NCBI GenBank assembly: GCA_020724885.1
Contig: DYGD01000008.1
Coordinates: 1-33,192 of the forward strand
DNA from: Candidatus Paceibacter sp.
Lineage (GTDB): Bacteria; Patescibacteriota; Minisyncoccia; Phycocordibacterales; BOKC01
Length of the DNA: 33,192 nt
Direction of reading: 5' to 3'
In this document: in pieces, positions 1 to 33,192 of the stretch
Position numbering within the stretch: position 1 is the first letter of the stretch
Layout: each line of letters begins with the position of its first letter
Notes under the pieces: generated by a model
What the model was told of the DNA's origin: nothing
What the model saw: only the letters and a program-made list of their open reading frames with translations
Databases searched by the model: none
Position numbers and translations under genes: made by a program

Positions 1-248
1 GTTAATTAACTGCTAATTATACAGAATCGGTGTCAAAAATTTGGGGTCCGGGCCAATGATTATTTTGCATGGCGCGAGTTTTTCCAAAAAATCGGCTCGA
101 ACCCGATTCTCAAAGACAAAACGCTTTCATGCAATTGGGGGGAACTTTGGGATTTCACCGCTTCCGCCCTTGGCGGAAGCGACATTGATAGCGCGATTTT
201 GGCTTCCGCAAAATCGCTCCGCTTATTTAATTCCGAACAAGTTTCGTA
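1..248. other. non-coding spacer with small hairpins
   Basis: I see no convincing gene here; the short open frames lack a start signal and recognisable motifs. Two hairpins are visible: 159-181 (ten-base arms around CTT) and 193-217 (GCGATTTT pairing with AAAATCGC). Neither is followed by a clean T-run on the plus strand. The stretch lies downstream of the minus-strand tRNA-Ala gene, so one hairpin could help end that transcript, but this is only a guess. Confidence 0.5.
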
Positions 249-324
249 TGGTGGACTGTACCGGAATTGCACCGGTGACCTCTCGAATGCGAATCGAGTG
301 TTCTACTAACTGAACTAACAGCCC
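249..324 (-). tRNA. tRNA-Ala (anticodon CGC), CCA encoded
   Basis: The minus strand folds as a full cloverleaf. The acceptor GGGCTGT pairs with ACAGTCC and includes G3-U70, the alanine identity pair. The D stem is GTTC/GAAC. The anticodon stem CTCGA/TCGAG closes loop TTCGCAT, giving anticodon CGC (reads GCG). The T stem is ACCGG/CCGGT. The mature body is 252-324 and 249-251 encode CCA. Oddly, the D loop (AGTTAGTA) lacks the G18-G19 pair and the T loop is TGCAATT, with G where U55 normally sits. It stands next to tRNA-Ala(TGC) on the same strand. Confidence 0.9.
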
Positions 325-360
325 CTGCCGCCTGCCACGTATTAAGATTTTCATTACTTT

Positions 361-433
361 TGGACCCTAGCGGATTCGAACCGCTGACCTCCTCATTGCA
401 AATGAGGCGCTCTACCAACTAAGCTAAGGGCCC
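361..433 (-). tRNA. tRNA-Ala (anticodon TGC)
   Basis: This is a canonical cloverleaf on the minus strand. The acceptor GGGCCCT/AGGGTCC carries the G3-U70 alanine identity pair. The D arm has the usual GG (AGTTGGTA). The anticodon stem CCTCA/TGAGG closes loop TTTGCAA, giving anticodon TGC. The T loop is a normal TTCGAAT. CCA is not encoded (the next bases are AAA), so a CCA-adding enzyme is needed. It is probably co-transcribed with tRNA-Ala(CGC), 36 bases downstream. Confidence 0.95.
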
Positions 434-732
434 ACCACAGGACTCGATTCTTAATTATACACTCCTTGTCAGCGTAATCTCGAAAGACATATTCGCTATG
501 CTCATTATTTTTCGGGACAAACCGGGCGCTCGGACCCCGTCGGCCTCTGGCGGAAACTAAGTCCCGACGATTCTGTCGGGATCCCGACCGCTTGGCGCGT
601 TGGGACTAACGGCCTCCTATTAGCTTCAGATTATACTAAAAAACTTTCGGCTTTTCCACTATTTTTGATAAGAGAAATATGATATGATGGCAAACAACTT
701 AGACAGGCGTAAGTCTGCCGAAGTTTTAATTT
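434..732. other. intergenic region upstream of the carbonic-anhydrase-like gene
   Basis: There is no supported gene in these 299 bases. At 562-588 two alternative hairpins overlap: TCCCGAC pairs with GTCGGGA across GATTCT, and GTCGGGATCCCGAC is itself a perfect palindrome. A TATGAT box at 683-688 could be a -10 element for the gene at 733, which would then have a leader of about 40 nt, but I find no matching -35 box. Promoters for the minus-strand tRNA genes should also lie here, but I could not identify one. Confidence 0.45.
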
Positions 733-1623
733 ATGGAAAATTTTAATATAGAAAATAGGCCAGAAAGATCAACCTTAACCGCCGAGCAAGTTCAAAATCA
801 TATTGAATCGGCGCAAATTAGGTGGGTTAAAGCGGTAGAGCTTTTACACGAAACACCGGAAGCTTGTGTTGACGGTCGACGAACCGAAGGAGCTATTGGC
901 ACACCCGGAGGAAATGCCGGAGAGTTTATTTTATTTCTAGCTGCCGCCGAAGCGGCTTCGGGACGGGAAATTAATTCGGAAGAAATAGACGGCATTCTCG
1001 CTCGTTATCTTCAAGCGACCGGCAAGTTTTATATGCACACCGACTCTCATGCTTTGGAAATAGCTGCCGTTAGACAAGGGTTATTGGGAGAAACTTTAGG
1101 TCAAGAGGATAGACAAGAAATTTTAGAAAAGTTAACCCGACCGGAAAATATCGGTTGCGGGCATATTAGAAATATGATGCAAAACCCCGAACAATACGGG
1201 GTCAGGGCAGAGCTGGTAAAAAAGGCGTTAGAAGAAATAATTAAAGCAAGTTGGAAAAATGAAGATATAGAGATTGAGGTTTTAAAAGGCGAACACACCG
1301 AAGGCGCAGTGGTTAATGTTGTGATTGAGGATGAGGTGGATGAAAATACAGAAATTCCGGCAATTCCTCCTAACCTAGATGGCGAAGAAATGTTTGTCAA
1401 TCATCCGCAAGTTGCTGGATTTTTAAGACGGGAAATTAGCCGGGAAGTCGGCGAAATTATCGGCTTTGAAATTGATGCCGGCAAATTTAGCCAACAAATC
1501 AAAACTCTCGCTGAAAAACAACTCAAAGCAACAGTCGGAAAATTAGCGGACGGTTTGCCAATTTACAATGCGGTTTTTGATCCAGTCGACAAAAAATTGA
1601 TAAGGGTTGAAAAAGTGACTTAA
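733..1623 (+). CDS. putative carbonic-anhydrase-like metal protein
   Basis: A 296-residue protein, probably cytosolic, with no signal peptide or membrane helix. The N-terminal half has CVDGR (C45, D47, R49), matching the C-x-D-x-R metal and gating signature of beta and cadmium-type (CDCA) carbonic anhydrases. It also has GTPGGNAGEF (56-65), HTDSHA (H102 and H106) and GCGH (C142). In beta enzymes a His-x-x-Cys ligand pair lies at about this distance from the first Cys; here the equivalent Cys position is Ser105, so C142 may serve as the third ligand. The second half (about 185-296) is unassigned. The gene ends 16 bases before atpB, and the likely atp promoter overlaps its 3' end. A role in CO2/bicarbonate exchange is an inference; another Zn or Cd enzyme is possible. 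Confidence 0.4.
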   Translation: MENFNIENRPERSTLTAEQVQNHIESAQIRWVKAVELLHETPEACVDGRRTEGAIGTPGGNAGEFILFLAAAEAASGREINSEEIDGILARYLQATGKFYMHTDSHALEIAAVRQGLLGETLGQEDRQEILEKLTRPENIGCGHIRNMMQNPEQYGVRAELVKKALEEIIKASWKNEDIEIEVLKGEHTEGAVVNVVIEDEVDENTEIPAIPPNLDGEEMFVNHPQVAGFLRREISREVGEIIGFEIDAGKFSQQIKTLAEKQLKATVGKLADGLPIYNAVFDPVDKKLIRVEKVT

Positions 1624-1635
1624 TGAAATTATCAA
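1607..1635 (+). promoter_or_regulatory. putative atp operon promoter
   Basis: TTGAAA (1607-1612) and TATCAA (1630-1635) are separated by exactly 17 bases, inside the end of the upstream gene. The atpB start codon follows only four bases after the -10 box, so the transcript would start at or very near the ATG. I see no Shine-Dalgarno sequence before atpB. Confidence 0.4.
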
Positions 1636-1639
1636 CAGA

Positions 1640-2410
1640 ATGAAAGATATTCACATCAGTTTACAAGCGGAAACTTTGGGACATTTCTTGGGATTGCCAA
1701 TCACCAACAGTATCATTTTGTCTTTATTGGCCGGTTTAGTTTTGGTTGGCGGGGGGATGCTAGTGGCAAGCCGTCTTAAGCCGGTACCCGGTAAATCCCA
1801 AAACGTTGCGGAGATCGCCATAGACGGCACTCTATCTTTTATGGGTCAGGTTTTGGGCGACCAAAAGCAGGCGTTGAAATTTTTCCCGCTAGTGGCGACA
1901 ATTTTCTTTTTTATTTTGCTAAACAATTGGTTGGGAGTTTTACCCGGTATCGGCTCTATCGGGATTTTTACCGATGTGCACGGCCACCAAGAATTTGTCC
2001 CGCTCTTTCGCGCCGCTGGAGCTGATTTGAATACCACTCTGGCTTTAGCGATCGTCGCTGTTTTAGCAACTCAAATTTTTGCTATAAAAAAACTTGGGTT
2101 TTTCAAACAGGCGGGGAAGTATTTTGATTTTAAACACGGGCCAATTCACTTTTTTGTCGGGATTCTGGAGTTAGTCGGAGAATTTGCCAAAGTCCTTTCT
2201 TTTTCTTTCCGTCTTTTTGGAAATATTTTCGCCGGCGAAGTTCTTTTGATAATTATGCTGTCGCTTCTGCCATTATTTGCAACTTTTGCCGTTTTACCCT
2301 TTTTCCTGCTAGAATATTTTGTAGGCTTTATTCAAGCGTTGGTTTTTGCTATGCTTACGCTGGTGTTTCTGAAAGTCGCAACGATGGAAGCAGAAGTGAT
2401 GGAGCATTGA
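1640..2410 (+). CDS. atpB: F1Fo ATP synthase subunit a
   Basis: A membrane-embedded Fo stator subunit that forms the ion half-channels next to the c ring. The 256-residue protein has five to six hydrophobic segments. The essential arginine is R191 in FSFRLFGNIFAGE, the family hallmark. The C-terminal helices (IQALVFAMLTLVF) are intact and the length is normal. It opens the operon atpB-E-F-H-A-G-D-C; no atpI is seen upstream. It lacks a Shine-Dalgarno site. Its C-terminus is encoded by a short stretch (ATGGAAGCAGAA) that recurs at the start of atpE, which may be coincidence. Confidence 0.97.
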   Translation: MKDIHISLQAETLGHFLGLPITNSIILSLLAGLVLVGGGMLVASRLKPVPGKSQNVAEIAIDGTLSFMGQVLGDQKQALKFFPLVATIFFFILLNNWLGVLPGIGSIGIFTDVHGHQEFVPLFRAAGADLNTTLALAIVAVLATQIFAIKKLGFFKQAGKYFDFKHGPIHFFVGILELVGEFAKVLSFSFRLFGNIFAGEVLLIIMLSLLPLFATFAVLPFFLLEYFVGFIQALVFAMLTLVFLKVATMEAEVMEH

Positions 2411-2504
2411 TGGGGTACAGGGTATAGCCAATAGGGTTTAGTGAATTATTAAAAAAATGGTCGTAATTTAATTACAAATCATTAGTTATAAGTCAAAAAA
2501 TATT

Positions 2505-2732
2505 ATGGAAGCAGAATCAATGAGATTATTGGCGTCTGCCCTGGCAATAGGTTTGGGCGCAATCGGTCCGGCAATAGCTATCGGTATCTTGGCCGGCAAA
2601 GCCATGGAATCAATAGGAAGGAATCCGGAAGCGGCGCCAAAAATTCAGACCGCTATGATTTTGGCAATTGCTTTCGCCGAGGCCATTGCAATTTACGCCT
2701 TGGTGGTAGCACTCATCATAAAATTCGTTTAG
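2505..2732 (+). CDS. atpE: F1Fo ATP synthase subunit c
   Basis: A 75-residue two-helix proteolipid forming the Fo rotor ring. The ion-carrying carboxylate is E59 ([12 protein letters not shown]) and the polar loop is GRNPEA (38-43). In sodium-type rings a Gln sits in helix 1 and Ser-Thr follow the Glu. Here those positions are I26, A60 and I61, so the ring is predicted to be proton-driven. An alternative start at M6 exists; neither ATG has a clear Shine-Dalgarno site. It is separated from atpB by 94 bases and from atpF by 91 bases of repeat-like spacer, which is loose for an atp operon. Confidence 0.96.
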
Positions 2733-2823
2733 AAATCCGACACCGATACACAAACTTGGACGAATGACGCTAATAAAGAATTCGTAAATTCGCGTCAATT
2801 CGTGGATTAGTGTTGATATAGAC
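2733..2823. repeat. repeat-like spacer between atpE and atpF
   Basis: This non-coding 91-base spacer contains near-repeats of the phrase ATTCGTAAATTCGCGTC / AATTCGTGGATTAGTGTT. It is unlike the surrounding coding sequence and resembles dispersed intergenic filler rather than a regulatory leader. I see no stable hairpin. Whether it recurs elsewhere in the genome cannot be seen from this window. Confidence 0.35.
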
Positions 2824-3345
2824 ATGCAGGAACTACTACAAAATCTGGGTATTGACTGGAAAATATTGATCGCTCAAACGATCAACTTTGTTTTAATTCT
2901 ATGGTTATTAAACCGGTTTGTCTTTAAAAAAATCGTCAAACACCTGGACGAAAGAAAAAATAAGATAGAGCAGGGACTAGTATTAACGGAAAAAGCTAAA
3001 AGAGAAATAGAACAAATAAGTGAAGCGAGGCAGAGAGAAATCAAAAAAGCCAGGGAAGAAGCAGAAAAAATTTTGAATGACGCCAGAAGTAGCTCGGTTG
3101 AAAAAGAAAAAGCCGCTATGTCGTTAGCAAGGTTAGAGGCAGAAAAAGTGATTGGAAAAGCCAAGATGGAAGCCGTGCAAGAAAAGAAAGACGCTGTTTT
3201 GGAGGCAAAATCAGAAATAAAAAAATTGGCTTTAATGGTAGCCGAGAAAATGCTCCATCGCAGTGTTAAAGAAGAAGATCAGGAAAACGCTGCTAGAGAA
3301 ATACTTGAAAATTTAGAAAAAACTGATTATGCAAAACAGGTCTAA
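2824..3345 (+). CDS. atpF: F1Fo ATP synthase subunit b
   Basis: The peripheral-stalk subunit linking Fo to F1. The 173-residue protein has one N-terminal membrane helix (about residues 14-36, ending NRFVFKKI) followed by a long charged helix (about 40-150, rich in Lys, Glu, Ala and Arg) that forms the dimeric coiled coil. The length is normal for the family. Its end overlaps the atpH start by 17 bases, so the two are probably translationally coupled. Confidence 0.94.
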   Translation: MQELLQNLGIDWKILIAQTINFVLILWLLNRFVFKKIVKHLDERKNKIEQGLVLTEKAKREIEQISEARQREIKKAREEAEKILNDARSSSVEKEKAAMSLARLEAEKVIGKAKMEAVQEKKDAVLEAKSEIKKLALMVAEKMLHRSVKEEDQENAAREILENLEKTDYAKQV

Positions 3346-3736
3346 AAAATACGCTGACGCAATGGTTGAGATCTTGAAAATAGCCGAAGGAGAAGACGAG
3401 ATCAAAAAAAAGGCCCAAAAACTAAAATCTCTTCTGGAAAAAAGAGGGGATATAAAATTAACTGGCGATATATTAAGAGAATTTTATAAAGGGTGGAAAA
3501 CCAGAAACGGGCAGATTGCCAAATTGATTACTGCAAAGAAAATGCCCGAAAAATCAGTCAGACAAATAAAAACGGGTGTGGAATCAAAAGGGTATATCCT
3601 GGAAGAGATGGTTGAACCAGATCTGATAGGAGGCGCAAAATTATTTTTAGGCAATCACTACCTAATCGACTCTTCTTTCAAAGGCAAGCTATTAAGATTA
3701 GAAAAAGTAATACAATCAAGCAAAGATGACCAATAA
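3329..3736 (+). CDS. atpH: F1Fo ATP synthase subunit delta (short)
   Basis: The delta subunit caps F1 and joins it to the b stalk. The 135-residue protein starts with [12 protein letters not shown], typical of the delta N-terminal helical domain, and ends with a conserved-looking C-terminal segment ([19 protein letters not shown]). Common delta subunits have about 175 residues, so the N-terminal helical bundle appears reduced. It overlaps atpF upstream and atpA downstream (11 bases), which supports its identity by position. Confidence 0.85.
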
Positions 3737-5252
3737 AGATTTTACATTTGATATTTTAAAAAAAGAACTTGAGGGGATTAATGTAAACCTCGGCGGGGAA
3801 GAGGTCGGAAAAGTCATCAGTGTCGGTGACGGCGTAACCCAGATCGAAGGTCTGCCCGGAGTTCTCTTTTCAGAGATGGTAGAAATTGGCGAGAAGGCGG
3901 TGCCAGCCATGGTCTTGAATTTGGAAGAATATTCCGTCGGGGCCGTAATTTTAGGCGACGACACTAAAATCAAAGAAGGTGACGTGGTGAAAAAGACGGG
4001 GCAGGTTCTTTCTGTGCCGGTAGGCGAGCCACTTTTGGGTAGAGTGGTTAATCCGCTTGGCAGGCCAATAGACGGCAAGCCCAGCATAGAAGCAAAAGAT
4101 TTTCTGCCGATAGAAAGACAGGCACCGTCGGTTTTTGACCGCCAAAGCGTTGATACACCGCTTTCTACCGGCATAAAAGTCATTGACGCGACCATTCCAG
4201 TCGGACGTGGCCAGAGAGAGCTCATCATCGGCGATCGGCAAATAGGAAAAACCGCGCTTGCTCAAGATGCAATTTTGAATCAATTGAACGAGCCGGAAGA
4301 CAAACGGCCAATCTGCATATATGTCGCCATCGGCCAAAAAGCGTCAAAGGTTGCCAAATTTGTCCAAGAACTTGAAGAAAAAGGCGCTATGGACTTCACC
4401 ATCGTGGTGGCCGCTAACGCTTCAGAACCGGCGCCACTTTGGTATATCGCCCCATATGCCGGCTGTTCAATGGGAGAGTATTTTAGGGACAAGGGCAGAG
4501 ATGTTTTAATAATCTACGACGATCTGTCAAAACATGCTTGGGCTTGGCGTCAGATTGCCTTGCTGTTGCGCCGGCCACCCGGACGCGAGGCCTACCCAGG
4601 CGACGTTTTTTATCTGCACTCTCGCCTTTTAGAAAGAGCTGCCAGATTATCTGAAAAAAAAGGCGGGGGCTCTCTGACGGCCTTACCAATAATCGAAACC
4701 CAATTAGGAGATGTTTCCGCCTATATTCCAACCAACGTCATCTCCATTACCGATGGGCAAATTTATCTTGAGTCGGACTTGTTCTCAAAGGGACAAAGAC
4801 CAGCGGTTAATATCGGATTGTCAGTTTCCCGCGTTGGCTCGGCCGCCCAAACCAAGGCAATGAAAAAAGTTGCGGCTAAATTAAAGCTGGACTTGGCGCA
4901 ATTCCAAGAATTAGCGGCCTTTGCTCAATTTGCCCAGGACTTGGATAAAGAAACACGAGCTAAAATAGACCGCGGTGAACGACTGATGGAAATTTTAAAA
5001 CAAGATCAATACAGGCCAATACCTTTTGAAGAGCAGGTGGCTGTTTTACTGGCAGTTAATGAAGGATTTTTTGATCAAACACCACTAGAAAAAGTTCGGG
5101 ACGTTGAAAGCCGTCTGATACAATACATTACAGACAACCACGGTAGTATTTTAAAGAAAATCCGGGAATCGAGGGACTTGGATGATGAGACGAAAAATCA
5201 GCTTAAAGAAGCTTTGGGTAATTTTCAATTTTCAATGACCAATTTTCAATGA
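3726..5252 (+). CDS. atpA: F1Fo ATP synthase subunit alpha
   Basis: The non-catalytic nucleotide-binding F1 subunit. The 508-residue protein contains the Walker A loop GDRQIGKT (169-176; usually GDRQTGKT), the Walker B region [12 protein letters not shown], and the [10 protein letters not shown] segment with the arginine finger that reaches into the beta active site. The last residues ([10 protein letters not shown]) are encoded by an AT-rich intergenic repeat that continues to the atpG start. The natural C-terminus was therefore probably shorter and has been extended by repeat invasion. Confidence 0.97.
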
Positions 5253-5307
5253 ATTTTCAAACTCCAATTATCAAAAATGGAAAATTAATAATTGATAATT
5301 CTAATTC
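5219..5307. repeat. AT-rich TTTTCAA repeat spanning the atpA end
   Basis: Several close copies of ATTTTCAAT (5221, 5230, 5240 and 5252 regions), followed by inverted-looking AAAATTAATAATTGATAATT, fill the atpA-atpG gap. They encode the last residues of AtpA, including the stop codon. The composition differs sharply from the flanking genes. This resembles a dispersed intergenic repeat rather than a promoter or terminator. Confidence 0.5.
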
Positions 5308-6252
5308 ATGTCTTCCCGCCAATTAAAAACAAAAATAAAATCGGTCCGAAATATCAAGCAGATAACCAAAGCTGTGCAGATGGTCTCGGCAACCAAGATG
5401 CGCCGTTCGCAAACAGTGGCTTTGAATTCCAGGTCATACGCGAAAAAGTCGCTGTTAATCCTCTCTCATTTGCTAAACGACTCAGAGAAGAGAGACGAAG
5501 GGGGATTTCTGTGGCGAGAGCCGAAGCGGGCAGAAAAAACCGCACTCATTGTAATTACTTCCGATAAAGGCCTGGCTGGAAATTTTAATAATGCCGTCTT
5601 GCGTAAATCTTGGCAGTGGAAAGAAACTGAAGAAAAAGAGGGTCGGGAAGTTGAAGTTGTCGCCGTCGGCAAAAAAGCCCGGGACTTTTTCAAAAAAAGA
5701 AACTCAGTCATTACCGCAGAATTTTTAAATTTTGGCGATATAATTACTTTTGAAGACACTCGGCCTCTCGGCCAATGGATTCTGGACAACTTTAAAGACG
5801 GGAGATACAGAAAAATTTTTATCTGCTCTAATCAATTTGTTTCAGCACTGGTGCAAAAAGTGGAAATAAGTCAGATTCTTCCGCTTAAAAATGAAACCTT
5901 GCAACAAGTCATCAATAGCATCGTTCCCAAGGCCGGAAAATATTCAGAACTGGCTGGGCAAGATGAAAAAACAGAAGAAAGTAGAAATATTTCATACCTT
6001 TTAGAACCAACCAGAGGAGAGATAATGGAGAACTTGGCACAGGATTTAATCAGGGTTATGGCGATGTATTTTATTTTTGAGTCAAACGCCTCAGAGCATT
6101 CATCAAGAATGCTGGCAATGAAAAATGCGACAGAGAATGCCGGTCGGCTGCAAGAGGAATTGACTTTAAAGCTCAATAAAGCCAGACAGGCGGGAATTAC
6201 CCAAGAATTAACAGAAATTTCCACCGCCAAGGAAGCATTAACAGCCAATTAA
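5308..6252 (+). CDS. atpG: F1Fo ATP synthase subunit gamma
   Basis: The central rotor shaft of F1. The 314-residue protein begins with the family N-terminal helix (RNIKQITKAVQMVSATKM, residues 14-31) and ends with the antiparallel C-terminal helix (SSRMLAMKNATENAG and LNKARQAGITQELTEI). The middle domain is about 20 residues longer than in many bacteria. The start ATG follows the AT-rich repeat with no Shine-Dalgarno site. Confidence 0.96.
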   Translation: MSSRQLKTKIKSVRNIKQITKAVQMVSATKMRRSQTVALNSRSYAKKSLLILSHLLNDSEKRDEGGFLWREPKRAEKTALIVITSDKGLAGNFNNAVLRKSWQWKETEEKEGREVEVVAVGKKARDFFKKRNSVITAEFLNFGDIITFEDTRPLGQWILDNFKDGRYRKIFICSNQFVSALVQKVEISQILPLKNETLQQVINSIVPKAGKYSELAGQDEKTEESRNISYLLEPTRGEIMENLAQDLIRVMAMYFIFESNASEHSSRMLAMKNATENAGRLQEELTLKLNKARQAGITQELTEISTAKEALTAN

Positions 6253-7650
<1,398 letters not shown>

Positions 7651-7668
7651 AAAAATAACAAATAAGAT

Positions 7669-7914
7669 ATGACATTTCCTCTACAAATCTTTGCAATAGA
7701 TAGAGAAATCTTTGTCGGTGATGCAAAATCACTAATTGTTCCGTCTATAACCGGAGAACTTCAAATTTTACCGGAACACACCACCCTGATATCAATACTC
7801 AAAGAAGGAGATCTCATAATAGAAAAAGTTGACGGCCACGAAGAAAAATATCCAATCGCCGGCGGAACTCTTGAGGTTGGCACGACGGAGACCGTGGTCT
7901 TGGTAAGATTCTAA
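7669..7914 (+). CDS. atpC: F1Fo ATP synthase subunit epsilon, N-terminal domain only
   Basis: Only 81 residues, against about 135 in most bacteria. The N-terminal beta-sandwich is present, with GELQILPEHTTLIS (25-38), GHEEKYPIAGGTLEV (56-70) and a final strand ETVVLVRF. The C-terminal helical hairpin, which in other bacteria inhibits ATP hydrolysis, is absent. The stop is followed directly by spacer and the convergent gene at 7922, so no separate C-terminal piece is hiding. It ends the operon. Confidence 0.93.
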   Translation: MTFPLQIFAIDREIFVGDAKSLIVPSITGELQILPEHTTLISILKEGDLIIEKVDGHEEKYPIAGGTLEVGTTETVVLVRF

Positions 7915-7921
7915 ATTAAAT

Positions 7922-8425
7922 CTAAACAAAGAATGTCTCTGCTGAATTTATTTCGGTATTGTAGACAGCGAAACTAGCTCCGGTATAACCCTGGCTCGGT
8001 TTTATACCGCAAACTGCGCCCGGGTTCAAGAGTAAGGTCTCACCGACTTTTTGATTAAAAACATTGTGAGTGTGGCCGAAAAAAACTGCGTCAAATTCTC
8101 CGGTGCCGGCCAAGAGTTCCGCCAGTTTGGGATAATGGCAAAAAGCGATTTTTCTTCCACCTAATTCTATTTGTCCGTATTCTTTGGCCAGAGGCGTCCA
8201 ATGAATATTCTCACCGCCCCTTTCTTTCATCATTAAATGATCCTCATCAACATTGCCAAGGCAGGCATAAATCGGCAATTCAAATTTAGACAAAACAGCA
8301 GCGGTAAACGGCGCACATAAATCACCGCAAAAGATTACCGCTCCGACTTGGTCTTTGGTCTCGGTAATGATTTTTTCTAAATTGCCGATATGGTCGTGAA
8401 TGTCCGATAAGATTATCACTTTCAT
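7922..8425 (-). CDS. YfcE/MJ0936-type metallophosphoesterase
   Basis: A 167-residue calcineurin-like phosphoesterase, probably cytosolic and dimetal-dependent. Metal-binding motifs are in order: SDIHDH (D8, H10), GDL (D35), GNVDED (N58), H97 in FCHY, and GHTHN (H118, H120). C-terminal NPGAV is also typical of the YfcE/MJ0936 group, which hydrolyses phosphodiesters; the real substrate is unknown. It is convergent with atpC and shares a 42-base divergent promoter region with the VIT-like gene. TATAAT lies seven bases before its ATG, implying an essentially leaderless mRNA. Confidence 0.88.
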   Translation of the reverse strand: MKVIILSDIHDHIGNLEKIITETKDQVGAVIFCGDLCAPFTAAVLSKFELPIYACLGNVDEDHLMMKERGGENIHWTPLAKEYGQIELGGRKIAFCHYPKLAELLAGTGEFDAVFFGHTHNVFNQKVGETLLLNPGAVCGIKPSQGYTGASFAVYNTEINSAETFFV

Positions 8426-8432
8426 AATCTAA

Positions 8433-8457
8433 ATTATACCACCGATTCTGGTATAAT
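8433..8457. promoter_or_regulatory. divergent leaderless promoters
   Basis: Two perfect TATAAT boxes face outward in the gap between divergent genes. The minus-strand copy (8433-8438) is seven bases before the phosphoesterase ATG. The plus-strand copy (8452-8457) is ten bases before the VIT-like ATG. With usual -10 to start-site spacing both transcripts would begin at or within a few bases of the ATG. Confidence 0.55.
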
Positions 8458-8467
8458 TTTAAGAAAT

Positions 8468-9007
8468 ATGATTTTAAAACGAAAAATAATCTCGCAAAAT
8501 AAAACCGCCAAAAAATACTTAGCCGAATTCGTCTACGGCGCCACTGATGGCACGGTTACTACCTTTGCCATTATTGCCGGTGCCATTGGCGCTTCGCTTG
8601 GCTCGGGAATTATTTTGGTTTTGGGATTTGCCAATCTTCTGGCCGATGGCTTTTCTATGGCTATCTCAAATTATCTTTCTACAAAATCACAAAAGGATAT
8701 GCTTAAACAAGAATACTCTGGTAAGAGTCCGATAAAGACTGCCTTGGCAACTTTTTTGTCTTTCGTCGCCATTGGTTTTATTCCACTTTCAGCGTTTGTC
8801 TTCTCTTCATTTAGTCAAATAATTCAAGAAAACAAATTCCTGATTTCTGCGATAATGACGGGAATTGCTTTTTCCGTGATCGGTTGTATCAAAGGTGTCA
8901 TAATCGAGAAAAAACCTATTTTATCTGGTATTGAATCCTTATTGATAGGCGGGGTGGCGGCATTTATCGCCTTTATTGTCGGGTTTATGTTGAAAAATCT
9001 GGTTTAA
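8468..9007 (+). CDS. VIT1/CCC1-family membrane transporter
   Basis: The 179-residue membrane protein starts with the family hallmark FVYGATDGTVTTFAIIAGAIGA (from residue 22) and LLADGFSMAISNYLS (56-70). VIT1/CCC1 proteins export Fe(II) or Mn(II) from the cytosol into vacuoles or out of the cell. Full members have five helices and about 230 residues with a cytosolic metal-binding helical domain between helices 2 and 3. Here that domain is shortened, leaving KSQKDMLKQEYS before the third helix at about residue 88. Transport of iron or manganese is inferred from the family. Confidence 0.85.
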   Translation: MILKRKIISQNKTAKKYLAEFVYGATDGTVTTFAIIAGAIGASLGSGIILVLGFANLLADGFSMAISNYLSTKSQKDMLKQEYSGKSPIKTALATFLSFVAIGFIPLSAFVFSSFSQIIQENKFLISAIMTGIAFSVIGCIKGVIIEKKPILSGIESLLIGGVAAFIAFIVGFMLKNLV

Positions 9008-9090
9008 TTCTTTATAGCACATCAAACTCAAATTATCTTATCCTCACCGACATCAAACTCTCACCCGGCATAAAAATCTGATAGGGAGTT

Positions 9091-9119
9091 TTGACTTTTA
9101 GAAAAAAAGTAATAATATC
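9091..9119 (+). promoter_or_regulatory. sigma-70-like promoter for the 9149 gene
   Basis: TTGACT (9091-9096) is followed after 16-17 bases by TAATATC (9113-9119). The gene then has a short leader with a strong AAAGGAGG ribosome site, unlike its AT-rich neighbours. Confidence 0.5.
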
Positions 9120-9148
9120 TTCTTTTAGAGCACCAAAGGAGGTAGCGG

Positions 9149-9508
9149 ATGGCAAAGGCAGAAACAAAAAGAAGACGTAGGAAGGTCACAACCACCTGGT
9201 ATGTGGAGACACTGACCCAGTTCGCCAATGTTGTCTTAAGCGGAATGCTCGACGCAGAAGAGGCCTGTACGCAGGTTCGACTTCCGGACGGCGACAGGGT
9301 CAACCTTTGGCGGTGCCGCGAGCACAAACAGATCACCGCCCTGAAAAGTCGTCGCGACATCAAGGAAGGGGCTAACTTCGTGATCTACAGGCAAAGGGGT
9401 AGTGGCGCAATTACTCGCATCTCGTTCAGCCAACTCAAGCACCGGGCCCGCGAAAAGAGAAAGGCTGCCAGAGAAACGCGAGAGAATCGGCAACCGTTTC
9501 TTTTCTGA
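9149..9508 (+). CDS. small basic hypothetical protein
   Basis: I do not recognise this family. The 119-residue protein is rich in Arg and Lys, with a basic start (KRRRRK, 8-13) and a basic helical tail (HRAREKRKAARETRENR, 96-112). Between them lies a segment with QVRLPDGDRVNLWRC and FVIYRQRGSGAITRISFSQ that could form small beta strands. The charge suggests nucleic-acid binding, which is inference. The start is fixed by AAAGGAGG eight bases upstream. The coding sequence is GC-richer than its neighbours and has its own promoter and terminator. Confidence 0.65.
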   Translation: MAKAETKRRRRKVTTTWYVETLTQFANVVLSGMLDAEEACTQVRLPDGDRVNLWRCREHKQITALKSRRDIKEGANFVIYRQRGSGAITRISFSQLKHRAREKRKAARETRENRQPFLF

Positions 9509-9535
9509 AGCGCCCAGTTCTCCCGAACACCCGAG

Positions 9536-9565
9536 CCCGGTAATCCCGCCGGGTTTTTCTTTTTA
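9536..9565 (+). terminator. rho-independent terminator
   Basis: CCCGG (9536-9540) pairs with CCGGG (9549-9553) and is followed by TTTTTCTTTTT. It sits 28 bases after the stop of the small basic protein gene and just before tRNA-Pro. Confidence 0.7.
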
Positions 9566-9609
9566 TCCATTGTGATAGTATCTATTTTGTATATTTTACA
9601 AGCGCGAAT

Positions 9610-9681
9610 CGGGCTGTGGTATAAAGGTTATTATGCGCGGCTGGGGGTCGTGCGATCCCGGTTCAATTCCGGGCAGCCCGA
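9610..9681 (+). tRNA. tRNA-Pro (anticodon GGG)
   Basis: The acceptor CGGGCTG pairs perfectly with CAGCCCG. The anticodon stem CGCGG/TCGTG (two G-U pairs) closes loop CTGGGGG, giving anticodon GGG with G37, as expected for proline. The T stem is CCCGG/CCGGG with loop TTCAATT. The D arm is weak (three pairs) but has GG in the loop. CCA is not encoded. Confidence 0.88.
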
Positions 9682-9705
9682 AAAAATTAGAAGTTTGGAG
9701 GGAGA

Positions 9706-9749
9706 AGAAGATACGTTTCAATGTACTAGTACATTGAAACGTATCTTCT
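9706..9749. repeat. 44-base perfect palindrome at the 3' end of the TrpR-like gene
   Basis: The sequence is perfectly self-complementary about the centre CTAG at 9726-9729. The inner 28 bases (half-site CGTTTCAATGTACT) are identical to those of the second palindrome at 10298-10345, while the outer arms differ (AGAAGATA here). It provides the last seven codons and the TAG stop of the minus-strand regulator gene. It could be an operator (its GTACTAGTAC centre resembles trp-operator CTAG half-sites), a hairpin, or a small palindromic mobile element. Confidence 0.9.
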
Positions 9750-10244
9750 AGACGGAGTGCGTCGAACCGCTTGTTTTATAAGTCGTGGATCTTTCAGTTC
9801 TTGTCGCGCCCTTATCTCATCAAGAATGTGCGAAAAAAGAAAAGCCAAAGGGTAACGTTGCTTGGTTCTTTCCCATTCACTTTTTTGTAGTTTGGTTATT
9901 TTTTTCTGTTTTTGAATTATCTTTTTTCTTTGTTCCAAAAGCCGCTCAATCACAATTTTATAACCATTTCTATCTTCCTGATTTAATTTCTTTGAGACCG
10001 AGGTAATAGTGGCTCGTCCGGCGCCCGTATAACCTTGAATCTCCTCGGTAGTAAAACCAGCCCAAAGTAAGGCAGCAATTTCCACTCTTCTCATAAACAT
10101 AGTAATTTCATCCGGATTTAAAAGATCGCGGAAAAAAGCTCTGACTTCATCTCGGGACTTGAGAGAAAAGATAATATCATAAAACTCTCCGATAAGTTGT
10201 ATCCGTTGGGGTTTGGGAAGTTTATTAAGAGAAAACCTAACCAT
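9726..10244 (-). CDS. TrpR/YerC-like DNA-binding regulator
   Basis: The 172-residue protein has a TrpR-superfamily core. FFRDLLNPDEITMFMRRVEIAALLWAGF (37-64) leads into a helix-turn-helix, TTEEIQGYTGAGRATITSVSKKL (65-87). YerC-type proteins stop near 100 residues. Here there is a basic coiled-coil segment (about 95-130, IQKQKKITKLQK) and a tail of roughly 40 residues. The final residues RRYVSMY are encoded by a palindrome that also supplies the stop. A palindrome with the same core lies 54 bases upstream of the start, where an operator would be expected, so autoregulation is plausible. No tryptophan genes are in view, so the ligand and targets are unknown. Confidence 0.8.
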   Translation of the reverse strand: MVRFSLNKLPKPQRIQLIGEFYDIIFSLKSRDEVRAFFRDLLNPDEITMFMRRVEIAALLWAGFTTEEIQGYTGAGRATITSVSKKLNQEDRNGYKIVIERLLEQRKKIIQKQKKITKLQKSEWERTKQRYPLAFLFSHILDEIRARQELKDPRLIKQAVRRTPSRRYVSMY

Positions 10245-10297
10245 AAAATTTTTATTATTAACTTAATAATCCACCTTTACGCTCTTATTCTAACAAG

Positions 10298-10345
10298 AAC
10301 AACCCTCCGTTTCAATGTACTAGTACATTGAAACGGAGGGTTGTT
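10298..10345. repeat. 48-base perfect palindrome upstream of the TrpR-like gene
   Basis: Perfect dyad about CTAG (10320-10323). The inner 28 bases are identical to the 9706-9749 palindrome, then different arms (AACAACCCTC) pair perfectly. It lies between the divergent TrpR-like and FBPase genes, 54 bases from each start. The position suits an operator for both promoters or, as RNA, a very stable hairpin. Confidence 0.9.
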
Positions 10346-10398
10346 TCGATCACAGAAGCATTATGGATTATGTAAAAAGATAATGCTACCATTATTTT

Positions 10399-11379
10399 AT
10401 GGATCGTAATTTAGCTTTAGAATTTGTTCGGGTCACCGAGGCGGCGGCGATTGCCGCCGCCCGCTGGATTGGCAGGGGAGAAAAGAAAAAAGCTGACGGG
10501 GTGGCGGTTGATGAGATGCGCGACAGATTTAATCAGATTGATTTTGCTGGGCGCATCGTCATCGGCGAAGGACGAAAAGACGAAGCGCCGGAGCTTTACG
10601 TTGGAGAAAGAGTGGGCAGGGGAAGGGGGCCGATGATGGATATTGCCGTTGATCCTCTAGAATGCACCGCTAGTGTGGCTTTCGGCCGACAAAACGCAAT
10701 GTCGGTTATTTGCTCCGGACCCAAAGGCGTGCTACTTTCCGCACCCGACACTTATATGGAGAAAATTTCCGCCGGACCGAAAGCGGCAAAAGTGATTCAC
10801 CTAGACGCCTCGGTTAAAACAAATATAGAAAAAGTTGCCAAAGCGCTCGGCAAGAAAAAAGGAGAGATCATTGTTGCAGTTTTGGATAAGCCCAGACACG
10901 AAGAAATTATCAAAAATATAAGAGAGGTCGGCGCAAGAATAAAGCTTTTCAGCGACGGCGATATATCAGCCGCTATTGCCACTTGTCTTCCAGGGTCGGG
11001 GATTGACTTACTTGTCGGCACCGGAGGCAGCGCTGAGGCGGTGCTCTCAGCGCCGGCGGTAAAAGCCCTCGGCGGAGAAATTTACTGCCGCTTTGCTCCA
11101 CCAGATGAAAAACATCGGCAGCTTGTAAAAAAAGCTAATTTAAACACCAGAAAGGTATATTCAGCAAACGACTTGGCAAAAGGCAAAACCTTAACATTCA
11201 CCGCAACCGGCGTCATTGACGGCCCGCTTCTGAAAGGCGTTCGATTTCTGGGCAATAAAATAATCACCCACTCAATCGTCATCCGCGGAGAGTCGGGAAC
11301 GATAAGGTATATAGAAACACATCACCACCTTAGTAATAAAGGTAGCGGTTGCCCACTATATTATCATATGATAATATAG
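10399..11379 (+). CDS. glpX: fructose-1,6-bisphosphatase class II (GlpX)
   Basis: Hydrolyses fructose-1,6-bisphosphate to fructose-6-phosphate (gluconeogenesis), metal-dependent, cytosolic. The 326-residue length is near normal. Metal and substrate residues match E. coli GlpX numbering: D33, E57 (GEGRKDEAP), D85 and T90 (DPLECT), and E212 (GTGGSAEAV). Oddly, the near-invariant Gly of DPxEGT is Cys89. The last residues (LYYHMII) and the TAG stop are encoded by a perfect palindrome at 11355-11380, so the original C-terminus was probably replaced. Class I aldolase is encoded 0.8 kb downstream, and together they cover fructose-bisphosphate interconversion. Confidence 0.93.
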   Translation: MDRNLALEFVRVTEAAAIAAARWIGRGEKKKADGVAVDEMRDRFNQIDFAGRIVIGEGRKDEAPELYVGERVGRGRGPMMDIAVDPLECTASVAFGRQNAMSVICSGPKGVLLSAPDTYMEKISAGPKAAKVIHLDASVKTNIEKVAKALGKKKGEIIVAVLDKPRHEEIIKNIREVGARIKLFSDGDISAAIATCLPGSGIDLLVGTGGSAEAVLSAPAVKALGGEIYCRFAPPDEKHRQLVKKANLNTRKVYSANDLAKGKTLTFTATGVIDGPLLKGVRFLGNKIITHSIVIRGESGTIRYIETHHHLSNKGSGCPLYYHMII

Positions 11380-11380
11380 T
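11355..11380. repeat. 26-base perfect palindrome at the glpX 3' end
   Basis: ACTATATTATCAT followed immediately by its exact complement, with no loop. It contains the glpX stop codon and ends 39 bases before the antitoxin start. Its AT-rich dyad and position suit an operator for the ribbon-helix-helix antitoxin, but it could also be another palindromic insertion. Confidence 0.85.
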
Positions 11381-11419
11381 AGTTTAGAAAGGTCGGAAAA
11401 ATAAATATAATAAAAATCA

Positions 11420-11641
11420 ATGACTACAATTTCAGTCCCTCTTCCATCTAATTTGGAAGAATTTGTTAAAAATCAAGTTAAGCAGGGCAGAGCAGCTAAT
11501 AAAGCTGAGGTTGTTCGTCGCGCCCTTACGATGCTTGAAGAAGAAGAGGCTGTGCAAGCTGTTCTCCAGGCTCAAAGAGAAATTGAGTCTGGCAAAGGAT
11601 TAAAAGGAGATTTAAAAAAACTGGCTAAAAAATTTAAATAA
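11420..11641 (+). CDS. ParD-like ribbon-helix-helix antitoxin
   Basis: The 73-residue protein opens with a beta strand TTISVPLPSNLEEFV (2-16), then NKAEVVRRALTMLEEEE (27-43), the helix-turn-helix pattern of ribbon-helix-helix antitoxins of the ParD/CopG type. A basic C-terminal tail (GDLKKLAKKFK) probably wraps the toxin. It is followed after 12 bases by a ParE/RelE-type toxin. Such antitoxins usually repress their own operon through a palindrome; the dyad at 11355-11380 is the obvious candidate. Confidence 0.85.
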   Translation: MTTISVPLPSNLEEFVKNQVKQGRAANKAEVVRRALTMLEEEEAVQAVLQAQREIESGKGLKGDLKKLAKKFK

Positions 11642-11653
11642 TTTCTCCTTGAT

Positions 11654-11911
11654 ATGAAAATAATTTACGCGCCGGCATTTGTAAAACAATTTAAAAAACT
11701 GCCACCGGACCTTCAAGAAGAAGTAATTGAAAAAATAGAATTACTCAAAGAACATATCAATCATAAAAATCTTAGAGTCCACAAACTACACGGATATCTT
11801 AAAGAGTGCTATAGTTTCTCTGTGAATTACAAAACCAGAATAGTTTTTTCTTTCCTTTCAAAAACTGAAGTTGCACTATTAATAATAGGCGACCATGATA
11901 TTTATAAGTAA
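11654..11911 (+). CDS. RelE/ParE-superfamily toxin
   Basis: The 85-residue toxin-like protein has the superfamily pattern of KIIYAPAFVKQFKKLPPDLQEEVIEKI (2-28), then LRVHKLHGYLKECYSFSV (60s region), YKTRIVFSF and a final GDHDIYK. HKLHG...YSFSV...YKTRIVF is typical of RelE/YafQ-type mRNA interferases, and a terminal His (H82) could act in cleavage. It could instead be a gyrase-targeting ParE. It is co-transcribed with the antitoxin and ends 3 bases before the next gene. Confidence 0.85.
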   Translation: MKIIYAPAFVKQFKKLPPDLQEEVIEKIELLKEHINHKNLRVHKLHGYLKECYSFSVNYKTRIVFSFLSKTEVALLIIGDHDIYK

Positions 11912-11914
11912 AAT

Positions 11915-12166
11915 ATGATAATAACAATTAAAGTAATTGGCTGGATCATATTCTTCTTTTGGTTGATAAGTATAATCTTATCAGTAAGGCATATTAACCA
12001 ATTCCGCATTAAATATAAAAACAGAGTGACGGAACATGTGCAAAATAATACGGATGATTCACTGTCTGAAGAGCTTTACAAAAAACCGCTTATCCGCATG
12101 ATTTTCATATTAATTTTTGAAATCATCGCTCTTTCTGTAATTTTATATTTTTTAATTACATACTAA
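11915..12166 (+). CDS. small two-helix membrane protein, unknown
   Basis: Unrecognised. The 83-residue protein has hydrophobic helices at about 3-24 (VIGWIIFFFWLISIILSV) and 60-82 (MIFILIFEIIALSVILYFLI), with a charged 35-residue loop between. It starts three bases after the toxin stop, so it may be read with the toxin-antitoxin operon. A role linked to the toxin pair is possible but unsupported. Confidence 0.6.
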   Translation: MIITIKVIGWIIFFFWLISIILSVRHINQFRIKYKNRVTEHVQNNTDDSLSEELYKKPLIRMIFILIFEIIALSVILYFLITY

Positions 12167-12177
12167 GTTTCAAGGAC

Positions 12178-13206
12178 GTGAACAACAAACTCAAAAAAAT
12201 TGCGGAGCAGATGGTTGCCCCGGGAAAGGGGATTTTGGCGGCGGATGAGAGTACGCCGACTATTGGAAAGCATTTTGACAAAATCGGATTGGAAAACACC
12301 AAGCCAAACCGCCAGGCCTACCGAGAAATGCTTTTTTCTACTTCCGGAATCGGACAATACATTTCCGGAGTGATTATGTATGACGAGACAATCCGCCAAA
12401 GCACAGCGAGCGGCAATGGTTTTGTTTCTGTTTTGCAAAACGAAGGAGTGCTTCCGGGAATAAAAGTTGATGAGGGAACCGCTCCCGACCCAAATTCTCC
12501 GAACGAAAAAATTACAAAAGGGTTGAACGGTTTACCAGAACGTTTGAAAGAATATGCTTCGCTTGGAGCAAAATTCACCAAATGGCGGGCGGTTATTACC
12601 ATTGACGAAAATCAAAATCTGCCGACAGACGAGAATTTAAGAAGAAATGCTCAAGATTTAGCTCAATACGCAAAATTTGTACAAGAAGCCGGTTTGGTTC
12701 CCATAGTTGAACCGGAGGTCTTAATGGACGGTAAATACAGCACTCACAGCATAGAAAAATGCGCTGAAGTGACTGAAAAAACTTTAAATTACCTTTTTGA
12801 GGAGTTAAAAAACGCAGAAGTAGAAACAGAAGGAATAATCCTAAAGCCGAATATGATAGTTCCGGGAGAAAATTCCGGACAAAAAGTTTCGCCAGATGAA
12901 ATCGCTCAAGCTACAATAACTTTGTTTAGAAAAATCTTGCCGGAAAACCTTCCAGGGATTGTCTTTCTATCCGGCGGACAAAGTGAAATTGAAGCGACAG
13001 AAAATTTAAATGCGATGAACAAAATGGGGGAGTTGCCTTGGCGCTTGAGCTTCTCTTACGGGCGAGCGCTCCAAGACAGTGCTTTGAAAATTTGGAACGG
13101 AAAACAAGAAAATGTTCCAGCCGCCCAAGCAAAGTTTCTCCACCGCGCCAAAATGAATTCTCTGGCAACTTTCGGAAAGTATTCTCCTGATTTAGAAAAT
13201 GCGTAA
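12178..13206 (+). CDS. class I fructose-bisphosphate aldolase
   Basis: Cleaves or forms fructose-1,6-bisphosphate through a Schiff base. The 342-residue protein matches the eukaryote-type class I family: GKGILAADESTPTIGK (17-32), KWRAVITI with the second active-site Lys, EPEVLMDG, and the Schiff-base lysine K223 in LKPNM. LSGGQSE and a conserved C-terminal region are present. The chosen start is GTG at 12178, because the open frame has no nearby in-frame ATG; AAGGA lies only one base before it, too close for a normal ribosome site. Works with GlpX upstream. Confidence 0.95.
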   Translation: MNNKLKKIAEQMVAPGKGILAADESTPTIGKHFDKIGLENTKPNRQAYREMLFSTSGIGQYISGVIMYDETIRQSTASGNGFVSVLQNEGVLPGIKVDEGTAPDPNSPNEKITKGLNGLPERLKEYASLGAKFTKWRAVITIDENQNLPTDENLRRNAQDLAQYAKFVQEAGLVPIVEPEVLMDGKYSTHSIEKCAEVTEKTLNYLFEELKNAEVETEGIILKPNMIVPGENSGQKVSPDEIAQATITLFRKILPENLPGIVFLSGGQSEIEATENLNAMNKMGELPWRLSFSYGRALQDSALKIWNGKQENVPAAQAKFLHRAKMNSLATFGKYSPDLENA

Positions 13207-13256
13207 GGTATTGTCTCAAAAGTTTTTTCAAAGGCCAGCGCATAAAGTGGTGGTTC

Positions 13257-13289
13257 TAAAAAGAATACCTCGCGCTTCGCGCGAGGTAT
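13257..13289 (-). terminator. terminator for the Nudix-like gene
   Basis: ATACCTCGCGC (13265-13275) pairs perfectly with its complement (13279-13289) around TTC. Read on the minus strand it is followed by TCTTTTTAG. It lies about 30 bases after the minus-strand gene; no T-run follows on the plus strand. Confidence 0.75.
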
Positions 13290-13320
13290 GAGAGAACAGA
13301 GACAGAGGGCAGAGGTCCCG

Positions 13321-13860
13321 TCAACTCGCCGGAGCGAGTATCTCGAAGGCCAGACGGACGGCCTTGATCTCGTCGGGGAACATGGCGATCACGTTGGTAT
13401 CCGTCACGCCAGTGCGCTTGTCGAAGTCGCGCAGCAAGTCGCGAATGTTTCCGATCTCGCTCTGCGGGAGAAGCTCCAGACCACCACTTGAAACCTCGAG
13501 TCGAATCAGGTGAATGAAGTCCGGGTCCGGCATAAAAATGCCGAAGGTGACTGCGTTTGCTTCCCGGTCATCCACCAACACGGTAAGACGACCACGGTTT
13601 TGAACCAGAAGCTTGTGAGCGGCCTCCTGACCGATTTCCTCTCCGGCCTCACGCAGGAGGGCTTCATCTTCTTTGTCGTCCTCAGGCTTCACCTTGCCGT
13701 GACAGGTCACCTGGCAACCACCAGGATAGCTCTCGTGGAAGTCATCCTTCTCGGGGTTGATCTTCCCACGCCGGCGAAGCACCGCCACCACTCCCATTCC
13801 AGGAATGTCTGTCAGGACAACAAGTCCGACAGACCGCTTCTTAGCTTTCTGCTCGGCCAT
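13321..13860 (-). CDS. Nudix-hydrolase-like protein
   Basis: The 179-residue protein has a Nudix core. SYPGGCQVTCHGKV (44-57) precedes REAGEEIG (70-77), the RE-x-x-EE-x-G heart of the Nudix box that binds Mg for pyrophosphate hydrolysis. The spacing and acidic residue upstream (PEDDKEDEALL) deviate from the strict G-x5-E-x7 pattern, so activity is not certain. It may clean nucleotides or act in isoprenoid metabolism; the substrate is unknown. The start is fixed by AAAGGAGG seven bases upstream. It has its own TTGACA promoter and terminator, and is GC-richer than rarA next door. Confidence 0.75.
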   Translation of the reverse strand: MAEQKAKKRSVGLVVLTDIPGMGVVAVLRRRGKINPEKDDFHESYPGGCQVTCHGKVKPEDDKEDEALLREAGEEIGQEAAHKLLVQNRGRLTVLVDDREANAVTFGIFMPDPDFIHLIRLEVSSGGLELLPQSEIGNIRDLLRDFDKRTGVTDTNVIAMFPDEIKAVRLAFEILAPAS

Positions 13861-13927
13861 CTCGGCCTCCTTTCTTATCTGCGCACGACCTCGTCAGAGA
13901 AGCCATTCTTCTCTTTTCTAGATTGAA

Positions 13928-13956
13928 ATATATCAAAAATAATATAAAAATGTCAA
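13928..13956 (-). promoter_or_regulatory. promoter of the Nudix-like gene
   Basis: On the minus strand a perfect TTGACA (13951-13956) is followed after 17 bases by ATATAT (13928-13933). The transcript would have a leader of about 60 nt ending in AAAGGAGG. Confidence 0.6.
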
Positions 13957-13972
13957 ATTTATCTATAGGGTT

Positions 13973-13978
13973 TATAAT
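13973..13978 (+). promoter_or_regulatory. leaderless -10 box of rarA
   Basis: A perfect TATAAT lies six bases before the rarA ATG. Usual spacing puts the transcript start on the start codon. It overlaps the divergent Nudix promoter region. Confidence 0.5.
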
Positions 13979-13984
13979 AGGAGA

Positions 13985-15133
13985 ATGAGCGAACCGTTAG
14001 CCAATAAAATAAGGCCGAAAAATTTGAACGAATTTGTCGGGCAAGAGCATTTGGTGGGGAAAGGCAAACCTTTACGAAAAGCTATTGAAGAAAAGCATTT
14101 GTTTTCTTTTATTCTCTGGGGTCCGCCGGGTTCTGGCAAAACTACACTTGCCAGAATTTATGCCAAAAACTTAAACGCAGAAATTCACGAACTTTCAGCT
14201 GTTTCCGCCGGCAAAGACGATATAAGGGAAATTATAAGCGCAAGCCAAAATCAAAAACTTGAACTTAAACCGAAAATTCTATTCCTTGATGAAATTCATC
14301 GGTTTAACAAAGCTCAACAAGATTATTTACTCCCATTTGTGGAAAGCGGAGAATTGACCCTCATCGGCGCCACTACGGAAAACCCGAGTTTTGAGGTTAT
14401 TGCGCCACTTCTTTCGCGCTGTAGAGTTTTTGTAATGGAGCCGTTTACTGAAAAGGAAATGGCAGAGATTATTCAAAGCATGAAAATTAAACTGTCTAAA
14501 GAATCAGAGAATTGGATTATAAAAATAGCGGACGGCGATGCGCGCCAAGCGATTGTCATTTTGGAAAATACTAAAAGATTATACGGAAAAATTACAGTTG
14601 AGACCTTAAAAGAAACGATTCAATCAAAACACCTTCGCTACGACAAAAAAGGTGATGAGCATTACAACACCATTTCGGCTTTCATAAAATCTATGCGCGC
14701 TAGCCAGCCGGATGCCGCACTTTACTATTTGGCCAGAATGATTGAAGCTGGCGAAGATCCGAAATTTATCGCTCGCCGGATGGTAATTTTTGCTTCTGAA
14801 GACATCGGGATGGCACAGCCGACCGCGCTTGTCGTTGCTAATGAAGTTTTCAAAGCGGTTGAAGTTATTGGAATGCCGGAAGCGCAGATAAACCTAGCTC
14901 ACGGCGTGGTTTATCTTTCAACCGCAAAGAAAGACCGAAAGAGTTATGACGCTTACTTCCGCGCTTTGGAAGACGTCAAAAAATACGGCAATCTGCCGAT
15001 TCCTCTCAAAATTAGAAACGCCCCGACAAAACTGATGAAGGATTTGGAATATGGCAAAGGTTATGATAAATACACTGATGAAAGTTATCTGCCGGATAAG
15101 TTGAGGGGTAAAAAATATTTAGGAAGAAATTAG
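13985..15133 (+). CDS. rarA: replication-associated recombination protein A (RarA/MgsA)
   Basis: A clamp-loader-like AAA+ ATPase that acts at stalled replication forks. The 382-residue protein contains [17 protein letters not shown] (12-28), Walker [10 protein letters not shown] (about 46-54), Walker [14 protein letters not shown], sensor 1 GATTENPSF and sensor 2 GDARQA. The C-terminal tetramerisation region ([20 protein letters not shown]) is present. It is slightly shorter than the usual 420-440 residues. Confidence 0.95.
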
Positions 15134-15237
15134 GAAGAAAGATACTTAAGATGAAATTGCATTTCTGTGTGCTACACTTAAACCAGAAAGCACATCGTCG
15201 TTTTCATTAGCAGTTCACACCACACAAGGAGATAATC

Positions 15238-16158
15238 ATGGTGACCGCAGAGACTGAAGCGACGGCCTCTCTGCCGTCTTCGCGTTCCGCACGGCTCGGG
15301 GTTCTCTTCTTCGTCGTCGCGCCTCCCATCGGCCTGATTTTGGCAATCTGGCTGGCCTGGGGCAATGGGGTCTATGCTCTGGACATCGGACAACTCATCT
15401 TCTGGCACACTATTACCGGACTGGGAGTGACTGTCGGCTTCCACCGACTTTTCACTCATGCCTCGTTCAAGACAAGCGCTCCGGTAAAAGCCGTGCTGGG
15501 AATCTTGGGTTCAATGACGATCCAAGGGAATTTGTTCAAATGGTGCGCCGTTCACATGAAGCACCATTCCCACAGCGACAAAGAAGGCGACCCTCACTCG
15601 CCCCACGCTTACGGAAAAGGATTCTGGGCGGTCTGGCGCGGATTCTGGCACGCCCACTTCGGATGGTTGTTCTCTCACGAGATGACTCACTCCGAAATGG
15701 ACAAGCAGACAAAGAGGTTTAGAAAAGAACCTCTTCTGGTCTGGATTGACCGTTTCTTCCTCCTTTGGGTTGTCTTGGGACTTGCTTTCCCGTCTCTCAT
15801 TGGGTGGCTTTTTACCGGCACTTGGGAAGGAGCCCTTCGCGGTTTCCTCTGGGGAGGAATCATCCGAGTGGGAACCGTACACCACGCCACCTGGAGCATC
15901 AATTCCGTCTGCCATATTTGGGGACGGAAAGATTTCCGAAGCGACGATCAGAGCCGTAACAACTGGATCTTCGGCATCCTGGGATGGGGTGAGGGTTGGC
16001 ACAACGGCCATCACGCTTTCCTCTGGTCCGCCAAACATGGGCTTCTGCGCTGGCAGATTGACCCATCCTGGTGGATAATCAAGACGATGTCTTGGTTGGG
16101 GCTAGCAAGGGACATCAAGGTCCCTACGCCGAGCCAAATTGAAAAGGAGCGAAGCTGA
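15238..16158 (+). CDS. membrane fatty acid (acyl-CoA/lipid) desaturase
   Basis: Introduces a double bond into acyl chains using a di-iron centre, in the membrane. The 306-residue protein has the three histidine boxes of the delta-9 family: HRLFTH (69-74), HMKHH (106-110) and HNGHH (255-259). There are four or so membrane helices (about 20-40, 50-68, 85-100, 175-200). AAGGAG lies before the ATG and a strong terminator follows. The enzyme needs oxygen and electrons from a partner not seen here. CPR bacteria usually lack fatty acid synthesis, so scavenged host lipids are the likely substrate (inference). It is GC-richer than its neighbours and may be acquired. Confidence 0.92.
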   Translation: MVTAETEATASLPSSRSARLGVLFFVVAPPIGLILAIWLAWGNGVYALDIGQLIFWHTITGLGVTVGFHRLFTHASFKTSAPVKAVLGILGSMTIQGNLFKWCAVHMKHHSHSDKEGDPHSPHAYGKGFWAVWRGFWHAHFGWLFSHEMTHSEMDKQTKRFRKEPLLVWIDRFFLLWVVLGLAFPSLIGWLFTGTWEGALRGFLWGGIIRVGTVHHATWSINSVCHIWGRKDFRSDDQSRNNWIFGILGWGEGWHNGHHAFLWSAKHGLLRWQIDPSWWIIKTMSWLGLARDIKVPTPSQIEKERS

Positions 16159-16171
16159 AAAAACCAACGAC

Positions 16172-16202
16172 CTCCCGGGCGCGAAGCGCCCGGGGGTTTT
16201 CT
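16172..16202 (+). terminator. rho-independent terminator of the desaturase gene
   Basis: CCCGGGCGC (16174-16182) and GCGCCCGGG (16186-16194) close a GAA loop, followed by GGTTTTCTT. It sits 15 bases after the stop codon. Confidence 0.8.
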
Positions 16203-16230
16203 TATATAAAATGTTTTATAAAATATAATA

Positions 16231-16362
16231 ATGGTTTTCAAAAACCGAAAGGAAGCGGGCAAGCTACTGACAGAAAAATTAACGGGCATTGTTAAACAGC
16301 CAGAAAAAGTTGAAAACAAAGAAGTAATTGAGCTTTTAGAAAAATCAAAAAACTTGCTATAG
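16231..16362 (+). CDS. 43-residue ORF, possible phosphoribosyltransferase remnant
   Basis: A short frame encoding MVFKNRKEAGKLLTEKL followed by a Lys/Glu-rich tail ending EVIELLEKSKNLL. The first 17 residues resemble the N-terminus of a phosphoribosyltransferase family (xFKDRxEAGxxLAExL), but the rest of that enzyme is missing. A TATAAT-like box precedes the ATG directly. It may be the remains of a deleted gene or a genuine small protein. Its end overlaps the -10 box of the next gene. Confidence 0.4.
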   Translation: MVFKNRKEAGKLLTEKLTGIVKQPEKVENKEVIELLEKSKNLL

Positions 16363-16371
16363 TAATACGGT

Positions 16372-16980
16372 ATGAAAAAAGTAGGGAAGCTTGTAATTGC
16401 CAAAACAGAAGATCTGGTTTATTTAGCGAATCTAAAGAAGTTCATTTTTGTATCGGCAATTGTGTTTTTTTTGTCCGCTATTTATGGTTTTTTCTTTGTC
16501 TCTCTACACCCCGGATCAGCACAAGAATTTATCTCAGCATTTAGAGAACTTTCGCAAAAAATTGTGGGGTTGCGACAGCACGAATTAATACTTTTGATTT
16601 TCATAAACAATAGTGCGAAAATCATTATTTTAACGGTTTTGGGAGTACTCTTCGGGGTGGCGCCAGTCGTTTTCCTGGCTTTCAACGGATTCTTATTGGG
16701 AGTGGTGGCTTTTATAGCCCAATCCGAAAATAGCTGGTTATCTCTCGCCTTGGGCATCCTACCTCACGGACTTTTAGAGATCCCAATTCTGATAATAGCC
16801 GGGGCTATCGGCTTAAAACTGGGCGTTGTATTCATACAATCCCTAAAAGAACAAAAAAATATAATCCGCCAGGAATTTACAAAATCTTTAAAATTTTTGG
16901 GAGCGATTTTGATTCCGCTTTTGCTTTTTACCGCTTTCATTGAGGTTTTTATCACAAAAAGTTTGATCTATCTAATTTAA
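16372..16980 (+). CDS. SpoIIM-family membrane protein
   Basis: The 202-residue membrane protein is related to stage II sporulation protein M (DUF95). The tell-tale segment is LGILPHGLLEIPILIIAGAIGLKLG (about 126-150), with FINNSAKIIILTVLGVLFGVAPVVFLAFNGFLLG before it. There are five predicted helices. The bacterium is not expected to sporulate. Outside sporulators these proteins have unclear roles, perhaps in membrane remodelling. It starts eight bases after a TATAGT box and stands 24 bases before the P-type ATPase. Confidence 0.85.
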   Translation: MKKVGKLVIAKTEDLVYLANLKKFIFVSAIVFFLSAIYGFFFVSLHPGSAQEFISAFRELSQKIVGLRQHELILLIFINNSAKIIILTVLGVLFGVAPVVFLAFNGFLLGVVAFIAQSENSWLSLALGILPHGLLEIPILIIAGAIGLKLGVVFIQSLKEQKNIIRQEFTKSLKFLGAILIPLLLFTAFIEVFITKSLIYLI

Positions 16981-17004
16981 AACACATTGTTAAAATTATA
17001 AAAA

Positions 17005-19710
17005 ATGAATTGGTACCAAAAAAGCAACGAAGAAGTGGTGACAAATCTAAATGTTAGACCGCAAGACGGATTAGCTGCTATTGAAGCAAAAATTCGACTT
17101 GAAAAGCACGGTTTGAACAAACTGCCTGAATCAAAACCGGATGGACTGTTAGTAATTTTCTTACGACAATTCCAAAGCCCGCTAATTTATCTTTTGTTAG
17201 CGGCAGCTTTAATTGTTTTTTTATTAAAAGAATGGATAGATGGATACATAATACTTTTTGTTTTGTTGTTTAATGCTGTCGCCGGCACCATTCAAGCCGG
17301 AAAGGCACAGAACACTCTTTTAGCTCTGAAAAAATTTACCGAAACTAACGCTACCGTTATCAGAGATGGCAAAGAGACGATCATTCCTGATTATCAAGTA
17401 GTACCGGGAGATATTATCGTGCTCCAAGAAGGAGAAAGAGTACCGGCCGATGCCAGAATCATCCGCTCGCACAATCTAAGAGCCGATGAATCGGCGTTCA
17501 CCGGTGAATCAATACCGGTAACCAAATCATCGGATGCTCTGGAACAGTCGGGTTTAAAAACTGCTGAACAAAAGAATATGATCTTCAAAGGGACTAATCT
17601 GGTTGCTGGTAATGGCCAAGCAGTGGTGGTTGCCACAGGTTTAAAAACGGAAATTGGTAAAATCTCCCAAAAAATTAGCGGTATAAAAACCGAAATTCCG
17701 CTCCAAAAAAATATAAAAAACCTGTCTAATTTTATTATAGTCGCAGTGCTCGTAATAAGTAGCTTAATTTTTATCTCAGGCATTTTGGCGGGAAAGGAGT
17801 TAGAAGAGATTTTCTTACTCTCGGTTTCAGTCATAATTTCGGCTGTGCCCGAAGGTCTGCCAATCGTTATAACCCTGCTTTTAGCTACTGGCGTTTGGAG
17901 AATGAGTCGGCGACAAGTTTTAGTTAAAAAACTACAAGCCGTTGAAGCATTGGGGCAAGCTAAAGTGATTGCCGTGGATAAGACCGGCACTCTTACCAAA
18001 AGCCAGTTGGTGGTCCAGAAACTTTATTTGGATGAAGGAGATGAATATTCGGTTAGCGGAGTTGGCTATGATGAAGCAGGCGAAATAGCCCACGCCGGAC
18101 AAAAAATAAATCCAACTGAGAACCCATTGGTCAAAAAAGCGGGAATTATTGCTGGCCTTTGTTCTGACGCTAAAATCTCCAAACGAGACAATGATTGGAA
18201 AATTTCTGGCGATCCAACCGAAGCGGCGCTATCGGTTTTTTCTGCCAAAGTCGGCTTTTCCGAAGAAATATTAGAGAAAAAATTTCCACAAATTTCCGAA
18301 CTGCCTTTTGACTACAAACTCAAAAGAAAGGCCTCTCTAAATAAATTCCTGGACTCCGATTCCGAGCAAAAATTTATTTCAGTAACCGGCGCGCCGGAAA
18401 TGGTTCTCCGGCTTTGTTCAAAGATAATCACCAAGAGTGGTGAAGAAGAAATGACCCCGGAAAAACAACAGAAGGCCTTGGAAGTTTTCTCAAAGATGTC
18501 AGAGTCGGCCTTACGGGTGATTGCTCTAGCCCAGAAAACAACCAGTAAAAACGAATTAAGCAATGACGACATCAAGGATCTGGTTTTTGTCGGTTTTGTC
18601 GGTATGAAAGACGCTCTTCGGGAAGAAGTGCCTGAGGCAATGGAAAAAGCTCGAGAAGCCGGAGTAAAGGTCGTAATGATCACCGGCGACCACAAGATCA
18701 CTGCCCGAGTAATTGCTGAAGAAGCTGGCATCTGGAAACTGGGTGATAAAGTGCTGACTGACGAAGATCTTGAAAAACTATCACAAGAAGAGCTGTCGCG
18801 AGAATTGCCAAAAACATCAGTTTTTGCCCGTATCACACCCGAGCACAAATTGAAAATTGTTGAGGCCTATCGCTTGAGAGGCGAGACCATTGCTATGACC
18901 GGCGATGGCGTCAACGATGCCCTGTCTCTGGTTGCCGCTGATTTGGGCGTCGCAATGGGAAAGGGCGGCACCGAGGTCGCCAAAGAGGCCTCTGATTTGG
19001 TGCTTTTGGACGACAATTTCGGCAGTATAATTTCAGCAGTGGAAGAAGGTCGGAGCATTTACAAAACCTTGCGCAAAGTTATGCTCTATCTTTTTGCTAC
19101 AAGCTTAGGAGAAGTAATGGTAATAGGTGCGGCGCTTTTGATGGGATTACCTTTGCCGATTTTAGCCGCGCAATTGATCTGGTTAAACCTGGTGACAGAT
19201 GGATTCCTTGATGTTTCTCTAGCCATGGAACCAAAAGAATCCGATATTCTGAAAGAAAAATTCAAAAAACCGAGCAAGTGGATTCTAAACAGTTGGGATC
19301 TGCAACGAATGATTCTGAACGCTTCAGTAATGGCGACAGTTTCTCTCTTGGTCTTTATCTACTTCTTCAAAAACTACAGCTATGAACACGCCCTCTCTGT
19401 GACTTTGACAACATTAGCCGCTTTCCAATGGTTCAAGGCATGGATCTGTCGCTCTGATCATCTTTCTATCTTCCAAATGAATCCATTTTCAAATAAGTAT
19501 CTTCTGGGCGCTACCGGAATTGTGGTAATTTTGCAACTTTTAGCATTAAACACTCCTTTTATGCAGAGCATCTTACGTTTAACCCCCCTTAGTGTTAATG
19601 AGTGGATATTGGTGATCTCGGTTTGCCTCACTGGCGTCGCGGTAGATGAAATCCGCAAGATGATTTACCGAAAATTTGAAATGGGTAAAAACTTAGTGAC
19701 TGCTATGTAA
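17005..19710 (+). CDS. P2-type cation-transporting ATPase (calcium-type)
   Basis: A 901-residue ion pump with all P-type landmarks: cation-ATPase N-terminal domain (1-60), TGES (166-169, dephosphorylation), PEGLP in helix 4 (282-286, ion site), phosphorylated D325 in DKTGTLT, the nucleotide-binding KRK/GAPE region, TGDH, GDGVNDA (633-639), and NLVTDG in helix 6 with the Asp ligand. PEGLP plus NLVTDG fits SERCA/PMR1-like Ca2+ (or Mn2+) transport better than Na/K or proton pumps. The length is full. It lies 11 bases before the voltage-sensor-like gene, so both may share a transcript. Confidence 0.93.
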   Translation: MNWYQKSNEEVVTNLNVRPQDGLAAIEAKIRLEKHGLNKLPESKPDGLLVIFLRQFQSPLIYLLLAAALIVFLLKEWIDGYIILFVLLFNAVAGTIQAGKAQNTLLALKKFTETNATVIRDGKETIIPDYQVVPGDIIVLQEGERVPADARIIRSHNLRADESAFTGESIPVTKSSDALEQSGLKTAEQKNMIFKGTNLVAGNGQAVVVATGLKTEIGKISQKISGIKTEIPLQKNIKNLSNFIIVAVLVISSLIFISGILAGKELEEIFLLSVSVIISAVPEGLPIVITLLLATGVWRMSRRQVLVKKLQAVEALGQAKVIAVDKTGTLTKSQLVVQKLYLDEGDEYSVSGVGYDEAGEIAHAGQKINPTENPLVKKAGIIAGLCSDAKISKRDNDWKISGDPTEAALSVFSAKVGFSEEILEKKFPQISELPFDYKLKRKASLNKFLDSDSEQKFISVTGAPEMVLRLCSKIITKSGEEEMTPEKQQKALEVFSKMSESALRVIALAQKTTSKNELSNDDIKDLVFVGFVGMKDALREEVPEAMEKAREAGVKVVMITGDHKITARVIAEEAGIWKLGDKVLTDEDLEKLSQEELSRELPKTSVFARITPEHKLKIVEAYRLRGETIAMTGDGVNDALSLVAADLGVAMGKGGTEVAKEASDLVLLDDNFGSIISAVEEGRSIYKTLRKVMLYLFATSLGEVMVIGAALLMGLPLPILAAQLIWLNLVTDGFLDVSLAMEPKESDILKEKFKKPSKWILNSWDLQRMILNASVMATVSLLVFIYFFKNYSYEHALSVTLTTLAAFQWFKAWICRSDHLSIFQMNPFSNKYLLGATGIVVILQLLALNTPFMQSILRLTPLSVNEWILVISVCLTGVAVDEIRKMIYRKFEMGKNLVTAM

Positions 19711-19721
19711 TAACTTCAAAT

Positions 19722-20117
19722 ATGGGCAGAGGATTTTTAAAATTACAACAAAACGGATGGTACGCAACAACGATAGTTGCATTGGCCATTCTGAGTATCG
19801 CTCTCTTGGCTTACGAAATTTTTTATCCCGGAGCCACAGCTCGCGGGCACCAACTGGCCAGAGAGATTGATTTGGTCATTGCTTTTATTTTTTTAACCGA
19901 TTTTTTTCTGGGATTTTTCTTTACTCAAGGGTGGCGCGGCAGATGGAATTATTTCAAGCGGGATTGGCTGAATTTGGCTTCTTCAATTCCGATTACCAAC
20001 GACTTTGTTCGGATCTTCCGCTTACTGCGAATCTTCCGAGCCCTGCGAGTTATCCGAGCTTTTATGAATTTTGAATTCGCAGAAAGAAGAAGACAGAATT
20101 ACGGAAAAAAAAGTTGA
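19722..20117 (+). CDS. voltage-sensor domain protein lacking a pore
   Basis: The 131-residue membrane protein matches the S1-S4 voltage sensor of ion channels. S1 is about 16-36, S2 49-68 with an acidic D60, S3 near 76-90 with D81, and S4 95-115 with arginines at 97, 100, 103, 106, 109 and 112, exactly every third residue. It stops soon after S4; no S5, selectivity filter or S6 follows, and 20118 onward is a promoter region. It could be a proton channel (Hv1 works with only S1-S4), a sensor subunit, or a truncated K+ channel. It follows the P-type ATPase closely. Confidence 0.75.
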   Translation: MGRGFLKLQQNGWYATTIVALAILSIALLAYEIFYPGATARGHQLAREIDLVIAFIFLTDFFLGFFFTQGWRGRWNYFKRDWLNLASSIPITNDFVRIFRLLRIFRALRVIRAFMNFEFAERRRQNYGKKS

Positions 20118-20142
20118 AGGTCCTTTAGAAAAATGCTATAAA
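20114..20142 (+). promoter_or_regulatory. promoter of the DHODH-like gene
   Basis: TTGAAG (20114-20119) and TATAAA (20137-20142) are 17 bases apart. The leader that follows has a hairpin (AAAGCGG/CCGCTTT, 20153-20171) and a weak AGGAA ribosome site before 20206. Confidence 0.6.
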
Positions 20143-20205
20143 CTATCTTGGAAAAGCGGGCGTTCCGCTTTGTTTGTTCTCGCCCTTTGAAATGGAGAAT
20201 AGGAA

Positions 20206-21267
20206 ATGAGAAAAAAGACAGCTCCGCTTATGCATGACCCGTTCGGTCCGGTCTGGGGCGCTTCGGGTGTCCAAGGATTCTACGGAGAAGGATACCCTTT
20301 CCATCGATGGTTGGAACGATTTCCAATAGGTTTTGGCTTTGAGGAGACAACCTTCGTGGCCAAGACCGCTACCAGGGACCCTCGTCCGGGGAACATGCCA
20401 CTTGACGGAATCCGACCCAAAGAGCGTCTACCTCGCTGTGTCCACGTTCGGCCACTCAAGGCAGTTGCTCTCAACGCAGTCGGACTTTCCAACCCAGGGT
20501 TGGAGACGCTTCTGGCGGGACCCTTCCCGGACATCACGCCGTGGCAAGAAAGACAAGAACCCTTCCAAATCTCACTGATGTCTCTGGCGACGACCCCAGA
20601 ATCCAGGATTCAGGAAACACGAGACAACCTGGAACTGATCGCGAGAGTTCTGCCCAACTTCAGGACCCAATACCTGGGAATTCAAATCAACATCTCTTGT
20701 CCGAATGTCGGCGTAGAACATGGCGCCACAGAAGACACAGAGAACGAGATTCTGGATATCATCGATTTGGCGTGGAAAATCCTGGGAAACAAAACCTACC
20801 TCATCATCAAGCTCCCGCCAACATTCCCGCCGCAGTCAGCTGTGAGGTTCTCGAATCATGCCGCTTGCTGGGGAATCTGCTTCTCAAACACCGTTCCGTG
20901 GCGGAGCCCAATCCCGTGGCTGTCTGAAGATTCGCCACTACAAATCAAATGGGATCAGCTCTTCGGCAGGAACACAAAGTCGCCACTGCAACGTCGTGGC
21001 TTTGAACAGCCGGGCGGCTTGTCCGGCCAGCCACTACTGCCAATCACCTGTGAATGGATTCGCCAAGCTCGTGAAGACGGCGTCCTTTGCCACATCAACG
21101 GTGGCGGTGGAATCCTCCACCCGAGAGATGTGTTTGCCGTTTTCGCCGCCGGCGCTGATTCAATCTCGCTCGGTTCAATCGCTTTCTTGAGACCTTGGCG
21201 TCTCCAAGATTGCATCCTGCAGGCCTGGAGAGAATACGACAAAACTCTCACGGAGAAAATCTGGTAG
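20206..21267 (+). CDS. dihydroorotate-dehydrogenase-like flavoprotein
   Basis: The 353-residue TIM-barrel protein is related to dihydroorotate dehydrogenase (dihydroorotate to orotate, FMN-dependent). Visible motifs: NAVGLSNPG (90-98), NISCPN (162-167), K202 in LIIKLPP, INGGGGI near 296 and GADSISLGSIAF near the end (FMN phosphate site). TATRDPRPGNMPL (54-66) matches the conserved TxxPRxGNPxP loop. The catalytic base cannot be fixed by eye. An OPRTase-like gene follows beyond tRNA-Ala, which supports a pyrimidine role, yet no other pyr gene is in view. It is GC-rich, with its own promoter and terminator. Confidence 0.82.
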   Translation: MRKKTAPLMHDPFGPVWGASGVQGFYGEGYPFHRWLERFPIGFGFEETTFVAKTATRDPRPGNMPLDGIRPKERLPRCVHVRPLKAVALNAVGLSNPGLETLLAGPFPDITPWQERQEPFQISLMSLATTPESRIQETRDNLELIARVLPNFRTQYLGIQINISCPNVGVEHGATEDTENEILDIIDLAWKILGNKTYLIIKLPPTFPPQSAVRFSNHAACWGICFSNTVPWRSPIPWLSEDSPLQIKWDQLFGRNTKSPLQRRGFEQPGGLSGQPLLPITCEWIRQAREDGVLCHINGGGGILHPRDVFAVFAAGADSISLGSIAFLRPWRLQDCILQAWREYDKTLTEKIW

Positions 21268-21431
21268 GAAATCACCCGACAAACAGCAACCAACCCCGAG
21301 CCGTGAAGACGAAATCCAACTATGTCCCCCACCCCGCTGAAGCGGGGCGGGGAAGACTGCGGGGTTCGGGTCTTCAAGGGAGGACAAGAGCTTCCGTGGA
21401 CACTCGTTTCCTAATCTCCAATTCGCACATT
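21268..21431. other. spacer after the DHODH-like gene
   Basis: No gene is supported. A C/G-rich hairpin (CCCCGC, TGAA, GCGGGG near 21332-21347) has no T-run. The real terminator follows at 21432. The stretch is unusually long for a 3' untranslated region and could hold a small RNA, but nothing specific is recognised. Confidence 0.4.
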
Positions 21432-21487
21432 CACCCAGCACCACTTTTTGCCCTCGGGCAAAAAGTGGTGCTGGGTGTTTTCTTTTT
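21432..21487 (+). terminator. strong rho-independent terminator
   Basis: A perfect 21-base stem (21432-21452 with 21457-21477) with a four-base loop, followed by TTTTCTTTTT. It separates the DHODH-like transcript from tRNA-Ala. Confidence 0.9.
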
Positions 21488-21515
21488 ACTGAAAATAAGT
21501 AAAATATTGCCTTAA

Positions 21516-21589
21516 GGGCCTATGGTATAGTAGTAACACACATCCATGGCATGGATGAGTCGGGGGTGCGATTCCCCCTAGGTCCACCA
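21516..21589 (+). tRNA. tRNA-Ala (anticodon GGC), CCA encoded
   Basis: The acceptor GGGCCTA/TAGGTCC has the alanine G3-U70 pair. The anticodon stem CATCC/GGATG closes loop ATGGCAT, giving GGC (reads GCC). The T stem is GGGGG/CCCCC with loop TGCGATT. The mature body is 21516-21586, with CCA at 21587-21589. As in the CGC isoacceptor, the D loop has no GG and U55 is replaced by G. The D stem is weak. Confidence 0.88.
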
Positions 21590-21600
21590 AAGTTGATTAG

Positions 21601-21629
21601 TTGCCTCGATTTGATTTTTTGGATATATC
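21601..21629 (+). promoter_or_regulatory. putative promoter of the OPRTase-like gene
   Basis: TTGCCT (21601-21606) and TATATC (21624-21629) are 17 bases apart, directly after tRNA-Ala. A leader of about 85 nt follows. Confidence 0.4.
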
Positions 21630-21650
21630 TGTGTTAACCTGACCTCGGTA

Positions 21651-21673
21651 TTGAGCCCGATAGTCGGGCTCAA
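21651..21673 (+). promoter_or_regulatory. leader hairpin before the OPRTase-like gene
   Basis: TTGAGCCCGA pairs perfectly with TCGGGCTCAA around TAG in the 5' leader, 46 bases before the start codon. It has no T-run. It could protect the mRNA or be part of a control switch; function unknown. Confidence 0.5.
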
Positions 21674-21719
21674 ATTGCACACACCTGTTCCTCACAAACC
21701 AATAGGCAGGAGCATCCAC

Positions 21720-22457
21720 ATGAAGACAGAACTCAACAAAGTTCCAGGACCAGAGAGCGCTGTTCTGATGGATCTTGCGTCCATCCGCCGCCTCACGCTG
21801 GGGGACTTCGGCAGGGATATGACTCCCGCCGAGTTCCGCCACATCTTCGAGGTGTGCGACGCACTCTGGCTACACTCAGGCGATCCGAAAGCTCCGCATG
21901 CGGAGCTCACCTCGGGACGCTGCAGCAATGGTTTCGTGGATGTTCTTCGGGTGCTTCGGTACTCGAATCTCTGCGAGATCATGGCGGGACAGCTCGTCCG
22001 CCAACTGCGCAAGCACTACGACGGGAACGTGGATTGGGTCATCGGCTCAGATCACGCAGGAGCAACTTTGTCCTTCGCAGTCGCGGCGCAGCTCAAGGCA
22101 CAGCACGACTTCACCGAAAAGGGCGAGGGCAAGACGCAGACCTGGAAACGTTTTGCTATCCAGCCCAGCGAGATCGTTCTCCAGGTCGAAGATCTCATCA
22201 CGACCACAGGCACGCTCCAAGCGGTTCGTGAAGGTGTCCGGTCGGGCAATCCGAATCCGATGTCGTTCGCTCCACTCTCACTTACGCTCGTTCATCGCTC
22301 GCCGACATACGAGTTCGAGGGTGCGCCGATCGTTTACGTGGCGCACTACGACATCGAGTCGTGGGATCCCAAGGATTGCCCGCTCTGTGCGGGCGGATCT
22401 GAACGGCTCCGACCGAAACAGAACTGGGCGCGCCTAGTGGCCGCCATGCGCACCTGA
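21720..22457 (+). CDS. orotate-phosphoribosyltransferase-like protein
   Basis: The 245-residue protein has the type I phosphoribosyltransferase PRPP loop VEDLITTTGT (156-165; usually VDDVITTGGT) and SGRCSNGF (65-72), like the SGxHSxxY segment of orotate phosphoribosyltransferase, which makes OMP from orotate and PRPP. A C-terminal CPLC pair is unusual. The start at 21720 is chosen because GCAGGAG lies eight bases upstream; the frame is open from 21651 but that part holds the leader hairpin. Markedly GC-rich (one line, 22081-22140, is 38 of 60 G/C). It pairs in function with the DHODH-like gene. Confidence 0.78.
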   Translation: MKTELNKVPGPESAVLMDLASIRRLTLGDFGRDMTPAEFRHIFEVCDALWLHSGDPKAPHAELTSGRCSNGFVDVLRVLRYSNLCEIMAGQLVRQLRKHYDGNVDWVIGSDHAGATLSFAVAAQLKAQHDFTEKGEGKTQTWKRFAIQPSEIVLQVEDLITTTGTLQAVREGVRSGNPNPMSFAPLSLTLVHRSPTYEFEGAPIVYVAHYDIESWDPKDCPLCAGGSERLRPKQNWARLVAAMRT

Positions 22458-22482
22458 CACCAACAAGGAATCAGGCAACCCG

Positions 22483-22532
22483 AACCACCATCCGATTTGC
22501 CAAAGGCAAATCGGATGGTGGTTCTTTTCTTT
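22483..22532 (+). terminator. strong terminator after the OPRTase-like gene
   Basis: A 19-base perfect stem (22483-22501 with 22505-22523), AAA loop, then CTTTTCTTT. It ends just before the convergent antiporter gene. Confidence 0.9.
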
Positions 22533-22547
22533 ATCCAGAAAAGGAAC

Positions 22548-23918
22548 TTAAACAACCTGGACTTTTTGTTTTTTTAAGATAGATGCCAGGATTGACGGCA
22601 CAACAAGCGTCGTCAAAATTACCATAATAACAATAATTGAAAAAATAGAATCAGAAATCACCCCAAGCGACAAACCAATAGAGGCAAAAATCAAACCAAC
22701 TTCGCCACGAGGTACCATACCCCAACCGACCAGCCAGCGACTGCCTTTTTCAGCTGCCACACCGGCAATTATCTTCCCGACAAAGGCAATCAAAGTTACC
22801 GCCAAAGCCACCAGTAATATTTTTCCATTAAAAAGTGTTTCAAGCTTAACACCCATACCGACCATAATAAAGAAAATCGGTACCAGAAAATGAGCGACTG
22901 GCTCCATCAGTTCCTCAATATGCCTATGAGCATGAGTTTTTATATTATATGAAATTTTTTGTTTCAGCTCGCTATCCGGCGCGTCTTTGATGGAGTTTCT
23001 GACATCATCCACAATCGCCTGATCTTTAAATGACTTGAAATGGACCGGGTCTAAAATTAATCCGGCGGCAAAGGCACCGACAATCGGAGCCAGCCCAATT
23101 TGATTGGCGGCATAAGCAAAAATCAAGCAGAAACCAAATGCCAAAGAAAATTTCATACTGACCCCATTGTGGATTTTTGAGAAAAATTTCCCAATGTAAG
23201 GAGCCGAGAGTTGTCCAATCACGATGGCCCCGATTAAAAACAAAACCGCTTTGGCAATAATCCAAGAAATTACTCCCAAAGAAACCGCGCCGAGAGTCGC
23301 CATCGCAGAGATAACTGCCAAAATAACCAGACCCAAGACATCATCAATCACTGCCGCTCCCAAAACAGTCTGCGCAGCTGGCAATTGCAATTTACCCAAA
23401 TCCTTGAACACTCTGGCGGTGATTCCAACAGAAGTGGCGGTTAGCGCCGCCCCCAAAAACATATAAGCAATCATTGACTGGCCGGGCAAAAGCAAGGGTC
23501 CGGCAACATAAGTCCCTAAAACAAACGGCACAATCACACCGATAATCGCAACCGCAAAGGCCCTTATACCAACTTTTCGCATTTTTTGAATATTTGACTC
23601 AAGACCAACCTGAAAAAGCAGAATCACGACACCAAGTTCGGCCAAGAATTGGATAATGCTATTTTCTTTTATCGGCTCAAAAATCGTGATACCAATCAGA
23701 GCCAAATTTCCCAACACCACACCCATCACAAGCTCACCCAAAACCGAAGGTTGTCCGAATCTTTCTACCAAACTTGAGAGCTTGGCGGCAATCAGAACCA
23801 CAGCAATCATCAAAAAAACTACCGCGATCGCGCTGCCATGAGCATCGCCAGCGGCAAAAGCCACCATAGGTAAAGCCAAAACGGCTAAGAAAACATTCAC
23901 TAAGAAAATTATTTTCAT
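22548..23918 (-). CDS. CPA2-type Na+(K+)/H+ antiporter
   Basis: The 456-residue membrane protein of the Kef/NapA group. It has an N-terminal hydrophobic segment ending AFAAGDAHG (possible signal peptide, about 1-22) and then about 12 helices. QPSVLGELVMGVVLG (56-70), TATSVGI (160-166) and the paired aspartates D192-D193 (VIDDVLG) of electrogenic CPA2 exchangers are present. A charged cytosolic insertion lies around 300-330. It exchanges a monovalent cation for protons. It has no KTN/TrkA domain. It is transcribed toward the OPRTase gene, with a second CPA2 gene divergent upstream. Confidence 0.92.
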   Translation of the reverse strand: MKIIFLVNVFLAVLALPMVAFAAGDAHGSAIAVVFLMIAVVLIAAKLSSLVERFGQPSVLGELVMGVVLGNLALIGITIFEPIKENSIIQFLAELGVVILLFQVGLESNIQKMRKVGIRAFAVAIIGVIVPFVLGTYVAGPLLLPGQSMIAYMFLGAALTATSVGITARVFKDLGKLQLPAAQTVLGAAVIDDVLGLVILAVISAMATLGAVSLGVISWIIAKAVLFLIGAIVIGQLSAPYIGKFFSKIHNGVSMKFSLAFGFCLIFAYAANQIGLAPIVGAFAAGLILDPVHFKSFKDQAIVDDVRNSIKDAPDSELKQKISYNIKTHAHRHIEELMEPVAHFLVPIFFIMVGMGVKLETLFNGKILLVALAVTLIAFVGKIIAGVAAEKGSRWLVGWGMVPRGEVGLIFASIGLSLGVISDSIFSIIVIMVILTTLVVPSILASILKKQKVQVV

Positions 23919-24140
23919 AACAAATTAAAATTACAAAATACAGGTCCGACACTCGCACAAGAAGATTATTTTAATTAATAAATTTTAAAAATAAAGAGAG
24001 ACGAGACGCCTCTTGTGGATAACTGACACCAATAGATAATCTCAAACAATTTCAAATCTTGAGATAGGAAAACCGGCCAAACACTTCCAATCGAAGTGCT
24101 TGGAAACAAGTTTATAGAAGTTGTGTGTTAAAATCAAAAG
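23919..24140. promoter_or_regulatory. divergent spacer between antiporter genes, with a DnaA-box match
   Basis: This is the shared upstream region of two antiporter genes. A perfect DnaA-box 9-mer (TTATCCACA on the minus strand) lies at 24014-24022. A hairpin (CACTTC/GAAGTG with flanking CCAA/TTGG) spans 24074-24102. TAAAAT (24129-24134) lies six bases before the ATG at 24141. On the minus strand TAATTT is nine bases before the other start. Confidence 0.4.
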
Positions 24141-25325
24141 ATGCCTACTTTTGTTTCTTTTTTTATTATTTTGCTAGTAGCGGTGATATTTTCACAGCTC
24201 TTTTCCAGAATGAGAATCCCTTGGGTGGTTGCTTTGATTGTCGGTGGAATTTTCATCGGGCCTTCGGGGTTGGGTTTGTTCCAATTTGACGCCACTATTG
24301 ATTTTCTAGCACAGATCGGATTAGTTTTTTTGATGTTTATGGCTGGTCTTGAATCAAAATTCTCTGACACAAAAAACATACAGTCCAAAATTATTCTGAC
24401 AACCCTGCTTGTCGGGCTGGTCCCAGCGATTGTCGGGCTTGGTGTCGGGTATTACTTTAAGTCCGAATGGCCGGCAGCAATTTTGATAGGAATTATTTTT
24501 ATGTCTTCTGCTATTGCTCTGCTGATTCCTCAATTCCAATCTCAAAAAATAATCGGCACTGACCTGGGAAAAATAATAGTGAACTCCGTCATCGTAATGG
24601 ATGCCGCCAGCTTGATACTGCTGTCGCTTTTTTTGCAAATAACAAATGACAGTTTCTCTGCCTGGAATCTGTTGTTTTATCCGCTAATTTTGACTATTTT
24701 AGCGGTAATGATGTTTATCATCCCGAAGATTCGCTGGCTCACCTTTGAAGAAAATTATCCCGAGGAGCAGGATCTTTTTGAGAAAGAATTGCGGTTTGTA
24801 ATTTTAATTTTAATCGGCTTTGTCGTATTTTTTGAACTGGTCGGACTGCACGCAATTATCGCCGGCTTCTTTGCCGGGTTGATTTTGTCGCAATCAATGA
24901 AAAGCCGGATACTCAAAGCAAAACTACACGCCATAGGATACGGATTTTTTGTGCCAGTGTTTTTTGTTGTCGTCGGTGCCAGCACCGATATTTCTATATT
25001 CTGGGGTGGGGAAAATTTTCAATCGTTGTTTCTGGTCTTGAGCATAATAATCTGCCTTGTATTGTCCAAGTTCGCAAGTGGTTTCTTGTCCGGAAAATTG
25101 GGAGGTTTAAAAGCGAAAGAGAGTTTCTTTCTCGGTTTTGCCGTAATACCACAACTATCAACATCTTTAGCTGTTGCTTTTCTTGGTTTTGGGCAGGGAA
25201 TAATAGACCGAGATATTCTCTCTTCAGTAGTAGCGCTGACAATCGTCACAAGCATATTAGCGCCGATAGCGGTGGGTTTTATAGGAAAAAGACTGCCAGA
25301 ACAGCAGTTAATAACAGAGCAGTAA
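24141..25325 (+). CDS. second CPA2-type cation/proton antiporter
   Basis: A 394-residue, about 12-helix exchanger. It starts with the family pattern LFSRMRIPWVVALIVGGIFIGPSGLG (20-45) and has LIGLVFLMFMAGLE (58-71). The conserved ion-site aspartate is D154 in VIVMDAAS, where the neighbour in other CPA2 members is a second Asp; with only one acidic residue, exchange may be electroneutral (inference). It has no C-terminal regulatory domain. It differs clearly from the divergent antiporter, so the pair is not a recent duplication. Confidence 0.9.
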   Translation: MPTFVSFFIILLVAVIFSQLFSRMRIPWVVALIVGGIFIGPSGLGLFQFDATIDFLAQIGLVFLMFMAGLESKFSDTKNIQSKIILTTLLVGLVPAIVGLGVGYYFKSEWPAAILIGIIFMSSAIALLIPQFQSQKIIGTDLGKIIVNSVIVMDAASLILLSLFLQITNDSFSAWNLLFYPLILTILAVMMFIIPKIRWLTFEENYPEEQDLFEKELRFVILILIGFVVFFELVGLHAIIAGFFAGLILSQSMKSRILKAKLHAIGYGFFVPVFFVVVGASTDISIFWGGENFQSLFLVLSIIICLVLSKFASGFLSGKLGGLKAKESFFLGFAVIPQLSTSLAVAFLGFGQGIIDRDILSSVVALTIVTSILAPIAVGFIGKRLPEQQLITEQ

Positions 25326-25334
25326 CAAAAAAAA

Positions 25335-25490
25335 TTAGCTCTTCGGCAAAATCTTATACATCCCTGTCCCGCAAGTTGAACAGGTGCCTTTGGCCGCAGG
25401 ACGACCCGGCTTTATCTCAACTTTCTGCACGCCGGTCATCTCTCGCTTTTCTTTGCACTTGACACAATACCCAATAACTTTATCTTCCAT
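25335..25490 (-). CDS. DUF5679-like zinc-ribbon protein
   Basis: A 51-residue protein read on the minus strand: MEDKVIGYCVKCKEK, then REM, KPGRPAAKGTCSTCGTGM and a short end ILPKS. Two CxxC pairs (C9, C12, C37, C40) form a zinc ribbon, and YCVKCKxKREM...GRPAxxGxCxxCGxxM matches the DUF5679 pattern, common in CPR genomes. Function unknown. TATCCT lies six bases before the ATG, again suggesting a leaderless mRNA. Confidence 0.85.
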   Translation of the reverse strand: MEDKVIGYCVKCKEKREMTGVQKVEIKPGRPAAKGTCSTCGTGMYKILPKS

Positions 25491-25526
25491 AATTTAAGGA
25501 TACCATAAAAAATCAGGGAAGCAAAA

Positions 25527-25608
25527 TTATCCACACACAGTAAATTGGTATCTCTATAAATTGAATTCCACACAAACTTCTTGACCATCTTGACCCAAAA
25601 ACTAAAAT
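25527..25608 (+). promoter_or_regulatory. DnaA-box match and promoter of the 25684 gene
   Basis: TTATCCACA at 25527-25535 is a perfect DnaA-box 9-mer. TTGACC (25581-25586) and TAAAAT (25603-25608), 16 bases apart, make a good promoter whose start near 25615 excludes an ATG at 25609. A leader hairpin (CCGCC/GGCGG, about 25631-25651) follows. Confidence 0.45.
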
Positions 25609-25683
25609 ATGAAAAGATACTTATCCAGAACCGCCTCTAACGTGGGGGCGGAAGAGGGAACACAGACAGAGAAGGGAAAGCTC

Positions 25684-25986
25684 ATGTCTGGAAGAGGAAC
25701 GGTGGCAATGAGACCCGTCCGCACTGAGAGAGGGAAAGGGGGGAGAAACCGTCAGCGGCTCAAGCGGGTCCAGGACAAAGACCTTCAGCAGATCATGCTT
25801 GATCTGCTGAACGCCGAGTTCTCGTTTCTGAATCGCAGAGAAAAGGCGGGATTCATCAGGGGTCTGAACACTGGTCGTCCCATCAGTGCCGCCCTTCTCG
25901 AGAGAATTCCGTCTGAAATCCGCGAGAGGATCGGGACATTCCGGAAACCGGGCAAGGGGTTCAGGAAGAAGATCAAGGCCTCTTGA
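25684..25986 (+). CDS. small basic hypothetical protein A
   Basis: Unrecognised. The 100-residue protein is strongly basic at both ends (RTERGKGGRNRQRLKR, 13-28; FRKPGKGFRKKIK, 86-98) around a predicted helical core. The start at 25684 is preferred to 25609 because the promoter's -10 box abuts 25609 and AGGGA lies before 25684. Residues 60-86 (GLNTGRPISAALLERIPSEI and following) resemble the C-terminal part of the next protein (ALRNGTLVPKKIMRGFPQRM). It has its own terminator at 26021. Confidence 0.65.
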   Translation: MSGRGTVAMRPVRTERGKGGRNRQRLKRVQDKDLQQIMLDLLNAEFSFLNRREKAGFIRGLNTGRPISAALLERIPSEIRERIGTFRKPGKGFRKKIKAS

Positions 25987-26020
25987 CCCACAACACCACA
26001 CGCACACATTCGTTCCCACA

Positions 26021-26051
26021 CGGGAGGCGCCAGCGCCTCCCGTTCTTTTTT
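26021..26051 (+). terminator. rho-independent terminator
   Basis: CGGGAGGCGC and GCGCCTCCCG around CA, followed by TTCTTTTTT. The T-run overlaps the -35 box of the next promoter. Confidence 0.85.
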
Positions 26052-26078
26052 GACAAAAAATCTAAGCTATGTAAAAAT
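26050..26078 (+). promoter_or_regulatory. promoter of the 26127 gene
   Basis: A perfect TTGACA (26050-26055), starting in the previous terminator's T-run, is followed after 16-17 bases by TAAAAAT (26072-26078). Confidence 0.55.
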
Positions 26079-26126
26079 ACGAGAGGAAAATCAGTCGCCA
26101 AAAGTTGGCGAAGAAAGGAGAAAAAA

Positions 26127-26528
26127 GTGGGGCTACCGATGAGAGAAATAATAGGGAGGTTCGAACAAGCTGAAGCCAGAGCAAGCAGAGAAAGAAAGAG
26201 AGGAAGACAGCAACCGCCGAGACAAAGGAAGGAAAACACTGGTGGCAACGGTCATCAACTGGTCAAAGTGGAGCTCGGCTCACCCCCATACAAGCGGGTG
26301 GAGGACATGCTCGAAACAGAGGCCGGGAAAAAAGCTCTGGGAGCCAAGGGCGGAGGCGGCCACAGAGAATCAAATAAAAAACAGCTCCTTAGTGCACTAA
26401 GGAATGGCACCCTAGTCCCAAAGAAAATCATGCGCGGATTCCCGCAGAGGATGCAACAAGAAATCAAAGCGATCCAACGGGGCGCGTGGTGCAAGGACTG
26501 GCACTCCAACCACATTCAATCCAGCTGA
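26127..26528 (+). CDS. small basic hypothetical protein B
   Basis: Unrecognised. Start GTG at 26127 is chosen because AAAGGAG lies six bases upstream; the ATG at 26139 is too far from it. The 133-residue protein is basic and has a low-complexity stretch (ASRERKRGRQQPPRQRKE, about 19-36), a middle segment (SPPYKRVEDMLETEAGKKALGA) and a C-terminal part that resembles protein A upstream (L-x-NG/TG, then a hydrophobic-P pattern, then QE/RE). It is probably a paralogue sharing a small helical domain. Nucleic-acid binding is suggested only by charge. Confidence 0.65.
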   Translation: MGLPMREIIGRFEQAEARASRERKRGRQQPPRQRKENTGGNGHQLVKVELGSPPYKRVEDMLETEAGKKALGAKGGGGHRESNKKQLLSALRNGTLVPKKIMRGFPQRMQQEIKAIQRGAWCKDWHSNHIQSS

Positions 26529-26547
26529 CAACCAGGATTGAAATCAT

Positions 26548-26579
26548 CAGCAGGCAAGATGTGCGCCTGCTGTTTTTTT
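26548..26579 (+). terminator. rho-independent terminator
   Basis: CAGCAGGC and GCCTGCTG around a nine-base loop, followed by TTTTTTT. It overlaps the stop codon of the convergent phosphomannomutase fragment. Confidence 0.85.
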
Positions 26580-27453
26580 ACCCCTTTAGCAAGGCAAGTA
26601 ATTTATAGCAATATTTTTTAGTTTTGGCGCCAGCCGTCAAGCGAATTAATGGCTCGGTGTTGGAAGCACGGATATTCAAAAAACTGTCCTTGAAAATTAC
26701 CGACAGACCATCTCGTTTTTCAATTTTAACCGCTGATTTGGAAAATCTTTTCTCCAACTGATTTTGCAAATCAGAAAAGTTGCCTTGAAACTTCTGATTT
26801 TTCATTTCTATAAAAAATTCAGGCAAATTCTTGATTTGCGCCAAAAGAGTATTATCTGATTTTGAAAGCAAATTGAGCACCTTTATCAAAGCCATCATTC
26901 CGGAATCGGCGCCGAAAAAATCCTTAAAATAAAAATGGCCGGAATATTCGCCCGCGACACCGGCTTTGTGTTTTTTCATTTCGGTTTTTACATAGTAAGA
27001 ACCGACTTTTGAGGGCTTTAATTCTTTTGGTGGAAAGGCCTTCATCAACCTCAAACTTTGAAAAACTAATTCATCCGCGACAAATGGCGGTTTTGATGAT
27101 TCAAATAATAGAATTGAAGTTAGAAAAGAGGGCAGTGGTCGACCTGTCTCGTCTATAAAGAAAACCCGATCGCCGTCAGCGTCAAAGACCGCGCCGAGAT
27201 CGGCTTTTTCTTTTTTGACTTTTTCAACGCATTGATTCAGAGCACTATCGGCCAGGGGGTTCGGGCCATGAGCCGGGAAATTTCCGTTCGGTTTGCCATT
27301 TATCAAAATAAGTTTAATTTTTGGATGGTTTCCAAAAACCGCTCTGACAACCATTCCAGCGATGCCGTTTGAAGCATCACAAACGACTTTCAGCGGTCGC
27401 TGAACTTTAAGAAACTTTTTCAGAAAGCTTGAGTAGGATTGAAGATAATTCAT
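26578..27453 (-). CDS. phosphomannomutase/phosphoglucomutase, C-terminal part (split gene)
   Basis: A 291-residue protein covering domains 2-4 of the alpha-D-phosphohexomutase family. It has the metal loop DADGDR (91-96), sugar-binding GEYSGH (168-173) and the phosphate-binding RASNTEPLIR (262-271). Domain 1 with the phosphoserine is encoded by the separate upstream frame (27473-27907), which is offset by one base. All key motifs are intact across the two pieces and the total length (about 435) is close to normal. Between them lies repeat-like sequence containing stops. Either the gene is recently broken or two chains assemble into one enzyme. A fresh ATG starts this part. Confidence 0.85.
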   Translation of the reverse strand: MNYLQSYSSFLKKFLKVQRPLKVVCDASNGIAGMVVRAVFGNHPKIKLILINGKPNGNFPAHGPNPLADSALNQCVEKVKKEKADLGAVFDADGDRVFFIDETGRPLPSFLTSILLFESSKPPFVADELVFQSLRLMKAFPPKELKPSKVGSYYVKTEMKKHKAGVAGEYSGHFYFKDFFGADSGMMALIKVLNLLSKSDNTLLAQIKNLPEFFIEMKNQKFQGNFSDLQNQLEKRFSKSAVKIEKRDGLSVIFKDSFLNIRASNTEPLIRLTAGAKTKKYCYKLLALLKG

Positions 27454-27525
27454 AATTTCAGGATTTGGGTAATTAAGCTCTAGACTTTAGGGATTTCCTA
27501 AGGCCTAACATCCTAGCGCCTAACA
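27454..27525 (-). repeat. short repeat inserted in the phosphomannomutase gene
   Basis: On the minus strand the reading runs GTGTTAGGCGCTAGGATG, then TTAGGCCTTAGG and CCTAAAGTC, a run of TTAGG/CTAGG units unlike coding sequence. It adds the foreign tail LGARMLGLRKSLKSRA to the N-terminal frame, brings the TAA stop and shifts the frame. This resembles a dispersed intergenic repeat. Confidence 0.6.
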
Positions 27526-27907
27526 CCTGTTCTATTTCTTTTCCGCTTACCATTTCTGCTTTCGGACCGACAATCTTGAAGCCATTGTATTCTTTTGGAT
27601 TATGCGAGGCGGTTATCATCGCGCCGCCAACCGCCTTAAAATGATTCACTAAAAAATAAAACATCGGGGTGGTTGATAGACCGACTTTCTCAATTTTAAA
27701 CTTCTTTTTATTTTCTTTTGCATAGTTTTCGAAACCCCTCAAAAAGCTTTTAAACAAAATTTTTGAGCTCAAGCGAGCATCATAAGCAACGACAAAAACC
27801 CCGTCCTTAAAATAATTGGTGCAAGTTTGGCCGATTAAGATAGCAGTTGCTTCATCAAGCTCTTTGGGATAAATGCCACGGATGTCGTATTGTTTGAAAA
27901 TACTCAT
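27473..27907 (-). CDS. phosphomannomutase/phosphoglucomutase, N-terminal part (split gene)
   Basis: A 144-residue piece holding domain 1 of the phosphohexomutase family: FKQYDIRGIYP (4-14) and the active-site loop ITASHNPKEYNGFKIVG (98-114), with the phosphorylated serine S101. Residues after about 128 (LGARMLGLRKSL) come from the inserted repeat, and the frame stops there. Domains 2-4 resume in the frame at 26578-27453. The enzyme interconverts mannose- or glucose-6-phosphate and -1-phosphate; the next gene makes mannose-6-phosphate. Confidence 0.85.
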   Translation of the reverse strand: MSIFKQYDIRGIYPKELDEATAILIGQTCTNYFKDGVFVVAYDARLSSKILFKSFLRGFENYAKENKKKFKIEKVGLSTTPMFYFLVNHFKAVGGAMITASHNPKEYNGFKIVGPKAEMVSGKEIEQVLGARMLGLRKSLKSRA

Positions 27908-27990
27908 AAATATAATGTCAATCTACCAATCTTATGCCAATCTGCAAATATTTGCTGATTTAGTATATCATTCGTTGATTAGAATTGTGA

Positions 27991-27996
27991 TATTAT
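27991..27996 (+). promoter_or_regulatory. leaderless -10 box of the PGI/PMI gene
   Basis: TATTAT ends six bases before the ATG at 28003. No ribosome site is present. Confidence 0.4.
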
Positions 27997-28002
27997 AACT
28001 AG

Positions 28003-28959
28003 ATGGAAAACTCAATACGAAATTTTGCCGAGCAATTTAACTTTGAACCAAAGGTAGAAAACGAAGAGAATCTACATCCAGCCGAGAGTTTTGTGGTCGG
28101 CGGAATGGGCGGTTCTCGCTTGTCGGCCGGAATTTTGCAATCAATTTTTCCCGACCTTGATTTAATTATCCATAAAAATTACGGCTTGCCGGCGAAAAAA
28201 CTAGACAAATCTCTGTTTATCGCCAGCTCTTTTTCCGGAAACACAGAAGAAGTACTTGATTTTCTGGAAAAAGCAATGGCACAAAAATTGAACACGGCCG
28301 TTATCAGTTCAGGCGGAAAACTGCTTCAAATTGCTCAAGAAAACAAACTGCCGTTCATCCAACTCCCAAACGAAGGCATTCAGCCAAGAATAGCATTGGG
28401 ATATTCAACATTGGCATTATTCAGCTTCATTAAAAAAACTTTCGTGCCCGAACCGCAGACCTTGGCGCGAATATTAAATCCGCTTCGCTTTGAAGATCAG
28501 GGAGAAGAATTGGCGAGAACACTAAAGAATAAGATACCGATTATTTATAGCTCGGAGCAAAATAAGATAGCGGCCGAAATTTGGAAGATTAATTTCAACG
28601 AAACCGGTAAAATTCCGGCTTTTTGTAATGTTTTACCGGAACTCAATCACAATGAAATGACCAGCTTTGACCACAATAATCAAAGCCAACTTCTTTCGGA
28701 AAATTTTTCTTTTGTTTTGCTTCATGATTCCGAAGACCATCCGAGAATTAAAATGAGGATGGAAGTGTTAACAAAAATTTTAGAGCGGAAAGAATTGCCG
28801 ACAAAAATGCTAGAATTTGAGGGCGAAGGTCGGGCCGAGCGGATTTTTAATTCTGTATTGCTTTCGTGCTGGACAGCGCTCTACACTGCCCGTCTTTACG
28901 GCGCCGAGCCAGAAGAAGTTCCTATGGTAGAGAAGTTTAAAAACTTAATCAGTGATTAG
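28003..28959 (+). CDS. bifunctional phosphoglucose/phosphomannose isomerase
   Basis: Interconverts fructose-6-phosphate with glucose-6-phosphate and mannose-6-phosphate, cytosolic. The 318-residue protein fits the archaeal/bacterial bifunctional PGI/PMI family: GGMGGSRL (33-40), the SIS-domain phosphate loop SFSGNTEE (76-83), PRIALGYS, and the catalytic ELNHNE (213-218). A C-terminal bact-PGI_C-like region is present. Divergent from the phosphomannomutase and followed by a sugar kinase, so this is a hexose-phosphate cluster feeding mannose or glucose activation. Confidence 0.92.
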   Translation: MENSIRNFAEQFNFEPKVENEENLHPAESFVVGGMGGSRLSAGILQSIFPDLDLIIHKNYGLPAKKLDKSLFIASSFSGNTEEVLDFLEKAMAQKLNTAVISSGGKLLQIAQENKLPFIQLPNEGIQPRIALGYSTLALFSFIKKTFVPEPQTLARILNPLRFEDQGEELARTLKNKIPIIYSSEQNKIAAEIWKINFNETGKIPAFCNVLPELNHNEMTSFDHNNQSQLLSENFSFVLLHDSEDHPRIKMRMEVLTKILERKELPTKMLEFEGEGRAERIFNSVLLSCWTALYTARLYGAEPEEVPMVEKFKNLISD

Positions 28960-28988
28960 CATCTTGCGATTAGTTATTTAGAAAATTT

Positions 28989-29762
28989 ATGTTCATTTTA
29001 TTTGATCTCGGAAAAACAAAACTGAGAATCGCCGGCACTACCGACAAAAAAAAGTTCTTCGGAGAGCAGATTTTAAAAACACCGAAAACTTTGGAGCAAG
29101 CGGTGGATTTGATAATTAAAGAGGGAAGCCAGATTTCCAAAACCGCAAAAATTACGGGTTTTGTCGGCGGAGTCACAGCTGTCTTGGATAAAAGCCGAGG
29201 AGAAAAAATCGCCACTCTACTGAAAAAAAAGACCGGCAAAAAGGCAATTATCAGCAATGACTCGGCTTTGGTGGGCCTTGGCGAAGCTCATTACGGCGCC
29301 GGAAAAGGATTTTCAATTGTTCAATACATCACCGTCAGCAGTGGCATCGGTGGCGCGCGAATCGTGGATGGAGCAATCGCCAAATCACACTTTGGTTTTG
29401 AGCCGGGCAATCAGATAATTGATTGGAAAAATAAAATAAAACTGGAAGACATCGCCTCCGGCACCGCCATTAAGAAAAAATATAAAAAAGATCCAAAAGA
29501 AGTTTTGGCGCCAGAAGTTTGGCGTGATTTGTGCGAGCCCTTGGCAGTCGGCCTTTATAATTCAATTCTCCACTGGACGCCGGAGGTAGTGGTTCTCGGC
29601 GGTTCAATGATTACGGGAGAGCCGGCAATACCCATCAGAGGCATTGAGCAACAAATCAAAAAAATCAATACAATCCTTCCCAAATTGCCGCCGATAAAGA
29701 AGGCAAAATTAGACCAATTTGGCGGGCTTTACGGCGCTTTGGTTTTACTGCAAAAGCATTGA
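28989..29762 (+). CDS. ROK-family sugar kinase-like protein
   Basis: The 257-residue ASKHA-fold protein resembles ROK glucokinases. Phosphate-1 loop FDLGKTKLRIAG (5-16), catalytic D91 in NDSALVGLGEAHYGAG, SSGIGGARIVDG (117-128) and a C-terminal VVLGGSMI motif are seen. The usual GxExGH zinc-site histidine is Asn141 (GFEPGNQ), and no CxCGxxGCxE motif follows. It may phosphorylate glucose or another hexose for the isomerase upstream. A shortened member (many have 290-320 residues). Confidence 0.8.
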   Translation: MFILFDLGKTKLRIAGTTDKKKFFGEQILKTPKTLEQAVDLIIKEGSQISKTAKITGFVGGVTAVLDKSRGEKIATLLKKKTGKKAIISNDSALVGLGEAHYGAGKGFSIVQYITVSSGIGGARIVDGAIAKSHFGFEPGNQIIDWKNKIKLEDIASGTAIKKKYKKDPKEVLAPEVWRDLCEPLAVGLYNSILHWTPEVVVLGGSMITGEPAIPIRGIEQQIKKINTILPKLPPIKKAKLDQFGGLYGALVLLQKH

Positions 29763-29850
29763 CTTTTTTGACTGATGTATTATCTTTAAGGCAGAATATA
29801 GTGTCTCCCAAAACCCCGCCCAAACCCGTCCTGCTGATAAGGAGTTTAAA

Positions 29851-30126
29851 ATGAATGAAAATGGTAGGAAAGTTCTTTTGGATCTGGGGGAAACCAAAAG
29901 AAAGATCGAACACAATCAAAGAGAGCTTGTCACTCTGCGCGCAAATCTTAAAGAAGCCAACAAGGCCGAAGATGAACCTCTGGCTCAAACTATCGAGAAC
30001 AAGATCAGGCAACGCAATACAGAGATTGAAACTCTGCGCGAAGAATACAGAAAACTCCAAGAAACGTCTCGTTCAAACCCAATCCGGGCACGAAGACAGG
30101 AGAGAACTCGTGACGACTTGGCATAA
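29851..30126 (+). CDS. small coiled-coil protein, unknown
   Basis: The 91-residue protein is almost wholly helical and charged, with heptad-like spacing (KRKIEHNQRELVTLRANL, 16-33; NTEIETLREEYRKLQE, 55-70), then a basic tail. A strong AAGGAG lies seven bases before the ATG, and TTGACT with TATCTT about 16 bases on (29759-29786) could be its promoter. It belongs to the GC-richer, separately transcribed class. Function unknown. Confidence 0.7.
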   Translation: MNENGRKVLLDLGETKRKIEHNQRELVTLRANLKEANKAEDEPLAQTIENKIRQRNTEIETLREEYRKLQETSRSNPIRARRQERTRDDLA

Positions 30127-30152
30127 AGTCGTAAAAGGGGAGTCACCACCTC

Positions 30153-30182
30153 GCCGGCAGTATCCGTAAGGAAATTGCCGGC
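30153..30182 (+). terminator. possible terminator
   Basis: GCCGGCA and TGCCGGC enclose a 16-base loop shortly after the coiled-coil gene; only a weak T-rich tail (TTCTCTATTCT) follows. Confidence 0.4.
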
Positions 30183-30214
30183 ATTCTCTATTCTAAAATT
30201 TCTAAAACAACCTT

Positions 30215-31084
30215 ATGAAAATCGGTATTGTAGGATTGCCAAATGTTGGTAAAAGTACGCTTTTCAATGCCCTGACCAAAAAATCCGTTCCGGCAGAAAA
30301 CTATCCGTTTTGCACCATTGACCCGTCGGTTGGTATCGTCGCAGTGCCGGACGAGCGACTGCAAAAACTTTCGGAATTTTCCAAATCTGAAAAAACAGTG
30401 CCGGCGGTGGTGGAATTCGTGGACATTGCCGGCTTGGTCAAAGGCGCTTCAGAAGGCGAAGGGTTAGGCAATCAATTTCTTTCCCACATCCGCGAGGTTG
30501 ATGCCATCGCTCATGTGGTTCGAGCTTTTGACGACAAAGACATTATTCACGTCGCCGGCAAAATTGACCCAAAAACCGACGCCGAAATCATCAACCTAGA
30601 ATTACAACTGGCTGATGAACAAAGCATCGCCAAAAGGGAGGAGCGGGCAAAGAAAGATAAAAATTTGCCGCCTCTCCAACTGCTTCGCGACAAGCCGATG
30701 CTTTATGTTGTGAACACTTCTGGAGCGAGCGCCAATATGGAAGTGGAAATGCCCGGGCATTTCGTAAAAGTTGATCCTGTATTTGGAACCGGTCTGGATA
30801 AACTCATTAAAAAAAGCTACGAAATTTTGGGGTTGATTACTTTCTTTACTACCGGCAAAGACGAAAGCCGAGCTTGGACAATTAAAGACGGCTCCACCGC
30901 TCCTGTTGCCGGCTCGGCAATCCACAGCGACTTTCGCGATAAATTCATCCGAGCTGAAGTCATTGCTTGGAATAAACTTTTAGAAGCCGGCTCATACGGC
31001 AGTGCTCGCGAAAAGGGCTGGATTAGAACGGAGGGAAAAGAATACATTGTGCAAGATGGTGATGTGATAGAATTCAAAATCTAA
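30215..31084 (+). CDS. ychF: YchF/Obg-type GTPase/ATPase, shortened
   Basis: A ribosome-associated P-loop NTPase (YchF binds ATP in E. coli). The 289-residue protein has P-loop GLPNVGKS (7-14), YchF-specific NYPF (29-32), DIAGLVKGAS (70-79), and the C-terminal TGS-like domain (ITFFTTGKDESRAWTI; AGSAIHSDF; FIRAEV). Standard YchF has about 363 residues. The missing part is the helical, coiled-coil insertion after INLELQLAD (127-135), where only a short link remains. The base-recognition motif N-x-x-E appears as NTSG (167-170). No Shine-Dalgarno site. Confidence 0.92.
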   Translation: MKIGIVGLPNVGKSTLFNALTKKSVPAENYPFCTIDPSVGIVAVPDERLQKLSEFSKSEKTVPAVVEFVDIAGLVKGASEGEGLGNQFLSHIREVDAIAHVVRAFDDKDIIHVAGKIDPKTDAEIINLELQLADEQSIAKREERAKKDKNLPPLQLLRDKPMLYVVNTSGASANMEVEMPGHFVKVDPVFGTGLDKLIKKSYEILGLITFFTTGKDESRAWTIKDGSTAPVAGSAIHSDFRDKFIRAEVIAWNKLLEAGSYGSAREKGWIRTEGKEYIVQDGDVIEFKI

Positions 31085-31135
31085 ATCACCTCAAACTACA
31101 ACACGCCCAAATATAGATATTGAGATAAAATTTAA

Positions 31136-31178
31136 GTGTCAGATGTGTTAGATAGGCACCATCTAACACATCTGACAC
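31136..31178. repeat. inverted repeat 1 after ychF
   Basis: An 18-base perfect stem (31136-31153 with 31161-31178) around AGGCACC. No T-run follows. It may act as a bidirectional hairpin between convergent genes. Confidence 0.75.
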
Positions 31179-31214
31179 AGTGTCCCGACTCCCGAAGCCA
31201 CCACCCTTTCACTA

Positions 31215-31254
31215 ATATTAACAATCTGCCACGGCCGCTTTAAATTGTTAATAT
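31215..31254. repeat. inverted repeat 2 after ychF
   Basis: ATATTAACAAT and ATTGTTAATAT separated by 18 bases that are C/G-rich at the centre. Weaker than its neighbours. Confidence 0.6.
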
Positions 31255-31295
31255 CACCTTCTCCAAAAACTTACCGTAAAAATTAACTCCGAAAA

Positions 31296-31343
31296 AGCAT
31301 TTTCTACAAAATCTGACGGCCGTCAGATTTTGTAAAAAATGCT
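31296..31343. repeat. long near-perfect palindrome after ychF
   Basis: A 30-base perfect palindrome (31305-31334, centre GACGGCCGTC) extends with one mismatch to 48 bases (outer arms AGCATTTT/AAAATGCT). It lies 32 bases from the stop of the convergent gene. It recalls the paired palindromes near 10 kb in form but has a different core. Confidence 0.8.
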
Positions 31344-31374
31344 GAATCTCACTGGCATTGATGGGAATTGAACT

Positions 31375-31719
31375 TCACTTAAGCCGAGCGAGGATATCAA
31401 GCTGGTCAATTAAAGCATTGTGAGCAAGATGGCGGTTTTCATCCAACCTCCGCATTTCATCCTTTGGCACCTCGTCTCTTTTACTTAACAAATTGAAAGC
31501 AAATATGGTCTGAACATAACGCGCGACACACTCTTGGAGGGCTTGGAAATTTTCCTCAACATTTTCTCGGTCTTGGTCAGACAAAAAATCGGGCAGGTTC
31601 TTGATATAACTCTTCAAATTTTCGTATATCCTGGCTTTCTCGCCGATCTCTTCCAAATCGACAATTTGCCTCTCGGCACCGGCTCTTCTTCTCCATGTGT
31701 CTCTTAAAAAATCCTCCAT
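31375..31719 (-). CDS. helical hypothetical protein
   Basis: Unrecognised. The 114-residue protein is predicted to be all helical and charged, with no membrane segment. It contains EKARIYENLKSYIKNLPDFL and a four-helix-like pattern with HLAHNALIDQLDIL at the end. It is divergent from the DUF5671-like gene with only 38 bases between starts. TATAAT lies nine bases before its ATG, indicating a nearly leaderless mRNA. Confidence 0.65.
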   Translation of the reverse strand: MEDFLRDTWRRRAGAERQIVDLEEIGEKARIYENLKSYIKNLPDFLSDQDRENVEENFQALQECVARYVQTIFAFNLLSKRDEVPKDEMRRLDENRHLAHNALIDQLDILARLK

Positions 31720-31728
31720 ATTGCTTTA

Positions 31729-31751
31729 ATTATATCAAAAAGTGCTATAAT
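31729..31751. promoter_or_regulatory. divergent leaderless promoters
   Basis: A TATAAT on the minus strand (31729-31734) serves the helical protein; another on the plus strand (31746-31751) ends six bases before the ATG at 31758. Same arrangement as at 8433-8457. Confidence 0.5.
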
Positions 31752-31757
31752 TAAAAA

Positions 31758-32687
31758 ATGAAAACTTCACCAAAAGATTTTTTTCTTCATCTGGCTGTTA
31801 TCGCTTCACTCTATACAATAGCCGTCAGTTTTATAAATCTGGCCTGGCGGATTATTGACTATGTTTTTCCCTCCGGAAATTTTTACGGATATTATGAACG
31901 AACACTCTCCGCGCCGGTTGCTACTTTAATTGTTGTTTTTCCAATTTTCATAATTCTATACTGGCTTTTAAATCGGGAATATCAAAAAATACCGGAAAAA
32001 AGAAATCTTTGGATTAGAAAGTGGCTTGTTTATATCACCTTATTTCTCTCCGGCATCGTAATAGTGGTTGACTTGATCGTTGTGTTAATTTCTTTTCTCG
32101 GCGGAGAACTTTTGACCGTCGGCTTTGTCCTAAAAGCTCTTGCGGTATTTATCGTCGCTCTGGCAATTTTTGGCTATTACATCGTTGACTTGCGCGGACA
32201 AACGACTTCTAAAATAAATAAAATTTCCGCTTGGGCTTCCGGTCTTATAATTCTTATTCTGATTATTTCCGGATTTTCAATTTTAGGTTCACCCCGCACC
32301 CAACGTCTATTGCGGATTGACGAACAAAAGATTGGAGATTTGCAGAATATCCAGTGGCAAGTGGTTAATTTCTGGCAAAATAAAGGGGAAGTGCCAAAAA
32401 CTCTTGCCGATTTATCCGACCCGATTTCCGGTTTTATTGCGCCTCGCGACCCACAGAGCGGGGAAGCGTATGGATATCGTGTTTTAAGCGCGCCTTTAAC
32501 TTTTGAACTTTGCGCTAATTTTAATTTGGAGAGCCGCCCCGTATATCGGGGGACTGCGTCCCCCGATATACGGGGCTTTGACCTCCCCAAACCTATCACT
32601 CCGCAGGACTCCTGGAACCATCCAGCCGGCAACCATTGCTTTGAAAGAACCATAGACCCGGAGCTCTACCCCCACACCAAAAGATAA
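31758..32687 (+). CDS. DUF5671-like membrane protein with pilin-like tail
   Basis: A 309-residue protein with five membrane helices (about 8-30, 52-71, 88-113, 119-143, 156-176) resembling the DUF5671 family common in CPR bacteria. A soluble C-terminal part follows (180-309). RIDEQKIGDLQNIQWQVVNF...VPKTLADL...PRDPQSGEAYGYRV recalls pseudopilin-like domains. A perfect hairpin lies in frame at 32538-32578 (residues about 261-274, RPVYRGTASPDIRG), probably an insertion. A second hairpin at 32667-32709 holds the stop codon. Function unknown. Confidence 0.75.
   Translation: MKTSPKDFFLHLAVIASLYTIAVSFINLAWRIIDYVFPSGNFYGYYERTLSAPVATLIVVFPIFIILYWLLNREYQKIPEKRNLWIRKWLVYITLFLSGIVIVVDLIVVLISFLGGELLTVGFVLKALAVFIVALAIFGYYIVDLRGQTTSKINKISAWASGLIILILIISGFSILGSPRTQRLLRIDEQKIGDLQNIQWQVVNFWQNKGEVPKTLADLSDPISGFIAPRDPQSGEAYGYRVLSAPLTFELCANFNLESRPVYRGTASPDIRGFDLPKPITPQDSWNHPAGNHCFERTIDPELYPHTKR
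32538..32578. repeat. in-frame hairpin inside the DUF5671-like gene
   Basis: An 18-base perfect stem (32538-32555 with 32561-32578) around CTGCG, within an intact reading frame. The arms begin GCCCCGTATATCGG. It looks like a palindromic repeat element tolerated in a coding region. Confidence 0.85.
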
Positions 32688-32709
32688 ATCATCTTTTGGT
32701 GTGGGGGTA
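32667..32709 (+). terminator. hairpin at the DUF5671-like gene end
   Basis: A 19-base perfect stem (32667-32685 with 32691-32709) around AAATC, containing the TAA stop at the start of the loop. No T-run follows, so it may stabilise the mRNA end rather than be a classical terminator. Confidence 0.6.
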
Positions 32710-32735
32710 TATCCGATGAGAAAAAATTAATTTAG

Positions 32736-32767
32736 AAAAAAAGCCGCGCTGTTTGCACAGACACGGC
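32736..32767 (-). terminator. terminator of the CRISPR transcript
   Basis: On the minus strand GCCG...CTGT pairs with ACAG...CGGC (32743-32767, small internal loop) and is followed by seven T residues. It lies 15 bases beyond the degenerate end repeat, so the array is probably transcribed right to left. Confidence 0.65.
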
Positions 32768-32781
32768 CCTCGTTCACCACA

Positions 32782-33192
32782 CACACCTTGACCTTCTTCC
32801 GTCTTTAGAGGGTTCCCTCACCTGAAATTGACCGCGGATTCCACGGCCAAAAGTAGCCGACCCCCCCTTCCTCTGTTGAGGGGGTTCCCTCACTGAATCA
32901 GCATTGATGTTAGTTACATCGCTGGGTAGCCGACCCCCCTTCCTCTGTTGAGGGGGTTCCCTCACTCAAATATGGTGCAATACGCGGCTCTCACAAGTAG
33001 CCGACCCCCCTTCCTCTGTTGAGGGGGTTCCCTCACTTCTGACGGACAAAAGCAAACTTGGCCAGTTAGTAGCCGACCCCCCTTCCTCTGTTGAGGGGGT
33101 TCCCTCACTTAACGTGGTGATGGTCGGCGAGATGCGGGAGTAGCCGACCCCCCTTCCTCTGTTGAGGGGGTTCCCTCACCAGTCCAAAATGA
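32782..33192 (-). CRISPR. CRISPR array (partial, runs off the window)
   Basis: There are five full 40-base repeats plus one degenerate end copy. Each begins GTAGCCGACCCCCC and ends GGGGGTTCCCTCAC on the plus strand. Full copies: 32853-32893 (one extra C, 41 bases), 32926-32965, 32997-33036, 33069-33108 and 33140-33179. The degenerate copy is 32782-32821; its distal half has decayed. Spacers are 31-32 bases and all different (32822, 32894, 32966, 33037, 33109; a sixth begins at 33180). The decayed left end and the minus-strand terminator show that the leader, and any cas genes, lie to the right outside the window. In the transcribed direction the repeat folds as nested stems CCC/GGG and CCTC-AACA-GAGG with a two-base bulge. 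The type cannot be assigned. Confidence 0.95.

Follow-up and report, generated by a model that had tools for sequence, protein, structure and literature searches.

The segment 9706–10345 of a 33,192-nucleotide stretch of Candidatus Paceibacter sp. DNA (the window; contig DYGD01000008.1) is probably a REP/RAYT-like self-bracketed mobile cassette, in which a TrpR-fold, end-binding protein is encoded between two palindromes that it would recognise. The family to which it belongs features palindrome pairs around the gene, specificity of these pairs for a long form of the protein, co-variation of protein and palindrome, presence and absence of the unit at comparable sites, homology that ends near the palindromes, and dispersed solo copies of the palindrome.

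The gene is enclosed by a downstream palindrome of 44 bp at 9706–9749 (22-bp arms, zero loop) and an upstream palindrome of 48 bp at 10298–10345 (24-bp arms, zero loop), the latter 54 bp before the start codon; both are perfect. They share an identical 28-bp core, CGTTTCAATGTACTAGTACATTGAAACG, at 9714–9741 and 10308–10335, and the outer arms of 8 and 10 bp, respectively, differ in sequence yet pair perfectly—lengths, core, and arms being exactly as the original prediction had described them. Between the two copies of this element (L001), six double changes keep the pairing intact, and five do so in L004. Ranked by arm length, both palindromes are in the top three of the window's perfect hairpins. 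Folded alone as RNA, each reaches −27 to −37 kcal/mol (z of approximately −8 to −10), and none of 200 shuffles folds as well; the contribution of chance to their origin is negligible. In the 591,661-base genome, GTACTAGTAC occurs in no third place beyond the two bracket palindromes, and the 28-mer core, with up to three mismatches allowed, is likewise confined to these two places. A target-site duplication produced by insertion into a palindromic target was ruled out because the arms pair inside each copy and not across the element. Other long perfect hairpins with 18–22-bp arms and short loops lie at 21432–21477, 22482–22524, 31136–31178, 32536–32576, and 32667–32709 of the window; of these, 32536–32576 is located inside the coding frame 31758–32687, and 32667–32709 overlaps the end of the same frame. 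In addition, a zero-loop perfect 26-bp palindrome, ACTATATTATCATATGATAATATAGT, at 11355–11380 overlaps the end of glpX and provides its last codons and stop.

The bracketed gene (9726–10244, minus strand) encodes a long-form TrpR-like protein of 172 aa, which consists of a TrpR domain at residues 20–102 and a basic C-terminal extension of approximately 70 aa. Its stop codon, TAG, falls within the central CTAG of the downstream palindrome, and the upstream palindrome sits between the divergent starts of the gene (10244, minus) and of glpX (10399, plus); the predicted supply of the stop codon by one palindrome and the placement of the other in the region shared with glpX are thereby borne out. 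The second neighbour of the cassette is tRNA-Pro. The protein matches the TrpR family PF01371 (E 2.9e-15), and the solved TrpR-like structures 3frw, 3g1c, and 3kor can be tied to it. The TrpR fold proposed earlier therefore holds at the level of the family, but the protein is nearer to YerC/YecD (TIGR02531, 53.8 bits, above cut-off) than to true TrpR (TIGR01321, 22.7 bits, below its cut-off of 67.25). No nuclease or recombinase signature is recognisable in the 172 residues, Transposase_17 is not matched, and a catalytic strand-transfer domain was found by none of Pfam, NCBIfam, PHROGs, or PADLOC. The protein carries a single histidine and hence no HUH motif. Across a diverse TrpR-like set only E46 and R53 are invariant, with no conserved catalytic set. 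Searches of PADLOC and PHROGs gave no match at all, and tRNA was the sole match in Rfam.

The core was originally read as the operator of this regulator. In favour of this, it tracks the protein across the phylum, and the window core TGTACTAGTACA agrees with the TrpR motif TGTAcTnGTnnACnAgTACA published in PMC9413887 in its outer half-sites, the inner eight bases being missing. The half-sites abut directly, and the geometry differs from the 20-bp operator of TrpR. A promoter-like site of the gene, TTGAAA-17-TAGAAT at 10287–10315 on the minus strand, is weak, being no commoner than in shuffles; its −35 hexamer falls within the upstream palindrome.

Relatives of the protein are scattered. A class-wide search yielded homologues in 59 of 285 genomes; the one further genome of the same genus has none, and the closest homologue (60%) resides in another family of the class. 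TrpR-like genes, short forms counted, are present in 148 of 379 sampled Patescibacteria genomes at up to eight per genome; the genomes are mostly metagenome-assembled, and all comparisons span species or genera. A scan of a contig collection with the window protein alone gave no match, whereas a sub-alignment of relatives did; viral contigs held no relatives, and the plasmid collection gave ordinary YerC-like matches only. With the long form defined as 115 aa or more and one score applied to all, 73 of 105 long-form genes are bracketed by two palindromes that have a core in common. The same score detects a pair in 2 of 293 control genes from stretches of six related genomes, one of these two being a member of a second protein family with the same architecture (PaaX_M/Cas2-like, see below). 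Among shorter TrpR-like hits, 3 of 29 are bracketed, and those three are early-ending frames or 103–105 aa in length; the typical YerC form of about 104 aa has no bracketing pair. On the question of whether the core always accompanies the gene, most long forms do carry a core, but in a modified sense: the shared core at the pair centres varies between loci, each gene lineage having its own, and 32 of the 105 lack a pair detectable at the threshold used. The cores are in direct orientation in 67 of the 73 pairs, symmetric cores being scored as direct. A reading as terminal inverted repeats was set aside because most asymmetric cores are direct.

Palindrome and protein change together. Over 72 elements, core similarity rises from 0.44 at less than 20% protein identity to 0.76 at more than 60%, and the divergences of core and protein are correlated (Mantel r 0.30, reached in 0 of 2000 permutations). 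At one syntenic site, L041 versus L051, the protein and both cores are altered together. One genome, G388, holds five bracketed copies with five different cores, and the core ACATTCATACAGTCGTGTATGAATGT spans three families, in which it goes with related proteins in four genomes. Many cores contain ATACT or GTACT and its complement. Over all pairs, 49 double changes face 40 one-sided breaks, a count that is biased because the arm ends were set by pairing; therefore, weight is placed on single clear cases such as L001. Taken at the sequence level, these comparisons support an assignment of the core to the long-form TrpR-like protein.

The unit is also variable in its location. The sister genome keeps ORF119, tRNA-Pro, glpX, and fba in order, without cassette or core. 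At the corresponding site upstream of glpX, this sister genome (L003) has CCCGTTAGTAGT / ACTACTAACGGG as an inverted repeat, and the tRNA-Pro 3′ end (TTCCGGGCAGCCCGAA) is present there a second time. In the Candidatus Doudnabacteria order, cassettes sit within operons and share their reading direction, the occupied junctions varying between genomes. Junction c10|c9 carries a cassette in G388, G558, and G579 and a 2-bp gap in G456; junction c9|c8 carries one in G456 and G488 and a 4-bp overlap (−4 bp) in G388 and G579; and junction c52|c38 carries one with an in-frame stop in G488 and a 4-bp overlap in G456. More occupied junctions are found in the Doudnabacteria genomes NC1088, 43_13b, and NC1297. 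One core-type lineage sits at c10|c9 in G579 but at c9|c8 in G488, NC1088, and G456 (with a diverged core in G456)—an apparent shift by one gene, as judged by core type. Within G264, L016 and L040 are 76% identical from just beyond one palindrome to just beyond the other, with unrelated flanks, and in L124, L132, and L106 homology is likewise confined to the element, ending near the palindromes. Empty sites, the adjacent-junction shift, and near-clean ends, as expected of a transposable element, are thus found at genus-to-family distance and not between strains. Identical recent copies at two sites were not found, L016/L040 being the clearest within-genome pair, and some copies are vertically inherited (L007/L008 and L067/L068). 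Both neighbours run in the same direction for 54 of the 69 cassettes in which both are known, the window copy being an exception; as 69% of the other genes in the Doudnabacteria stretches do so too, the directional bias is modest.

Solo palindromes occur as well. A palindrome of the ACATTC type is dispersed away from the gene in G456 and G565; palindrome copies occupy 8 places in G456, 8 in G565, and 3 in G587, the G565 count including L168, a duplicated contig end that is not taken as a solo copy. The search of the genome for further copies thus had a divided outcome: the window's genome, like G388, holds the two bracket copies only, whereas in G456 and G565 the palindrome is dispersed. Since most other lineages also show bracket copies alone in the stretches examined, proliferation is the exception. 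Some solo copies directly follow a stop codon, some provide a stop themselves, and others are in frame within coding sequence (L164, L170, and L171). An empty-site comparison at ddl for one solo palindrome was dropped, as the homologues are not orthologues. In G456, two solo palindromes of two lineages stand abreast where G388 and G558 have cassettes. In G558 (L156, 12781–13921), three identical palindromes form the array [pal]TrpR[pal]SET[pal] with a SET-domain gene as the second insert, as if the cassette had acquired cargo. A different arrangement is seen in G565 (L169, 1201–3225), where the same 26-bp palindrome precedes each of three tandem paralogous lipoprotein-like genes.

A mobile cassette of this kind could operate as follows. 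The TrpR-like protein would bind each end palindrome as a dimer, so that the ends co-vary with the protein. Stem pairing beyond the core would be retained because at some stage the ends would function as hairpins or cruciforms. Movement would be driven either by the protein or by a host nuclease acting on the hairpin, one conceivable route being the cutting of hairpins or cruciforms by host nucleases; the chance that the TrpR-like protein itself is needed for movement is put slightly below even. The unit would travel between genomes and operon junctions and may leave or generate solo palindromes. At the upstream copy, the protein may repress its own promoter; mobility and autoregulation are compatible.

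One alternative is a resident autoregulator, which represses its own gene, and perhaps glpX too, through the upstream palindrome, while the downstream copy serves as a looping aid, roadblock, or terminator, the dispersed copies form a regulon, and gain and loss reflect horizontal transfer and deletion of the ordinary kind. The TrpR and HisR relatives are indeed operator-binding repressors with 20-bp palindromic motifs (PMC9413887), the −35 box overlaps the upstream palindrome, weak as this promoter-like site is, and most sampled genomes hold two bracket copies only. For the window copy alone, an autoregulator with two operators is possible, but the family-wide evidence weakens it: the pair accompanies the gene into unrelated operons with the downstream copy kept too, solo copies lie behind stops or in coding sequence and not mainly at promoters, and within a given operon the occupied junction varies from genome to genome. 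The sister glpX does without the unit. An ordinary regulator with a glpX operator, as first supposed, does not suffice as the whole story, and we regard the resident autoregulator as quite unlikely.

Alternatively, the directly repeated palindromes could be substrates of a host recombinase or of RecA/hairpin-nuclease repair, in the manner of integron cassettes or pdif modules, with the TrpR-like protein merely silencing a passive cassette. The predominance of direct core pairs (symmetric ones scored as direct), a protein free of catalytic motifs, and the cargo array of L156 all speak for such passengers; the cores of G388, however, differ and track the protein lineage, a pattern that is not required by a single host recombinase, and this explanation appears unlikely. 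Plain intrinsic terminators or processing hairpins that flank the gene by chance would fit the further long perfect hairpins at gene ends in the window and the terminator-like score of the upstream hairpin on the minus strand. Yet a core common to both gene ends is found in only 2 of 293 control genes, the units reside within operons, where termination would harm, and the upstream hairpin precedes the gene, which renders this explanation very improbable. The REP/RAYT-like mobile cassette accounts best for the family as a whole.

Several known systems resemble the cassette in part. Rickettsia palindromic elements and other small mobile palindromes insert as solo copies after stops or in frame, as in L164, L170, and L171; unlike the TrpR-like cassettes, they are not known to enclose a cognate gene between two of their own copies. 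Integron gene cassettes and pdif modules place genes between palindromic sites, comparable to the cargo array of L156, but here the palindrome is private to each TrpR-like lineage and flanks its own gene on both sides. An integrase or a dif-like site was not seen among the immediate neighbours of the cassettes. The closest parallel is REP/RAYT (PMC2817692): a small gene lies between two matched palindromes, protein and palindrome co-evolve with complementary changes that keep palindromicity, solo palindromes occur elsewhere, and the unit is present or absent. In contrast to that system, in which RAYT is a Y1 HUH transposase and REPs are mostly GTAG-tagged, inverted, and usually present in dozens to hundreds of copies, the cassette features a TrpR-fold protein without HUH motif, untagged and mostly direct or symmetric palindromes, and few or no solo copies. 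With the TrpR and HisR/YerC repressors (PF01371, TIGR02531; HisR in PMC9413887) it shares the DNA-binding domain and TGTACT/AGTACA half-sites in the core. Those known forms measure approximately 100 aa, to which the TrpR-like long form adds an extension of 40–80 aa; their operators lie upstream of regulated trp/his genes and bracketing is not described for them, whereas the window half-sites abut and the neighbours are not trp/his genes.

The same architecture is found around an unrelated protein. PaaX_M/Cas2-like genes (PF20803) are bracketed by matched palindromes in 16 of 30 loci of the Doudnabacteria order (L197–L226); the window's genome has three copies, every one of them bracketed (L230, L231, and L232 on contigs C8, C7, and C2). 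These brackets feature compensated spacers between conserved blocks, for example in L217, L222, and L224. At 31305–31334 of the window itself, a perfect palindrome, TACAAAATCTGACGGCCGTCAGATTTTGTA, stands alone; its core, TGACGGCCGTCA, is that of the PaaX_M-type brackets. Similar palindromes occur at two other places in the same genome, C4:12192 and C16:7153, the former adjoining two further CGATCG-centred palindromes (L228).

It can tentatively be proposed that these units form a new kind of mobile element: a DNA-binding protein with a repressor fold, and no classical transposase, would mobilise the gene encoding it through cognate end palindromes. On this reading, the architecture would also have arisen with at least one unrelated protein (PaaX_M/Cas2-like), and the class would be general and overlooked in Patescibacteria. 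Searches of the open-access literature outside bioRxiv gave no description of TrpR-like self-bracketed units, and within this scope the novelty is provisional. If mobile, the units would be a repressor-fold counterpart of REP/RAYT in the tiny, streamlined genomes of Patescibacteria and would show a route from DNA-binding regulator to selfish element. They would also offer a large natural set of proteins matched to their palindromes, from which the specificity of the TrpR fold could be decoded. Patescibacteria genes labelled ‘TrpR’ or ‘PaaX’ should be annotated as metabolic regulators with caution.

Follow-up and report, generated by a model that had tools for sequence, protein, structure and literature searches.

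A likely Cas12f-type CRISPR locus whose twin arrays carry spacers from their own chromosome

Results

An array at the contig end and its inverted twin

The window analysed here (the whole stretch of 33,192 nucleotides) is C17, one of the 18 contigs of a genome of 0.59 Mb, and it stops at position 33192 inside an array of repeats that adjoins a gene for a membrane protein with a match to PF18920 (DUF5671; Pfam, E=2.9e-20). The array has five full repeats (32853-33179) with a period of 71-72 bases and spacers of 30-32 bases; its parts are listed in Table 1. The repeat, GTAGCCGACCCCCCTTCCTCTGTTGAGGGGGTTCCCTCAC, is 40 nt long (41 nt if one counts the A that precedes 6 of the 7 copies), and the decayed repeat at the trailer end is still 84-89% like the other copies over its last 19 bases. 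Near-identical direct repeats, unique spacers of similar length and a decayed terminal repeat are the marks of a CRISPR array, and the presence of a CRISPR-type array at the end of C17 is thus confirmed. An earlier note on this DNA had already called it a CRISPR array with a 40-base, C/G-rich repeat, and both points hold (26 of the 40 bases are G or C). The same note saw an unusual self-folding hairpin in the repeat. The repeat can indeed fold into a hairpin, but shuffling at constant composition gives folding energies that are just as good (z +0.05 and -0.81), so that an unusual hairpin finds no support beyond the G/C content. The minus-strand terminator that it placed beside the array is represented by a terminator-like hairpin followed by a T run, and the direction that it read from this terminator and the decayed repeat fits as well, the unassembled side being the right one.

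Table 1. Features of the array at the end of contig C17 and their matches (positions are those of the window; s1 to s5, spacers)
Feature	Position	Strand	Match or basis
DUF5671 membrane-protein gene adjoining the array	31758..32687	plus	Pfam; 71% identical homologue in congener G001
Boundary (terminator and decayed last repeat), common to the C10 end	32736..32821	minus	C17/C10 end alignment
Terminator-like hairpin GCCGTGTCTGTGCAAACAGCGCGGC and T run, for leftward transcription	~32736-32768	minus	
Decayed terminal repeat	32784..32821	minus	sequence
Spacer s1	32822..32852	minus	identical to C10:50488-50518, unnamed protein-coding frame
Repeat 1, one extra C	32853..32893	minus	sequence
Spacer s2	32894..32925	minus	identical to part of C8:28750-28782; 685-codon frame, surface-protein-like
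Repeat 2	32926..32965	minus	
Spacer s3	32966..32996	minus	identical to C8:64166-64196, thymidylate synthase-like gene
Repeat 3	32997..33036	minus	
Spacer s4	33037..33068	minus	31 bases identical to C15:32314-32344, galU-like nucleotidyltransferase gene
Repeat 4	33069..33108	minus	
Spacer s5	33109..33139	minus	one mismatch to C2:13874-13905, pilT-like ATPase gene
Repeat 5	33140..33179	minus	
First 13 bases of next spacer, up to contig end	33180..33192	minus	
Source (protospacer) of C10 spacer t1	C17 15280..15310	plus	within fatty-acid desaturase gene 15238-16158

A second array stands at the end of contig C10, where it follows the boundary sequence also seen on C17. Over their last 55 bases C17 and C10 are identical, which is what one expects where an assembler meets a repeated stretch (a branch point, if our k-mer reading is right). 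In the congener G001, the one further genome of this family that was compared, leuS is the next gene after the DUF5671 homologue, 428 bases away and in the same orientation, and in the window genome C17 ends just after the DUF5671 gene while C10 ends just upstream of leuS. Since these flanking genes adjoin in G001, the two contig ends should face each other and their arrays should be inverted twins; and since the synteny with G001 spans both ends and the source of the C10 spacer t1 lies on C17, both contigs can be assigned to one genome. A pair of inverted arrays, terminators outward, around an unassembled centre between the DUF5671 gene and leuS is therefore well supported. The C10 array (L002) has ten extra bases, GTAAGAGCTA, between t1 and the following repeat, and this repeat has one changed base.

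Other features of the window may be recorded here. Perfect long hairpins with a common core, CGTTTCAATGTACTAGTACATTGAAACG, occur at 9706-9749 and 10298-10345, more perfect hairpins at 21432-21477, 22482-22524 and 31136-31178, and a perfect 19-base palindrome (32536-32576) lies inside the DUF5671 coding region, where the G001 protein differs. The fatty-acid desaturase gene from which t1 derives (Pfam PF00487) is thus carried by a genome of 0.59 Mb.

The spacers come from the chromosome that carries them

Searched against their own genome, all five window spacers match ordinary genes, each with one match outside both arrays; four match over at least 31 bases, and s5 has one mismatch in 31. Both spacers of the twin array are also self (the second matches C8:67942, ribosomal protein L11-like), which makes 7/7 for the two arrays together. 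The names of the source genes (thymidylate synthase-like, galU-like, pilT-like, ribosomal protein L11-like) are our reading of the translations. Each spacer matches over one contiguous stretch of 30-32 bases, six of the seven without internal mismatch, and the self origin of the spacers is firm. For comparison, self spacers make up about 0.4% of all spacers in one survey, as cited by a review (PMC6990116). Spacers taken from mobile or foreign DNA are a typical, if not strictly defining, trait of CRISPR arrays, and the earlier note had proposed to look for such foreign matches; all seven readable spacers lead to the cell's own chromosome instead, a point that the note had missed. On the window strand four spacers run in the sense of their genes and three in antisense, without strand bias, and around 16 protospacers (window genome and the relatives described below) no position exceeds 0.35 bits, so that no PAM or other shared flanking motif appears.

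Six of the seven spacers agree with the genome as it now stands, free of internal mismatches, so that they were acquired recently. One may ask whether they were taken up from outside as the DNA of close kin and seem self only through shared sequence. The internal mismatch of s5 would agree with such an origin, and the pilT-like gene is compatible with DNA uptake; however, six of the seven match over 30-32 bases with no internal mismatch, in contrast to the DNA identity of ~65-79% between G001 and the window genome in aligned segments (91% at the one spacer found there), so that the donors would have to be very close strains, which is conceivable. We regard this origin as highly unlikely.

Neither Cas1 (PF01867) nor Cas12f (PDLC01689) was found in the assembled bin, from which the centre of the locus is missing. 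Two matches to PF07282 (the Cas12f/TnpB zinc ribbon) in the same genome fall below the cut-off, in short frames, and were rejected as effector candidates. The earlier note expected the effector genes beyond position 33192. Its direction stands, but no effector or cas1 is seen on that side: there is none in the bin, and across the gap comes the inverted array before leuS. No second array was found with the repeat and boundary in 397 genomes of the order. A gapped repeat pattern gave a single match in genome_contigs (L025), inside an acetyltransferase-like gene, which we attribute to chance, and the gapped and exact patterns gave none in viral_contigs, where the Cas12f alignment had one distant match. 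An Rfam search returned nothing above a gathering score. The repeat itself thus occurs nowhere else among the sequences searched, but it resembles repeats linked to cas1 in the same order.

Related loci with cas1, Cas12f or both

Cas1 was detected in 19 of the 397 genomes sampled from the order, and the arrays beside these genes were read. In G190 (L064) a 649-residue Cas12f (PDLC01689, 736 bits, E=5.5e-222) and cas1 are flanked by two arrays that use one repeat in inverted orientation. A Cas12f (724 bits) also occurs with an array and a Cas1 of 327 residues in G411 (L093), which lies outside the order. In G322 (L073) a repeat of 40 bases adjoins a fragment of cas1; since the contig starts inside cas1, no effector is visible. 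G036 (L069) has a cas1 fragment with a weak Cas12f match (38.5 bits). Two further Cas12f loci have repeats on both sides, in opposite orientation in G054 (L082) and in the same orientation in G079 (L083), and neither genome gave a match to Cas1.

Several details of these loci are worth noting. The G190 Cas1 frame (L064:12819-13583) is without the N-terminal domain, and the Cas1 of G036 (L069:9354-9917) appears to be without the part carrying the catalytic His and Asp. The two G190 arrays (L064:12740-12800 and 15960-16040) have the last spacer, the trailer and the outer leader sequence in common, so that one looks copied from the other. Directly upstream of Cas12f stand small frames of 86 codons (L082:8967-9227) and 84 codons (L083:10427-10681), with no PADLOC match and at most a weak Pfam match to DUF5667.

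The window repeat is most similar to that of G322 (z=4.5), followed by G079 (z=3.4) and G190 (z=3.2, both in the leftward direction), with about 2 for G054 and 1.3 for G036, these being uncorrected scores of short G/C-rich sequences, to which base composition contributes. A Cas9 repeat from the order reaches z=2.8, and type V-A (Cas12a-type) repeats give no significant match. The window repeat may also resemble that of Un1Cas12f1. The locus likely belongs to a Cas12f-type CRISPR system, its effector being predicted from the relatives.

The related loci bear as well on whether the repeats are CRISPR at all, or a family of another kind that captures short chromosomal pieces, such as a TIGR-type array of guides or a repeat that can transpose. 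No cas genes are visible here and the repeats form inverted twin blocks, as such a family might; but it would have to explain regular repeats of 40-41 bases, unique spacers of 30-32 bases, a decayed end repeat and a terminator, and similar arrays adjoin cas1 and cas12f in the relatives. TIGR guides carry two short spacers, and the paired spacers of ~9 nt per unit of TIGR-Tas are not found; the contiguous 30-base matches do not fit such guides. We give this reading almost no credence.

Self spacers and an altered RuvC site in the relatives

When the spacers of the relatives were searched in their own genomes, self matches were found in G036 (3/3), G190 (3/8), G322 (1/3) and G411 (2/3, one of them 30/31), that is 9/17 in four genomes, of which G322 and G036 are grouped with G190 and G411 by cas1, repeats and spacers and not by a clear effector. 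One of the G411 spacers we take, from its sequence, to come from 16S rRNA. No self spacer was found in four Cas12a-type (V-A) controls (0/37), in a Cas9 control (0/8), or in the Cas12f loci without detected cas1 (0/24; G054 0/13, G079 0/11). The difference between the relatives and the V-A and Cas9 controls (9/17 versus 0/45) gives p=1.2e-6 by Fisher's test, and p=3.8e-10 (16/24 versus 0/45) with the window genome, which is the case that prompted the test; the numbers are low, the spacers of an array depend on one another and the bins are incomplete.

These controls also speak to the idea that the gap holds a working system of another type (V-D/CasY or type II, for example), for which the self sites would be harmless since they have no PAM. 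The gap is unassembled and a Cas9 repeat from the order shows weak similarity, so there is room for such a system, but the controls of type V-A and Cas9 show no self spacer at all, and seven of seven would be unexpected where invaders are normally recorded. We think that this is decidedly unlikely. The earlier note had suggested an unusual compact effector of the CasY/Cas12d kind; a compact effector is plausible, but the relatives point to a Cas12f-like protein without its cutting site rather than to CasY.

In an alignment of the relatives' effectors, made partly by hand, the RuvC-I Asp is replaced by His, His, His and Ser in the four PDLC01689 proteins of G190, G054, G079 and G411 (motifs GIHF, GIHF, GVHF and GISL; GIDR in the TnpB protein of L094), and the RuvC-III Asp is lost in three of the four, being kept only in G190. 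Cas12m2, whose active site is HDD with His at RuvC-I, binds and silences its target without cutting (PMC10442227). As the RuvC-I Asp is replaced, and Cas12m2 with its His silences without cutting, the relatives' Cas12f is predicted not to cut, and it appears to have lost its DNA-cutting site; by analogy, the effector of the window genome may be a non-cutting one as well. The loss of the cutting site is by itself no predictor of self spacers, because G054 and G079 have neither self spacers nor a detected cas1.

Discussion

We think that the best explanation is a Cas12f-like locus whose acquisition samples the cell's own chromosome, and that this is tolerated since the effector cannot cut; the chances that it is right seem to us evenly balanced. 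The unassembled centre would hold a Cas12f-like operon with cas1, as in the related loci, and both arrays would be transcribed outward. Cas1 would capture fragments of the most abundant DNA, which is the chromosome, with no choice between self and non-self, and the cell would survive because an effector of Cas12f type without a RuvC active site binds but does not cut. Tolerated self-sampling would then be the default, and the bound guides may silence the matched genes or do nothing.

The self origin of all seven spacers, the recurrence of self spacers in four relatives, the arrays that accompany cas12f and cas1 in G190 and G411, the likeness of the repeat to those of G322 and G190, and the replaced RuvC-I Asp in four PDLC01689 proteins argue for this explanation. 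Against it stand the failure to find cas1 or Cas12f in a bin whose locus centre is missing, the fact that in G322, whose repeat comes closest, the contig has just a fragment of cas1 and lacks a visible effector, the weak effector match of G036 (whose Cas1 seems to have lost its catalytic middle part), the short and partly compositional repeat comparisons in which a Cas9 repeat also scores, and the derivation of the RuvC-I substitution from a sequence alignment.

Part of this evidence can be read in another way, namely that the locus is an orphan or a dying one, in which self spacers built up after the loss of interference and deletion or breakage of the effector genes followed, leaving no present function. 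The missing Cas1 and Cas12f, the truncated Cas1 and weak effector match of G036, and a Roizmanbacterium with a fragmented CasY and 12/22 self spacers (PMC6509639) would all suit such a decay. The match of six of the seven spacers to the present genome, which suggests recent acquisition, would not, and the pattern is found again in genera that have cas1 and whose cas12f frame is open (G190, G411). A dying locus is thus a possibility to be taken seriously, if on balance an improbable one.

Starting again from the preferred explanation of tolerated self-sampling, one can go further and imagine that the Cas12f systems of one clade, which have cas1 but an inactivated nuclease, have abandoned immunity and record pieces of the cell's own chromosome; these would serve the cell as heritable, rewritable guides for binding and tuning its genes. 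This proposal is speculative, and we consider it unlikely.

One expects CRISPR arrays to avoid self. In this genome entire arrays are self, and self spacers recur in relatives with an apparently non-cutting effector. The locus therefore offers a natural setting in which to ask whether the choice between self and non-self at acquisition depends on killing by the effector, and it also raises the question whether cutting-deficient Cas12f systems became gene regulators.

Comparison with known systems

Self spacers beside a disabled effector are already known in candidate-phyla bacteria, from the Roizmanbacterium locus and from an earlier survey that found self spacers in 2/9 arrays (PMC4742961). 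Our literature search, which left many journals outside, found no account of cutting-deficient Cas12f loci with self spacers. What is new, as far as the searches reach, is a wholly self pair of arrays and its link to a cas1-bearing, apparently cutting-deficient Cas12f across genera.

Three known systems come close. The V-F loci (Cas12f/Cas14, PDLC01689) of G190 and G411 share with the window locus a similar repeat length and motif layout and many self spacers; they have spacers of 29-33 bases and cas1, and G190 also has twin inverted arrays. Unlike them, the locus of the window genome is known without a visible effector or cas1 and its repeat is longer, and its arrays appear to run outward whereas those of G190 run inward. 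The fragmented CasY (V-D) locus of Roizmanbacteria (PMC6509639) likewise belongs to a small-genome host of the candidate phyla, has an impaired effector and holds many self spacers (12/22), but its self sites have TA/TG PAMs, whereas here all spacers are self and no motif is seen. Finally, Cas12m (V-M; PMC10442227) resembles the relatives' Cas12f in the replacement of the RuvC-I Asp by His, which makes binding without cutting plausible; Cas12m2 targets invaders, at a TTN PAM, and neither this function nor such a PAM is seen in the window locus.
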